Source: Polychytrium aggregatum
Taxonomy: Eukaryota; Chytridiomycota; Chytridiomycetes; Polychytriales
Direction: 5' to 3'
Length of the DNA stretch: 64,000 bases
Assembly: GCF_025602895.1 (NCBI RefSeq)
Contig: NW_026516324.1
Location: forward strand, 62,001-126,000
Part shown: piece after piece, positions 1 through 64,000 of the stretch
How the letters are laid out: each line of letters opens with the position of its first letter
Numbering within the stretch: the first letter of the stretch is position 1
Position numbers and translations under genes: made by a program
The notes under the pieces: model-generated
Database searches by the model: none
What the model was told of the DNA's origin: nothing
Seen by the model: the letters and a program-made list of their open reading frames with translations, nothing else

Positions 1-1784
1 GGCACTCGGTCCAGCGACTCGATTGATGCGGGAAGAACGAGAGATTCCAGCTGGAGCTTGTCTGCGCTGTACGGCGGTCCTGAGTCCTCATGTTGGCCTG
101 CAGATTGGTCTGCACCTTTGTCCTGCCCCCTATCTTCGTCGGCGGGCAGACTCGGCGGCTGGCAGAATTCGTCCAAGCTCGACATCGACCCAGCGATCGT
201 TAGCGAATCGAGCTTTGGCGCCAATGAAAGCGTGTCGGAGAGACCTTCAGGTCTATCCACAGTGATGTAGTTATATGCAGGCTTTCCGAGCAAGCCACAA
301 AGTGCATCGGACCCGCTGAGCGGTAGTGTCATCCACAGCTCGCGCAAGGATGAGGCTGCAGAGCGGGAATGCTGGCCCTGGTCAGCGAGACGATTGCGTT
401 CGCGAGATTCCTTGACGCAGTGGATCCAGTCCCAGATATCGCTGAGACGCTGGTTGGACTTTGGCAGCTTCAGTCTTATCAAACGTGGAAGCGGCGGAAG
501 ACCCTTGAGCGACTTGAGCCGGCACGAGTCCAGCATGTCCAGAGTTCGAAGCTCCTTGAGCTCGGCTGGCATGCCGTCGAGTGATTCGATTGATCGAGGA
601 AGTCTGAAAGATTCTAGACTCGGCAATAATGGCAGCCCGACGAGGGAGGTGAGCTGCGTGCACTCACCAAGGTCGAGCACACTGAGCGCCTCGAGATCGT
701 GAGGAAGGATCTCGAACGTGCTGATGCTTGCTGGGAGCCTGAGCGTCGTCAGTCCAGACAACGGCGACAGCCCCTCGAGGGATGTGAGATGCGCACACGC
801 AGAAAGATCGAGGATATCGAGTTGCTCAAGCTCCTCTAGGGGATAGCTGAGGCTGGTGAGTGAATCGGGAAGCGTCAGTCTCGTCAGGTTTGGGATCAGA
901 GGCATGCCCTCCAAGCTCTGGATTGGATTGCCACATGCAGTCCTGACAATCGCAAGGTGGTGGATCGCGAGCAGCTCCGGCCAACCCGACAGCGATGCAA
1001 ACGAGCAATCGATAAGGGTCAGGTCGCCTGTTTCATCCGAGAGTAACAGGGCATATTCGTGCGGCAGGAGCCCAGCCGCCTGGGCTTTAGTGTGAAATGG
1101 ATGATAGTCGAAGCGAATGATCCGATAAGTTTCGCCAAAGATGGATTCGTTGGTGCATTCTCCGCACGTTGTCTCTCGCATGATATTCGATGCATCGATG
1201 AGGCGGAACTTTTGTGCGGGATCGAGGTCTTGAAGTTTCGATGGATCGATGTACGCCGTGCAGTGACAGTGATGCACCACGCTCTCTTGCATGGCTTGGT
1301 ACAAGAAGGCCGAGAGTCTTGACTTCAACGCAGGCGACCTGGCAAGGGCCCACCAAAGCTGAAGCTCCCTCTGGTACGCCTCAAGGCTTCGGGGGAGGTC
1401 ATTCTTGCGGCTGAGGAAAGAACACACTCCCTCGAGGACGGCTCTTGGGTCAATGCTCGGAACACTATCGAAGATCGACTTTGTGAGCCCCAGATGACTG
1501 TAGAGCTTGTCGATCCACTGGTTGTTGCCAACGAAGGACAGGATTCCGGCATAACGTTTGGCGAGGCAAGGGAGGCGGCTGAGGGCCGGCAGGCTGACAA
1601 CCTGGACAAAGGCCTCGTTGCAGATCAGGATGGTCAGGAGATCGTGGCTGTCGAGAGAACACTGGGTCTCGGCGTGCTCAAGCTGCGACTGCATTCGATG
1701 AAGCAGATCTGCAGGTGCGGAGTCGATCCTCGCAGATTTGACCGGAGAGGAGCGGTTGGCGGAGCGCAGCCTCTTTGGTCCCAT
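1..1784 (-). CDS. Leucine-rich-repeat protein, 3' part cut by window edge
   Basis: An open minus-strand frame begins at an ATG at 1784-1782 (MGPKRLRSANRSS...) and runs without a stop to base 1, about 594 codons. Residues ~1-290 are a helical region of no family I recognise, with two paired-Cys/His spots (HHCHC near residue 165, CGEC near 190). From ~residue 295 come leucine-rich repeats of about 23 residues, e.g. LTSLEGLSPLSGLTTLRLP and LTSLVGLPLLPSLESFRLP, so a protein-binding solenoid is expected. The first 60 bases encode another repeat (LESLVLPASIESLD) in a different frame, so an intron probably lies within the leftmost ~270 bases and the true C-terminus is outside the window. An F-box or other adaptor role is possible, but I see no clear F-box. 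The start is chosen as the first ATG of the frame. Confidence 0.75.
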   Translation of the reverse strand, partial: MGPKRLRSANRSSPVKSARIDSAPADLLHRMQSQLEHAETQCSLDSHDLLTILICNEAFVQVVSLPALSRLPCLAKRYAGILSFVGNNQWIDKLYSHLGLTKSIFDSVPSIDPRAVLEGVCSFLSRKNDLPRSLEAYQRELQLWWALARSPALKSRLSAFLYQAMQESVVHHCHCTAYIDPSKLQDLDPAQKFRLIDASNIMRETTCGECTNESIFGETYRIIRFDYHPFHTKAQAAGLLPHEYALLLSDETGDLTLIDCSFASLSGWPELLAIHHLAIVRTACGNPIQSLEGMPLIPNLTRLTLPDSLTSLSYPLEELEQLDILDLSACAHLTSLEGLSPLSGLTTLRLPASISTFEILPHDLEALSVLDLGECTQLTSLVGLPLLPSLESFRLPRSIESLDGMPAELKELRTLDMLDSCRLKSLKGLPPLPRLIRLKLPKSNQRLSDIWDWIHCVKESRERNRLADQGQHSRSAASSLRELWMTLPLSGSDALCGLLGKPAYNYITVDRPEGLSDTLSLAPKLDSLTIAGSMSSLDEFCQPPSLPADEDRGQDKGADQSAGQHEDSGPPYSADKLQLESLVLPASIESLDRV

Positions 1785-1785
1785 C

Positions 1786-1879
1786 AGGAGGGGTGGGTAA
1801 CGGCAGCAGGGTGGGGAGGAGAGGCAAAGGAGGGCAAGGCCAGGCAAAAGAGCAGAGGAGCAAAGCAGGCGAGGAACAT
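1786..1879 (-). other. Upstream ORF overlapping the LRR start codon
   Basis: A 30-codon minus-strand ORF starts at 1879 (MFLACFAPLLFCLALPSF...). It ends in a TGA that shares its A with the ATG of the LRR gene (TGATG arrangement). The peptide looks like a signal sequence, but it is in a different frame from the LRR protein. It could be a regulatory uORF or chance. Confidence 0.3.
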
Positions 1880-1934
1880 TCGTGGTGGGTCGTGCGGTGT
1901 GGCGGCAGGGATCCAGGGTAATCTTGTAGCTCGG

Positions 1935-3360
1935 ATGCCGATCAAAGTCTTCGATTCATACAAGCCACACGAGCCATCTGGACAGCCTCGTCGAGCGGTC
2001 TCTCGCCAGCCGAGCCTTTCGATATCATTTTCCTGGTCAGTAGGATGAGGTGCAGGCTCGACGTTGACCGGGGTCGTCATTGTGGAAACCACTCACTTTC
2101 TTTGGCGATGTAATCAGGAGGCAACATTGTGGCTGAATCGCCCGATCAGCGACGCCATCCATGTTGGTGCCGATGTTGCTCCAACCGTCGCTGGTGGACA
2201 GTCCACGAGCATTCAGGTGCCCTCCACCCTGGTGCCTGGTCGGTACATGATGCAACTATGCTTGCCATTGACAACCCAGAAGCTTTGCTACGGCGGTGCC
2301 ATTGCGCTGACCATCCAAGCCGGATCAACGCCCCCAACCACCACCACTACCACTACCACGACAACCACTACCACCACTACCACTACCATCACTACCACCA
2401 CCGCCACCACTTCCTCCTCCTCCACTCTCTCCTCCTCTTCCACCTCATCAGACGTAGCTTCAGTGCCACAGGTATGCAATGACGCACCCACAACTGACAA
2501 ATGGAGGGTTATCTCACCGACACAAATTCACAACACTCCTTGACACCTCACATCGCTTTACGATCCAGCTCCCCACAGCAAAGGCACCTCCTCCAGGCAT
2601 CCTCACAACGAGCTTTGGAAATGGCTCTCCCATCCAGACTCAAGATCCAGTCCGACCGCAGCCCATCCCTGCTGCTGGCTCTCCAGCCGGCGGCGCTGAC
2701 TCGAATACTGCAGGCCCCGATAAAGGCTCCAACTCGAGCACCATCATTATCACGGCATCGATCGTCGGAGGCTCCATCGTGTTGACCGGTGTCCTGGTGG
2801 CGTGCATACAAAACCGACGGAAGGCTGCCAAGCACCCAGCTGCCAGCCACCATCATGATCTCAGTAACATCGATCCGAATGCTGGGGCTCCCCGAGATCA
2901 GCCAGTTGCACTTCAGGATCATGAAAAACAAGGTGGAACGTATAGGCATCTTGATGCTCCTCCTCGATCGTCACTACTCCAGGCCACCTCAACATCCACC
3001 AGTCCCTCCCAGTCCCAGCCCCTTCACCATGAAGTACCCACCAAAGTGAGGCTGGCAGATTTGCCGCCGCCCTATTCGATTGCCTCCTCGTCCACAGGCA
3101 CCACGACCACATCGGACCGCTCGCTGTCGCCTTCTGCTGTCCAGGGCTATGTGGTCGTTCCGGTCGCGGGTGCTGCACATCCAAGACTCGATTTTCGAGA
3201 GGTGACGACGACCCGCCCGGCAGTCGAGCCAGAGGAAATTAGCATCACACTCAACCAGCGAGTCGTGGTCCTCCAGGAGTTGCCCGATGGCTGGGCTCTG
3301 GTCGAGAGCGACAAAGGCGAGCGAGGCTATGTCCCACTCGACCATCTGAAGAAGATTTGA
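1935..3360 (+). CDS. Thr-rich surface protein with one TM segment and a C-terminal SH3 domain
   Basis: Model: exons 1935-2039, 2118-2471 and 2569-3360 (introns of 78 and 97 bp, both phase 0), 416 aa. Order of parts: a beta-rich N-terminal domain of ~110 residues (SLSISFSWS, then STSIQVPSTLVPGRY) resembling the Kre9/Knh1-type extracellular domain of fungal wall proteins; a poly-Thr/Ser stalk; a transmembrane helix (IIITASIVGGSIVLTGVLVA) followed by a basic stop-transfer QNRRK; a Pro/Ser-rich cytosolic linker; and a terminal SH3 domain (ITLNQRVVVLQELPDGWALV ... GYVPLDHL). This architecture suggests a plasma-membrane protein sensing or binding the wall outside and docking proline-rich partners inside. 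No signal peptide is visible before 1935, so a 5' exon may be missing. TM and SH3 are clear; the Kre9-like call is tentative. Confidence 0.72.
2335..2410 (+). repeat. ACC-type trinucleotide repeat encoding poly-Thr
   Basis: A run of ACC/ACT/ACG codons encodes about 20 consecutive Thr, broken once by Ile, in the stalk of the SH3 surface protein. It is a likely O-mannosylation site and length-variable. Confidence 0.85.
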
Positions 3361-4007
3361 ATACGAGTGGATCCAGACCAAAGTGGATGCAGGCATACGC
3401 ATATCATCTCAGTGGTCGGGTGTAATGGTGTTGCCACAAATACTATGGGGCAATCGTACCCCTGTTGTCTGGATTGCGAATACATTCACGCCGACAAGTG
3501 CGTCGCTATATATTGATTCGCACATGCAGAGGCAATCGCTCGAGATCTTGAAACGATGGATTGGCTGCCAGTTTATCATCTGCGGTGTGTGAACATGGCC
3601 ATAGTTCGACCACATTATGGCATTTGCTTGGCGGTGCATCGAGACCGGCCGGATGGCTATTCCAATGGGGCCTCGGAAGAACCAGATGACGGAGCCAAAG
3701 CAACATGGCCAAGAAGGAAAGACGAAAGCAAATCGAAATCGTCACGACAAAGGACAAGTTGCTGGATCTGATATCTCGGATGTTGTCCGCTGGCGGTAGT
3801 GAGAACCCGATGCGACGCAGGAAGGACTGGATGCCGACAGTGCAATCCACCACCATCTTCATCACCATCCACCACACACCACACACCACACACATCTCAA
3901 TGTTGGATCAATCGTGTTCAGTGTCTGGCAGTCCAACAAGACTCGGCCGCAGGACGGAAGGGCAACGAGACGACACTGATCGATCGGTCAGCCCAGCCAG
4001 CACAACA
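3361..4007. other. Convergent intergenic region, no gene seen
   Basis: This lies between the stop of the SH3 surface protein (plus) and the stop of the A-T-R reductase (minus), so both 3' UTRs should be here. It has a CA/CAC-rich stretch near 3860-3897. The short ORFs present show no domain or codon preference. Confidence 0.6.
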
Positions 4008-7000
4008 TCAATGGCGGCCGGTGCGGGTGAAGGGACGGACATCGGGATACTCCTCGTCCTTGAGCTCGGTCTCCGCCGCCGTGGGCTGGTCGAGATAGGA
4101 CACCCGATCCAAGTGGAAGAGACTCTTCCTGACGACCAACTCGGGCGAGGGACACGGCGTCGGGTAGATCGAGCGAGTGTTGGTGTTGTCGACCCTGAAG
4201 GACAGGTCCATCAGCATCCGCATGAACGCAAGCAGGGCGTGGTTATCGGGCGATGGGTTGCGCCAGATGACTGTCCTGAACTTTTCGCGAGTGTCCTGCA
4301 GGACGGTCCAGCCAACGGAATCGGCAATCTCAAAGACACGCTTCTCGGTGATGACACTGCGAGTGAGTGAGTGAGTGAGTGGGTGAGTGAGGGGTGATTG
4401 CGATGGCCCACGATGTCCGCCATCAAACATGTCAATCTGCGACCCTCAATGCCAAGCACAGCATCGACTGACACCCACACTCACACTCACACTCCACTCC
4501 ACACACTCCTCACCTGTGCTCCGAGTCGCTGATGTGGAACACAAACTTGGACAGCGCCTCCTCCGAGCTGACAATCTCGGCAATCACCTTGGCAACATGG
4601 TCGACGGGATCCATGGTCCAAGTGACGGGACTGGCGTTTGCCGGGCAAATGCCGAGCTTGATGCATCCCTCGACGTATCGCCAGATATAGTCGTCTGTGT
4701 TGCACACTGGAGGATGGAGTGAACAGGGTGAGAAACAGTGTCAGTCGATGGATGGGTGCCACTCGACAAACAAGATCATCAACCCATGGCCAAGTCGAGG
4801 GAACGAAGGAGAGAATCTCCACCACATCACCACATCACCACACCACTACACCACACATCATCACACCACCACGGCTCACCTCCGTATCCGCTGTCGCCAG
4901 CAATGATTGCTGGCCGAATGATGGTTGCAGGCACGCCCCTCGATCGTGCCTTGTTGATCAGCTGCTCAGAGACCCACTTGGTCTGCGAGTAGCCGCCCGA
5001 CAGGTTCCAGTTGGAGTACATTTTCTCCTCGAGCGGCTTGTCGGAGCCCTTGGCCATGGCAATCGTCCCGATGGTCGAGATGTAGTGCACCACCTTGAGA
5101 TGGTGCGTCGTGGCCAGCTGCAGCACCGTCACCGTGCTGAGGACGTTTGTTGCCTTGAGCTCGTTGTAGTTGTAGAGCCAGTGCACCTCGGCGGCGTTGT
5201 GCACAATCATGTCGGTCTCTTCGCAAATCTCCTTCCATCGCTCGTCCGAGAGTGCCCATCGCTCCTTGGAAACGTCGCCGCGCAGACCAACCCACCGGTC
5301 TCGCACGTCATACCACGGATCGTTCTTGTTCCGCGATGCAATCACCAGCCTCGAGGCGTTGGAGTAGGTGCGGAGGAAGGCCAGTTTCTCGGTCTCGGTT
5401 CGTGCCAGACAGTAGATCTTGGCCCGAGGGAACTTGTGTGCCAGCTCAAAGATCAGGAATGCTCCGAGGAAGCTGGTTGCACCCGTCAGGACGATGCCGC
5501 GGACCTCCTTGGGATAGACAAACGGAGGGAAACCCTCGGCCGTCACACTCGCATCGTCGAGCTTGGCAGCCTCGGCAGCCAGATCGATTGTCGGCGGAAT
5601 CACCAGCTTGTCGTCGAGAATGTCGACGACCAGCTGGGCGGCATCCTTGGGACTCATGCTGTTCGACAGCAGGATCATTGGCGAGATCTCGACACCGTAC
5701 TCCTCCCTGAGGGCGAGGGCCAGGCGGCCGATGCTCAGCGAGTCAAAGCCGACGCCGCCAATGTAAAAGTTGCGGCCGTAGAGACCAGGGTTGTCCAGGA
5801 TCTGGCTGCTGAACTCGGAGATCTTGAAGGCAATCTTGGTCAAGAACGTTCTGGTGACCATGAGAGCCGGGTAATCGACCGCCTGGCCGTACTGCTCGAC
5901 GTTCTCGGCGATGCGCTTGAGCTTCTTGAGATCGACCTTGCCCGAGTCGTTGAAGGGGAATGCGTCGAGCTTGAGGCAGTTGTGGACGGGGACCTTGGAG
6001 ACGTTCAACAGCAAGAACATGTCCTCGACGACTCGGATGATATCGGCCGAGGTCAGTTCGGGGTTGTATCCTCCCTGAGGGATGTAGAACAAGATGATCT
6101 TCCTCTCGGAGGTGTGGATGAAGTAGCAGTCGGCGATGACCTGGGACAGGTGCTTGTGGACAAGCTCCTTGAGGCCGTTGAGGTCGACATAGACACCGTT
6201 GACTTTGATCTTCTGGTCGAATCTGGAGGGTGAGGTGTGAGGTGTGAGGTGTGAGGTGTGAGAATGAAAGTGATCAGTATCCAGCGAGCAAATGGATCGG
6301 AACCAAGAGTGTGGATGGCAGTTCTCATGGATCAAGCACACAATAGTCGCCATACTCACCTTCCAACAACACTGAACTCCTTGTCGCTGACCATCTCGAC
6401 CCAGTCCATGGTGCAGACTCGGGGCGAGCCATCCACGAGGAAGCCGAAAGTCGACAGCTTGTCGTTGGGATCAGCGTTGACAAAGTTCGGATGGTCCTTG
6501 GCAGGATGTTCGGGATCGACGGCAAAAACCAGGATTCCGCTGTTGGAGTACCGTGGATCGATGATCTCGCCTTTCTCGTCAAAGAGAAGGCAGCGCACGC
6601 CAGGTTTGGCCAGCTTGTAGACCAGCTTCTCTGGGATGGGGCTGTCGGCTGGAATCCGAAGAAATGAAAATGCTCCTACGACTCCTGCCTGGTGGAGTAA
6701 GTGCGTCAAGTCATTGCCAGCTCATTGATGATGCAAACCTAGTGACGTGGACTGTACCTCACTCGAGCCATATATCGACTGAATCTCGGCATTTGGGAAT
6801 CTCTCCCTCGTCATGTGGATGACACTCATTGGTACGAGTTCTGCGCCAATCAATATTTTCTTTGTTTTCGTCAATTTGACATTCGGGTTCCGGGAAACCG
6901 CGGTGCTGATGATCAACTTCATGAACGAGGGAGTCTGAGGGAGGATGAGTGACATCAGCATGTGAACAAAATTACTCCCGAATATTTAGTTGTCCACGAC

Positions 7001-8472
7001 CTACTATTAATACAAAGGCAACACCGTCATCCAAGATTTGAGCAACATTCCTTGCTTTCTCGACAATATTGTATGTGGGCTCTGGAAGCCACACGGATCC
7101 TTGAAGATTGAGTGCACTGAACACGAGTGTCAATGTTGCCGCAAATGACGGGGCCTACGAATAGTCCATTGTCAGAATATCCATCACTAAATGCTCGTCG
7201 ATGTGTTTCATCGCGACCTCCATTCTTACCTGCAGGAGCCCGACACTACACTTGCTGATCCCGATGGATGTTCGAATAGTGATAGCTCCAGTGTGTGGGA
7301 ACTGGAACCTGCAACAATCAACATCAAACACAAAAGGATTCAGTCAACGAGTGGTGATGTGATCACTTTGGGAATGTGAACAAGCATCAGGTGCGACACA
7401 GAAACAGAATTCACAGCATCAGAAGCCACAGGAGAACTCACGACTTGGGGATGCCTGTGGGAGTGACGAGGAGCCAGGATGCAGGACGAAGGAGTCGGGT
7501 TGTGGGTTGGATATGCATCGTCAGCGTATCACCTTCCACATTCACCGCATTCACCACACTCACCACATCCACCACACTTACCATCTTACTCTATCCACCA
7601 CTGCACCATCTGCTTTGCTGCTGGACCATCACGCTCAACCACCCCACATACCCGTTGTTCCAGAGGTGCAGGCGATCGCTACTAACTCATCAAGGGGTTC
7701 ACAGACTTCGAGAGACGGGGGTGGGACGTTGTCCAGCACTGGGAACGTGGTGGCATTGACCAGCGTCACTCCAATGGTGCGGCCAGGCTTGGTGTGGTGG
7801 TAGAGGATGTACTTGATGGAGTATCTGTTTCGATTGGAGTCAAGGTCGAGTCAGGTTGGGCACAGAGGTCTCCGGGATGTCAATCTCCTGAGACACACGT
7901 GAGACCAGCACAAGGACAAACCTCTCGCACAGAGCCTTGCGGGCAGCAGCAGGCAGATTGAGAGCGAGGTTGAGTGTTTTCCTGGATGGCAACAAGGGAC
8001 AGATGAGACTCGATCCTGGTCATGGCAGGGACAATTCCCAGTCATGTCATGCACAGACAGACCAGACCAGACCAGACCAGACCAGAGATACTCACTTGCC
8101 CAGCATCCACACAGCAAATGAGAAGATCACCCAGCTGGCTTCGGCCTCGCAGAAGGTGCCGATGACCTCGTGGCCGTCGTCGTTCCAGCCAGGGAGAGCC
8201 TTGAGAGCCTGGGCGACCGAGTACGCCTGCTTCCACACACGGAGATAGCTGAGTCGCTCCGAGGCGCCGCTCTCATATGTGTTGATCAGGAGGGCATCGG
8301 GCTCGTCGCGGGCAATGTTGACGAGACACTCGACGGGATGGAGCCAGGGACCCAAGGGATCGAGCGGAGAAGGGAATGTTGGCTGTTGGGAGACAGGGGT
8401 CTGCGAGGAGACATCTCGGTCGTCGACCGGGTCTGCGGACCCTCCAAAACAACAGGAGATGGCCCTGAGCAT
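4008..8472 (-). CDS. NRPS-like adenylation-thiolation-reductase (A-T-R) enzyme
   Basis: Model of 11 exons (minus): 8472-8096, 7981-7922, 7824-7652, 7454-7442, 7308-7230, 7154-7005, 6934-6739, 6684-6360, 6222-4880, 4706-4514, 4356-4008. They sum to 3258 nt (1085 aa) and every phase agrees. The adenylation domain (~40-560) shows the AMP-binding core ACTSGTTGIPKS, IYGSSEVQ, VVGRFDQKIKVNG and the A10 lysine (NDSGKVDL, K553). A carrier domain follows with phosphopantetheine serine S619 (GGVGFDSLS). A Lys2-type thioester reductase has the NAD(P) loop GIVLTGATSFLGAF (~700) and catalytic YxxxK (Y869/K873). Such enzymes activate a carboxylic acid with ATP, tether it as a thioester and release it as an aldehyde. 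There is no condensation domain. It is shorter than alpha-aminoadipate reductase (about 1,400 aa), so a substrate other than aminoadipate is likely, but this is not readable from sequence. Start chosen at MLRAISCC; the frame is open further upstream. Confidence 0.9.
7442..7454 (-). other. 13-nt micro-exon of the A-T-R gene
   Basis: The flanking exons end in ...TSGTT(G) and begin with ..FQFPHTG. Only a 13-base exon between a cccacag acceptor and a gtgagt donor joins them in phase and completes the A3 core (G-I-P-K-S). The exon encodes the last four residues of the ATP-binding P-loop motif. Confidence 0.8.
8057..8085. repeat. ACCAG pentanucleotide repeat in an intron
   Basis: Five to six copies of accag lie within the first intron of the A-T-R gene (7982-8095). 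Confidence 0.8.
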
Positions 8473-9070
8473 GCCGGGGTTGGGATGGAAGCGACGAAGG
8501 TGCCGATACCAAAGCCAGATGAGGGCAGGAGAGCGAGGAGGGAGCCGAAAGGGTGAAACGAGACAACGACGACGAGGGGAAAGGGTGAGGGGAATGCCTT
8601 TTGTCGGTCTGGGCAGCCAGGAGATGGCGGCTTGGTCTGGCTGCTTGCCAGATTGCATTGAGCGAATGCTCTTGCTTCCTCTCGGGGTGCTGAGTCTGCC
8701 AGCGTGACCGGCTCTGTGCTTGGGCGGTGGGTCTGGCTGGTTGCCCCTCGATGCTGTGCTGTTGCCTCGCCCAGCAAGCTGCTTGCAAATCCACTGTTCA
8801 GCCAGCGAACAGTTCACTCGGTGGGAACACATGGGCAAGTTCGACACTCTTATGTCTTTGTTTGTGTCTGGCTGGCGGATATTCATTGTGGCCACCAACA
8901 GCACAAATCACACCACGGCACACAACGCACCACAGCACAAATCGCCCCCTCACCCAGAGGAAGAATAATCCGTCCGCAGTCCAGGGACAGGCTCGATTTG
9001 GTCTCTTGGACAGAGGTTGATGATGATCCTGGTATGTGGACACCAACTCTGACTGGGTCGTCCCGCAACA
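8473..9070. other. Upstream region of the A-T-R gene
   Basis: This holds the 5' UTR/promoter side of the A-T-R gene. The minus frame stays open to ~8904 but is rich in Arg/Pro/Ser without domain similarity, so I treat it as untranslated. No TATA box is obvious. Confidence 0.5.
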
Positions 9071-9072
9071 GC

Positions 9073-9320
9073 ACATCTTGTGGGCATCATCGAACACACA
9101 AGTGAGACAAGCCGCTTGCTCAAGTGCAATCTTGCAATCGTTGTTCGTCGTTGGTTGGGAGCACGGTCTGGAGGCCGCGATTGTTTCCAGTCCCGGTTGA
9201 CATCGCTCGGGTTTCGCTGATTTCGAGAGCATCGCCTTGAACATATTCGGTCGATCTCCTGTGGTGACGATCAGCCGGCATTGATGTCGCGATGTGAGGG
9301 TGTGAGAGATGCATCCATTT
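9073..9320 (-). mobile_element. Decayed C-terminal fragment of a Fanzor (TnpB-like) gene
   Basis: The minus strand encodes PHRDINAG at 9296-9273, the RuvC-III motif of TnpB/Fanzor RNA-guided nucleases. Just after it, in another frame, comes TTGDRPNMFKAML, then a Cys-containing tail (CLTCVFDDAHKM). The DNA is clearly similar to the second relic at ~58.8-59.1 kb: both contain ggtcgatctcctgtgg and gattgtttcc in the same order. About 30 bases present there between HRDINA and TGDRP are absent here. RuvC-I, RuvC-II and the zinc finger are missing, so this is a truncated, non-functional copy. I see no terminal repeats marking a carrier transposon. Confidence 0.65.
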
Positions 9321-10518
9321 GAATAATGTGTGTGTTCGCTGTACTTGGTCATTTTATTTCGCCAAGCGTTCTTGGGCATTTCATTTTTGATGTATGAGAG
9401 AAGCATATTCGATCAGAAGCGAGAGATGGAGAACCGAGTCTCCCCTCCCCCCAGTCGACTGGGGTGCAAAGGCAGGGGAGAACGAGATTGTACAGATGCT
9501 AGAGAGAACACAATCGGAAACACAAAACAGAACAAAACAAACGGAAAATGGGGACGAAAACAAAGCGAAATGAACACAGATGGGGCACCGAGAATCATGG
9601 GATCGGAGCCTCCCACTCGAGAGTTGGGGCAGAGACACATCACAATCCAACTCAAATCTGCATGAACAAACACACAAGCAAACACATAAGCAAAAAAATA
9701 AAAGTCTAAAAATAAATATTGTGTAGTTCTTTCGTTTCTGTTGAGCCGGAGGTGGCGGTCTTGGACGAGTGGAAGACGCACTATGGATTTCAATGGACAT
9801 AGGAGGCGACGTGGGATAAAAGGCAATCGCAGTGCTGGGGTTGGGAACATGTGCCCCTCCACACTGATCGATGGAGGGACAACCGCAATGGGTGATGCTG
9901 GAATGGCCAGCTAAGAGTGACTGGGGTCTCCGCCAAACCGGCGAGGGCCACTCAGGAGTCAAGTCGACCGAACCAAGGTAAACTAAGAAAGAGCCAGGTT
10001 GCGGTCCACTTCCGGACACTCGATCCATGACAGCATGAACAGAGAGGGCAAGTGGGAACGTGGTCATCGCTCGGTATTGACTCGACGAACAATCAAAAGA
10101 GCACCAAAGGCGCAAAAAGAAGAGTGTTGCAAGATAGAAGCCAAATGGAGAGGCCGGATGGAGAGGTGAGATAGAGAAGCCAATGGGAATCCAGTTCCAA
10201 AACGAAAACAAAAAAAAAGTGTACATGCGGTTGTATTGATTGCGGAGGAGATTGGGAGTGGTGCGGTGGAAGATGTGAGGGCGTTGAAAGGGGATGAAGT
10301 ATGATGATTTGCAGACATGCAGCACGGTCGAGACAAAGCGCTGGGGCGGAGATGCTTGAGAGAGAATGTGTGCAAGTGACTGGGGGAGAGGGGGGTGACG
10401 ATTGCTTGATTGCTTGATAGCTTGTTTGACGCTGAGAAATGGATGCCGGTGACGGCGGCGACGGAAAGGCGTTGGATGTTGGAGAGGGCGGTGGCGTGCG
10501 GTGCGGGACAGAGCCAGT
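9321..10518. other. A+T-richer stretch, probable long 3' UTR of the C2H2 gene
   Basis: Downstream (minus) of the zinc-finger gene. It includes A-rich tracts (9480-9740, 10200-10215) and a 314-codon minus ORF with low-complexity Phe/Cys/Leu composition and no recognisable domain. I read it as non-coding. Confidence 0.5.
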
Positions 10519-13500
10519 CTATCCCATTTGCGCGGCGGTAAGGGTCGCAGAGTTCATGTAGCCACTGCCGTCACCACGGACTCCTATGCCGCTGCCGATA
10601 CACTGGACCTTCTTTCCCTCCATGACCGACTTTTCGTGCCGCCGCAGGGCATCTCTGCGCGAGAAACCCTTGCCACAGAGATTGCAGTGGAAGGGCTTCT
10701 CCTGGGTGTGGATGTAATAGTGCCGCTTCAAATCTGGAGAGGGTGGGCGACAGGAGTCAGTCGTGGGGCCCTCAGAGACAACGGCGCCCGTATACACAGG
10801 AGCGGTGATGCCAGTCTTGCTCATCGTTTGCTTGCTTCATCGTTGGCTTGCTTCATCGTCGCCCCACACCCAGCGCCATAGCGGCGAGTTCGGGCACCAT
10901 GCACACGACGGCAGTTCGGCCGGCATACATACCATGGCTCCGGCTAAAGGTCTGCGGACACAACTTGCAGTAGTACACCTTGTTCTTGCCTGGGGTGTTC
11001 TCGGACGAGCCCTTGTTCGGGTTCTGCTCGTCGTCGTCGAGGTCGTCATCCTCGTCATCAAGGTCCTCAGCATCGGACACGGGCGCCGATTCGTCGGCGA
11101 GTCGACGGCGTGATGATTTCGAGAACTGGTTAGGGGTATGAACTGGCGATCGGTCGCTCGAGGACGATGGCGAGGCACCGGGGTTGGCCAGGCTCCCAGA
11201 GTGGCGGTCGTCGGGGGACTGCTGCAACTTGGAGGCCGTGGCGGGGTAGCTCTGGTGCTGGGCCGTGACAACAGCCGTGTTGTGAACTTGGATCTGGTGC
11301 TGCTTCAACAGCTCGACCGAGGCGAATGAGACTCCAGTGGGGCACAGGGTGCAGCCAAAGCCTTGCCCAGACATCTCCATCTGGTCCGGGCGGATATAGG
11401 TGGCTGCCATGGGGCGGACGTAGCCATAGGATCGGACACCGTAAGGGTGCGTCTGGTAGAGGCCCAGTTCGTGGCCGTGGTAGACGTCGCGGCCAAGCGC
11501 CAGGGCCATACCGTTGACGTATGGGTTCTGAGCACTCAGGCCATCGAAAGCATCGCCTTGCAGGACGCCAGGCGCAATGGTGCCAGAGCTGGGGCTCTGT
11601 CGGTACTGCGAAGAGGGCGAGGCCACGGAGCGGACGCCGGCCACCTGTGGCTGGGAGCCGGTGCCGTCGGATGAAGACTGCGAGAACTGGCGGACAATGG
11701 CAGACTGCGGTCGGTAGTGGGGATGGCTCTGGGAGCTGATCATGCTCATGGTTTTCGGCTTGGTGCTTGCGACGTGGTGGCGCAGCTTCTGGTGTGGGTG
11801 CAGGGCATAGGCAGCGGGGGCGGCAAGGGCCGAGGCAGTGGCGCTGGCGGGGATCGAGTACGGATGGGCGTGGGGGAGGTGGGTATAGTTTCCATGGGAG
11901 CGAGCCGATCCCGTCGACGATGTGCGAATGGGGCCGCCGCCTATCCGTTGACTGGGCTCGGATGGTGACAGGTAGTCGAGCGCGGTGGGGTGCAAGATTG
12001 AGCCTTCGGGCGGAATATAGCCCGCGAGGGACGGGGCCGCAGCGTCGGGGTGAGTGGGAAGCGACATTGGCGAGTTGACCACAAGGCCAGTGGTAGGGGT
12101 GGCTGCATTCGAGACCACGGCCTGGTAGTTGGGCGACGTTGACGGCGTGGGCAGATCTAACCAAAGCAGGTGGCAGTGGTGGTCTGTTAGCGAGGCTGTT
12201 CACGACTGCCACGGCTGTCGGTTCCAGCGGCTGGGACAGCCAGGCCGCTGAGCAGGCGACAAAGCGATGAGGAACCAACCTGTGGGCTCGTGCGCATGGA
12301 TGCCTCCAGGATAAAGGTCCGGCAGCGACGAGTCGATGCCGCGCTGGACAGTCGGGGCACGTTCCGAGCATTCGTTGCTCACGGAAATGCCATCGCTCAT
12401 AGGAACGCTGCTGAGGGCGTCGGCGCCTTCATTGGAGCCAACCATCAGCATATTCTCGTGGTAGACCACTGGGACAGCAGGGTTGGCCTGACTGGCGAAG
12501 CTTGGAGCGAGGCCGTTCATGGTCTTGACGATCGAGGATGCAAAGTCAAAGGACAGATCGGCTGGGTCGGCCATGGACTTTCGATCGATGCCGTTGAGGA
12601 AGTCGCCAACAATGAATTCAAAGGTGGGGTTGTTTTGCAGATCTGCTTGCATCGATGGTGGCGATGAATACGAATGCAGTCAAGCGGGCGGGGTGGTGGA
12701 TAATGTTAGGAGACTGAGCTGGAGATAGATACACATGCAGAGCCATGGGAGTCGGCAATGCGGCATGCAAGACAAGTGATCAGATCGGACAGTATTGCGC
12801 AGGCGGATAGAGGGTGGCTGGGCTGGCATGAGTCACTGCGGGCTGGGAGAAGAAGCATTGGTCCAGGGGCACGGCCTGTGTGGAGCGGCAATCGCCAGGC
12901 ACAACAGAGCGGTCGCATCGCACGTACCGTCGAATCCGAGAGTCATACCCGAGGAAAAGTCGACCTTGTCGAGGGCAACTTCGCCGGCCCTGAGGTCGCC
13001 ACCAAGGGCATCCGGGGCCGCTTGCTCTAGTGATGGGTCAGAGGTGCCCGGGAAGGCCATGGCCGACAGATCTGCAGATTTTTTGTCTGGCGGGGCGGCT
13101 ATGAACGATGAAAAATCAAGTGGCTCCGGGATGGACAAATCATCGAGGCCGCTGGCCGCCGGATCCAGATCGGACCGCAGGCCGTTCGGGCCAAGGAAGG
13201 AGCCATAGCCATTGAGGGAGAAGGAAATATCTGTGGAACAGCAGGGGGAAGAGGGGTGGAGCCGTTAGATCTGATGTCGCACGGGTGCTTGGCGATGGAT
13301 GCAGCAGTCGGTGGGAATGGTGCTGGTGCAAGGAACCCACCGTCGAAGGGACCTTCGACACCAATCTGATCCAAAAAGCTCGATGCCAGAACACCGATGG
13401 AGCGCTCGAACAGGGTTGATGTTGGTGACGGAAAGACGGCGCTCGAGGGCATAATGCTGCCGTACCCAGACGGGGCGGCATTGTCATAGGCTGATGCATA

Positions 13501-13728
13501 GAAGGTAGGGTGGCTCGGATCGTTCTTGGAAAGGGACAGGGGGTATTGCTGCTGCAGGAGGAGCGGACTGGTGCCCTGAGCGGAGGACGACTGCGACGCA
13601 AAGGGGATGAACGGGTCGTTCTGCGAGGACTTTAAGGGATAGAGGCCGACAAAGCTGGGGTCTGGGTGGGAAGGGTGCAGCCGATCGACACCCGAGGACG
13701 GCATGGACTCGAACGATGTGTTGGCCAT
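10519..13728 (-). CDS. C2H2 zinc-finger transcription factor
   Basis: Five exons (minus): 13728-13341, 13230-12928, 12642-12280, 12156-10933, 10733-10519, summing to 2493 nt (830 aa). All four introns are phase 1 and split a GAT codon. The long N-terminal part (1-600) is Ser/Pro/Gln-rich and disordered, as in fungal activation regions, with acidic motifs such as LDDLSIPEPLDF. A single degenerate C2H2 finger lies at ~620-643 (CTLC...H....H), then an acidic stretch (DLDDEDDDLDDD). A classical tandem pair follows at ~746-796: YYCKLCPQTFSRSHDLKRH, the linker HTQEKPFHC, then CGKGFSRRDALRRHE. The pair resembles fungal fingers of the Msn2/Crz1 kind. The intron between exons 4 and 5 falls inside the first finger of the pair. 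Target genes cannot be inferred. Confidence 0.9.
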
Positions 13729-15617
13729 GTGGAACGGAGAGAGCAGTTTGGAAATTGGAGCGGGTGGCGGCTGGAAGGGAGAAGCAGCCAGGGTCGAGGG
13801 AGATCAGGTCTCTCGTGTTCTTCAGTACCAGACGAAGCCAGCAGGAGAATGCGCCGCAAGGGACGAAGCGGAGGAAGGGCCTGAGAGAGGGGGTGACGAC
13901 GGACCGGTGCCGAAGCTGAGATGGAGCGCAAGCGCAGGATAGAGGGGCTCGAGGCCGATCGAACCTGGTGAGGGAGGGGAGGGGAGGACGCAAGGACAGG
14001 TCAGTTCCAGAGGCTGGCGGTGAACCCAAAGGGAAAAGACAGCAGCCGAACCCACGCACAGCGACAGAGGGTCGGCAGGGACGGCCGCACGCAGGAGCGG
14101 GATGGGCTTATGTTTATCCCGAGGGCCAGAGCGAGCGATGGGGAGGATGGCCGAAAGAGCAAAGGCGGTGGGAAAGGAGCAAAGAAGGGCAGGTCGGTGT
14201 GGATGGAATGCCCGGAAGAGGATTGAGCAGAAGATGGATACATATGGTCGAGGAGACCGATGCAGGGAATCAAAGGGATGCAGAGTGGGATCGCCCCCGA
14301 AGTGCCGGATAGAATACATCATCAAGACTCGATGTCGTCCACAGCAGCATCGGATGGAAGAGTCCCCATCGGCAGCATCGGATGGAGAGTCCACCAGCAG
14401 CACGAGCTGGCACCCAGGGCCTTCAGCGGGCGCGGAGGATCCCGCCGAACGGATACGATCGTCTCCAGACGCTGGACTCCGCGGGTGTGCTCGTCCTGCT
14501 GCCGGCCCAGGCGCAACAGCAGACGCTGGAGGGAGAAAGGGCAGAGGATGGGCGGATGCGAGTGCCCAGTCTACCCGATTGCAGCGGATAGCATTACTGC
14601 TACTGCTTGGCTGGCCGAGCGGTCGCCAAGCAGAGACTCGCTGCATCTGGTTCCAAGGCAACGCAGAGACGATTCGGGCAACGACGAGGCAGTTCCGTGC
14701 GAAGACGAAGCGGCTTCATATGCCCCGACGTAGCAGCTGCCGTCGGCCCAACCAGTTCAGCGGCCGCCATCCTTTTCCCTTCTCGCTGGCCAGGAGCTGA
14801 GCTAACACGAGGCGGCAGGCTGCCGGAGGGCTCCTCGGCGATCGGATGCAGATGCCGCAGCGATAGCACATGCGGGCGCCATGGTGAAAGGACGGTGACG
14901 GTCATGACGGCGACGGCAAACGGACAACAACATACCTTGCAAAAGAAAAAGAAAAAGAAATAAAAGCAACTGGCACTCGAGCGTCTACGCTTCGAGCAAC
15001 AGGGACGGAAACGATGCGGGGTTCGGCTGGAAAGACGGGTCCGTACTGGCGGCGACGGCGGGAATCCAGGTACAGACAGACGGGATGCTGGAGACGATGG
15101 GTATGGGCAGCGGCGATCGGGGCAAGAAGACGACGGAATATCCAGACGGACAAGAACGGCGCTGGAGGACAAGCGGCCGTCGAGAACGGCACACCGCAAC
15201 GACGGACAAGACCCGCGGGGGCAGAGGCTCGCCCCCCGACAACGAATGCGGGTTGGCTCGGGATGGTGGGGGGGGCCAAGCCGCGGATGGGAACGGGCTT
15301 GCAAGGCAGACAGCCTGGCTGTGGGCACAATCGCAGCACCAAGCAGCACAGCCAAGCGCAATCCAGCGCAGGACAAGCGCGGGGGGGGGAGTAAGGCTGG
15401 ACTGCAGTGACCCCTGGCTCTGGGCAAGTCGAGTGTTGTGTCGACGCAGCGTGTTGCTTTCGGCGATCGCAGCACCACTGGCGAAGGGCTTCTGATGATC
15501 GGATGCGCTGGGTGGACGGCGAATGTTCTGTTTAGAGTGAGTCTCATGAGCATCGTGTTGATGCGATGGTGATAATTCTGCAGACGCGATAACGATGATT
15601 TTGTTGCTGGAGCGATA

Positions 15618-15696
15618 TCATGCTGGTGCATTGTTGGTGCATTGTTGGTGCATTGTCGCTACATTGTTGCTGCATTGTTGGTGCATTGTCGCAGTG
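15618..15696. repeat. 12-bp minisatellite (ttggtgcattgt)
   Basis: About six imperfect copies in the gene-free region. Variants include tcgctacattgt and tgctgcattgt. Confidence 0.8.
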
Positions 15697-16925
15697 GGCT
15701 GGCTCGCTCGCCATTGGCCCCGGTGTGTCGCGGTCCACCGGCGCAATCGGTGCTGTCACGCCCATTGCGACAGTTGGTGCGCAGCAGAGCCTTGCGCAGC
15801 CATCGCTAATGCACTAGTTTGTGCGCGCCGGTGACGTGCTGTCCTGTGGGCGTGACTCTGCGCGACGCGCCGCCGAGAGGAGCACGCTGCCCGGCTGCTG
15901 GCCAATCGGCTGGCCGACAGAGCACCACACACACACGCGGCGCTGACACATCACCGGCGTGTCACACAGCACAGACGCGACTGCCAGCAACACGTGGAGT
16001 CGGGACTGGCCAATGGCGTTGCGGGCTTGTCGAACTCACCAGCGACAGCGATCCATTTCCTGGTGGTGCTGCTGCCCGCCCAACAGCCAACCGGGCTCGT
16101 CGATCGCGTGCGCGCGGCGAGTGGTGCGTCGGACTCGGCCCCGTGTGAGTCCGTGGCATTGTCCTGCCCGTTTTGCTGCTGTCGCGCTGTCACAGCGGCG
16201 GACTGCACTGCCACCGGCAAGCCAATCCAGCACGTGCGCAGCATCCCACCTGTGCGACGCGGTCGGTGTGTGGCGGACCCCCTGGCACCGCGCGCGTGCC
16301 TGTACGCGTCGCTGGCGCTGCGGCGACTGCGGCCGACTCGGCGCCCGCGCCCCGGGGCGGGGTCCGGCCGCCTGGACCAATTGCACACCGCTCGCCGCCT
16401 GTGTTGCACGGGCAGCCACGGACCAATCAGCTGCGCGTATTGTGTGTGCGACACACGTGTGGCTTGGATCCAGCCACCCAGCAAACCAACAAACCAGCCA
16501 ACAAACCAGCCGCCGATCCGTCCCGGAGAAGCTGATCCTGCTGTCGTGTCGCTGAGTCGCCATCGCCCATCACTCGGAAGTTGCCGAGATGATCAGCTCG
16601 GGCAGCATATGGCATATCGGACGCAGGATACCAACGACTACATGTTCGGGCGAGTGCTCCGTTTGTTTCTGAATGCAGCGTCGTAGCCATCGATGCGAGC
16701 ACCCGACGCTGACTCGCTGTGCACAAGCTGATCGCCACTGCGAGCGCCTCGGTGCCACCCCGCCTGACAGAACTTGCTATCCCAATGGCGATCCGGATCC
16801 GGGCCATCTCCGGTGCATCGCTTCCGTCGCCGGTGTCTTCGCATCGGCTGGCCTGCCGGATCGGCCTCGGGCTGTTGTGTCGATCGGCCGGGAAGGGCTT
16901 CGGTGCCCTTGCCAACCCTACGAGC

Positions 16926-17018
<93 letters not shown>

Positions 17019-17020
17019 TC
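16926..17020. repeat. GGTCTC hexanucleotide microsatellite
   Basis: About 15 near-perfect tandem copies of ctcggt/ggtctc end some 155 bases before the thioesterase start. They keep all six frames open (Leu-Gly, Ser-Arg, Val-Ser dipeptides on one strand, Glu-Thr, Arg-Pro on the other), which explains several long spurious ORFs. Confidence 0.9.
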
Positions 17021-17173
17021 CCGGTCTCGTGTTTCTGTGCTTGTTTCGTTGGCATTCGTTTGTGCTTTCGTCAACCTTTGTCGAATTCAAGTGTCGGATC
17101 GGCCTCCAAACGACGCTCGACATCCACCTCTTCAAACACATTCTCCCTCCACGCACCCTCGATCCACGATCAA

Positions 17174-18088
17174 ATGCCCCGCTCTCTGGCAGGCTTCCTC
17201 CCCCTTGTCCATCGGCATCGGGCTCACACCATCATCGCAAAGGGTGCCGTTAATGGCGCTCAGCGTCTCCTCCATCCGACATCATCAAGCGCCTGTCCGT
17301 CTGGCCTGCGGATCCTGCCTCTGGCTCGTCCGTACTCTTCCCGCCACCAGGAGCACACCGTCCCGGTCGGAGGATTGTCGTTGCCTGAAACCACCCGGGC
17401 ATCGCTGCCGCCACGGGTCAAGCAACTGGTCGAAGGCTTCCCATCGGTCGTCACATATCCGATCCACTGGGGAGAGCAGGATGTACGTATCCTGCCGCAC
17501 CACTCAACCGTCTGCCCTCGGTGCACTCGGCACTCGGTGCCATTCGCCTGACTTTGCTGCCATATCGACAACGCTTTCATATCACGCCGTGCCCCGCCTT
17601 GCCACAGCCGTCGAGCAGCATCTAACTCCAACCGCTCTGTCCAACGACAGGTCTTTCAGCACCTCAACAACGTCCACTACATGCGCTATTTTGAAAGTGG
17701 CCGCATCGCCTACTTTGACCAGATCCTGAAGGCCAACCTCGACCCTGTTCAGGCCCAGGCTTACCTGAGCCCCATTATGACTCCCCCGCATATCGGGCCC
17801 ATCGTCAAGTCGTGTGCGCTGACCTACCGAGCCCCGGTCACCTATCCCGACACCGTGACCGTCGCAACCCGAGTCCCTCTTGAATCCTTGAAGCCCGATC
17901 GCTTCACGCAGTCCTGCATCATCGTCTCGCATCGGCTCAATAAGGTCTGTGCCGAGGGCGAGGCCGTCATCGTGTCCTTTGATTTCAAAAACAACACCAA
18001 GACCACCCTCCCGGAGCAAGTCGTCGAGGTGATCAAGAAGGTCGAGACAGAATGGTCCGCTCCGGACACTCCTGCTTTTGAGGGTTAG
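17174..18088 (+). CDS. Hotdog-fold acyl-CoA thioesterase (4HBT type), probably mitochondrial
   Basis: Exons 17174-17482 and 17651-18088 (168-bp phase-0 intron) give 248 aa. The join creates YPIHWGEQD-VFQHLNNVHYMRYFESGR, the signature of 4-hydroxybenzoyl-CoA-type thioesterases, with the catalytic Asp in GEQD and NNVHYMRYFE. These enzymes hydrolyse acyl-CoA thioesters; the substrate is not predictable. The first ~50 residues are rich in Arg/His/Ser/Ala with no acidic residue (MPRSLAGFLPLVHRHRAH...), as in a mitochondrial presequence. The start is the only ATG of the exon-1 frame close upstream. The C-terminal 40 residues (KNNTKTTLPEQVVEVIKKVE) complete the fold. Confidence 0.85.
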
Positions 18089-19214
18089 AGCCACTGCCAC
18101 ACCCACTGCTACCGTCCGCAGCCGTAGACGCCGGCCAGTGATAGACGACCGGGCCGATCCGATGTGGATTGTGGATCCTATCACGGCGCTGTATGCGATC
18201 GGCCTTGTACTTGCCCCATGTCCTGCTCACCGCGGCTGTCCATTCAAGCCTGCAGTCGCCGTCAATATCACTTTTGCATCAACAGGCACAGCCTGCCGAG
18301 CTGGAACCCGCAGCCAACCCTGAACATAGTGTCCCGGTCGATGGCCGTGGCCATACGTGTCCATGTTCATGCCCATGTTCGTGGCCGCCTCCGTCGTGTT
18401 GTCCTGCCGTACTCATGCAACGGCCCTGCATCCATCCCAAGGCTGCATTGGCTTTTCCCGGCGCCATTCTGCCGCCGCATCTCGATAACGGTGGTTTGCA
18501 TGGCGGCGTGCCGCACCGACAAAGCACCCGGCAGAACCCAAGAGCCCCCACCGTCGTGCACCGGAGACGGCCGTTCGTCTTTCGGGTGCGGAAGCGTTCT
18601 CTTTCCCGGGACAATACCCACAGCCGTATGAAAGTGTCGGCGACCCATGAGCGGGGTCCAGCGAGCCCAAGGGACCGCCAACAACACAAGACTACCAGCT
18701 TGCGACCCAACCGTCCTGTCGAGACCCTTCGGAGCATGGCCCTTGGCCCCGCCTTGCCCTGGCACCCGCCGCCTGGCGTCGCTCGAATCCGGGCCGCCGA
18801 TGGCATCTTTGGCTCGGCCTCCACTGCTCCCGCCGACACAGGGCTGGAATGCAGGACAGCCACTTTCCTCGCCGGCCTTCCTCGCCGGCCTTCCTCGCCG
18901 GCCTTCCTTTCGTCTCCATCCATCGCTTGCAGGCTCCCTCGCTCATCGCAAGCCCGTTGCTCCCTCCTCTCTGACATTGCTTGAGACCCATCCCTGCCCC
19001 TAACACCTCCCCGGGGCATAATTAGGCAGCGCGAGCCACCTCAGTCTGCTCGGGGCTGATTTCTTGCCGCCTGCATACCGTCTATCTGAATCTATCTGTA
19101 TCCACACATCGTATTGCTCTCCCTCGCCTGCACTGCACTCTTCCTTCCCCCGGCATTTGCCCCCTTGGCCCCTTACCGCTGGCCCCACTTTCTCTTCAAA
19201 TACTCCTCGCCACC
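18089..19214. other. Upstream region of the MYND gene
   Basis: No gene supported. It contains a 13-bp repeat near 18868-18910 and a pyrimidine-rich stretch before the ATG at 19215, consistent with a promoter and 5' UTR. Confidence 0.5.
18868..18910. repeat. 13-bp tandem repeat (ctcgccggccttc)
   Basis: Three to four copies in the region upstream of the MYND-finger gene. Confidence 0.8.
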
Positions 19215-22200
19215 ATGTCTAAAGATTCTATCATGTTCCATAGTCTGCTCGAGTCGATTGCGTTCCAGAGCGGCGACCGTCTCGGCCAGACAAACTGGAG
19301 GCTCTTGAGCGTCAGGGCCGGAGACGACGGCCAAACCGAGGGTAAGCAAAACCGCCTCCTGGATCTGTGCTGCGTCGAGGGCGCCCTTCCATACTTTTGC
19401 TCCTTCGTCTGCTGCTTCCCGTGAGGAACCTGCACAAAAATGCGTGGCCACCACAGGGGAGGGTCTTGTGGGTCTTGCGACTCGCGGCTGATCGCAAGGG
19501 CATGTGGGCTTCCTTCTGTCGCTCCAGGCTCCTCTATCGAGATCGTCAAAGCCGACCCGGACGAGCTCTTTGATGAGTCTGAGTACAGCGCAAGCGACGA
19601 CGACAACGACGATGGAACGGCGCCCAACGAAGCCGTCAAGCTGATCAGCCAAGCTCCATCGTCTGCCCTGGCTGGATTCGTGCCAGCTCCTTGTTCAGGT
19701 AGAGCTATGTCCCTCGCCCAGATCCATGTCCATGTTCATGCCCATGTTTGTTTCCCTTGTTGCCATGCGATTCCATCACTCCCGACCGAGGCAGCCCCGT
19801 TGCCGGTTGTCGTCGCTGCACTCACCCTTATCGAAACTGCGGTTGCAGACGACAAGCCAGAGCCAAACGTCGACTTGCTCACGCTGCGGGTATGTATCGG
19901 TGACTGTGGTGCCCGCTGGGCAGCCATCGACTCTGAATACTATGTGGCCTTGCAGTGATGGTCTCTCGCTGGTGCAAATGCCGCTCCCGCTCTGCCATCA
20001 GCGCAGCGCCACCCCACTGATCCCAGGCGGTGCTGTCGCTTCGTCGACTGCACTTCCATATCGCTCCAACTTCGGTCTGATACATGTCCTCCGCATCTGT
20101 GTCTTGGCTACGTATCCCTGTCGATAGAAACGATTCAGCGATCTCCTGCGGCGGCTCTCGCAGTACTGCGGCCTCATGCACTCGTCTCGATCCATCACGG
20201 TCGCAGACTTTTGGCTCGAGCGCAAGCACCAGTTCGGCGAGCTCATCAACTTCTTCCTCGACATCTACGAGCAGTTCCAGATGCTGAACCAGAATCTGTC
20301 GAGCGGCCGGATGGTCAAGCGACCGGTCCGAGGTGCAGACTCTCACGGCCACTCGCAGCACCTCCACTGTGTCGCTACGGTGCTCCTCGATCTCATGATG
20401 TGCAAACGCGCCATCGGCACCCTGGAGCTCTACCAGGCCGTCGCTCGGATCGAAACCGAGCTCACAGCGCCAAAGTTCCACTATGCAAGTTTCCGGGGTG
20501 TCGGCGTCATGTACGAGGGCCACGCCGCCGATATCCAGTTCGACATCAGCAAGGCCGCCCAGAGCTTTGAGCGGGCCTTGGGATATGCCCGCGAAGCCGA
20601 GGCCCTGCTTGGAACATCAATCGAATGGGCTAGTGTCTGTGAGTTGGATCTCTTCAAGACACTCAGCTGGCTCTGCGGTAAGTATTCCTCGTTGGCAAGG
20701 GGAGGAGAGTCAAGCCGGCGGTCGCGTGGGAAGCGCGGCCGGTACCGATTGCCTGCCTGTCTGTACCGGTTTTGATCGTTCATTTGCGTCGTGTGTCCCG
20801 GCTGCTTCTCCCGCAGTTCTCTTTCGTCTCACCAACCAAGTTACTTCGCTCGAGGTAAGCCGATGCAGCTCCCACACAACCCGCTGTCGATGCAGTTCCC
20901 ACTCGACCCGAAGCCGATGCAGTTCCCACTTGCAAACTTGCTCACCTCGCTCATCTCGCTTTGTCCGCTCCCGTCCAGATCACCACCAAGCAAATGAAAC
21001 AAGTCAACTCCACTATGTGTGAGATCGCACTGCGCGAAGCCCATGCTCTCATTCTCCAGAACTATCCCAAGCCAGCGGACGCATCCGCCCCGACCACCCA
21101 GAGTGCTTCGGAGCCTTTGTCCAGACCGGATCCAGTCCAACCCCGACCCAAGGACCAGCCGCCCCAGCGCCGCGTGACTTTTGCCAAAGTTCTCGCCGTC
21201 GATATTGATGACGAGCTCGAGGACAGGGCTAGTACCGAGACTGCATCCGACGACGATCCCCAGCCTGTTCCAAATGCCTCGCCCAAGCCGCTCCGCTCCG
21301 CTCTCCGGACCAACGGCAAGTACAGCTCGACGCCGTCTCGAAGTCCATGGGCGCATCTCTCCGACACCGCTAGGCTTGCCCGAGGCAACCTGTTCCAGCT
21401 GTTTTCCATCAAGAACACTGGCCACGTCTCCGATGCACCACCACCGCCCGAGAATGCAACAGTGCCGCCTCGAAGCAGCACTGGGGGCTCTCGCGCCACT
21501 CGGTTTCTATCCGCCGGCCAAAAATACCGATTTCCTTCGCTCGACAGCCTTAGACGCGCTTGGGAATCGCAATTTGCGGCAGACTCGCTGCTGCCCTATC
21601 ACCATAAGCCCCGAGACCTGCGGCCCGTCTTTGTGCTGCTGCTCCCAGCGATCGCCTCCAGCGCCGAATATGCGGCGGAGCACTCATACAACCTCTACTT
21701 TGCTCGCCACTACTTTGCCCAGTGCGAGTTTGAGGCACGGACGCTGCGCATCGGCTCGGCCAGCGTTGAATACGCCATCCGACAGAGCGACATCCTGAGT
21801 CGGCCAGGCTCGCTCGAGATGTCGCTGGCGCACTGGCGGCTCTGCCTCCAGCATCAGATGGGTACACATGGACCTGGCCATCCCAAGCTCATCCCTATCT
21901 TCATCCGCGTGGCCGAGATTGTGAACCAACAGGCGCGGAAGGACCCGACCCTCTACCGAACCTCAATCGACCTGGCCAACGAAGCCCTCCGACAGTGCAT
22001 GCGCGCCGCCAGCAGCAACACCATGCTCCTGACCAAGATCACGCTGCACCTCAGCGACACCCTCGTCCGCAGCAACCAGCTCACGGCAGCGATCGAGAAC
22101 CTGCAAAAGGCAGAGCTGATGCTCATCCAGCGGGCCGGGCTCCGAAGTCGACATCCTGTCGATGCACCTGATCCTCACAGGGCCGTGGGGGCTGTGGACC

Positions 22201-23685
22201 AGGACGAAGTGTGTATGATCCTGGTGTACTCGCTCATGGCCGACTGTTACAGACAGACAACGCATTCGGCCGCCCTGCGCGGCATTGTTATCGACAGAAT
22301 CCGGGCACTCTGCCGTGAACTCGAGAACCAAGACCACCGAGAACATCTGCACTGGCAGCATTCGCCCGCACACCAACAGCAGCAGCAGCAGCATAGACAA
22401 CAGCCGTACCACAATGTGGGTCGCCATACTGTCCACCCAAGCGAAACGCAGGGTCTCCTCTCGCCCGAGCTCGCGGGGCAGTCGTCCGACCCGACCAAGA
22501 CGTGGAGACTGCACCTTCCCAAGATCTCCAGCAAGTGGATGCAGCAACGCAAGCGCGGCGATTCCGACAGGACGCAGTACGTGCGTGCCAGACAACGAGA
22601 CCGCCTCGACTGGATGCTGGTGGCGGCCGTTGCGGGTCTGGCTCTCGACTACATCCTGATGCACAACAACGAGGCAGCCGAACGCTGCGTGCGCGACGAA
22701 ATCATGCGGCGCAAGAGCGAGCACCAGTCGTGGTTCCGTCCGGCGAGCGGGGCCGAGTATCCGGACACCCGCCCGAGCGCTGCCGGACCCGGACGGTTGT
22801 CTCCGCCGATGGGACAGCCCGCATCTCTTTCCTCCGAGGCCTCTGTCCGTGCGCACCGCTCGCTCTCAGGATACGTTGCCTCCATGTCTGGCCACAAGAT
22901 TGCCCTGGACTTTGCCCTCCGAACCCGCCTCCAGTCCGACCGTGTCTGCCACATCAAATCAACCCTGGTCTTTCTCGGCTCGCTGCTTGACGACATCCGG
23001 TCCAATCGCATCCTGGATACAGAGCGGTATCGCGAGGGACTCCAACGTACGCCGTGGACTGTGCTCTATGCATCTGCACATGTTGCTCCGACTCTGTTGC
23101 GACACCAAGCACTATCCGTGTTGGAATCGGATGGCTCCAATCGAGACCGCAGCGAATCCGGCACCGCTCATCGACATGGGCAGCTCCCCATGGATAGCAC
23201 AGCAAATGCCCTGGAAACTCCTGATCCGCTATCGCCCTCATCCGGCGTATCCAGAGGCTTCGGCTGGGACAGTTACTTTGACGAGGCAGTGTTTAGCTTG
23301 CTGGACGACATGCACCAAGATCCCTTGATTGCGGCGTCCTTTGAGATGCGGACGCAGTGCGGCCTGCCGGACTGCCACAAGTGGGAAGATGTGCCTCAGG
23401 AGTTCCAGCGATGCGAACACTGCGCGGTAGTTGCCTACTGCTGCGGCCAAGTAAGTTGTGCTCGCGGATGGTTCGCGGGCCGATGAGTGCGGAGTGGTCT
23501 ATTCGGATCTACTGTCGATACGGATGTGTTGTCGTTTGGCCATCGGACTCTCCTGACAATCGCACTTGCTCGCCGATCACCAGCACGCAGATCTGCACCA
23601 CGAACAGCACTACTACGAATGCTCGCGCTCGCGGACGCACCAGTCGACACCATCATTGTACCACGGCATTGCACGGCCTGCATGA
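19215..23685 (+). CDS. Large MYND-type zinc-finger protein
   Basis: Seven exons: 19215-19341, 19528-19698, 19795-19889, 20164-20677, 20817-20854, 20979-23450, 23584-23685, summing to 3519 nt (1172 aa), all phases consistent. The start has a good context (caccATGTC). The N-terminal third has an acidic patch (SASDDDNDDGT). The middle (aa ~130-320 and 440-800) is predominantly helical and may contain TPR-like repeats (SLEMSLAHWRLCLQHQ, LTAAIENLQKAELML), including a short poly-Gln. The C-terminus (1109-1152) carries CGLPDC...CEHCAVVAYCCGQ followed, after the last intron, by HADLHHEQHYYEC. This fits a MYND zinc finger (paired CxxC, YC, then HxxxC), with the usual CQxxDW segment altered. MYND fingers bind proline-rich peptides. 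No SET domain is seen, so it is not a SMYD methyltransferase. Specific function unknown. Confidence 0.85.
20859..20940. repeat. 27-bp repeat in an intron of the MYND gene
   Basis: Three imperfect copies containing gatgcagttcccac fill most of the intron 20855-20978. Confidence 0.75.
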
Positions 23686-24570
23686 TGCGCTGGCGACGTC
23701 GACTGGCGCGAAAGATACCCCGCAGTCACTGCAAGCCGCCACCGCGATGGCAATGAGGGAGGGTGTGGCTCATGTTATCGTCTGGCGGCTCCCCGCAATG
23801 CGCACTTGAATGATTGTCTCTATCGCTGCTGTCTTGCATCGCCCGAGGGCGCAGTGGGTCGTAGGCGATGCAACCAGTCGATGAAGGTGTGTCTGCGGAC
23901 ATTGATTTGGCGCCGAGCGGCACAACACCAGTGCATCGCCGCGGTCACGAGCCCCCTGGGTGGGCGAGGCCAAGTCGTCGCCATCGCCGTCTTGCTCCTC
24001 TCTCTCGGTCGGACCACGAATCGCAGCGAGCCCAGGTGAGCTGTGGATATGCAGCGCAGAGGACGCCGGTGCACACGCAGACCTGGCTGGGCTGCAGCCG
24101 ATGGGGCATATTCCAGGGCCAGGGCGATGTCGTGTGGATGTTTCTGCCATCGCACTGCATCGGGGACAACTCCCAGACCTCGCCTGCCTCTGGACACCCA
24201 CTTCCTCCGACAGCGGCACTGGGAAGCACCTTGCTGTCGATGCTGTTGGTCGCAGGCGAAGCCAGCACGGCCCCTTGGTCCTTGGATACAGGGCGGCGTC
24301 GTGCCGGCGATGTTGGTGGCGGATTCCAAGACACCATCGCGCCGATATCCTCTGCGGCTCATCCTTGCCTCAACCACGACTGACCCGGTCTGCCCTCACT
24401 GTCTGCTCTCCTCGTCCCTCCTCCGCATTCCTCACTCGCAGTGGCATTCCCTGAACTTTGTCCCCGTCCCTGGCTCCTGTTCCTTTGCGATTCCTTTGTC
24501 GCATTCCGTCTCGCTCGCTTCGTTTTCGCCGCCACTGCCTCGTCCCTGCATCGTTCGTGCTGTCGTCGAC
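23686..24570. other. Intergenic region before the signal-anchor protein
   Basis: No supported gene. The frame of the next gene is open back to 24043, but this part has no homology and odd composition (Arg/Cys/Pro). It turns C/T-rich from ~24380, as in a 5' UTR. Confidence 0.5.
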
Positions 24571-26355
24571 ATGCCTGCTCTCCACCAGCCCGTCCCTGAC
24601 TCCACCTCGGAGCAGACTCCTCTCCTGCGCACCCGGTCCGCCCGCGAGGATGTGGATGATCCCACCCGAGCCAGCAACAGATCCGTGGTTCTGAAACTCG
24701 TGGCGATTCTGTTGCCCGTTGTCCTGGTCGTCTCGCTGTCGCTGGTATACTTTGTCTACATCCCGGTCAAGATGGAAGGTGGATATCGATTGTCCGATAT
24801 GATGGCGGGAGCGCTGGTGGAGCATAGCATTGAGTATGCGAAGAATATCCGGCCCCCATCGACGATGAAGATAGCTCAGTGCTCCGATATTTGGATGGTT
24901 CTCTCGGGGCAATTGCGGATCGGCCTACATTCTCAGCTGCATTCTCAGCTGCATTCTCAGCTGCATTCTCAGCTGCATTCTCACCTGCATTCTCACCCTG
25001 CATCCCGCCTTCTTCCTCTGGCCGGCTATCCCTTCAGAGGCCGCAAACCGACCCAACAGCACTGTCCTCCACGAGCTCTCGATCCTGTCGCTGAATCCAA
25101 ACAAGTCCGTGAGCATCTTTATCAACACCACGGCGCTGTTCCCCGACGACGACCTGCCCTTGGTTCTTGTTTCGATGCAGTCGTCGCGCGAATACTTTAT
25201 GAAGCTCGGCAAGGAGCCCCACAGCGGATGGGCCGACAGTGACGGCTACTCGGCACAGGCTGGTATGAGCGCAATCTGGTGCTGCAAAGAGCCAGTGACG
25301 ACAGCCGAGATGTGCTGCTCCTGGTGACGGAGGGGAGTGCCAAGCATACCCGAGCAAAAGATGGGCTCTGAATCGGTCCCCTCTCGATCGCCACAGGCAA
25401 GTGGAACCAAGACTACACTTTCAACACCACGCTCCTGGCTTCGGTGGTCGTTCCAACGGTCGTAACGCCGCCCGGGGCTCACAATGTCACCGCCGCCTTT
25501 GTCTCGGTGGTCGAGCAGCTCAACCTCGACTATTACGCCGATTTACTGCACAAGCTGATGAAGCATGAGCCGCTCGAGAACTTTACGTTCCGCACGCTCT
25601 CGATCCCCTCGATGGTGATTCCCTGGCTCGGAAGCTGGAAGATCCCTGTCACCCAGGACATTGCCGTCTCGCCTGGTAGGTGCATCTTTTACGCCATCGC
25701 TAATGCGCCTGGCTGTCTGCAGCCCGATGTGATAGCGACATCAACCTTCCGCTTCGAGCACGATTGCTGATCGTTCGCTGATCGTTCGCTGATCGTTCGC
25801 TGGCCTATGCCCGTCAACACGGCCGCTCTCCCGACAGACGAGCCCCTCGATACATCCGTCTTCAACGTCACCACCGACAGCTACTCGTACGGCACCGACC
25901 CAAGCAACCCCCTCAAATACGTCGCAAACGCCAACCTGTCATTCACCAACCCCTATCCGGTGACCCTCAAGGCGCAAAGCCTGAGCTACCATTTCAGCAT
26001 CTACTACGAAGAGGTCGAGATTCTGCGTGGTGCGCTTCCTCCGTCGACACATGTCGACCAGGGCCGCAACCACGGCTTTGGCGTCGAGTTTGAGAGCGTT
26101 GTCTCGGGCACGGGAAAGCTGATGGAGGTCTTTGGACGGTTTGCCGAGGGCGAAGACACCGACTTGGTCGTTGGCAACTTGCATCTTGGCTACCACTATG
26201 GCCGCAAGAAGCTGGGCTGGGTCGAGAAGCTCATCGGCGACCTGCGCTTCGATTTTGTGCTGCCTGGAGCGCAGGACGAGGGCGACGACTTGAAGACGCT
26301 TCCCGTAGCGACGACATGGGCAAAGGTGGTCAGAGCGCTCCTGACAAGATCATAA
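24571..26355 (+). CDS. Signal-anchor membrane protein with large extracytosolic domain
   Basis: Exons 24571-24778, 25038-25262, 25397-25675 and 25838-26355 sum to 1230 nt (409 aa), all junctions phase 1. The N-terminus (~45 aa, TSEQTPLLRTRS) has a dileucine-type EQTPLL motif typical of vacuolar/lysosomal sorting. One hydrophobic helix (VVLKLVAILLPVVLVVSLSL) anchors it. The rest is a beta-rich domain with many Asn-X-Thr/Ser sites (NTT, NVT, NLS), as in DUF3712/LEA2-like fungal proteins such as yeast vacuolar Tag1. It is probably a type II vacuolar membrane protein. The first donor (gtggat) is weak and could be misplaced. The family call is tentative; topology and splice phases are firm. Confidence 0.72.
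24927..25007. repeat. 12-bp minisatellite (ctgcattctcag) in an intron
   Basis: Six to seven copies inside the first intron of the signal-anchor protein gene (24779-25037). Confidence 0.85.
25766..25802. repeat. 11-bp repeat (gatcgttcgct) in an intron
   Basis: Three perfect copies within the third intron of the signal-anchor protein gene. Confidence 0.85.
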
Positions 26356-26668
26356 GCCCCAGGAGGCCCTCTCGATTTGGATCGAGTGTGCTTTGTCAAC
26401 CGGCGCCATGTCATTTCCGGCAGTCTTCATGAAGAGCCTGTGCCACCGTCTTCTCCCGACAGCCTGTCGCCTTGCTTGTACGAACGCAGCAAATCTATGC
26501 CAGTGTCGACACCGAGTTTGGTCACCGCTGGAGGTTTCAGGAGAAGGACCTGTGAGACTGGCCGGCGCCTGGGAATCTGGGAGAAACAAGAGGCAGGCTC
26601 ATGCGGGTGGTGGTGGGATGTGTTGCCGCTGTGGCATTCCTTGGAGCTGTGCAGCTTGCTGCTGGCGG

Positions 26669-26727
26669 ATCTCATTCCGAGTCGATCTCATGCCGAGTCG
26701 ATCCCATTCCGAGTCGATCTCATTCCT
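26669..26727. repeat. Tandem repeat of tcattccgagtcgatc
   Basis: Three to four imperfect 17-bp copies upstream of the coiled-coil gene. Confidence 0.75.
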
Positions 26728-27115
26728 GGTTGAACTTGCTGCTGTGTCGGCCGCCAGCCAATCAGCGGCCGCGGCTGGCTGTGAGTCAACGTGCATGGGC
26801 GAGACGCTTCTCGCTGCGCCGAGGACACAGCCCCCGTCTCGCCCGCGCCGGCCCTTTCCCACGCCCCGCCCAGGCCAGCTCACCACCAGGCCCAATGACT
26901 CACCTCTGGCGGCTCTGACGCACATCTACTCCATCGGCCCTTTCTCGCCAGCTCGGTGCCCTCCCCGATGCATCTGCCTGCACCACTCGCACTTGCATCC
27001 GTCCGCTTGTCTCGGCGCGTCCAAACCCTCGATGATTCACCCGTCCATCCCGCCGATGATTCACCCGTCCTTCTCGCAGGCTGACACAGCGCCGCCCCAG
27101 CTCGCCATGAGTCGT

Positions 27116-27123
27116 CTATAAAG
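27116..27123 (+). promoter_or_regulatory. TATA-like box (ctataaag)
   Basis: A consensus-like TATA box about 410 bases before the coiled-coil ATG at 27529. It would imply a long 5' UTR or a leader intron. Confidence 0.4.
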
Positions 27124-27528
27124 CCGAGCTGACCCCTCGCAGCCCTTCGCACTCGTGCCCCTTCGAATCACTTCTCCCAGTCGCAACACCCCCTTGCGTC
27201 CTGTCCCTCTGGATCGAACACCTTAGGACTTGGATGGTGAGTGCTCTGCACACATGGCAGTCGGGCCGGCACGTATTTCGGCGCTGGTCTTCCGCTCTCG
27301 ATTGCTCGCTCCCAAAGAATCACCCCGATCTGCGTACCTCCTCGCCCATTCCAGTACTGATGTTTCCCTGCCTTCTTCCGGCCCTGATCATTCACTTTGG
27401 CTCACCCATTCACCCGCTCACGCTGTCCGTTCATCTCCGCAGCACCTTTGGACCAACTTGGTTGCTCACACAGCCCTTCAGAACCCCATCTGCATATTGC
27501 ACCACACCAGTCTACTGTCCAGCCCACC

Positions 27529-30180
27529 ATGGTTCATCTGAATGATCTTGTCAACACCTTCAAGAAGCGATCATCTCGCTCTGTGGTACGGCCCCCATAC
27601 ATTCGCATTCACACATTCGCATTCACGCACATTCCAACTCCCGCACCCCCTTGACGACCCATCTGCTCATCGTTTGCTCAACAGAAGCGGATGCCGTCTT
27701 TTGAAAACATACCCCATCCCGCCGAGCCCCAGAATGTCGAGTCGGCCTCCAAGTCGTCCTCGGCCACGCACCCTGATGATAAGCTTGCTCTTGAGCCCGT
27801 GGACGAGGAGATGGACAGCCTCAGGCTCGACTACCAGATCCTCGCCGACGATCTGGTCCAGAAACAAGAAGCCATCGTAAAGCTCGTCCGTGAATCCGAG
27901 GAGCAGGCCTCGGCCAGGGAGACCCTCGAGTCGCAGATTGCCGGCTTGAACTCCGAGCACCAAGCCGACCAGGCCGCCGTTGGCGCCCTCAAGTCTCAGC
28001 TCGAGACCCTCCAGAGCGAATACAACCAGCTCTCTGCGATTTCCAAAGAGTCGGAGCTGAAGCTGCAGCAGTACATCGACGAGAAGCAGCGCGCCGATGC
28101 TGCCTTGCACTTCCGCGAGACCGAGCTCAGCACTCTCAAGCATGAAATCGAAATCCTGGCAACAGACCTCCTCAACCTTCAAGCGTCCGAGGAAAAGGCA
28201 CAGAGCGCACTTGCTGCCGAGCGCACCCATTCTCGGGACGCCGAGCATGTGCTTGCTGCCGAGATCAAGCAGCTGTCGGAACAGGTCCAGACCTTCAAGA
28301 GCGAGGCGCAGCAGCGCATCCAGGCACTGCTGAACGAGACAGAGACCTACCGCCTCCAGATCAAGCAACTTCGCACCGAAATCGACTCGGCCAGAGACCT
28401 ATCCCACAACCTGACGCACAGCCTCGACGAGAGCCGTGCTCAAAGTGCCAAGCACAAGGCGGACCTCGAATCCAAGGCCGCGGAGCTGGTTCAGGTCCGA
28501 CAAGAACTCTTGGCTTCGCAGTCGTCGTCGGCGACCCTGGTGAGCGACGCTCAAGCCTCCCTCGAGTCGCTGCATCAGGACCAACTGATGGCCATCCAGG
28601 CTGAGCTCGACCAGTCGGAGCAGGCCCGCCGCGCTCTTCAGAGTGCAGTTGATGACTCCAAGGCCAAGATCGAGGCTCTTCGGCACGAGCTCGCTGGAGC
28701 CACCGCTCGAGCTGCCAAGGATCGCAACTTGTTCCAGCAGGAGCAGGCGGCGCACGATGCCAAGGTCGGCGCTCTGACCGCTGCGCTGTCCAAGCACGAG
28801 AGTGAAAAATCAGTCCTCAACGAGATGATTGTCGAGCACAAGTCCCTCTGTGAGAAATCCAAAGCCGAGGCATCCGCTCTGCAGCAGAAGGTCTCAAGCC
28901 TGAGTGGCGAATGCGAACAGCACCAGGCCAAGCTGACCGAGCAGGATATCCGAACCAAGGACCTAGTAGCTACCGTCGAGAAGCTTGAAAGTGAGATCTC
29001 TGACAAGAATGCGCTTATCGCTCAGCTGCGAACGGTCGAGGAATCGTATCGATGCCTCGAAACAAAACATGCCGAGATGCGCGACCAACATTCTCGGTGC
29101 CCTGGCCCAAACGAAATCCAGGCTGCCATCGACGAGCAGCGCCGCATTGACGAGGCTGCACATGCAAGCACCATCCAGGAGCTTGAGCGCCAACACAAAC
29201 AAGCCACAGATCGTCTGTCTGCGGCCCACCAGCAGGCAGTCGAGGACAAGGCTGCCTCAGAGATCGAGACACTGGCCGCCATGAAACAGCGCATCGAAGA
29301 ACTCGAGAAGCGGAACACTGTGCTCGAGACTCACGCCGCAACCTTGGAGGACTCGTACAAGGCCAAGGTGTCCTCGCTGGAGGCATCCCAGCGCCAGAAG
29401 CTGAGCGAGCTCGAAGCCTCGATCAAGACCCAGCTCGAACAAGAAAAGTCACAGGCCCTGGCGCAGTCTCGTGAAGAGCTCACCGCCGCACACAAGCAGA
29501 CGGAGGAGCAGCGCTCTCTCGAGCACAGCAGAAAGTGCAGTGACTACGACGCGCAAGTGCAGGCACTCAAAGCTGCTGTCGAGCAGATCCGCAGCGACTC
29601 CGAGAAAGAGTGTGCTGGTCTGAAGGCGCAGACAGACGATCTTCAGAAGCTGCTGGCGGCAGCTATGCTCGAGAAGCAACAGAACACCCAAAATCTGCAC
29701 GAGGAGCAGTCCAAACACGGCCATGCTCTGCGTAGCCTCGAGGCAGAGAAGGCAGAGCTCAACAAGAGAGTCTCAGAGCTTCAGAGCGGCCTTGCCCTGC
29801 TTACGACCAAGCAAAAGCGCGACGAGTCCGAGTACAGTCGCCTCGCCGGTGAGCGGCTCCAGATGATCCTCGAGAAGACCAGCAAGTACCAGGCGGTCTC
29901 GGACCACCAGTCCGAATGCTCCGAGGGAAGCAACGGCGCCAAACCCGCCGACGACGCTGCTGGATCGTATTCGTGGCCCGAGCTCCTGAATATGCTGGAG
30001 CAGAGCCTGCAGAAAGCCGAGGACGAAAACAGCACCCTGTCCGAAGAGAAGAAGAAGCTCGAGGGCAGCCTGTACGATCTGCGCTACCAGCTGGAGCTGT
30101 GGAAGGACACCGCCGCCAGCCTCGAGGTGGTTGTGCAGTCCCTCAAAAGCGACAGCAACAACAGCAAGAATTGGTGGTAG
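27529..30180 (+). CDS. Long coiled-coil protein
   Basis: Exon 27529-27585 (MVHLNDLVNTFKKRSSRSV) joins exon 27685-30180 in phase 0, 850 aa. From ~residue 50 to ~830 the chain is almost continuous Glu/Lys/Gln/Leu/Ala heptads with few prolines, as in golgins, myosin tails, or spindle-pole and SMC-like tethers. There is no ATPase, motor, GRIP or PH motif. The basic amphipathic N-terminus (NTFKKRSSRS) might bind membrane or a partner. A short break (GSNGAKPADDAAGSYSW) at ~750-770 precedes the last helix. The protein ends SNNSKNWW, which is unusual. Cellular role unknown; a golgin-like or cytoskeletal tether is the best guess. Confidence 0.82.
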
Positions 30181-30937
30181 AGCCCAGATCTCCACACCCA
30201 TCCTGAAACCACCCCCCCCCAACCTTCACTTCGCTTCCGCTCTATTTTTTTGGATAGCCATCCTTTGGAACTGGCTGTTGAAACCCTTGCAGCATTATTG
30301 AATATGACAACACCTGATTGTATAACAAAAATCAAGTGTGTGGCGAACTGCGATGGCCAGCGCCCAGGGCAACACGATGTGTGGTCATTGGTCCAAAACC
30401 TGGGTGTCTCGCTACTTCCCTCCAAACAGCAGCAGAATCACAACCACCTGATATTTGATTTCGATAATCTCAGGAGTTCATGCTGACTTTGCCAATCCTA
30501 TCCTGTCGCCGCACTCAATCGCCAACTCGAACATGCCCCGCATATTGACCAACGCCATGATTATCGATATGCTGTTCGACTGTCGCAAGTATCGACTGGA
30601 TGTGCTCATGAAAACTTCTCAGAAATCGATCGCACAAGCCAACTACACATCTCTGATGGGTCCTCCCCTGGCAAGGAATTGCACCTGGTCTTCAAGCAGG
30701 GGAGCTGCGCAAGTCGCTCAGCACTGATTGTATTATGTTCCATTAACATTCCGAACGGCATAGAATTTGGTCATCCGCGATACTGTCTTGCTGCCCACTC
30801 CCGCCGTTACTTATACGGCTGTTGCTGCTTTCCATTCACATCATCGAACTTTAGAGGGGGGAGAGGGGGGGTACATATCAGAGATACGCAGCTCAAGAGG
30901 CTCTTGAAAGTATGGCGTGTCTCGAGCTGGCGTTTGT
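30181..30937. other. Convergent intergenic region, no gene seen
   Basis: It contains the 3' UTR of the coiled-coil gene (plus) and of the M36 protease (minus). It is A+T-richer than its neighbours, with C-tract (30211) and G-tract (30855-30870) runs. Confidence 0.6.
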
Positions 30938-33749
30938 TTAATCGCTGCAGGTTGCCGTCTCAGGCTGACACTGGGTTCCGTCGGCACAGTTGCCAAGGAC
31001 CACCCAAGAACCAGCGCAGATCAAGACGGTGTTGTCTGGGCCGCAGGAATAGGCGCCGGTCGAGCGACAAGCAGCACCCGAGACGGGAGTGCCCGGACTT
31101 GGCACAGGGTGGGAAGCCTCGTCGGTGGTGGTAGGGATGGGGGCATCGGTGGTGGTGGGGATAGGAGCATCGGTGGTGGTGGGGACGGGAGCATCGGTGG
31201 TGGTGGTAGGGACGACAGTAGTAGTCGACTTGGGGGTCGGTGGGACGCTGGAGGACTTTGGACCAGCACAAGCAGGAGGGAGGTCCTTGGCATCGACATA
31301 CGATCCTGCCTTGGCGCTGTAGCCGAGGCCGCGCTTGGCAAAGCCAGTCCAGATCTCACACAGATTGGCGCCGTTGTTGTTCTGCTGGTCGGCCTGGATG
31401 ATGGCGTTGCGGGCACTCACAAAGTCGGGGTTGCAAGGCTGCAGCTTGAGGCCGTCGATGACCAGCTGGAGAGCAATGTTGTTGCCCTTGCCGCTCTTGG
31501 AGTTCTGGATGTCGGGCTCGAAGCCGTACTTTTCGATGAGGTTCCAGGCCACCTCCATCAGCATCTGCGTCCAGATCTCGCCAACGTTGTGGACCTCGGA
31601 CGACTTTGCGACGGTGGCATAGGTCTCGGGGTTGAGGGTCATGTCGGAGGTGTACGGGTAGTGGCGGATGCCCTTGGGGTTGCCGACGGTGTAAGGAGCA
31701 GCGTAGATCGGGGTGTCTCGGTTGTAGGTGGGTTTGAGCTCAAAGATGTTGGCAAAGAAGTCGCTCCAGCCTTCGCCGAGACCGCCGGCGGTGGTGGTGC
31801 TGAGACAGTTGGCCTGGGCCGAGCCACCAGTGAGACGGTTCGAGACGCCGTGGCCAAACTCGTGGGTGATGATCATGTTGTCCATGGTGCCGTCGCGGTT
31901 GGGGGTGGTGGCGGTGAAGATGTACATGCGCATGCGGCCGTTCTGTCCATCGGGGGGAGTGGCAAAGTTGGCTGCAATGTGCGATGTGGTTAGTGTGGTT
32001 GACGTGGTAGGTGTGGTTGATGTGGTTGATGTGGTTGATGTGGTTGATGTGGTTGATGTGGTTGGTGTGGTTGATGGCGGACATGGGGCGACGGCATGGT
32101 GGATAACATCAGTTCCAGCATCGTGTGTGTGCCGCCCGTCGACCCACTGCTCATCCCAGCCCACCGCCCACTGCACCACCTCAATGACTCCTGCAGTCCA
32201 CCACTTGCCCACAGCTTCACTTGTCCCGCCACATGTCAGGCCGACAGACCACGGCCGCCTTGGCTGTGGGCTCGTACCTACCGTTGTTGGTGCCGCTGCC
32301 ATCCTGGGCATTGGCAATCACATAGTCGCCGCCCTGGCCGCCTTTGCCAAAGTTGTTGGTCTGGAAGTTGCCGCTGGCCTCGTTGAAGCCGTATCGGTAA
32401 AAGATATCGTGGGCCATGTTGTTCATGTAGAACAGCTGCGTGATGGCGGCGTTGACGTTGCTCTTGGGGTCCTGGGTGGTGTCGTACTTGAAATTGAAGT
32501 TGTAGTCGCTGCCGACGGTGGGGCGGGTGCCCTGGGCCTCGTCTTGGCCTGCAGGGTTGTCGTTCCAGTTCTCCTGGGCATGGACGTTGTTGCCCTTGGT
32601 GGTGGGATTGGCACCGCTGCCGTCGTCGTGCCAGCCGAGAGGCGAGATGTCCTGGTCGGCGGGGTTGGCGACCGGCGTCTGGGGGGTTTGCGAGATGTCG
32701 CCGTAGTTGAAGGGGATAACGTTGTAGGTAGTGCTGGGCCCGGCCTGGCTAAACTTGTTGACCCAGTTGGCGACGGCAACGACCTCGCCGGTCTGGCTGT
32801 CGACAAAGGCATCGAACCAGTCGTCGCCGCCCTTGGTATAGACGTTGATGTTCCAGACCTGCGAGACACCCGAGGGGCCCTGGTAGTACTGCAGCGAGGC
32901 CGTGATGGGGAGCTGGGCAAAGTCCTGGGCGCCGTCGATGACCGAGGTTGTGTTGTCCTTGACGGTCTCCTTGAGCTTGCTGGCGGTGAACTTGATCTTG
33001 GCCTTGGTCAGGAAGTTGGTCAGGGCCTTCTTGGCCGAGATTTTGGCGGCACGAGGCTCGAGGCCGCGCTTGGTGAGCGAGCTGTCGACCTTGGCAAAGG
33101 TCGAGCCGATCGAGAGCAGGTTGCCGTTGCTGTCGAGGTTGATGTTGGCGACGGCGTTGGCGATGGGCTGCCCGCCGATCAGCTGCTGGACGTGCAGGTG
33201 GTAGATGCCGTTATGGTCATCCTGGAAGCTGAGGCCAGAAGGCACAGGCGAGCGAGCGGGCAGTTGAGAGCGAGTGGGCAATCGAGAGTGAGCGGGCAAT
33301 CGAGAGTGAGAAACGAGTCCGAGGGAGGCAAAGACCCAGCGAACCACACCAGGCCCAGGTGCCAACGAGCATGTCGGATCGAGAGCGACAGGAGCCGATA
33401 TGCACAGGACATGGTGCAAGGCGCCAGCACGGCGGCAGACCCCGGTGCAGACGACATTGCCCGTGGCCCAGCTCCGCACTCTGACCGACGGCAGTACTCA
33501 CGAGGTGGTGATGGCAAACTGGCTCTGGCTGACGCCGAGCTTCTTGGTCAGGATGTCCACGGCCGTGGACTGCAGCGCTCCCAGGTCCAGCGGCTGGTCG
33601 ACCAGGTTGCTGACAACGTCGCTGACCTCGAACGACGGCGAGGGCCAGTACGAGTCTGGGAGACTGCCCAGGGCCTTGGCGGCGGCCGAGCCCAGAAGGC
33701 CAGCCAGGGCAACGCCCTGGAGCAGGTTGCGGCGGCGGATCAACACCAT
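30938..33749 (-). CDS. Secreted fungalysin-type metalloprotease (peptidase family M36)
   Basis: Three exons (minus): 33749-33502, 33228-32282, 31971-30938, sum 2229 nt (742 aa). The N-terminus is MVLIRRRNLLQGVALAGLLGSAAA, a signal peptide with an unusually basic start. A propeptide follows (FTP-like, with NGIYHLHVQQLIGGQPIANA). The catalytic domain has the zinc site HEFGH at 435-439 and the third ligand E465 in GGLGEGWSDFF. It also shows NNANFATPPDGQ and the late motif EVHNVGEIW, all hallmarks of M36. After ~residue 640 comes a Thr/Pro linker of TTTDAP repeats, and then a ~50-residue cysteine domain (ACRSTGAYSC...CAGSW...CADGTQC) resembling a small carbohydrate-binding module (CBM19-like). 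Expected role: extracellular degradation of host or substrate proteins, with binding to chitin or wall glycans via the tail. Confidence 0.93.
31985..32076. repeat. 9-bp minisatellite (tgtggttga) in M36 intron 2
   Basis: About ten imperfect copies in the 310-bp second intron of the protease gene. The end nearest the acceptor gives the pyrimidine/A-rich strand of that intron. Confidence 0.85.
33255..33310. repeat. 18-bp repeat in M36 intron 1
   Basis: Three copies of agcgggcaatcgagagtg with small changes, within the first intron of the protease gene. Confidence 0.8.
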
Positions 33750-33861
33750 GCTGCGGGTCGTGGGAGAGGGAGGGGTTGGTGGATGAGACTGGAAGACGGA
33801 AGGTGCTGAGCGAACTGGGCGCTGGCCGTGGAGGGAGATGGAGGATGCTCGAACATGGGGG

Positions 33862-33869
33862 TATTTATC
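33862..33869 (-). promoter_or_regulatory. TATA-like box (gataaata) of the M36 gene
   Basis: On the minus strand, about 115 bases before the protease ATG at 33749. Spacing is plausible for a fungal core promoter. Confidence 0.5.
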
Positions 33870-35624
33870 GTCGAGCAGGCCGGGTCAAGCGTATCGTCGG
33901 GCAAGCCCATTCCCACCCAAGCTGACCGGCGTCAAGCCCATCGGCCCACATGTCGACCCTGGCGATCTGTTGTGTGTTCCCAAACTGCACCCGATATCCC
34001 ATGAACAGTGTGGGCGCACCATCGCTTGCCTCTTTCTTTCCTCCTCGTTGCATTGGCGGGTTGGCGGCACCGGTCATGCGGGCAACCCCGGCGCCGCTCA
34101 TCTGTGGCAGGCGGCTGATTGTTCTGCGCACCAGCAACATGTCTCTCGACACATCCACATGCCGCCAGAGTTCGCGATCCTTTGCTGGCCGCCAATCCAC
34201 CGCCAATCCACCGCCAATCCACCGCCAATCCGCCCGCCAATCCGCCGTCTTTCCCACGGCTGCACTGCTCTTGCGATGTACAGCCAGAGATCCCGCATGA
34301 CCCGCACCGATCGCCATGGCTGCGACTGTGCTCCTGCCGTTGCAGACCACATGTTCCTGGACAAGGAGCCCAAGAGCAGCGTCTCGAGCCAGTCAGCAGC
34401 ATTGGGTCATGCAATGCCGGTTTGATCATGGACCGGCCCGCGCGGTCACATTGCCCGTCCATTGGCCCCGGCGACAATCCAGTCGTCCATGGACAGCGCC
34501 GGCATGCGCACCAGGAAGGTACCCTCGACTGCGATGGGCCCGCCTGTACATCCCGGCTCTGGTCATCTGCGGGTGCCTCTCCTTGCTCCCAGCCATGATC
34601 ATGTGTCGGTGGCGACCTCCGCCGTCCAACGAGCCTCCTCTGCGCCGCAGAAACGAGGCACCTGCGGCGAGAAGCGATTGCCCCAAACGAGCCATTGGAA
34701 ACGACAGCTTGGCTGCACAGATTGCAAAAACCCGCCGCGGATGTGTCGCTGCCTTTGGGATGGTGGAGTGACCGGGCTTGGTCTGTTCCGAACGACGGGA
34801 CGCCCTCCGTCCTCGGCGCACCTGCGGATGCCATCCATCAATCTCAGCGAGTAGCAGGAGCAGAAACCCTGGCGATACACATGGTCCACGGTCCCAAGGT
34901 GGACTTTCTGCGCAGGCTTCGACATCGACGACGGCACAGTCGAGAAGTATCGTCGCGATCCAGTGCAGCATCGCCGCGATCACTGCTCGAGTATGGTATC
35001 GCATAAGAGATGTATTGGGTCCGCAGCGGTCTATCTGCCGTCATCGTTGCAGGGACTTATTGAGGTCTCGGTCGCTTGGAGCTGCGCGGGTCGAGGGTCG
35101 ATTCGTCGGATGGGTCAGCTATGGAGGGAGTCTGGGCATCTCCATCCGAATGAACCTGCTCAGTCGTGTCGATTGCAAATACGAAGCCCGTCGACGGCTC
35201 TTTGCTTTAGACCGAGGAGCGGAGAGTGCTTTCGAGGGAGATGGGTGTCCAGCAACGTGATGGCTCTGCGGCAAGGTCGAGAAAGGCGGGAGTCGTTGAA
35301 GCAAGTTGATGATTGGCGGTGTTGGAGGGCTACAAGATGATACACTTGCACCCGCTGCTCCGCTGCTCTCGCACAGCGCCGTCGCCTCCGGTTGCGGCGG
35401 GTGCCTCCTTGTCTGTGATGGGGAGCGAGTCGTCACGAATCGAGCAGTGAGCGCCAGGTCGAGGGGCAGCACCAGCCCGCATGTGTTCAAAGGCCCCAGA
35501 TATGATTGAAAGGATCAGATGTGCATGATTCGAGTGTTGGCCCACAGAGTAGATGAAACGACGATCAGTCAGGGAAAAGGCGTGCGATGGAAGAACAGCA
35601 TGCAGCGAGGGGCGGGTGATAAAG
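33870..35624. other. Upstream region of the M36 gene; no gene supported
   Basis: About 1.75 kb between the protease promoter and the stop of the UBL gene. It holds a CCAAT-containing 11-bp repeat (34191-34247). Overlapping ORFs on both strands (up to 300 codons) lack domains and are Arg/Cys/Pro-rich, as expected by chance at this base composition. Confidence 0.5.
34191..34247. repeat. 11-bp tandem repeat containing CCAAT (gccaatccacc)
   Basis: Five CCAAT pentamers in 57 bases, about 445 bases upstream of the M36 start. Each could be a binding site for the HAP/NF-Y complex. Confidence 0.8.
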
Positions 35625-36338
35625 CTATAGTTCCAAAGCACGGCTCCATGCAGCCCAGAAGTTTAAAAGACCAAACGACGAGCGATACTGACTCTCGGCC
35701 GCCGGGGCTTCGTTCCGGACGAGCAGGTGAACCGTTGTTGTCTGGCCTTGTGGGGGATTGATCGCTACGAAGCGACGGGCAGAGACGGGTCAGCACGGCC
35801 GGTGGGTAACCAAGACCGGTTTGCTGGCGATGGTGCGATCGCCCACCAAGCGAACAGGACAGTACGCACATGAGACCGGGCTCGTTGGCTGGACAAAGGC
35901 GCCGTGGTATAGGATCTTCAGGTTCTCGGGTGCGAGCGGTCGGCCGTCGCTCCAGTCTGTAGAGTTTGGGTGGTGGGTTGCAAGATCGGAACGGTAGGGA
36001 TATGAGGGGCCGATAGCAGGAACGGACCAGCGGGAAGGGAGACGAGCGGAGAGCGATTGCTGCTGCCCGCAAAGACAGAATGGCAGCCGAAATGGTCGGC
36101 GGAATAGCTGGCGGAAACGATGGCAGAGGCCGGGTCAAGAGCCGATCGCACCTGTTGGCCACTGCTCGAATATCCGCTTGCGGACGACCTCAAAGGTGTC
36201 GGTGGGCAGGACGAGCAGATCGGTTTTGTTGCCGTTGACGAGAAGGAAGCGCAGATTGACCTGGCCGTCCGGAACTTTGTCGTTGATGGTCGGGCCCTTT
36301 GGCGGGACGCTCGCCGGAGCGAGTGCTTCTTGGGACAT
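35625..36338 (-). CDS. UBL3/MUB-like ubiquitin-fold protein
   Basis: Three exons (minus): 36338-36152, 35956-35870, 35764-35625, sum 414 nt (137 aa), phases consistent. The fold is recognised by GQVNLRFLLVNGNKTDLLVL, RKRIFEQWPTDW, LKILYHGAFVQ and GQTTTVHLLVR, which match the order of UBL3 (membrane-anchored ubiquitin-fold) proteins, including the QWPxDW turn and the terminal ...TTxxHLLVR strand. These proteins are normally prenylated at a C-terminal CAAX box and recruit E2 enzymes or sort cargo to vesicles. This one ends in a hydrophobic/aromatic tail (SSFGLLNFWAAWSRALEL) with no Cys, so membrane attachment would have to be by another means. The second donor (gtgcgt) was chosen for phase; a nearby alternative would alter a loop only. 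Confidence 0.8.
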
Positions 36339-36898
36339 TGATGGAGAAGCGATCGAGAGCTCGACGAAGCTGCAGGGAGAAAGAGCGATCAGCTCAAAGT
36401 GGTGGTGCTGTGGATCCGATGCTCCCTGGGGCGGGCCAGAGCGGATCGATACCTGATCGAGCGATGGTGGACAAAGAGCCGCTGGCTTTATGGGGGGGGA
36501 GGGAGGGAGAGGAGCGGACCCGGCTGCAGGAGGGCGGGATGGACCTGCTGAGACAGGGCCGACAGGTTGTTATGGCGGAGGGCGGGAACGGCGGTGTCCC
36601 CGAGCGAGTTGGACGGCGGACGGCGCTGGTGGCATCGTTCTGCGGAGAACTGCCGATCAGAGCGGACGGACGACAGATTGTTTGGCGACTCAATCAGCTG
36701 CCGACAAAGACGGCGACGACGACAGAGATGGATGAAGAGATCGATCTGAAGTGGATCGGTGTGAGCGACTGGAAAAGTATCGACTTTGACGACTGAGAGT
36801 CGACTCGGGCGGAAGTGTCATGTGGCTCTGGTTTGGCCATGTTCGGCGCGGCGATCGCCCCTTGTTCGATTTGACATCGACGTCGATCGCACCGCCTG

Positions 36899-37006
36899 CA
36901 CAATTGTCCTTCGCAATTGTCCTTTGCAATCTCATCTGCACAATTGTCATTCCCAGTTGTCCTTCGCAGTTGTCCTTGGCAGTTGTCCTTCGCAGTTGTC
37001 CTTCGC
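36899..37006. repeat. 13-bp minisatellite (cagttgtccttcg)
   Basis: Four near-perfect copies preceded by more diverged caattgtccttcg units between the divergent UBL3-like and GH71 genes. Confidence 0.85.
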
Positions 37007-37671
37007 GCCATGGACAGCGCTGTGGATGACCCCCCGGCTCTGTGGCCAGGAGACGGCTCCTTGTGCCGGCGCATTGTTTGTGGGCGAAAAAGAAAGCCGT
37101 GCAACATGGGCTCACCGTTTTACTCGCCCAGCCGGGTCGGGTCCGTTGTTCACAGCCACCACTCATGTTCAACATCGATCTCGTCACGTCACGCCGAGCG
37201 CCTCGGGCGCACCTGGCCAGAGACCTGCGTCGTCTGACACCCTCCCCCCGGCGACCCAGGCAGCAATGTGACTGGGCGCGGCCTGCCAAAGTGGAATGTT
37301 TGTGAAAACGCCAAGTGCAAAGTTGATGGAAATGCCAGGTGCAATGTCAACCCGGGCTCCTGTCAAGTATGCTGCAGCTCCACTTCCGCCACGCCTGATA
37401 TACCCGCACCAAACACACTTCGACACCGGCCCCCAACCCACCCGGATTCATTTCGATAGCCGCTTATGCTTGTCCCGTCGCACCATCCACCCTGCCCTTG
37501 TCGTTCGCCCCCGTCCCCCGTTGCACACATATCCCTCCCGCTGAGCTCTGCTTGTTGCGCCAGGACGCACCGCCGGCCGCACCAATGGCTGCCGCTCCTT
37601 CCCTTTCTGCTCTTGCTGCCCTTGGCAGCGCCCGCAGCGCCGGTGCCGCTTCGGTCTTCTCCACCTTTGCA

Positions 37672-37677
37672 TATATA
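37672..37677 (+). promoter_or_regulatory. TATA box (tatata) of the GH71 gene
   Basis: gcatatatacc lies 60 bases before the ATG at 37732, suitable for a short 5' UTR. Confidence 0.6.
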
Positions 37678-37731
37678 CCCCGAGGGCGGATCACTCTGCC
37701 TCCCGCTCTCGTGCCCGGCAAATCCTCCATC

Positions 37732-40247
37732 ATGCGCTTCCTGGCTCTCTGCGTCCTCGCTGTTCTGCTTGCAGCCTTTGTGGCCCAGGCCTCGGCCAGC
37801 CAGCGTGCCCACCACACCCACCCCCACCACCACCGGAGCAGCAAGTCCAAGACCACAACCCGACCCGCGCCCCACTCGTCTGCTCATCGGCCCTCGCATT
37901 CGCAGCGCTCTTCTACCCACACCACCGCCATCCCCTCGCACTCCCGATTGCCGCCGACCTCGTCCATTGCTCGATCAAGTGCCCATCAATCTTCTGCCAC
38001 TTCTCATGTGCCTCCCAGCTCCTCTGTCCATCCATCCAGCTCCTCTACCACCACCACCACTCACACTCCCTCCACCACTCACACTCCTTCCACCACCCAC
38101 ACTCCTTCCACTTCCACCACTCACACTCCCTCCACTTCCACTACCCATACTCCTTCCACCACTCACACTTCCTCCACCATTCACACAACGTCCATCCGCA
38201 CGACCACTACGACATCGACCACTGCCGCTTCCCCCTCGCCTTCTGTCACTCCCAACAACGGCCCTCAGTGTGGCAACGGCGTTTGCGAGGCTGGCGAGCT
38301 TTGCAGCACCTGTCCGGGGGATTGTGGTGCCTGCAACGGCCGGTTTGTCTTTGCTCACTACATGGTATGTCCTGGTCAGCCGGCCCCTGCCCCTTGCACC
38401 GCCGATCCGCGTGCCGCCTTCTGTTCCGCTGGATCATGGGACTAACATAACGTTCTGCCTCGGCTTCTTTCCACCAGGTGGCTTACACTGACATTGCGCA
38501 GAACACCCAAGGCTACATGGCTGAGATCGACACGGCCAAGAGCTACGGCATCGACGCTTTTGCGTTGAACGTCGGCGGTATGATTGTCGATGCTTCTCGA
38601 TGCTGACTCGGTCACGGACCCGTCTGCATTCCGGCCCGCGCCCTCATCCGATGCACCATGTTTCCTTTCCCGACATCCAACAGCCCAGTGGTACCAGACC
38701 TACCAGTCTCTTGTCGACCAGTTCTTTGATGCTGCCGATGCCAAGGGCTTCAAGCTGTTCCTTTGCTTTGACATGACCGCCAGCGGCTCCAACGGCCAGC
38801 CCATCCCATACACAGCCGCAACGATCCCGCAGATCCTTCGGCGCTATGCCAACCGCCAAAGCCAGCTCTATCTGCATGGCCGCCAGGTCGTCAACACGTT
38901 TGGTGGACAAAACTTCAACTGGAACACCGTCAAGAGCGATCACCCTATCTACCTGATGCCGGCCTTCTTCCTGGCCCCCAACGCCCTCAGTCAGACCGGC
39001 TTGGATGCCTATGTCTCATGGAACTGCTGGCCCGTGGGCAGCAAGCCATACTCCTGGAGCTCGAACGACGACCCTCAGTTCCAGTCAGCCATGAGCCAGC
39101 TCGGCTCGACGCACGAATACGTGGCCGGTGAGTGCAGCAGCCACAAACGGCGGCGCAGGATGTCTCGACTACTCCTTTGCTATCGCCGACGCTGGCGTCA
39201 TGCTCTCGACTCGGGCGTTCGTCGTTGAGCACGGGCAGCGCATACATGGCGGGCTGCTCATCATCCGTCTCCTACGCACGACACAGGTATCTCGCCTTGG
39301 TTCGCTACCTACCAGGCCCGCGAGCAAACCGTTCACGGCAACCACGGATTCCTCTGGATCAATCGCTGGAGCGACATCATCACCCACAATGCCAACCATG
39401 CCTACATCATCACCTGGAACGGTAACACACTTTCTCGCTTCGATACCAGTGTTTGTACATCCCATGACTCGCTGTTGCTGCCTCCTTCTTGGCCTGCCGG
39501 TTCTGGCTCACACTGCCCTCGATCCTGCAGACTTTTCCGAGTCGTCCTATGTCACCACATTCCCGCAGTCTCACGAAGCCATCCAGTACGACCAGACCCA
39601 GTATCCCCATCAGCCCATCCTGTCGCTTGGACGATACTACATCCAAGCCTTCAAGAATAACGGCAAGTTCCCCAAGATCGCGGTAGGACACTCGCTGTTC
39701 CCCCCCCCTAGCACGATTGGCATGACTTGAGTCCGATGTTGCGCCCGCCTGTCCCTGCCCGAGATGCTGGTCCAAGCTCTTGTCTCACACCCGGACCTGT
39801 ATTCATGTGTGGCAGCGGGACGAAGTGTACTATTGGTACCGCTTGCACCCCAAGAATGCCATCCCGGCTCAGACGCCCTATCCCAAGCCCAGCGAGGCCA
39901 ATACTATGGACGATAACATCTACGTTGTCACGATGCTCACTGGTATGTCAAGGCGCCGCTGTCTGTCCGCCTCGTCACTGTCGGTTCCCGTTCGACAACA
40001 ACTCAATCCTCACTGCTCACCTCTCTCCACAGCCCCTGCCACCCTGACCATTCGCACTGGTGCCAGGACGGTCAACGTGCAGGTCGGCCAGGGCCTCCAG
40101 ACCACCGAGATTCCCTTCTCGCTTGGATACCAGATCATCACCGTCTCGCGCAACAACAACGTCGTCCTCACCAGCCAGGGCGACTTCCCGATCACCAGCA
40201 GCCCGGCTCTCTACAACTTCAACTACTACATCAACTATGCCAACTGA
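37732..40247 (+). CDS. Secreted GH71 alpha-1,3-glucanase (mutanase) with Thr-rich stalk
   Basis: Seven exons: 37732-38364, 38478-38577, 38684-39127, 39287-39421, 39531-39682, 39816-39942, 40033-40247, sum 1806 nt (601 aa), phases all agree. Signal peptide MRFLALCVLAVLLAAFVAQASA. Then ~165 residues of Ser/Thr/His/Pro with THTPST repeats (O-glycosylated stalk). Next is a compact six-Cys motif CGNGVCEAGELCSTCPGDCG at ~187-206. The GH71 catalytic domain starts at FVFAHYMVAYTDIAQ and includes GIDAFALNVG, CFDMTAS, LMPAFFLAP and ISPWFATY. GH71 enzymes hydrolyse alpha-1,3-glucan, a fungal cell-wall polymer, so roles in wall remodelling, sporangium opening or attack on other fungi are plausible. A stalk before the catalytic domain is the reverse of common mutanases, which carry C-terminal binding modules. 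Confidence 0.93.
38048..38190 (+). repeat. Coding repeat ACTCACACTCCTTCCACC (THTPST)
   Basis: Seven to eight imperfect 18-24-bp units encode Thr-His-Thr-Pro-Ser-Thr in the GH71 stalk. Confidence 0.85.
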
Positions 40248-40730
40248 GTCTTCCGTTCCCCCCTCCCTCTCTGTCCTAGATCGTGGCTGGTCTCCCCGTA
40301 TCTGAGAGGGACCAGCCGCATCTTTGCCCATCAACGACATGGTCAAAGACCCATTCCCGTTCTGCTTGTCCTGTCCCTCAAATATGTCTTTCCGTTTGCA
40401 CCCTCATTGTGCTTCCTTCGACCCTAGAAATATCCTTCTTCCGTATCTCCAACTATGATGTACCCGGCTCAGATGTGGCGCCTCGCAGGCCCGAGCACAT
40501 CTGCACCTCGTCAGTATAAACCCCAATGATCAATACAGAATCCGATGCAGTGCCCTTCTCTGCCCTTCTCTCTTGCCCCTCGTCCCTTGTTCCTCAATCT
40601 GGCTGGGTGCTTGCTTGGGAGCCAGCCCGGGTGCGCAGCGCTGCAAAGCCAGGCCATTTGCCCTGGAGATGCATTTCTCGCATCCCGCACCCGTCGTTCC
40701 GACATCGCCCTTGACTTCCAACTCCAAGAC
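40248..40730. other. Intergenic region between GH71 and the Tudor-BRCT gene
   Basis: GH71 3' UTR followed by the promoter of the next gene. The reading frame of the next gene is open from 40545. Confidence 0.5.
40515..40520 (+). promoter_or_regulatory. TATAAA box of the Tudor-BRCT gene
   Basis: A perfect TATAAA. It argues that transcription starts after ~40545, so the ATG at 40545 may be too close to be used. Confidence 0.5.
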
Positions 40731-43700
40731 ATGTCTGCATCGAGAGCCCTACCAGAGAACATCCGCACAGGCCTGCTGCCGCCTGGCCGTCGGTTGTGGA
40801 AATGGTCCCGGGTCCCGCCGACCGTCGCAGCCATCCAAGGTGCCCAGAGCCCGCCCCCGCCTTCCGACTTTCCTGCATTCCCACCTCCTCTCTGCCGCTC
40901 ACCACCCTCCCCCGACCCTCTGGCTGTCTTGGATCGTATGCAAGGCGATGTGCAGCGTGAGCGCCATCTTTGTCCCCCGCACTCAACCTCGGCATCTCCG
41001 CTCACTCGCAGCCTCCTTTCCGCAGACTCGATGAACCAGGCCCAACTCACATTCACTGCAGACTCGGCTGCCGATCCAGCCTCCAGCGCCCATCTGCCGA
41101 AAGCCGAGGCTCCTGCGCTCCCATTCCCCACCACCTCCTCGATCGTCGACGACACCGACATTGGCTTGTTCGATCTCTCAAACGTCCCTCGACCCCAGAG
41201 CGCCGCAAGCGAGCGCCATGGTCCCCTCGACCTGCCCGAGATTCCAAGAGACAACCTTGATGCTACGCCTTCGGAAACAGATCCGTCGACCGGATCGGAT
41301 ATGGCCGCACATGGTCTCGCCAGAAATAGGTCAGCCGCATCAGCGCAGCCCTCTCAGTCGTCGATCAACCGCTGGCTCGTGCTCCAGAGAGGATTTTCGG
41401 TCGAATCGCATGGCTCCGCACCGTCCGGCACTCCAATGTATGCAGAATCGCTGCAGCTCTCCATGATATTGGACCACGGGGATGCTGAGCTGCCAGTGGG
41501 TGGTCGGATATCACATTCTCAGCCGAGCAGTCTGACTCCGGAGCCATACCCAGAAGCGTCCGAGCCTGCAAATGAGGCCACCGATCTCAAACTCTCATCC
41601 GATCAATCAACCGTGGTCGACATCGAGCCGACGCAGCTCGTGTCTCAGTCGGCGCTGGACTATGTAGCTCGGGCCAGCGTCGACAGTGGCGTCCATGGTG
41701 CTCCTTTGGAGGAGCCGTCAGGTCAGCGCCCAGCAAGTGGACCACGATCGACAGCGGCTCCCATCCCAGCTCCAGCGCCCAAGCGACAGCGAACGCCCCC
41801 GATGCCTCGGCGCCAGCTTGACACCCCAAAGACTCCAACTACACCGGCAATGTACGGCCTGCGAGCCCAGGTCTCGATGGTGCAGTCGCCAAGTCGGCAG
41901 AGCTCCCGAGACGTTCGCAAGCCCGTGGGCGACTTGGACAGCACACCGCCGTTGCTGCGCTGGAACTCAAGGCCCGCCGAATCTTTCGCCCGAAACCGAT
42001 ACCAATCGGAGGCTGCAGCGCAGTGTGCTCCTGATCCAGGTGAGCGCCACTGCATGCATTCATGCAATCTGCCACTGCGCCCAGGCATGGGTCGAATCGG
42101 GAACGGTGGGAGTACGATGCTCGAGCTCATGGCCGATCACTGAGTCGCTTGTCGTGCCCAGATGTGTCCATGACCCTTGCCACCCAACCACTGGGCTCCT
42201 TCAACCGCAACCTGCCCTTTCTTGGGGAAGACGACGATGATGTGCGGGACCTGCGCAACGCAACGTCCCGAGCCGAGGGGCAGCCTGCTGGCACATTGCC
42301 AGACGACGATGCCTGCCCCGAGGCGCACACCGAGATGGATACAGACAATACGCTCGAGCCGCCGATCGTTCCCGCCGTCCAGGACTTCCCGACCTCGATA
42401 TACGGTGCCTCCACGTTCATCGACCAGGACGAGGAAGGCGCATCCATGTCGCAGCCGACCCAGGCGTTCAATCTCTGTGAGGGGCTGGTAGCAACTCCCA
42501 CAGGCACGCGAACAGGCGAAGACGTGCTGGTCCGCCCTCGCACTGCTGTCTCTGCTGTGTCCGTCACGGCGCTCAGCCCAGAGGCCGCAGCTCCCAGAAA
42601 CAGTTTGGCCTATCCAGACAGCGATGTCCAAAGCGACTCCAGCGTTGGCCGCAAGAACGCTCTTGATGACGAGCATCAGCAGAATCACGCACAGAACCAT
42701 GGTGCTGGTGATGGCCATGGTGGATACTTGGCTGGAGACGGCGGCGCCGACATTGCCGAGCCCAGATTGTCAACACCAGAGCTACTTCCGGCCCGGAGTA
42801 GATCGGTGCTGCTCATCGAGTCCTCGATGCCCACCTTGGACCTCGACACACACAAGAGCTGGATCGCGTTAGAGTCAGTCAACGAATCTCCGCAACACAT
42901 CCCTGCCTCGCAAGCGGTGCTCGGTGCTCACCAAGCTGGCGACTTGCATTCGCCAACCTCTTTTGTTCCATCCTCTCAGACGCCCTCGATTGAAATCGTC
43001 GCACTTGCGCGCAGCGAGATGATCGTGGATGTATCTGAGCGGGTGGATGTAAAGCCTGACTCCACTGGAAGTATAGGCAGCGCACCTCCACGCACCACAC
43101 ATGCCATCGGCGGCTCTTCAGTCCAGCCGCACCAACCTCCACCTCCACCTCCACCTGCGTTCGCATCTGCATCCACATCGACTCCTGCGAGAATCCAGAA
43201 ACACACCATGTCGGACGACATTGAGTATACGCCAGATGAACTCCGCCCGGCCAAGCGTCCAAAGAGTTCGGAGGCACCCACATCGCATGCCCATGCCCAT
43301 GCCGACACCGAGATCATCGATCTCGTCTCGCCGCCAAAGTCAAGCGATGCTACCTCCTTGCAGACCGGGCCGGTTCTCGCAGCCCAAACCCAAACCCAGG
43401 CCCAGGCCCAGGCCCAGGTCCCCCTCGGCGCCACTCCCTTCCGGAACAACCCAAACAAAGAAGCTCTCTATCCCATCCATGTGTTTGCGCCCAAGGATCC
43501 GACGACAGCCCGCGCATCATATCTGCCGCTTGGCCATCGGCAGCGAGCACTATGGATCACACCAAGCCGAGAGAAGCCCAAGCCCAAGAATGACCCAGTC
43601 ACAAGTCCAGTCGCCTCTACCTCCAAGGAGAAGCCTCAGACGACCCGTATGCCCACACCTGTCACCTCAAGCCCGCCCGAGGCCGAAACAGGCAACGCAG

Positions 43701-43870
43701 ACTCAGCAGACCCGGCTTTGATGCATCCGGTGCAGTCCTGCTCCAACTGTGGCATTTGGATCACCACCGAGTGGCAGGTCGGCCCTGATGGCCAGAAAAC
43801 ACTCTGTCGTCTGTGTGGCAAGTACTTTAATCACATCGGGAAGCTCAAGGGTATGGGCTCGCCAACTTCA

Positions 43871-43925
<55 letters not shown>

Positions 43926-46900
43926 CTGTGCCTGCTGACTCTGTCGCCAAGCCTCCAAAGCCAAAGACATCGACATCATCTCTCAACGACAGAGTCAAAA
44001 CGAGAGTGGAGGACGATCTTTTCACGCTTCAGGTGGACATTCCTGAGCTTGATCATCCGCTGGTTGTCTCGCAGACGCACACCCCAGCGGATCCTCGATC
44101 GCCAGAGCCTTTGCCACCGATGGAGCAACCGCCACCGTCATCTGATGTGCCGGATCACAGGATCGATCATAGCTTCGACTCTGACAGCAGCAGCGAGCCA
44201 GACAATCCACACGACGACGACTACAATCCTGCTCGACGATTCTCTGCCGGATTCATGTCTCCGCCGCGGCGTCCGCAAACACCACGGGCAGCCCCGCCAC
44301 CGGTAACGCCAAAGGCCAAGATTGCGCCTGCCACTGCTGCTGTCCCGCCTAGGACTGCGAAGCGACAGCGCAACAAGACCGCCGAGGATCGTCCGGCGCT
44401 GGATGCACGCTCGCGCTCCTACCTCGATGCCTCGACCGAGCCAGATGCACTGGCCAGGTTCTCAAGCCCGCGCAAACGGAAGTTGAAGGAGGAGCCCAAG
44501 TTTGGGCTGTCCACTGCCGCCACCGACGGCAGCCCAGGGTCATACGAAGAAGGCGATGAAGTGTGGGCGATTTGGAAGGACGACGGATACTACTATTCGG
44601 TGAGGAGCCGATTCCGTGCCATGAACGCGTCCCGCAATTCTCCCTCTTGGCATCGTCCCTCCTGGATGTACTCTCTCGGGATGGTGGAGCAAGGAATTGG
44701 AGCGATCGCAAATGCCGCTGCTGCGATCCAGTCTGATCAATTCGGTTTCGAATGCCCTGCAGGCCACGATTCTAGCGCGGTATTCAGAGTCGAACCGCTA
44801 CACCCTCGAGTACCATGGCGGTAGGTGCTATTCCTGTGCGGCAGCGTGGTGGCGACGGTCTTGTCCCAGACACGCAAATGTGACCACAGACTCTCGACCC
44901 ATCTCACCTTCTGCATCCATGCTCAGGCGGCCCGCCGGCAGTCGTCGATATCCATGACATACATCCCCTAGTGGTCGAGAGATACGACCAATGCACCGTG
45001 ATTGTGGGATCGGACTATTCCAAGAAGGCCAGCGCGGTTGTGATGTCCGTGACTTCGACGGACAAGTCGGTGATCGTCCGTGCCCAGCTTGCAAAGGGCA
45101 AGACAGTCAAGAACTGCGTCTTGGCGGCGGTCTGTCTCTCAGTCGAGCAGCTCCGGTTCAACCAGCGGAGGAGGATCGAGGACAGGAATTGCGATATGCT
45201 GATGTCAAGCACCCAAAAGTCTCCATCCAAGGATCACTCCCGCTCCGTGCAGACACTCGGTAGGTCGACAGACAGCGACGCCCGCGACACTCGACACAGT
45301 CCGCGGCTCTGCTCACCGTCACGCCTTTCGTTTCGCTGGCACAGAGCAACTCATGGGACCCATGCCCCGCTCCAAGAAGATCTTTTCAGCATTTGCGTTC
45401 ATTCTCACGATGCCGGGCGAAGAATTGGCCCGTTCGGTGGAGACCAGCGACTGTAGGTAGCAGCCTTCTGGTGCCTTCGTGGGCACGCACGATCGTATAG
45501 CCCTGGACTGCCGACTACCCCTCTCCCTGACAGCCTCTAATCATTCCCGGCACGTAGTCGAGAGCTATCCTGCGCCCGATCGTGCTTATCTTACGACTCA
45601 GATACAAGAAGGCGGCGGCACCATTGTCGACGAGATTGACGACTACTTTGACGAGGGCGAGGGCGAGCGGAGGCTGGACAGGTTGAAGAAGTCCTTTGCC
45701 GAGGTGATTGTGATTTCAAATCGGCCGTCGCGGACGAAAAAATTCCTCATGGCGTTGGCGCTGGGCCTGACTGTGGTCGGCTTTGCATGGTAAGCATAAT
45801 CTGCGCGGCTTTGGCTTGCAATCACCCATCGAGTCGCCGTTCCAGTCAGCGATACCGAGTGACTCTGTGCCGAGAAGAGTGGCTGTGATGGCTCATTCGC
45901 TCCGCCACATTCGTGCTCTTCCAGGGTTCGAGACTGCTGTCGGACGGTAAGTGGCAGTGCCGCTCGCGGGAAAGAAAGAGACGTGCCAGCACCACTCGAC
46001 TTTTGCTGATCCAGGTTTTGTCGCTGCAGAACACAATCCAGAACAAAGAAAAATATCGCATGTCCAACGGCTGGTCGCTGGATCTGGGATATGTGAGTGC
46101 GATACACACAGAGCGCACGAGCAGCGGGGGGGGGGAGAGCCAAGGAGTCCAGACGCTTTGCCACGACATGCTTTGGTACTGACAAACACACTCCTCTGCT
46201 CTGCCGGACTCGGCCGAGGCAGCACTCGGCGGTATCGACCATTCCGCCTGACAAGCCAGGACTCTTCCATGGATATACTTTTCTGAGTGAGTGACTGTCA
46301 TCGCCGCCGAATCATTGCTGCATGTAGTCCTGTTGCAGCATTCTCACACGGGCCCTTCCATCGAATCATAACTGCATCCCCAGTACTCGGAAGCTACGAT
46401 CGCAAGGTGGGCCGCAAGAATATGGGTCGGTCCGCAGCCACTTGTCCTGTCTGCATCGTATCCTAACGCGATGTCTCCTTCCCTCTCTCGTGCCTTGAAC
46501 TTTCGGACTGGACTAGCTCGTTGACTGGGACAAGATCATCCGGATGGCCAGCGGGGCTGTTGTCCATATCGGCAGCATCAACAAGGGCAAGGTGAACAAT
46601 CTAGAGTCGTACTTTGCCCTGCCCACCAGCCAGCGGCATGCCTACTCCAAGGGACTCGGGGGCATTCACGTCAAGGCCGAGTCTCGCCGGATCGACTTTG
46701 TTCTGGTGGAAAAGTCGCAGACACCAGAACGCAGCCACCATCCCGACCCATACTCGTCGATGACGGCGGGGCTGCAGCAGCGAGAGGCGCTGTTGAAGCA
46801 GCAGCTCCAGTTCCTGGAGATGCACGAGACCCAGCTTGCCAAGCACATACGCGGACCGGTCGTGACGACCGAATGGGCGATCCAGTGCCTGATCAGCCAG

Positions 46901-46945
46901 CGGGTATTGGAAGCGGACCGGCATCCGATCTACACCATGGCATGA
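40731..46945 (+). CDS. Crb2/Rad9/53BP1-type checkpoint mediator with GATA-type zinc finger
   Basis: Eleven exons: 40731-42039, 42162-44599, 44763-44820, 44927-45259, 45345-45452, 45558-45789, 45925-45946, 46015-46092, 46223-46286, 46384-46406, 46517-46945, sum 5094 nt (1697 aa), every phase consistent. Residues 1-960 are disordered and Ser/Thr-Gln-rich, as expected for checkpoint-kinase targets. At 963-990 lies CSNCGIWITTEW...CRLCG, a GATA-type CxxC-18-CxxC finger, then poly-Gln (~1008-1024). A Tudor-like domain follows (GDEVWAIWKDDGYYYSATIL, ~1233-1300). Tandem BRCTs end the protein: KKIFSAFAFILTMPG ... SNRPSRTKKFLMALALG ... WVRDC, then GLFHGYTFLILGSYDRKLVDW ... VVTTEWAIQCLI. Tudor plus C-terminal BRCT pair is the hallmark of the Crb2/Rad9/53BP1 family, which binds methylated histones at DNA breaks and activates the effector kinase. 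Start uncertain: in-frame ATGs at 40545, 40731 and 41031. Confidence 0.87.
43873..43924 (+). repeat. CAACAG hexanucleotide repeat encoding poly-Gln
   Basis: Alternating CAA and CAG codons give 17 consecutive glutamines right after the GATA-type finger. Confidence 0.9.
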
Positions 46946-47497
46946 CCTGTGGCGGGGGTGGATGGGCGACATGTAGCTGCCGCGAGAACTGTTTGCAACA
47001 TGGTCTCTTTCGTCGTCACAGCGTCCAAAGGACAGCAGCGGGACTTGCGCTCGGAGTGTGCTGTCCAGAGCCGGGCAATCCGCCGGCGTCACTGACATTG
47101 CCGCAATCCAGCCGCTGTGCAGTGGCTGATGATGGCGTCTCGCTGGTGATTGGGATTGGGCCGACCGACATCGGGGACTCGGATGGCTTCGGAACAAAAG
47201 CTGGCAAGCCAGTTTGTGCGTCAGCGGCCGGCTGCGGCATACGGATGGCAGACAAAGCTGCACATCCGAAATCGGTGCTGCGTTTGCCTGTGAGAGACAT
47301 TGTTGAGCTTTTGGCCGCCATCATCCAGTCGCCTCACTGCTTGACAAGGAGCATCGGTCACCCCAGCGCTCGTTCGACGCCCCAAATCCTCGCTATCTTG
47401 ATATCTTGATATCCCGCTCTATTGATTGTCTGTTGCTCCGCAAGCGGCCCCCTCCACCCAACAGATTGTTTCCGAGTGCGCCTCGGATTTGCCGACG
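46946..47497. other. Intergenic region; possible 5' exon not identified
   Basis: Holds the 3' UTR of the checkpoint gene and the promoter of the next. The frame of the next gene is open back to ~47426 and a pyrimidine-rich acag at 47459-47462 could be an acceptor, so a first exon here cannot be ruled out. Confidence 0.4.
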
Positions 47498-50361
47498 ATG
47501 GAAGGTACTCCCGTCCCAGACGAGCCGGGAACACCCAGGAGGCAGGCCCGACCCAAACGGCCCTGGACTGGAACGTCGCTCAAGTTCTCGGTCCAGTCAT
47601 TTCAGACGTCGTCTTTCAGTCCCTTTGTGATAGCTGCACCGCCGCTCCCAAAGACAGCAGGATATCCGCCAGATCGCATCGTCGACACCGTCGGCCAAGA
47701 TGTCGATACTAAGGCAGCTGAGGTGAGTAGTCGAGTTCCCACGCACGCTGTCTCCGCCACCAGCGGACCAAGCGCCATTAATTCCGTCGAAGCAAGTATG
47801 CTTTAGCCGCACCGGATGGCTCTGACGGATGATGCTCGTCCTTCTTGCTGCATTGGCTTCGCTGCTCTCTAGGAGGCGGACACTAGCGACGCAGGGCAAC
47901 GACAGGCCGGAGGATCGTCCATGAAGAAGCGACCACTCACAGCGCCGACTCGAGCAGCTGTTCGCTGGAACGACGAAGGTGCAAGTGGTCCAGGCGTTGC
48001 GCAAGCTGCAGTCGCAGCCATCGGGACTGTATCTAAACCTATGGCTCCCGCCGCCGCAGATGCTGCCAAGGAGCCGCCTCTGGTGACTTCGATCGTCCCG
48101 GTCAAGCCGGACGGCGCCTCGGCCGTGGTTCTGGCCGACGCATCCAAGAGCGGCCCTGGTGCGGCCGAGACAGCCGATGCCTTCGTAAAGTTTGCTGCAG
48201 CAGGCTCGGAGATCCCTGCGTTCGGTGGTGCAGACGAGGGACGCAGCGACTTTGCCGACGAGCTGCGGGCAATGCTGCAGGAGACGGCCAATGTCATCGA
48301 GGTCAAGAATCCCGAGGCCCTGTTCATGGTGCACACCCAGCTGACGCCCAATGCCCAGTCGTTTTTCCGACCGGCGACATTGATGCCGTTGTCGACACCG
48401 CTCCGACAGATTCCACTCGAGACCCTTCCGCCTCCAGACGAGGGTGCGACGGGCTCGCCCCGCAGATCCTCGATCCATCCGCATGCTCACTCCCAGCCGC
48501 ATTCGCTGCCGGTACTGCTGCCGCTCAAGGCTGCAGAGATTACGGCGCAACAGAGCACCAAGCCGCCGTTCTCGACATCGTCGCTGGTGCCAACAACCGG
48601 CCCGATCAGCATCACCATCGGTCCGTCGCATGGATTTGGTCCCCAGAGTACTCGGACTGTGCGCGAGATTCCCGAGCCCGTAGCGAGGCCGTCGGATCTT
48701 ACGGCTCGGCTGCGAGACGAGCAAAAGCAGGCCCGGAATCCAACCAGCAGCGCCCGCTCGGAAGACAAGACCAGGAGCGGACCCGAAGCCGGAAAGAAGC
48801 CCGGTCGCCCAGCGGACCACAACCACAGCTCGTTCACGAGCCTCAACCCCGAGTACGGCTCGTACCATGTTGCCAGCACCATCGCGGAGAAGGAAGATCG
48901 CCGGACCGGCGGCGGCGATCTCGATCTGGACGGGTCTATCGCAACCCAGAGCGACGAGGACGAGCGATCGCCGCACCACCACCACTCGCACTACTCGCAC
49001 CCAAGCTACTGCCAATGCTGCACCGGCAACATGTTCGTCAACCTGGCGCACTCGAAGCGCTTTCGCAACACCACCTTGGGGTCGAGCAACCGGGTGTTGT
49101 TCCTGCGGAGGCTCAATTGCGTGCTCGGGAAGCAGTCGAGCCGGCCGGCATATCCGGCATCATGGCACGGCCCAGGCGGTGAAGGCATGCAGTATGCGCT
49201 GGGCATGACGCTCGCTGGAAACGCTGGAGATACCAGGGCTTTGGGTCCAGAGTGCACATACGGACGCCTGGACGGCAAGCTGTACCGAAACCCATACGGC
49301 AGCATGAGCGCAGTTGGACCGTCGGCCCCCGACGTCCAGAATCTGCCTGGTGGAAAACGTGAGTGGCAGATGAATATGGGCGATGCAGTGATGGAGTGAT
49401 GGAGTGATGGAGTGATGGAGTGATGGAGTGATGGAGTGATGGAGTGATGGAGTGATGGAGTGATGGAGTGATGGAGTGATGGAGTGGTGGAGTGATGGAG
49501 TGATGGAGTGGTGGAATCGGTGCCGTCGCTGAAGCCTCTGTCGATTGATGCGCAGGACCGCCAAGATACCGAATGCTGCCAAAGGATACGCCCAGGGGCA
49601 GTAAAAAAGGACTGCAGGTTGAAGAGCCGCAGCGGCTCGTCTCCATCGAATCTGCGCTGGATCTAGAGAAGCAACCAAGGACCAAGAACTGGTATGGAGG
49701 CGTCAGTGGAGTGAAGATTGATATGGCCAGTTGCAGGACAGCAGACCCGCGAGGGGCCAGACAGCGATGCTGGTGGAGAGTTGATGGCACGACATGGCAT
49801 GGCATAGCGTTCCTCATCTCGATACTACATGCAGGTCGAGCACTCGTGTTCCCCCGATACAATATCCTGTCGTCCCGCGAGAGCTCAAGGTCAATACCAT
49901 GTACTCGGCCAATATGGAGTGGGGCCGCAACACCAAAGTTACGGTGCAGGCCGAAAGCGACAGCCACCATCACATCTCGGAAACGGTAGGCGGCGCTCGA
50001 AGCACAAATGACTATCATCAAACTCGCTGTTCACGACCAGACGACATCGCTCGGATGATATCGGCAGTAACCCCTCCCCCAGAGCGTGCGCACAGCGATC
50101 GATGCCTCTCTTGCTCACGGTGTCTCTTTGCCTCCTGCTCCCTCCATAACGCCTCAGGACCGACTGATGCATCTGCCCTTTGTCGACCACGACCAAACCG
50201 AGAACAGAAAGAACTACGCCCTCAAGATCTCGAGCTTTGTTCGCGACAAGAACTCGAGCGACCTGATGTCGCTGATCAAAATCGAGGACAGCCTCAAGGA
50301 ACGACAATCCAGAGCGCCGCAGACACCCCCCGCCAAGCCCAAGGTCATGCATGTGCGATAA
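47498..50361 (+). CDS. Uncharacterised 733-aa protein
   Basis: Exons 47498-47722, 47873-49358, 49556-49691, 49835-49985, 50158-50361 sum to 2202 nt; phases 0, 1, 2, 0. No family recognised. The first ~350 residues are low-complexity (Ala/Pro/Ser). A stretch of His/Ser/Tyr (HHHHSHYSHPSYCQCC) near 450 could bind metal. The following ~110 residues are more ordered (NMFVNLAHSKRFRNTTLGSS, FLRRLNC) and probably form the conserved core. The C-terminus has a beta-like segment (ELKVNTMYSANMEWGRNT) and a helical end (IKIEDSLKERQS). Splice sites are good (gtgagt, gtgagt, gtatgg, gtaggc). The start is the first ATG of an uncertain first exon. Nuclear or cytosolic location is likely because no signal or TM segment is visible. 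Confidence 0.65.
49387..49513. repeat. 8-bp minisatellite (agtgatgg)
   Basis: About 16 tandem copies, nearly perfect, occupying most of the 197-bp intron 49359-49555. Being 8 bp long, it cycles frames and creates long spurious ORFs on the minus strand. Confidence 0.95.
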
Positions 50362-51178
50362 CAGTGCTCGCTCGCGCCGCCTGGCCAAAGCGGAGCCGAG
50401 TCCCCATGAGTTTGGTAGCTGACCACTCTCGCTCTCCTGAATACAATCAGTACAATCAAGAGCGGAGCACGCAGATTATTGATCTACCAAGGGATTTGTT
50501 CCCTCAAACCATTGTGCAGGCCATCACAGACGACATGCCCAATGGGGAAGTGCGCACACGGCCATTCCCACGATGGCGATCCACTCTGCAGCTCGGCTGC
50601 CTTCATCCGACTTCCGTAGGTCTCCGCTGCCTCCCTCCTCCATTCGCCCGGCATCGCTATTCCAATCACAATTCCCGCCAGCGAGCTCTCCCGTTCCCGC
50701 CCGCCAACCCGATCCGCTCCTCCCCGGGCTCGTTGCTGCGCTATCGCATGCCCCACGTTGAACCGCTCGGTCTTGTCGGCTCTGTCAGCTGCACTTTGCT
50801 CTGTTCAACCAGCCAAGATTCCGTTCGGTTGCCCAATCGTCGCCCCTGCGCACGGAGGGGAACAGAAAGAAAGGGAGGTCTTCGGGAATCGCCGGCGGGC
50901 GGAGGGATCCAAATGATGGCAATGAGGGCCGTGATGGCGAAATAGCCCAACCTCTCTGCTCCGGGGCTGATTCTTGATCCAGCCCGGACCCGCTGCAGCA
51001 CGCATCTGCACGACTCCTCTCGACGAGCGATCGATCCCACGGGGCACCCTCCTGAGATCGCTATTGGTGCTGGACGCTTACTCTGCCTGGGCTTTGCTCT
51101 TCCGACGATTGCGTCAACGGAGCAGGCGTTTTCCTTCCCCATCCTGCTTTGCTTCTCAGTCATCTCGACTCGTCCTGG
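50362..51178. other. Upstream region of the Reg1-like gene
   Basis: Promoter and 5' UTR side; ORFs on either strand show no domain. Confidence 0.5.
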
Positions 51179-53881
51179 ATGAACCTGGATTTCTGCGTCA
51201 ACTCGCTCCATCTACTCGACTACCATCTCAGCAGCAGCAGCAGTAGCGGCAGCAGCAGCAATCACATTGCAGATAGACTTGCTCGCATCGACTGCGATCC
51301 TGTTGGCTATAGCCTCTGTGCCAGGACCATCGGCAGCCTCGAGATGGAGATGGACGACCCTATGACGACTTCTGAGGACGCCCAGGGCTCTCTTTCACTG
51401 TCCTCATCGGCCACGCTGCTGGCTTCGAGCACCACCGACGACGCTGAGCCGGCGATGCCGGGTCAGGACGAGGCCGCCGGGCTGGCTCGTGGCTCGAGTG
51501 AAGGCATCTCCATGGGCATTCCCGAACACCCTGGCGATCGCTGGATCTCTCCTCTGCTGTCCTGCGGCAACCAGTCTCCCAAATGGCAGCATCAATCAGC
51601 CAAGGACAGCTCGTCCCGGCGGCATCCTCTGGCTCCACAGCCTAATTCTCGGGACCTGCGCTCGCATCTCTCCAGCGACCTGTCCGGAGAGCGCATCGAC
51701 TACCTGACCTTTGGCCTGGAGCCTCTGGATCTGCACCAGACCTGGCGGGCCGTGGCCAGACACAAGACCCTGTTGCCGGATGGCCCGCGGCTGGAGAATG
51801 TGGCCTGGAGAAGGTTCTTCCAGTCCCACTATCATCTGAGAAAGGCCGACCAGGCGGCGATATGGTAGGCGAGCAGTGGCCAGCATTGCGAGAGGGTGGG
51901 TGGGAAGCGCACATCGCCGTGGAACAGGATCTCTGCGGGTTCGCTGGAGAATCAATTGATGAGCATCCGAGTTGCATAGTCTACAGTCGCTCGTGCCGGC
52001 CGTAGCCGCTGACGGAATACGAAGCCTGTGAACGACGTTCAGACCACAACTGAACGCCTGCTAATCCGGCTGGCCTATCCGCATTCCGATCCAAGGGATC
52101 GTTCATCCAAAGATCAGCCCCTCTACGAACCTACGTCCGACACAGTCACAGGCAATCCCCAGCAGCAATCTGCGATTGCAGACCGCTCCGGCCCAAAGCC
52201 CGATCGAGATGAATGCAAGGGCAGGCGCGTAAATCGACCCCGGCCGATCTTGAAGTCGTCGACGGGCGACGACTTTATGAGCCAGCTGCGAGAGCTGTAT
52301 CTGATCAAGACAAACCAGATCCACGACGCCGACAGCGACCATCGGGTGCAGATCCTCTCCGACCACCTGTCGCTCTCGCTCAAGACTGCCAAGGACACAT
52401 CCGGTGTCTTGAACGGAGCGCTTTCGGACTCGGAGGCCATCGCCGGCGGTCTTCGCGGCGAACCAGACGATGGAGACAGGCCCGAGGTGCCCGGCCGAAG
52501 AAAGCATCGTGTTCGATGGAATCCGATCGTCCAGAAAGTCACCCTGCTCGAGGCAAATACTGTCCGTGCCGGCAACTCGGTCTCGCCAGCAGAATGCGAG
52601 GATGGAGACCTGCCGATACCCGGAACACACCTCCAGCAAAGTATGTTTGTTCAAGAGATGTTTCTAAAGGCCCCACATGTCTCACACGGAGCCGACAGCG
52701 ACGGCAGCAAGAGCCCGGACTGCGAGGAGGACCCATACCAAAGGGACTCGGGCGAGCCTCACGCTCGCAAGATCCATGCTCGCGGCTCGTCGCTGGACGA
52801 TACGCAAGAGAGCCCTCCAGGCCAGCAAAGCGACGGGACATCTGGGCCAGCTTTCGGTGGGTCCAGTCGGCACTGGTTGCCGGCGTTTGGCGGTCCAGCC
52901 GGACGAGGAGGCCCTTGTCGGGACCACTCCGGCTCGGCGATCGATTCGAGGGACCTCTTGAGCTTTCTCGATATCGAAGAAGGCGAGCCGCTGGAGCAGA
53001 TGCAACGTGTGCGACACCGGACCAAATGGAAGTATGTCGGGTCGTATCACCAGCAGCTGGTCCACGAATCGTCGGCCGAGTCCCTGGACGAGTATGCCGA
53101 GGGGCTCGACATTGGTCTGGCAAACAGGATGCTGCCGTGGTTGACATTTATGTTCAAGCTTTCGAGGTAAGTCGCTCGATCGCGGCTGCGAAGATATCTG
53201 AATGTGGACATGTGGGCACCACACATTGCAGGGAGACTGACACGATCCAACCCCCAGCGTGCTCTTTATCGTTGCGTACTTTGTGGTGCGGATGTGGACT
53301 GCGACGGCGAGGAGGATCCTGGAGTGGATACGACGCTGGCTGCGAACGCTTGTATCGGCCGTGACAGGCCCCTGGATCGCTGAGCGGGCCATAGCTTCGC
53401 CGATGCCGTCTCCAACCCACAAGCACGCACCCGAAGCCAGCCAAGACGATAGCACCGGTCCGCACGAAGAACCGGGCCGCAGGACAGACGGGCTCCGACT
53501 GAGAACGGCGACGGTCTCGGGTGAGTGCGGCCATGACCGAACCACGGGGCGGATGTGTTGACGCAGGAGCGGATACAAATGAGGGCCCGTATTGCCAAGA
53601 CGAGCTGGGGTGGGCGAGACTGGACTGGGCTGGGGAGTCGGGGGCGGTGATGATATCGTCTCAGTGAGGACGAGGAAGCAAGGCGAGAACAGTGGGCTGA
53701 TGATGATGGTCTCTCTCCCGCAGTCGAGGAACTGGACCTTGCCGACTGGTCGCCGGAGGCAGCGCCTGAGATACACGAAGGCCCGGACGGAGTGGTCGAT
53801 CGCATCATGGGACTGTATGACGGCATGCGCGATGTGTGGAAGTGGGGGCGGTCGCTGGCCCGAGGGGCGTGTCCGATATGA
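51179..53881 (+). CDS. Reg1-like protein phosphatase 1 regulatory protein with a TM segment
   Basis: Exons 51179-51864, 52096-53166, 53258-53520, 53724-53881 sum to 2178 nt (725 aa). Residues ~175-228 contain DYLTFGL...LHQTW...LPDGPRLENVAWRRFF, matching the fungal DUF1752 motif (RLENxxWR). At ~364-378, RKHRVRWNPIVQKVTL corresponds in layout to the PP1 (Glc7) docking box of yeast Reg1 (RHIHFND..V). Reg1 directs PP1 to Snf1 kinase in glucose repression. Distinctively, residues ~577-601 form a hydrophobic helix (LTFMFKLSSVLFIVAYFVV) followed by a basic amphipathic stretch, so this copy may be membrane-bound. The C-terminus is short and acidic, then ends near VWKWGRSLARG. The second acceptor is a non-canonical aag at 52095, chosen because it alone restores phase after a good CTAAT branch site. 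Ser codons form a short AGC run near 51230-51262. Confidence 0.72.
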
Positions 53882-54692
53882 CCGGCAAGGCTCTGTGAAT
53901 ACAGGGGGGACTCGGGCAGGCCGACCGGGTATCAGACTGGTGTCGGGCTTGGCACACCGACTGACGCAAGAATCCGAACAGACGGGCACCGTGGGAAACG
54001 AAAGTGCGTTGAATCAGCAGCATTCGCCTGGAGCGAGGGCTTGTGCTTGCGCAAGCACGGGCTGGGCGGTCGACGCGCTGTGGGCAAGCCCAGGGGGTAC
54101 AAGAGCCACAGGACGGGGGCAGCTGGTGAGCAGGCGGACACCGGGGATTCGGGGAACGGGGAGAGCACTCGGCACAGTTGCTGCACAGTGGCTGCACAGT
54201 GACTGCACAGTGGCTGCACGCAGCCAGCCCGGCAAGCCACACGACACGCCGGCAAGGGGACCCGCGCCGCGCAACAAGGCCGCGCCCGTGGAATCGAACG
54301 CGCCCGTTCCCATCGAACGTTCCTGGCCAATCGCCGCGCGGCCTGTGTTCCCGCGGAGGCGCGATGGCCCACCAATCCGAGCGAGCGCCGCTGACTCTGT
54401 GCGCCGGTGCGCGCCGCCCTCCGCTCTATATCAAGCGGCTTCCCGCCCTTCGCCGAGCCCATTTCGGCATCGCCCGCTTTCCCTGGCTTCGACTTTTGGC
54501 TCTGGCTTGTCTTCCAACCACCGTCCAACCACCGCCCTACCACCGTTCTGTCAGCGGTTTGCCCTTTCCGCTTCATCTTCTTCGCCACTCTGCCCGACAC
54601 AGGCATGCTGTCGGCTTTCCCGGCCGACTTCTCTCCAAGACCACCCCGACCGCCACCGCCCACCCTGATTGCGCTGTGCTTCTCTGCCTGCC
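53882..54692. other. Upstream region of the AAAP-like gene
   Basis: No supported gene. It contains a tandem gcacagtggct repeat (54178-54220) and becomes C/T-rich toward the start codon. Confidence 0.5.
54178..54220. repeat. 11-bp tandem repeat (gcacagtggct)
   Basis: Four imperfect copies about 480 bases before the AAAP-like start codon. Confidence 0.8.
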
Positions 54693-57600
54693 ATGCCTGC
54701 CTCGGCCCCAAGTCTCTCTGAATCCACTCTCAGTCGTGCCTCGACGCTCCAGAAGGTGCAGTCGCCAGCAACCGCAGCCCCATCCCCAGCGGCATTCGTT
54801 TGACGTCGCGATTTCCGCTCGTGCAGCGGACAGTCGCGAATCTGGGTCCAGTCTTCTTCCTCCCACCCTGCTTCCTCCCACTGGCACGTCCCGCTGGCAC
54901 GCCTCACCGCCTCGATCTGACATCCTCTGCATCCGTCTCTGTATCCCACCGACTCGCCTCGCCACAGCTCCTCAAGTTCAAGAACATTGGAAAGGTTCGT
55001 ATGTCTCCGGCTGCCTCGGGCTGGCACCCGCTCGATCCAACAGGCAACTCAATTCTCGCTCTCCCCATATCCAGTTCGGCGGCATTTGCTTCCTCTACTG
55101 CTCCATTCTGGGGCCAAGTGTGCCTCAAATCCAGTCGCTCTTCCAGCAGGTAACGGGGATGCTTCCTCGCCTCATCTCTCGCGCTCACCTGGCCGCTTGA
55201 GATCATATATGCTCTGATTTCTGGAGCAATTACCGCACACTGCAGGAATACCCGTTTACGCCTCTTGATATCGACTGACGCCTCTTGATATCGACTGACG
55301 CCTCTTGATATCGACTGACGCCTCTTGATATCGATGCACCAACGTATCCTGCCTTGCGAACCCCTCCACCAACGTATCCTGCCTCGCCATGACACCACCT
55401 CCGACTCGGGACGCAGTACGGATATGTCACGATATCGCTGCTCTTCCTGGCGTTCGCCATTATCAGCGCCATCGGCGCACTCTTCATCATCGAGGCGATG
55501 CAGTGCATCCCCGGCAATCGCCACTTCCAGGGCACGATCGAGTACGGCACGCTCATCAACTTTTACTTCAGCCCCAAGATGCACTACGTTGGCCAGCTGT
55601 TCTTGTATCTCTCCCTCGTCTTCTCTAGCGCCGTCTCTATCATCCAGTGCATCCAGGTTCGTCGTCGCCATGAATGTCGCTGGTGTTTCTGCGACCCATG
55701 GTGTAGACTGGATGTGTCGCAACCGAATTGCTACGACCGACCCTCTCGACGACGCGGCAGCACGTCTGAATCGCCCCTCAATCTCGATATCGGCAATGGC
55801 CTCTGCCTCTGCCTCTGCATTCACTCCGTTTTGACACTGCTCGTCCATATTCTCTCCGTCCTCCTGCCATCTGCGCCCCTCCAGAACATGGATTCGATCA
55901 TCATTGACATCTTCAAGAGCACATGCGGGATCGGTATTGGAAACGGACCCAAAGGCTGGCACTGTGTCGGCAGCTCGGCCGTCGTTCATCCAGGCAACCA
56001 ATATATGGACTATGGCAACGGCGTCATGCTTGTGACTCTGGGCACGCTGGTACGTCCTCGACCGATACTCTGGTGGCGTCCGAGCTCTGGGGCGACGCAG
56101 GACGTGAACAGATGGTCGAGCCAGTCGAGGCGATCATCTCTTGGCATCGAATCGGGTCATCTTTGTGAGAGGGACATGGCAAAGAGCCTGAGCCGGGTGG
56201 ACTGGATTGCCGGCCATGCTAACGGTTGTGCGCATTCTTGCTGTCGCCCACCGGCTGGTTTGCAGGTCATGGTCATGGTAATCGTTCCTCTCTCGCGATC
56301 TAGTCTCAACGACAACATTTACGTCCAGATCGGTGAGCTGCCTCCTCCCTCTCTGCCAAATCTGCGTTCCGAGATTACCTTCCGGACGAACCCGATTTCG
56401 AGCCGGGTCGCTCCAGAACCTGCAGTGGACTCACCTTCAGGATCATACTGCCGACATAATCGCCTATTCGCGAGCACCAATGCGCTGACCCTCTCCTGCC
56501 CCCTCAATCGCACCTTGCCTAGCTTCGTTCTTTGTCACAATCGCCGTGTTTGGGTTGTGGTTGGGCGTCTCTCTCTATGCGGGCGCGACGAGCGGCTGGC
56601 AAGCCATTTCGCCCTTTGGCCAGACACCCGACGGCGGCGCATTCGGTCCGATTATGCTGAGCTATGCCTTCATCACGGTGGTTCCGTCGTGGGTCAACCT
56701 CAAGGAAAAGTCCATCAACGTCCAGCGGACGATCTGGGAGTCAGTTGGGATCTCGTTTCTGACGTACATCATTGTTGGGCTCATTCGTAAGCATTTCAGT
56801 CATGGAATCAGTCGTGGCCATATCGCTATATCGCTATATCGCTATATCGCCATATCGCCATATTGCCATATCGCCGCAGCATCTGACACAGATCCCTCGC
56901 CATCCTCCTCACACGCACACGCACATCTGCAGCCGCCCTGGCCTTCAGCATCGACAGCAACTCGAATCTCCTGCTGGTCTTGAATACCCGAAGCCTGATC
57001 TTTCGCATCGCCAGCTATCTTTACGTCATCCTCGTCCTGATATCGTCCATTCCAGTTTACATCATTGTCAGCTACGACAACTTGATGCAGAATAAGGTCT
57101 GCTCATCGCGTAAGTGAAGACGGCCATGTGCCACACTCCCGCCGCTCTGCTTGGCCGATGCCTCGACATCTCCGCAATGGGATATGCAATGTGGTTCGCA
57201 GGTGCATCGCTGACCAGCCGCCGAGGGTTTGTCTAGACCCAGCTGCGGCGTACGGTGGGCTACTCTGCACGGGCTTTCTTTCATACACTGACTCAACTCT
57301 TGTCCGCAGCGGTGGCAATCGTGCTTTGCTATATCGTGCCCTGGCTACTCGCCGTCCCTTTCCTCGGCGGCCCCTGGCTCAGCATCATCACCAACTGGTC
57401 GTCGGTGCTGTTTGTGTCGATTGCAAACATGATCATCCCCTTTGTGATCTACCTGAAAGCCGTCAGCTTCCGAAAGGCATACAACTCGAAGCGCGAGCTC
57501 ACACCGCACCAGAAGGAGCTGCTCAGATCCATCCACAAGCCGTCGAACCGAATCATCGAGTACCTTGACCGGGACTTTGCCGACCCCAGCAATGTCGGCG

Positions 57601-58757
57601 AGCGCGTGCTCGAATTCATCCGCTCGCTCACCGGATCATCGAGGACGCCGACGATGCAGAGCCGGAGTATCCACGAAGAGCCCGGCAGAGGACGATCGAG
57701 CACCGGCTCGCGGGAGTCGCGAGGCTCAGTCGGTGGCTCTCCCTCGAGCAGCCCGGTGTTTGGAGCGATGCTGACTGTTCCCATGGCCGCTGGCCGACAG
57801 TCGAAGGACTTTGACCCCTTTCGCGGGCAACCGGCGGCGCTCGAGGAGAACAGGGACATCAAGGATATCAAAGACGTCAGAGACATCAAAGACTTCAAAG
57901 ACGGCAAAGACAGCAATGCAAGTGGCGTCGATATTGATGAAATGCTGGAGATCTTTGGCGATGTCGTTGACCCCGACCTCGACGACGACGAGCGGAACAG
58001 GAACCCCCAGTCGCGGGTGCCACCGTTTGAGATTCCCGAGATTCGCATCTACGGCCCCGAATCGAGCTCCGAGGCCGTGAATGTGATCCAGTTCGCAACT
58101 AAATCCTCGATCAAGCCGGCAGCAGTGCCATCCGCAGACGAAGGCCGAGGCGACGACCGCCAGCGCGGACTCTCTGTTCAGAAGCTGCGAGAGAAGACGG
58201 CCTCGCTGATGTCTCGCCAGACCGGAAGCGCCCTCAGCCTGTCTTTCTACGGCATCAAACCCTGGGGCTGGTCCAGCGGGCCATCCTCGCCGACCACCGC
58301 CCAGGAGGTGCCCAACCTCGATCGGCCGGCAAGCGACGACGCATCGATCCGGTCGTCGCCCAAATCATCGCCCCTGGATCCGCCCTGCCCTGAAATCGTG
58401 GAGCCTTCGAGCGAACAGCCATCGCCCAAGATGGGATGGAGCGATATCCCGCTGGGAACCGCCACAACGAATCCATACAGCCGATCCAGCCTTTCGATCG
58501 CCGAGAGACGTCCCGAGAGCCTGGCCAGCAAGCCGCGACCACAGCCGCCGCTGCGGCAACAGTCGATCGACACGGTGTCGTCCCTGCGGCCGGGAACGCT
58601 GCCGATCCACCCGCAGTTTGTGACGCCGGTCTTTCGGTCGCTTCCCAAGTCGATCCCGATCTCGGGGCTGTATGTGGCCTATGCGTCGGTGCTGATCACC
58701 CTGGCGGTCTCGGTGGTGTCGGTCGTCAATCTTGTGACGCAGCTGTCGCAAAACTGA
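54693..58757 (+). CDS. Polytopic membrane protein, AAAP amino-acid-transporter-like
   Basis: Nine exons: 54693-54755, 54968-54994, 55075-55149, 55417-55656, 55885-56049, 56266-56332, 56523-56786, 56933-57109, 57310-58757, sum 2526 nt (841 aa), phases consistent. About ten TM helices are packed into residues ~25-430, e.g. FGGICFLYCSILGPSVPQI, YGYVTISLLFLAFAII, VGQLFLYLSLVFSSAVSII, FFVTIAVFGLWLGVSLYAGA, YLYVILVLISSIPVYIIVSY, AIVLCYIVPWLLAVPFLGG and NWSSVLFVSIANMIIPFVIY. The pattern (VPQIQSLFQQ, EAMQCIPGNRHFQGTIEYGT, LDDN-like LNDNIYVQI, LNTRSLIF) matches fungal AAAP-family proteins. A ~350-residue disordered loop (KDIKDVRDIKDFKDGKD repeats, Ser-rich) precedes a last C-terminal helix (LYVAYASVLITLAVSVVSVV). 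Likely a vacuolar or plasma-membrane amino-acid permease or sensor. The first donor (54755 or 54797) is uncertain. Confidence 0.8.
55261..55334. repeat. 20-bp minisatellite (cctcttgatatcgactgacg) in an intron
   Basis: Three full copies and a partial fourth within the intron 55150-55416 of the AAAP-like gene. Confidence 0.9.
56818..56877. repeat. 8-bp repeat (tatatcgc/catatcgc) in an intron
   Basis: Seven copies in the intron 56787-56932 of the AAAP-like gene. Confidence 0.85.
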
Positions 58758-58799
58758 GCGCAGGTAGCGAGTCAGATGGCGAGGGAGAGCGCCTGTCGT

Positions 58800-59430
58800 G
58801 TTCAAGTCATGGTCTGTTGCAAATACAATTTACAGTCTATCCAGAAAGAGGACAGTTCCTTCCTGGCATCAGCGACACAAGTCTGCTGATCTGTAGACTT
58901 CAGTGGGCAGGTCGTGAGATTGTTTCCCGTCCTGGTTGGCAATCGAGTGGTTTTGGTTGGTTTGGGAAACATGGTCTTGAATACACCCGGTCGATCTCCT
59001 GTGGCGATGATCGACTGGCATACCGAGATCATGTTCCTGGCTGCATTGATGTCTCGATGTGGGAGTGTGGTGGATGCATTCGACCCTCTGCACAGCTTCA
59101 TGGTTTCTCGATATCAAGATGCTCAGCCTTCTCGAGTCGCTTGGCTTCCCGACAATGTGAGCACACCTGGGATGTGTTGAACTCGTTCACCGAGCACACA
59201 TGGATCTTGGAGACGGATCGGTCTGGTGGGCCTCTCTGGTGGTGGTGGAACTGCTCAAAGTACCGAGCGAACCTGAGTCTCCGTGGGCTGGATGCATATC
59301 CCCTCCCCTGTTTCCAGGATGCATTCCCAAAGGCAATCACCACTTCGGTCTCCTTGGACATACTTGCTTGGCCATGAATGCGATGAGTGGAAGTGTATTC
59401 AGGTTCCAGAAAAAACACTGTCATGGCCCA
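58800..59430 (-). mobile_element. Fanzor (TnpB-like) relic with RuvC-II, zinc finger and RuvC-III motifs
   Basis: On the minus strand, 59424-59098 encodes EVVIAFGNASWKQGRG (RuvC-II region), then VCSVNEFNTSQVCSHC, the conserved vxExxTSxxCsxC segment of TnpB/Fanzor. In a second frame, 59101-58802 encodes LPHRDINAARNMI (RuvC-III, with the catalytic Asp) and ATGDRPGVF with a Cys-containing tail. The two parts sit in different frames around 59100, so the open frame is broken, and the RuvC-I/N-terminal half is not convincing upstream, although FGCIFIDPGWSF at ~59560-59520 might be its remnant. The sequence is homologous to the relic at 9.1-9.3 kb on the same strand. Fanzors are eukaryotic RNA-guided DNA nucleases carried by transposons. 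This copy looks dead; no terminal repeats or carrier transposase were found. Confidence 0.75.
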
Positions 59431-60484
59431 AAACGGGGTGTTCCCATTTCATTCTGGAAGCGCTGTAGTACTCAGCCCGGCACGATCCCGTCGGCGATCA
59501 TGGAATCGCTGAACGACCACCCGGGATCGATGAAAATGCAACCAAAGATCTCCCGCCATTCGGACATGTTCTTGTCCTTGGCCATGCAAGACTCTGTCGC
59601 CGCGCTTGGCTTGACTCCCGTTGTTGTTCCCCCGTTGTCGTTCGCTGATCGTTCCCACACCGACACCGACGATCCCATCCAGCCCAGCCCAGCCCAGCCC
59701 AGCCCAGCCCAGGCCCAGCCCGATCGGCCCCCGCCCGAGAGCGTCTCCCGACGGGAGAACCGATGGCGCGCAGAGTCTCTCCCGCGCTCATGCCCTCTCA
59801 TCCTTCCTCCCTCCCTCCCGATCCCCTCCCCAGCTCCGTCTCCGCACCCGGCTCTCATCTTCCCGCCGGTTTCCTTCCTCCCCTTCGCCCGCTGTGGTCG
59901 AGCAGCATTCTTCGTCGTCCGCGGCTATCCCTCCCGCTCTCTCTCTCGCTCTCTCCCTTGCTTTATCTGCCCAAATCCATATCACCCGCAACAACAATCT
60001 CTCAGCACACACCAGACACCCACGCAGATCCGACGCCTCTCCATCGCCTGCTTGGATCACTTACTTCCATTCGATCGTAAGCAGACCCGAGTTCCTCCTT
60101 GCTCCTCGCTTCTTTGGCCTGCTGTTCTGCTTCGCCCGGGCTTGGGGGCGGGATGTGCTCTGCTCAATGCTTGTCGTGCCCCCGGTCGTCTCCACTGACC
60201 ACTCTGTTTCTTGATCTGCTGCATCCCCGTCGACAGGCCCTCTGCGAACACTGTTTTCGCCAGTCGCCATTTGCCCAGTCAATACAAGTCGCTGCCGACA
60301 CCAGCCACCGGCAGTGCCGAGTGAACCATTCTTGCCCTCAACGTGGGCCGTTCCCTTTCCCATTTCCGTGGTTCCGATACATTCAGTACCTGATCAAACT
60401 CAAACGAAAGAACCGAGACATCTCACCCAAAACAAGATAACAAAGTCACAAGAATCAGCCTAAAGAGAAACTCCCATCCCATTC
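59431..60484. other. Region between the Fanzor relic and the last gene
   Basis: It has a CAGCC-type pentamer repeat (59685-59725), C/T-rich tracts (59800-60000) typical of a fungal promoter and 5' UTR, and A-rich sequence before the ATG at 60485. ORFs up to 330 codons here are Pro/Ser-rich without domains. Confidence 0.5.
59685..59725. repeat. cagcc pentanucleotide repeat
   Basis: About seven copies upstream of the last gene. Confidence 0.85.
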
Positions 60485-63400
60485 ATGCTCACGTCAGACT
60501 CTGATCCAACGGCTCGTCCCAAGCCCTCGCTCGCAGAGGCACCTGAGCCATCTGAAGCACCCGCTGCTGCCTCGTCCTCCAATCCCCAGACCCGTCCGCA
60601 GGAGCGATCTGGGCCGCCGTCTCACTTTCTCAAGCGTCCCAGCTCGGCCTCCTCGATCTTGAGTCAGATGCACAACGACAAGCTGGGCGCTCGTGCCCAT
60701 CTCGATCCTTCTCGCCTCGAGCTATCAGACCTACTCGGGCGAGCCGTCCACCGCCCAACGCCCAGATCCACTGCCGGAAAATTGCCTTTCCGCCCCAGTT
60801 CCAGGGCTTCAGAGCCCCCCGCATCAACTCGAGACGATCTCGACTCGCAGGACGACAGGGCCGCCGCTGATGGAGACTCTGTCGACGAAGAAAGCACCAT
60901 TCCCACGATCCGCTGCCTGGAGGATCTGCTCGAGATGGATCCCAAAGGCATCGCGTTGCTCGAGAAGAGGTCAGTACTGTTGCGAGTCGACTCGGATCTT
61001 TGGCAATGGTCGGGGCCCGACGCGTGGCCGATCAGCATAGTCATGATATCCATGGCCGCACTTGCTTGCTGTCATTGGCAGCTATCGCGATCTCGCCGCG
61101 CCGACACTGATGAGTTGACTGTGTCTGACAATATGGATGGGTAATGAACCCGCTTTAGACAGGACGCTAGGCTCAAGAATGTCGCTGCCAAGCTCAAGCA
61201 TGTTCAAACCAACCTTGGGAGGTGAGTGTTGCACGGCGGCCGTACTTGAACAAACCACATGCAAGCGGATGAACTGGCCTCTGGCCGAACGATCGGCAGC
61301 GCACATTGCCTTGTCGCTAACCCGCTCGATGGCGCCGCCGCTTCTCTGAAACAGAGACTCGAGCAGCACCCTCACGCCTCTCAAGGAAATCTTCTCGCCC
61401 TGTCCTGGACTTACCGACGGCAATGGTGCAGCAGCAGCAGCAAGCGCCAACGAGCCCGCCGCTGATGCCGACTCCTCGGAGAGTCTTGTCTTCCAAGACT
61501 ATCCTCTGGATGCCCTGCTCGACTCGATCGAGCGTCTCCACGGTGCTACCACTGACAAGGAAGAGGAGCTTATATCGTCGTCGCCGTACAAATCAACCCA
61601 GGAGGCTCTCGAGCAGATGAAGGAGCTTCAGATGATTCAAGCTACTCGCCAGGCCCAGCTCGCCAAGCTGCTCGAGCTCCGAGATCACCATGAGCGCGAA
61701 AGACAGGCTAAGCTGGAGCAGCTCCGAGAGCTGGAGCAGCGCAAGAATGAGCTTATGAAGCTGCGCTCGCAGTTGGCCATGCTTGAGCACCTCAAGGGCT
61801 CAAGCGACCGCTCCGATCCTGCCCAAGGAGATTCGGGCCCACCCAAGACCACACAGCTGGAAACCCCAGCAGTGGCCTCGACTGGAGGCGAGGCTTCTTC
61901 AGAGCAAGTCGCCTCCGACAAGATGAGCTCCACAACTCATAATGTATCCATCTGCCACGAGCAATGCCAGGACCAGGACGGCCACCACCAATCCCGCCGC
62001 ACCATCGTCCGAACCACTCTGGCGCAAGATTCCACAGGCAACATTGTCGAGCTGGTCGAGTCCCGGGAGAGTACCCTCCATGCAACCACTCTCGAGGATG
62101 TTGGAGTTGGGTCTGCAGCTGTCCAGGTCGAGTCGTCTCACACCAGCACCGTCATCGAGGAGGTCCGTGAGCGTCTTGTGCAGATCAATGAACAAGCGCT
62201 GGAGGGTACTGAAGCGACATCGAGAGCACAAGATGTACAAGCCAGCGACGAGCCACAAGCGTCTCAAGAGGACGAAGACGAGGTGATCAGCTTCGAAGAG
62301 CATGATGCCTTTGAGCAGCTTCTAATGCTCAAACAGCAAGAAGACGAGATGGGGCGTCTGCGCGAGCAGCTGACCAAGCTGAGAAACCTCAAGGCCGAGC
62401 TTGAGAGCAAGCAGTGCCTCCTCTCGCAACTCGACGAGTCCATGCAACTCAGCGCCTATGAACAGGACTCCCCTATCCTTGGTACCCATCGCTCTCAAGC
62501 GGCCACCAAGCCGCCTGTCTATTCATGTGCCGATGGAGCCTGTGGCTCGGACTGCGATCGCGAAACCGACCCCGTCGAGTCTGTCTCAATCGACCTGCTC
62601 TCGTGTACTCTGAACGACATTGAGAATGAGCTTGAAGCCATCGAGGACCGTCACGAGGCCCGCATGCTGCGGCGCCGCGAGAGATTCGATGCCGAGCCCG
62701 CGGGCTGTTTGTCCTTGCGAAGAGTCTCTGTCGACGACCATGCCACCTTGACGGAGCACAAAGACCAGGACGATGCGTTGAGGGCAAGGCTCAATGTTAA
62801 TCGAGAGCATGATGAAGTGAGCCTCGATGACTTGATGCGCCGCCTCTATGAGGCCTCTGTTAAGGACCCTCAGTTCATGGAGGACCTCACTCGCTCGAAG
62901 GCCCATGGAATCGTGAGACCGACTGCACTTGAGGATGAAGGCGATGAGAGCAAGGAGAACATTGACTTTGCAACCAGAGGCCGCCCTTCGATCAAATTTG
63001 CCTGGGAGCTCTACGGCGGAGAGGAAGAGGAAGAAGAAGAGGACGAGAGCGACGATAGCCAAGATTCACCTGGCAGCCGAAAGCCCGTGGGTGATAGCGA
63101 AATAGTGAACGATGATGCTGTCGAAGCCGAGGAGAGGATCGAAGAAGAGATTGAAGACGACGGCGAGAGCGGGGATGAAGTCAGCGACAGAGACAACATT
63201 GTAGGCTCCTTGTTTGGTCGCGATCCAAAGAGACAATTCCCAAGCAGCTTTGAGATCAGCGCCAGGGAGCGCAAGCGACTCAAAGAATCCCAAGAGCTCC
63301 GCTCGGGCATGCTTAACGCAAGACGCAGTGACATCGAGACCCAGACATCTCCATTCGAAGATGGGCGTGCGTATGCCGACGTTCAGGGTTCCCAAGACGA

Positions 63401-64000
63401 GAGCGAAAACGAGAGCGAAGGCGATGACGATGAGGATGACAATGACGATGACGCCGATAATCAAGTCGAGGGCGATGAGGGTGCGCGTCAGAATGTCGAC
63501 GATGTCGACGATGACGACGACGACGACGGTATCCTTGACGGCATGCTGGATGAAGCGTCGCTTGCAGAAACGCGATCAAAGGTGACCGAAGGCATCGAGG
63601 TGGGTCGCGCAGTTGCAGTTAGAGCGGTATTTCGGAAAGATGCCCAGCCAACGCCCGAGGCTGATAGTGGGACCGACCAACATGAGCACGTTGACCGACA
63701 TCCCCTCTGGCCATACCACAGCAAGTCATCGGCCATCTCCAGACGTTGAGACTCGTCATGAGGGCCGAGGATTTCCCGCCTGGGCAGCAGGGTAGCTACA
63801 TGGCTCTGTACGAGCGTCTCCAAGCCCAGCTCAAGGATCTCCGGAATATCAAATCCAAGATCGATGTGGTGCAGTTTTATATGGATCGACAAAAGGTAGC
63901 GTGTGCCACGAAATAGCTTGAGGGACCTTTTGGGTGATTGGCAAATGCTGAACTCGTGTATTCAAAATCACGAAATCAGAAGGTCGGACAAGGCTTGGGC
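60485..64000 (+). CDS. Coiled-coil/acidic protein, possibly PCM1-like; 3' end outside window
   Basis: Exons 60485-60969, 61159-61221, 61355-63599 and probably 63791-63895, with a further acceptor at ~63979; the gene continues off the right edge. Up to 63599 the model gives 931 codons in phase. Residues 1-160 are Ser/Pro-rich with LEDLLEMDPKG. A first coiled coil (MKELQMIQATRQAQLAKLLE ... LRELEQRKNELMKLRSQL) lies at ~270-330. A second lies at ~500-560 (LLMLKQQEDEMGRLREQLTK). Very acidic tracts (EEEEEEEDESDD; DDDDDDDG) fill the last part, with DLMRRLYEASVKDPQFMEDL between. The probable fourth exon (GSYMALYERLQAQLKDLRNI) is again helical. Order and motifs recall PCM1, the centriolar-satellite scaffold, which would fit a flagellated fungus, but the match is from memory and weak. 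A splice at 63599 (gtgggt) is preferred to the stop at 63749. Confidence 0.68.

Follow-up and report, generated by a model that had tools for sequence, protein, structure and literature searches.

Probable remains of a dead Fanzor1 gene, in two decayed copies, in a fungal-looking genome

Within a 64,000-nt stretch of DNA (the window), from a eukaryotic genome that looks fungal, we identified a minus-strand relic at 58805-59448. It is very probably what is left of the 3′ part of a dead Fanzor1 gene that a DNA transposon once carried. By comparison with SpuFz1 and its relatives, the ancestral gene, when intact, would have encoded a nuclease of the RuvC fold that cut double-stranded DNA beside a short motif under the guidance of an RNA supplied by the right end of the same element. 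The surviving part encodes only the stretch from RuvC-II to RuvC-III and beyond, with the alternative catalytic Glu, three zinc ligands out of four, the third catalytic Asp and a GxRPxxF tail. Judging from its sequence, the relic in its present state can neither fold as a nuclease nor act as one. It is a commonplace transposon fossil from an enzyme family already known in fungi, and is no evidence for a working RNA-guided nuclease.

Reading frames and motifs of the relic

The relic consists of two minus-strand reading frames, at 59101-59448 (frame A) and 58805-59113 (frame B), with a frameshift between them near 59100. Frame A, translated from 59448 to 59101 as ...VVIAFGNASWKQGRGYASSPRRLRFARYFEQFHHHQRGPPDRSVSKIHVCSVNEFNTSQVCSHCREAKRLEKAEHLDIEKP*, holds the RuvC-II region and the first half of the zinc ribbon, and Fanzor-like sequence is discernible in it only from about 59350 down. 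Frame B, translated from 59113 to 58805 as YRETMKLCRGSNASTTLPHRDINAARNMISVCQSIIATGDRPGVFKTMFPKP..., holds the second half of the zinc ribbon, RuvC-III and the C-terminal tail. The frameshift linking the two frames, together with the in-frame stop of frame A (59098-59100), occupies 59098-59113 on the minus strand.

The earlier note had read GNASW, VNEFNTSQVCSHC and HRDINAARNM, in that order, as landmarks of a TnpB/Fanzor protein, and all three are indeed present on the minus strand in the order claimed. GNASWKQGRG (59299-59328), the RuvC-II glycine motif read from the sequence, has as counterparts GDWS in SpuFz1, GNWS in PpFz1 and GNWG in GtFz1; it was placed by motif and order, the profile alignment proper beginning further down. 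The segment VNEFNTSQVCSHC (59152-59190) contains the alternative catalytic Glu (codon 59182-59184), the T-S-x-x-C motif and the first CxxC pair, following published fingerprints (PMC10711439, PMC3627910), and the Glu lies six residues ahead of the first zinc-finger Cys (E-FNTSQV-C). Comparison with the Fanzor1 chains showed that KLCRGSNA (59075-59098) retains the third zinc Cys and reads Ala at the fourth position. HRDINAARNM (59030-59059), identified from the sequence, PF07282 and the Fanzor1 profile, is RuvC-III with the third catalytic Asp. Its frame differs from that of GNASWKQGRG and VNEFNTSQVCSHC, so a frameshift near 59100 interrupts the gene.

Beyond RuvC-III comes TGDRPGVF (58979-59002), which comparison with SpuFz1 and PpFz1 identifies as the GxRPxxF motif conserved at the C-terminus of Fanzor1 proteins. 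Starting at RuvC-III, the relic (RDINAARNMISVCQSIIATGDRPGVF) aligned without a gap to the last 26 residues of SpuFz1 (RDMLSTCNMLLIVRSMLDGHGRPEVF), so that TGDRPGVF stands at the same distance from the RD as the SpuFz1 tail, RDMLSTCNMLLIVRSMLDGHGRPEVFSR. The form GxRPxxF or RPxxF is common to the relic, SpuFz1 (GHGRPEVFSR) and PpFz1 (KQRPPLFSR). The TGDRPxxF tail, which had been taken as lineage-specific, is thus a conserved Fanzor1 end seen in both of these enzymes. An end common to distant Fanzor1s can aid the recognition of fragments.

Homology to Fanzor1

We searched with PF07282 (OrfB_Zn_ribbon / Cas12f1-like TNB), the zinc ribbon of TnpB, Fanzor and Cas12f. Frame A alone scored 20.4 bits (E = 5.8e-4), below the curated cut-off of 26.3 bits, and a read-through of both frames scored 31.2 bits (E = 2.5e-7), above it. 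We then used a Fanzor1 profile made only from the C-termini of three solved structures, SpuFz1, PpFz1 and GtFz1, with the relic excluded. A bait, which was a rough consensus of fungal and oomycete Fanzor1 C-termini and entered no profile, retrieved GtFz1 (9cer), PpFz1 (9cf0) and SpuFz1 (8gkh) from the PDB, and their C-termini were then completed by profile search. Among the 1303 six-frame ORFs of the window, frame A ranked first (E = 0.0013) and frame B second (E = 0.036) with this profile.

Chance resemblance in non-coding DNA was considered because the single-frame scores, 14.9 and 10.2 bits for a relic of about 120 alignable residues, are modest. As the relic join had been picked by eye, a control free of any selection took all 1372 neighbouring different-frame ORF pairs of the window, joined them mechanically and ran the Fanzor1 profile over them. 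The relic pair ranked first of the 1372 (19.8 bits, E = 4e-5), the best unrelated pair reached 6.2 bits, and the remaining high-scoring pairs each included frame A or frame B. The two rankings refute chance: both halves came out on top independently, adjacent and in order, and HRDINA and TGDRP recur in a homologous copy elsewhere in the window (described below), leaving this explanation a negligible probability. The Fanzor identity proposed in the earlier note was upheld by PF07282, the Fanzor1 profile and the position of the alternative Glu.

An alternative catalytic Glu together with DPG in RuvC-I is a fingerprint of Fanzors and few relatives (PMC10711439). In the fingerprint [TS][TS]xx-C4 finger-x(5,50)-RD (PMC3627910), the relic has TSQVC, the first CxxC and the RD, with Ala at the fourth Cys position. 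G500 and E536 have been reported as extremely conserved in Fanzor1 (PMC3627910), and their spacing matches the 36 residues that separate the GDW glycine from the DEY Glu in SpuFz1; the relic has both the RuvC-II glycine and the alternative Glu, with a longer loop between them.

A source in a Fanzor2 or an IS607-type prokaryotic TnpB was weighed against Fanzor1, as the alternative Glu, T-S-x-x-C and RD-x-N-A are common to pro-Fanzors and Mimivirus L79 (9b0l), and the zinc ribbon is also as in the relic. The relic pair, however, scored 11.1 bits with a Fanzor2/pro-Fanzor profile (18 C-termini from pro-Fanzors, related TnpBs and viral relatives) compared with 19.8 bits for the Fanzor1 profile (three sequences), although the former has six times more sequences. 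In addition, the RuvC-II stretch of that group is unlike the relic's, which lacks its LPxFETSxM and RxMLxxxHYRF stretches, and the group has no RPxxF end, whereas the relic carries one as in SpuFz1 and PpFz1. A Fanzor2 or TnpB origin is accordingly improbable, and the lower score with that profile suggests that the relic is Fanzor1-like, which narrows the Fanzor assignment.

The closest parallel is SpuFz1 of the SPu-1 element of Spizellomyces punctatus, which has the RuvC-II glycine, the alternative Glu with TSxxC, CxxC, the RuvC-III RD and the GxRPxxF end in the same order. In contrast to SpuFz1, the relic is only the C-terminal end, is frameshifted and has lost the fourth zinc Cys, and unlike for SPu-1, no inverted repeats or guide-RNA region were recognised around it. 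The motif order is also that of PpFz1 (Parasitella parasitica), which ends in RPPLFSR, like the relic's RPxxF, and of GtFz1 (Guillardia theta), in which the distance from the Glu to RuvC-III is similar to the relic's; these two are intact enzymes, and the relic's loop from the RuvC-II glycine to the Glu is longer.

A PDB search with the relic sequence alone returned only designed repeat-protein artefacts. Searches of IMG/VR with the fragment, with an alignment including the fragment and with the Fanzor1 profile found no relatives of the relic, and four degenerate DNA patterns run against viral contigs retrieved TnpBs and noise but no Fanzor1. The viral contig IMGVR_UViG_3300014613_000035 carries near 9214-9281 on its minus strand a TnpB-like fragment whose sequence, VNEAWTTQTCFVC...HDRDVNAALN, includes an alternative Glu.

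Decay of the relic and its second copy

The third zinc Cys is kept, and the fourth, which completes a C-x4-C in SpuFz1, PpFz1 and GtFz1, reads Ala, so that the C4 finger is broken. Fanzor1 proteins also have a kinked-helix REC2 and a WED domain with a TDG motif (PMC10711439); no RuvC-I, REC or WED was recognisable in the relic, RuvC-I being the one sought by profile. The sole upstream DPG candidate, IFIDPG at about 59530, was rejected as RuvC-I: it lies in another frame about 75 residues away, too close for the expected 125-275, it scored -1.4 bits with a RuvC-I profile, and a similar string arose in about 1-4% of shuffles. A missing DPG or RuvC-I is expected of a fragment, and limits what remains of the gene rather than its kinship.

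A living, intron-containing gene whose exons are misread as a broken frame would also produce two frames, and a nearby probable fungal gene, an M36 peptidase split over two frames, seems to bear an intron. The break, however, interrupts the zinc ribbon itself, so that splicing there would cost the protein needed residues, and the distance from the Glu to the Asp already matches that of GtFz1 without any removal; on this spacing an intron was ruled out as the source of the frame break. The lost fourth zinc Cys, the lack of RuvC-I and copies that differ without third-position bias also speak against a living gene, which we regard as very unlikely.

A second, more decayed copy, absent from the earlier note's description of the window, was found at 9179-9314 on the minus strand, colinear with the first by blastn (75% identity over 104 nt, E = 4e-15, and 84% over 37 nt). 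It reads HRDINAG* (9277-9294) and TTGDRPNMFK (TTGDRPNMF at 9239-9262), and between these lacks 25 nt of the first copy in a gap flanked by ATGC repeats. No zinc finger was recognisable upstream in the second copy, and homology between the copies was not significant beyond 58918 or above 59079. Across the 26 aligned tail codons we counted 22 differences, of which 12, 4 and 6 fall at the first, second and third codon position; each of the 13 affected codons specifies a different amino acid, so that no codon change is synonymous. With no third-position bias, there is no sign of purifying selection, and neither copy looks alive. The presence of a second decayed piece 50 kb away indicates a dispersed, repeated family in this genome.

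These observations bear out the description of the sequence as a relic: it has a frameshift and a stop, lacks one zinc ligand and the whole N-terminal half, and is accompanied by another decayed copy. The Cys-containing part past TGDRPxxF (TTC...TCV), which the earlier note had made part of the tail, fared differently: its similarity to the second copy was equalled in 36 of 500 shuffles, so it is not significantly common to the two copies and may not be protein at all. A possible third copy at 30556-30627 on the plus strand scored 11.3 bits against a nucleotide profile of the two copies (best of 20 shuffles, 7.7 bits), has no matching protein motif and is doubtful.

Element ends and genomic setting

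The earlier note had also pointed to terminal repeats of a carrier transposon and to conserved non-coding sequence past the 3′ end as features to look for, and neither was recognised. No credible inverted repeat was found around the relic, a single 14-nt pair at 86% being probably due to chance, and no target-site duplication was recognised around it. Past the 3′ end, the homology between the copies stops as given above, and 150-nt stretches downstream gave no guide-RNA-like fold, folding no better than shuffles (z = -0.71 and -0.87; second copy, +1.33). A search against Rfam gave no match.

These results bear on the idea of a ghost locus, in which the protein is dead but a guide RNA continues to be produced from the right end and serves, in trans, an intact Fanzor1 encoded at another locus of the genome. 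Such guide-RNA-only loci without protein exist in S. punctatus, where partial copies are common: 134 ghost loci have been reported alongside 42 loci that carry a Fanzor gene, whole or in part (PMC10432273). At the relic, however, the unremarkable downstream folding, the end of the copy homology at 58918, and the lack of terminal repeats and of an Rfam match leave little room for this idea, and we give it only a slight chance. As a dead Fanzor1 fragment, the relic adds one more eukaryotic genome with a (now decayed) Fanzor1 family and helps to trace where Fanzor1 elements have been.

The relic lies in the gap between plus-strand reading frames at 57237-58757 and from 60464 onwards. The G+C content of its region (58802-59470) is 0.51, in the lowest 3% of the window, and the observed/expected CpG ratio is 0.59 against a window mean of 0.94, which puts it in the lowest 0.7% of 669-nt windows. 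Methylation at CpG sites together with decay of the element could account for these low values, as could a foreign composition.

Elsewhere in the window, an M36 fungalysin metallopeptidase with its propeptide was found at 30941-33497 on the minus strand, split over two frames, probably by an intron, an arrangement consistent with a fungus that has introns. The minus strand at 4830-6470 encodes an NAD-binding 'male sterility' thioester-reductase-like domain (PF07993, E = 6.6e-49).
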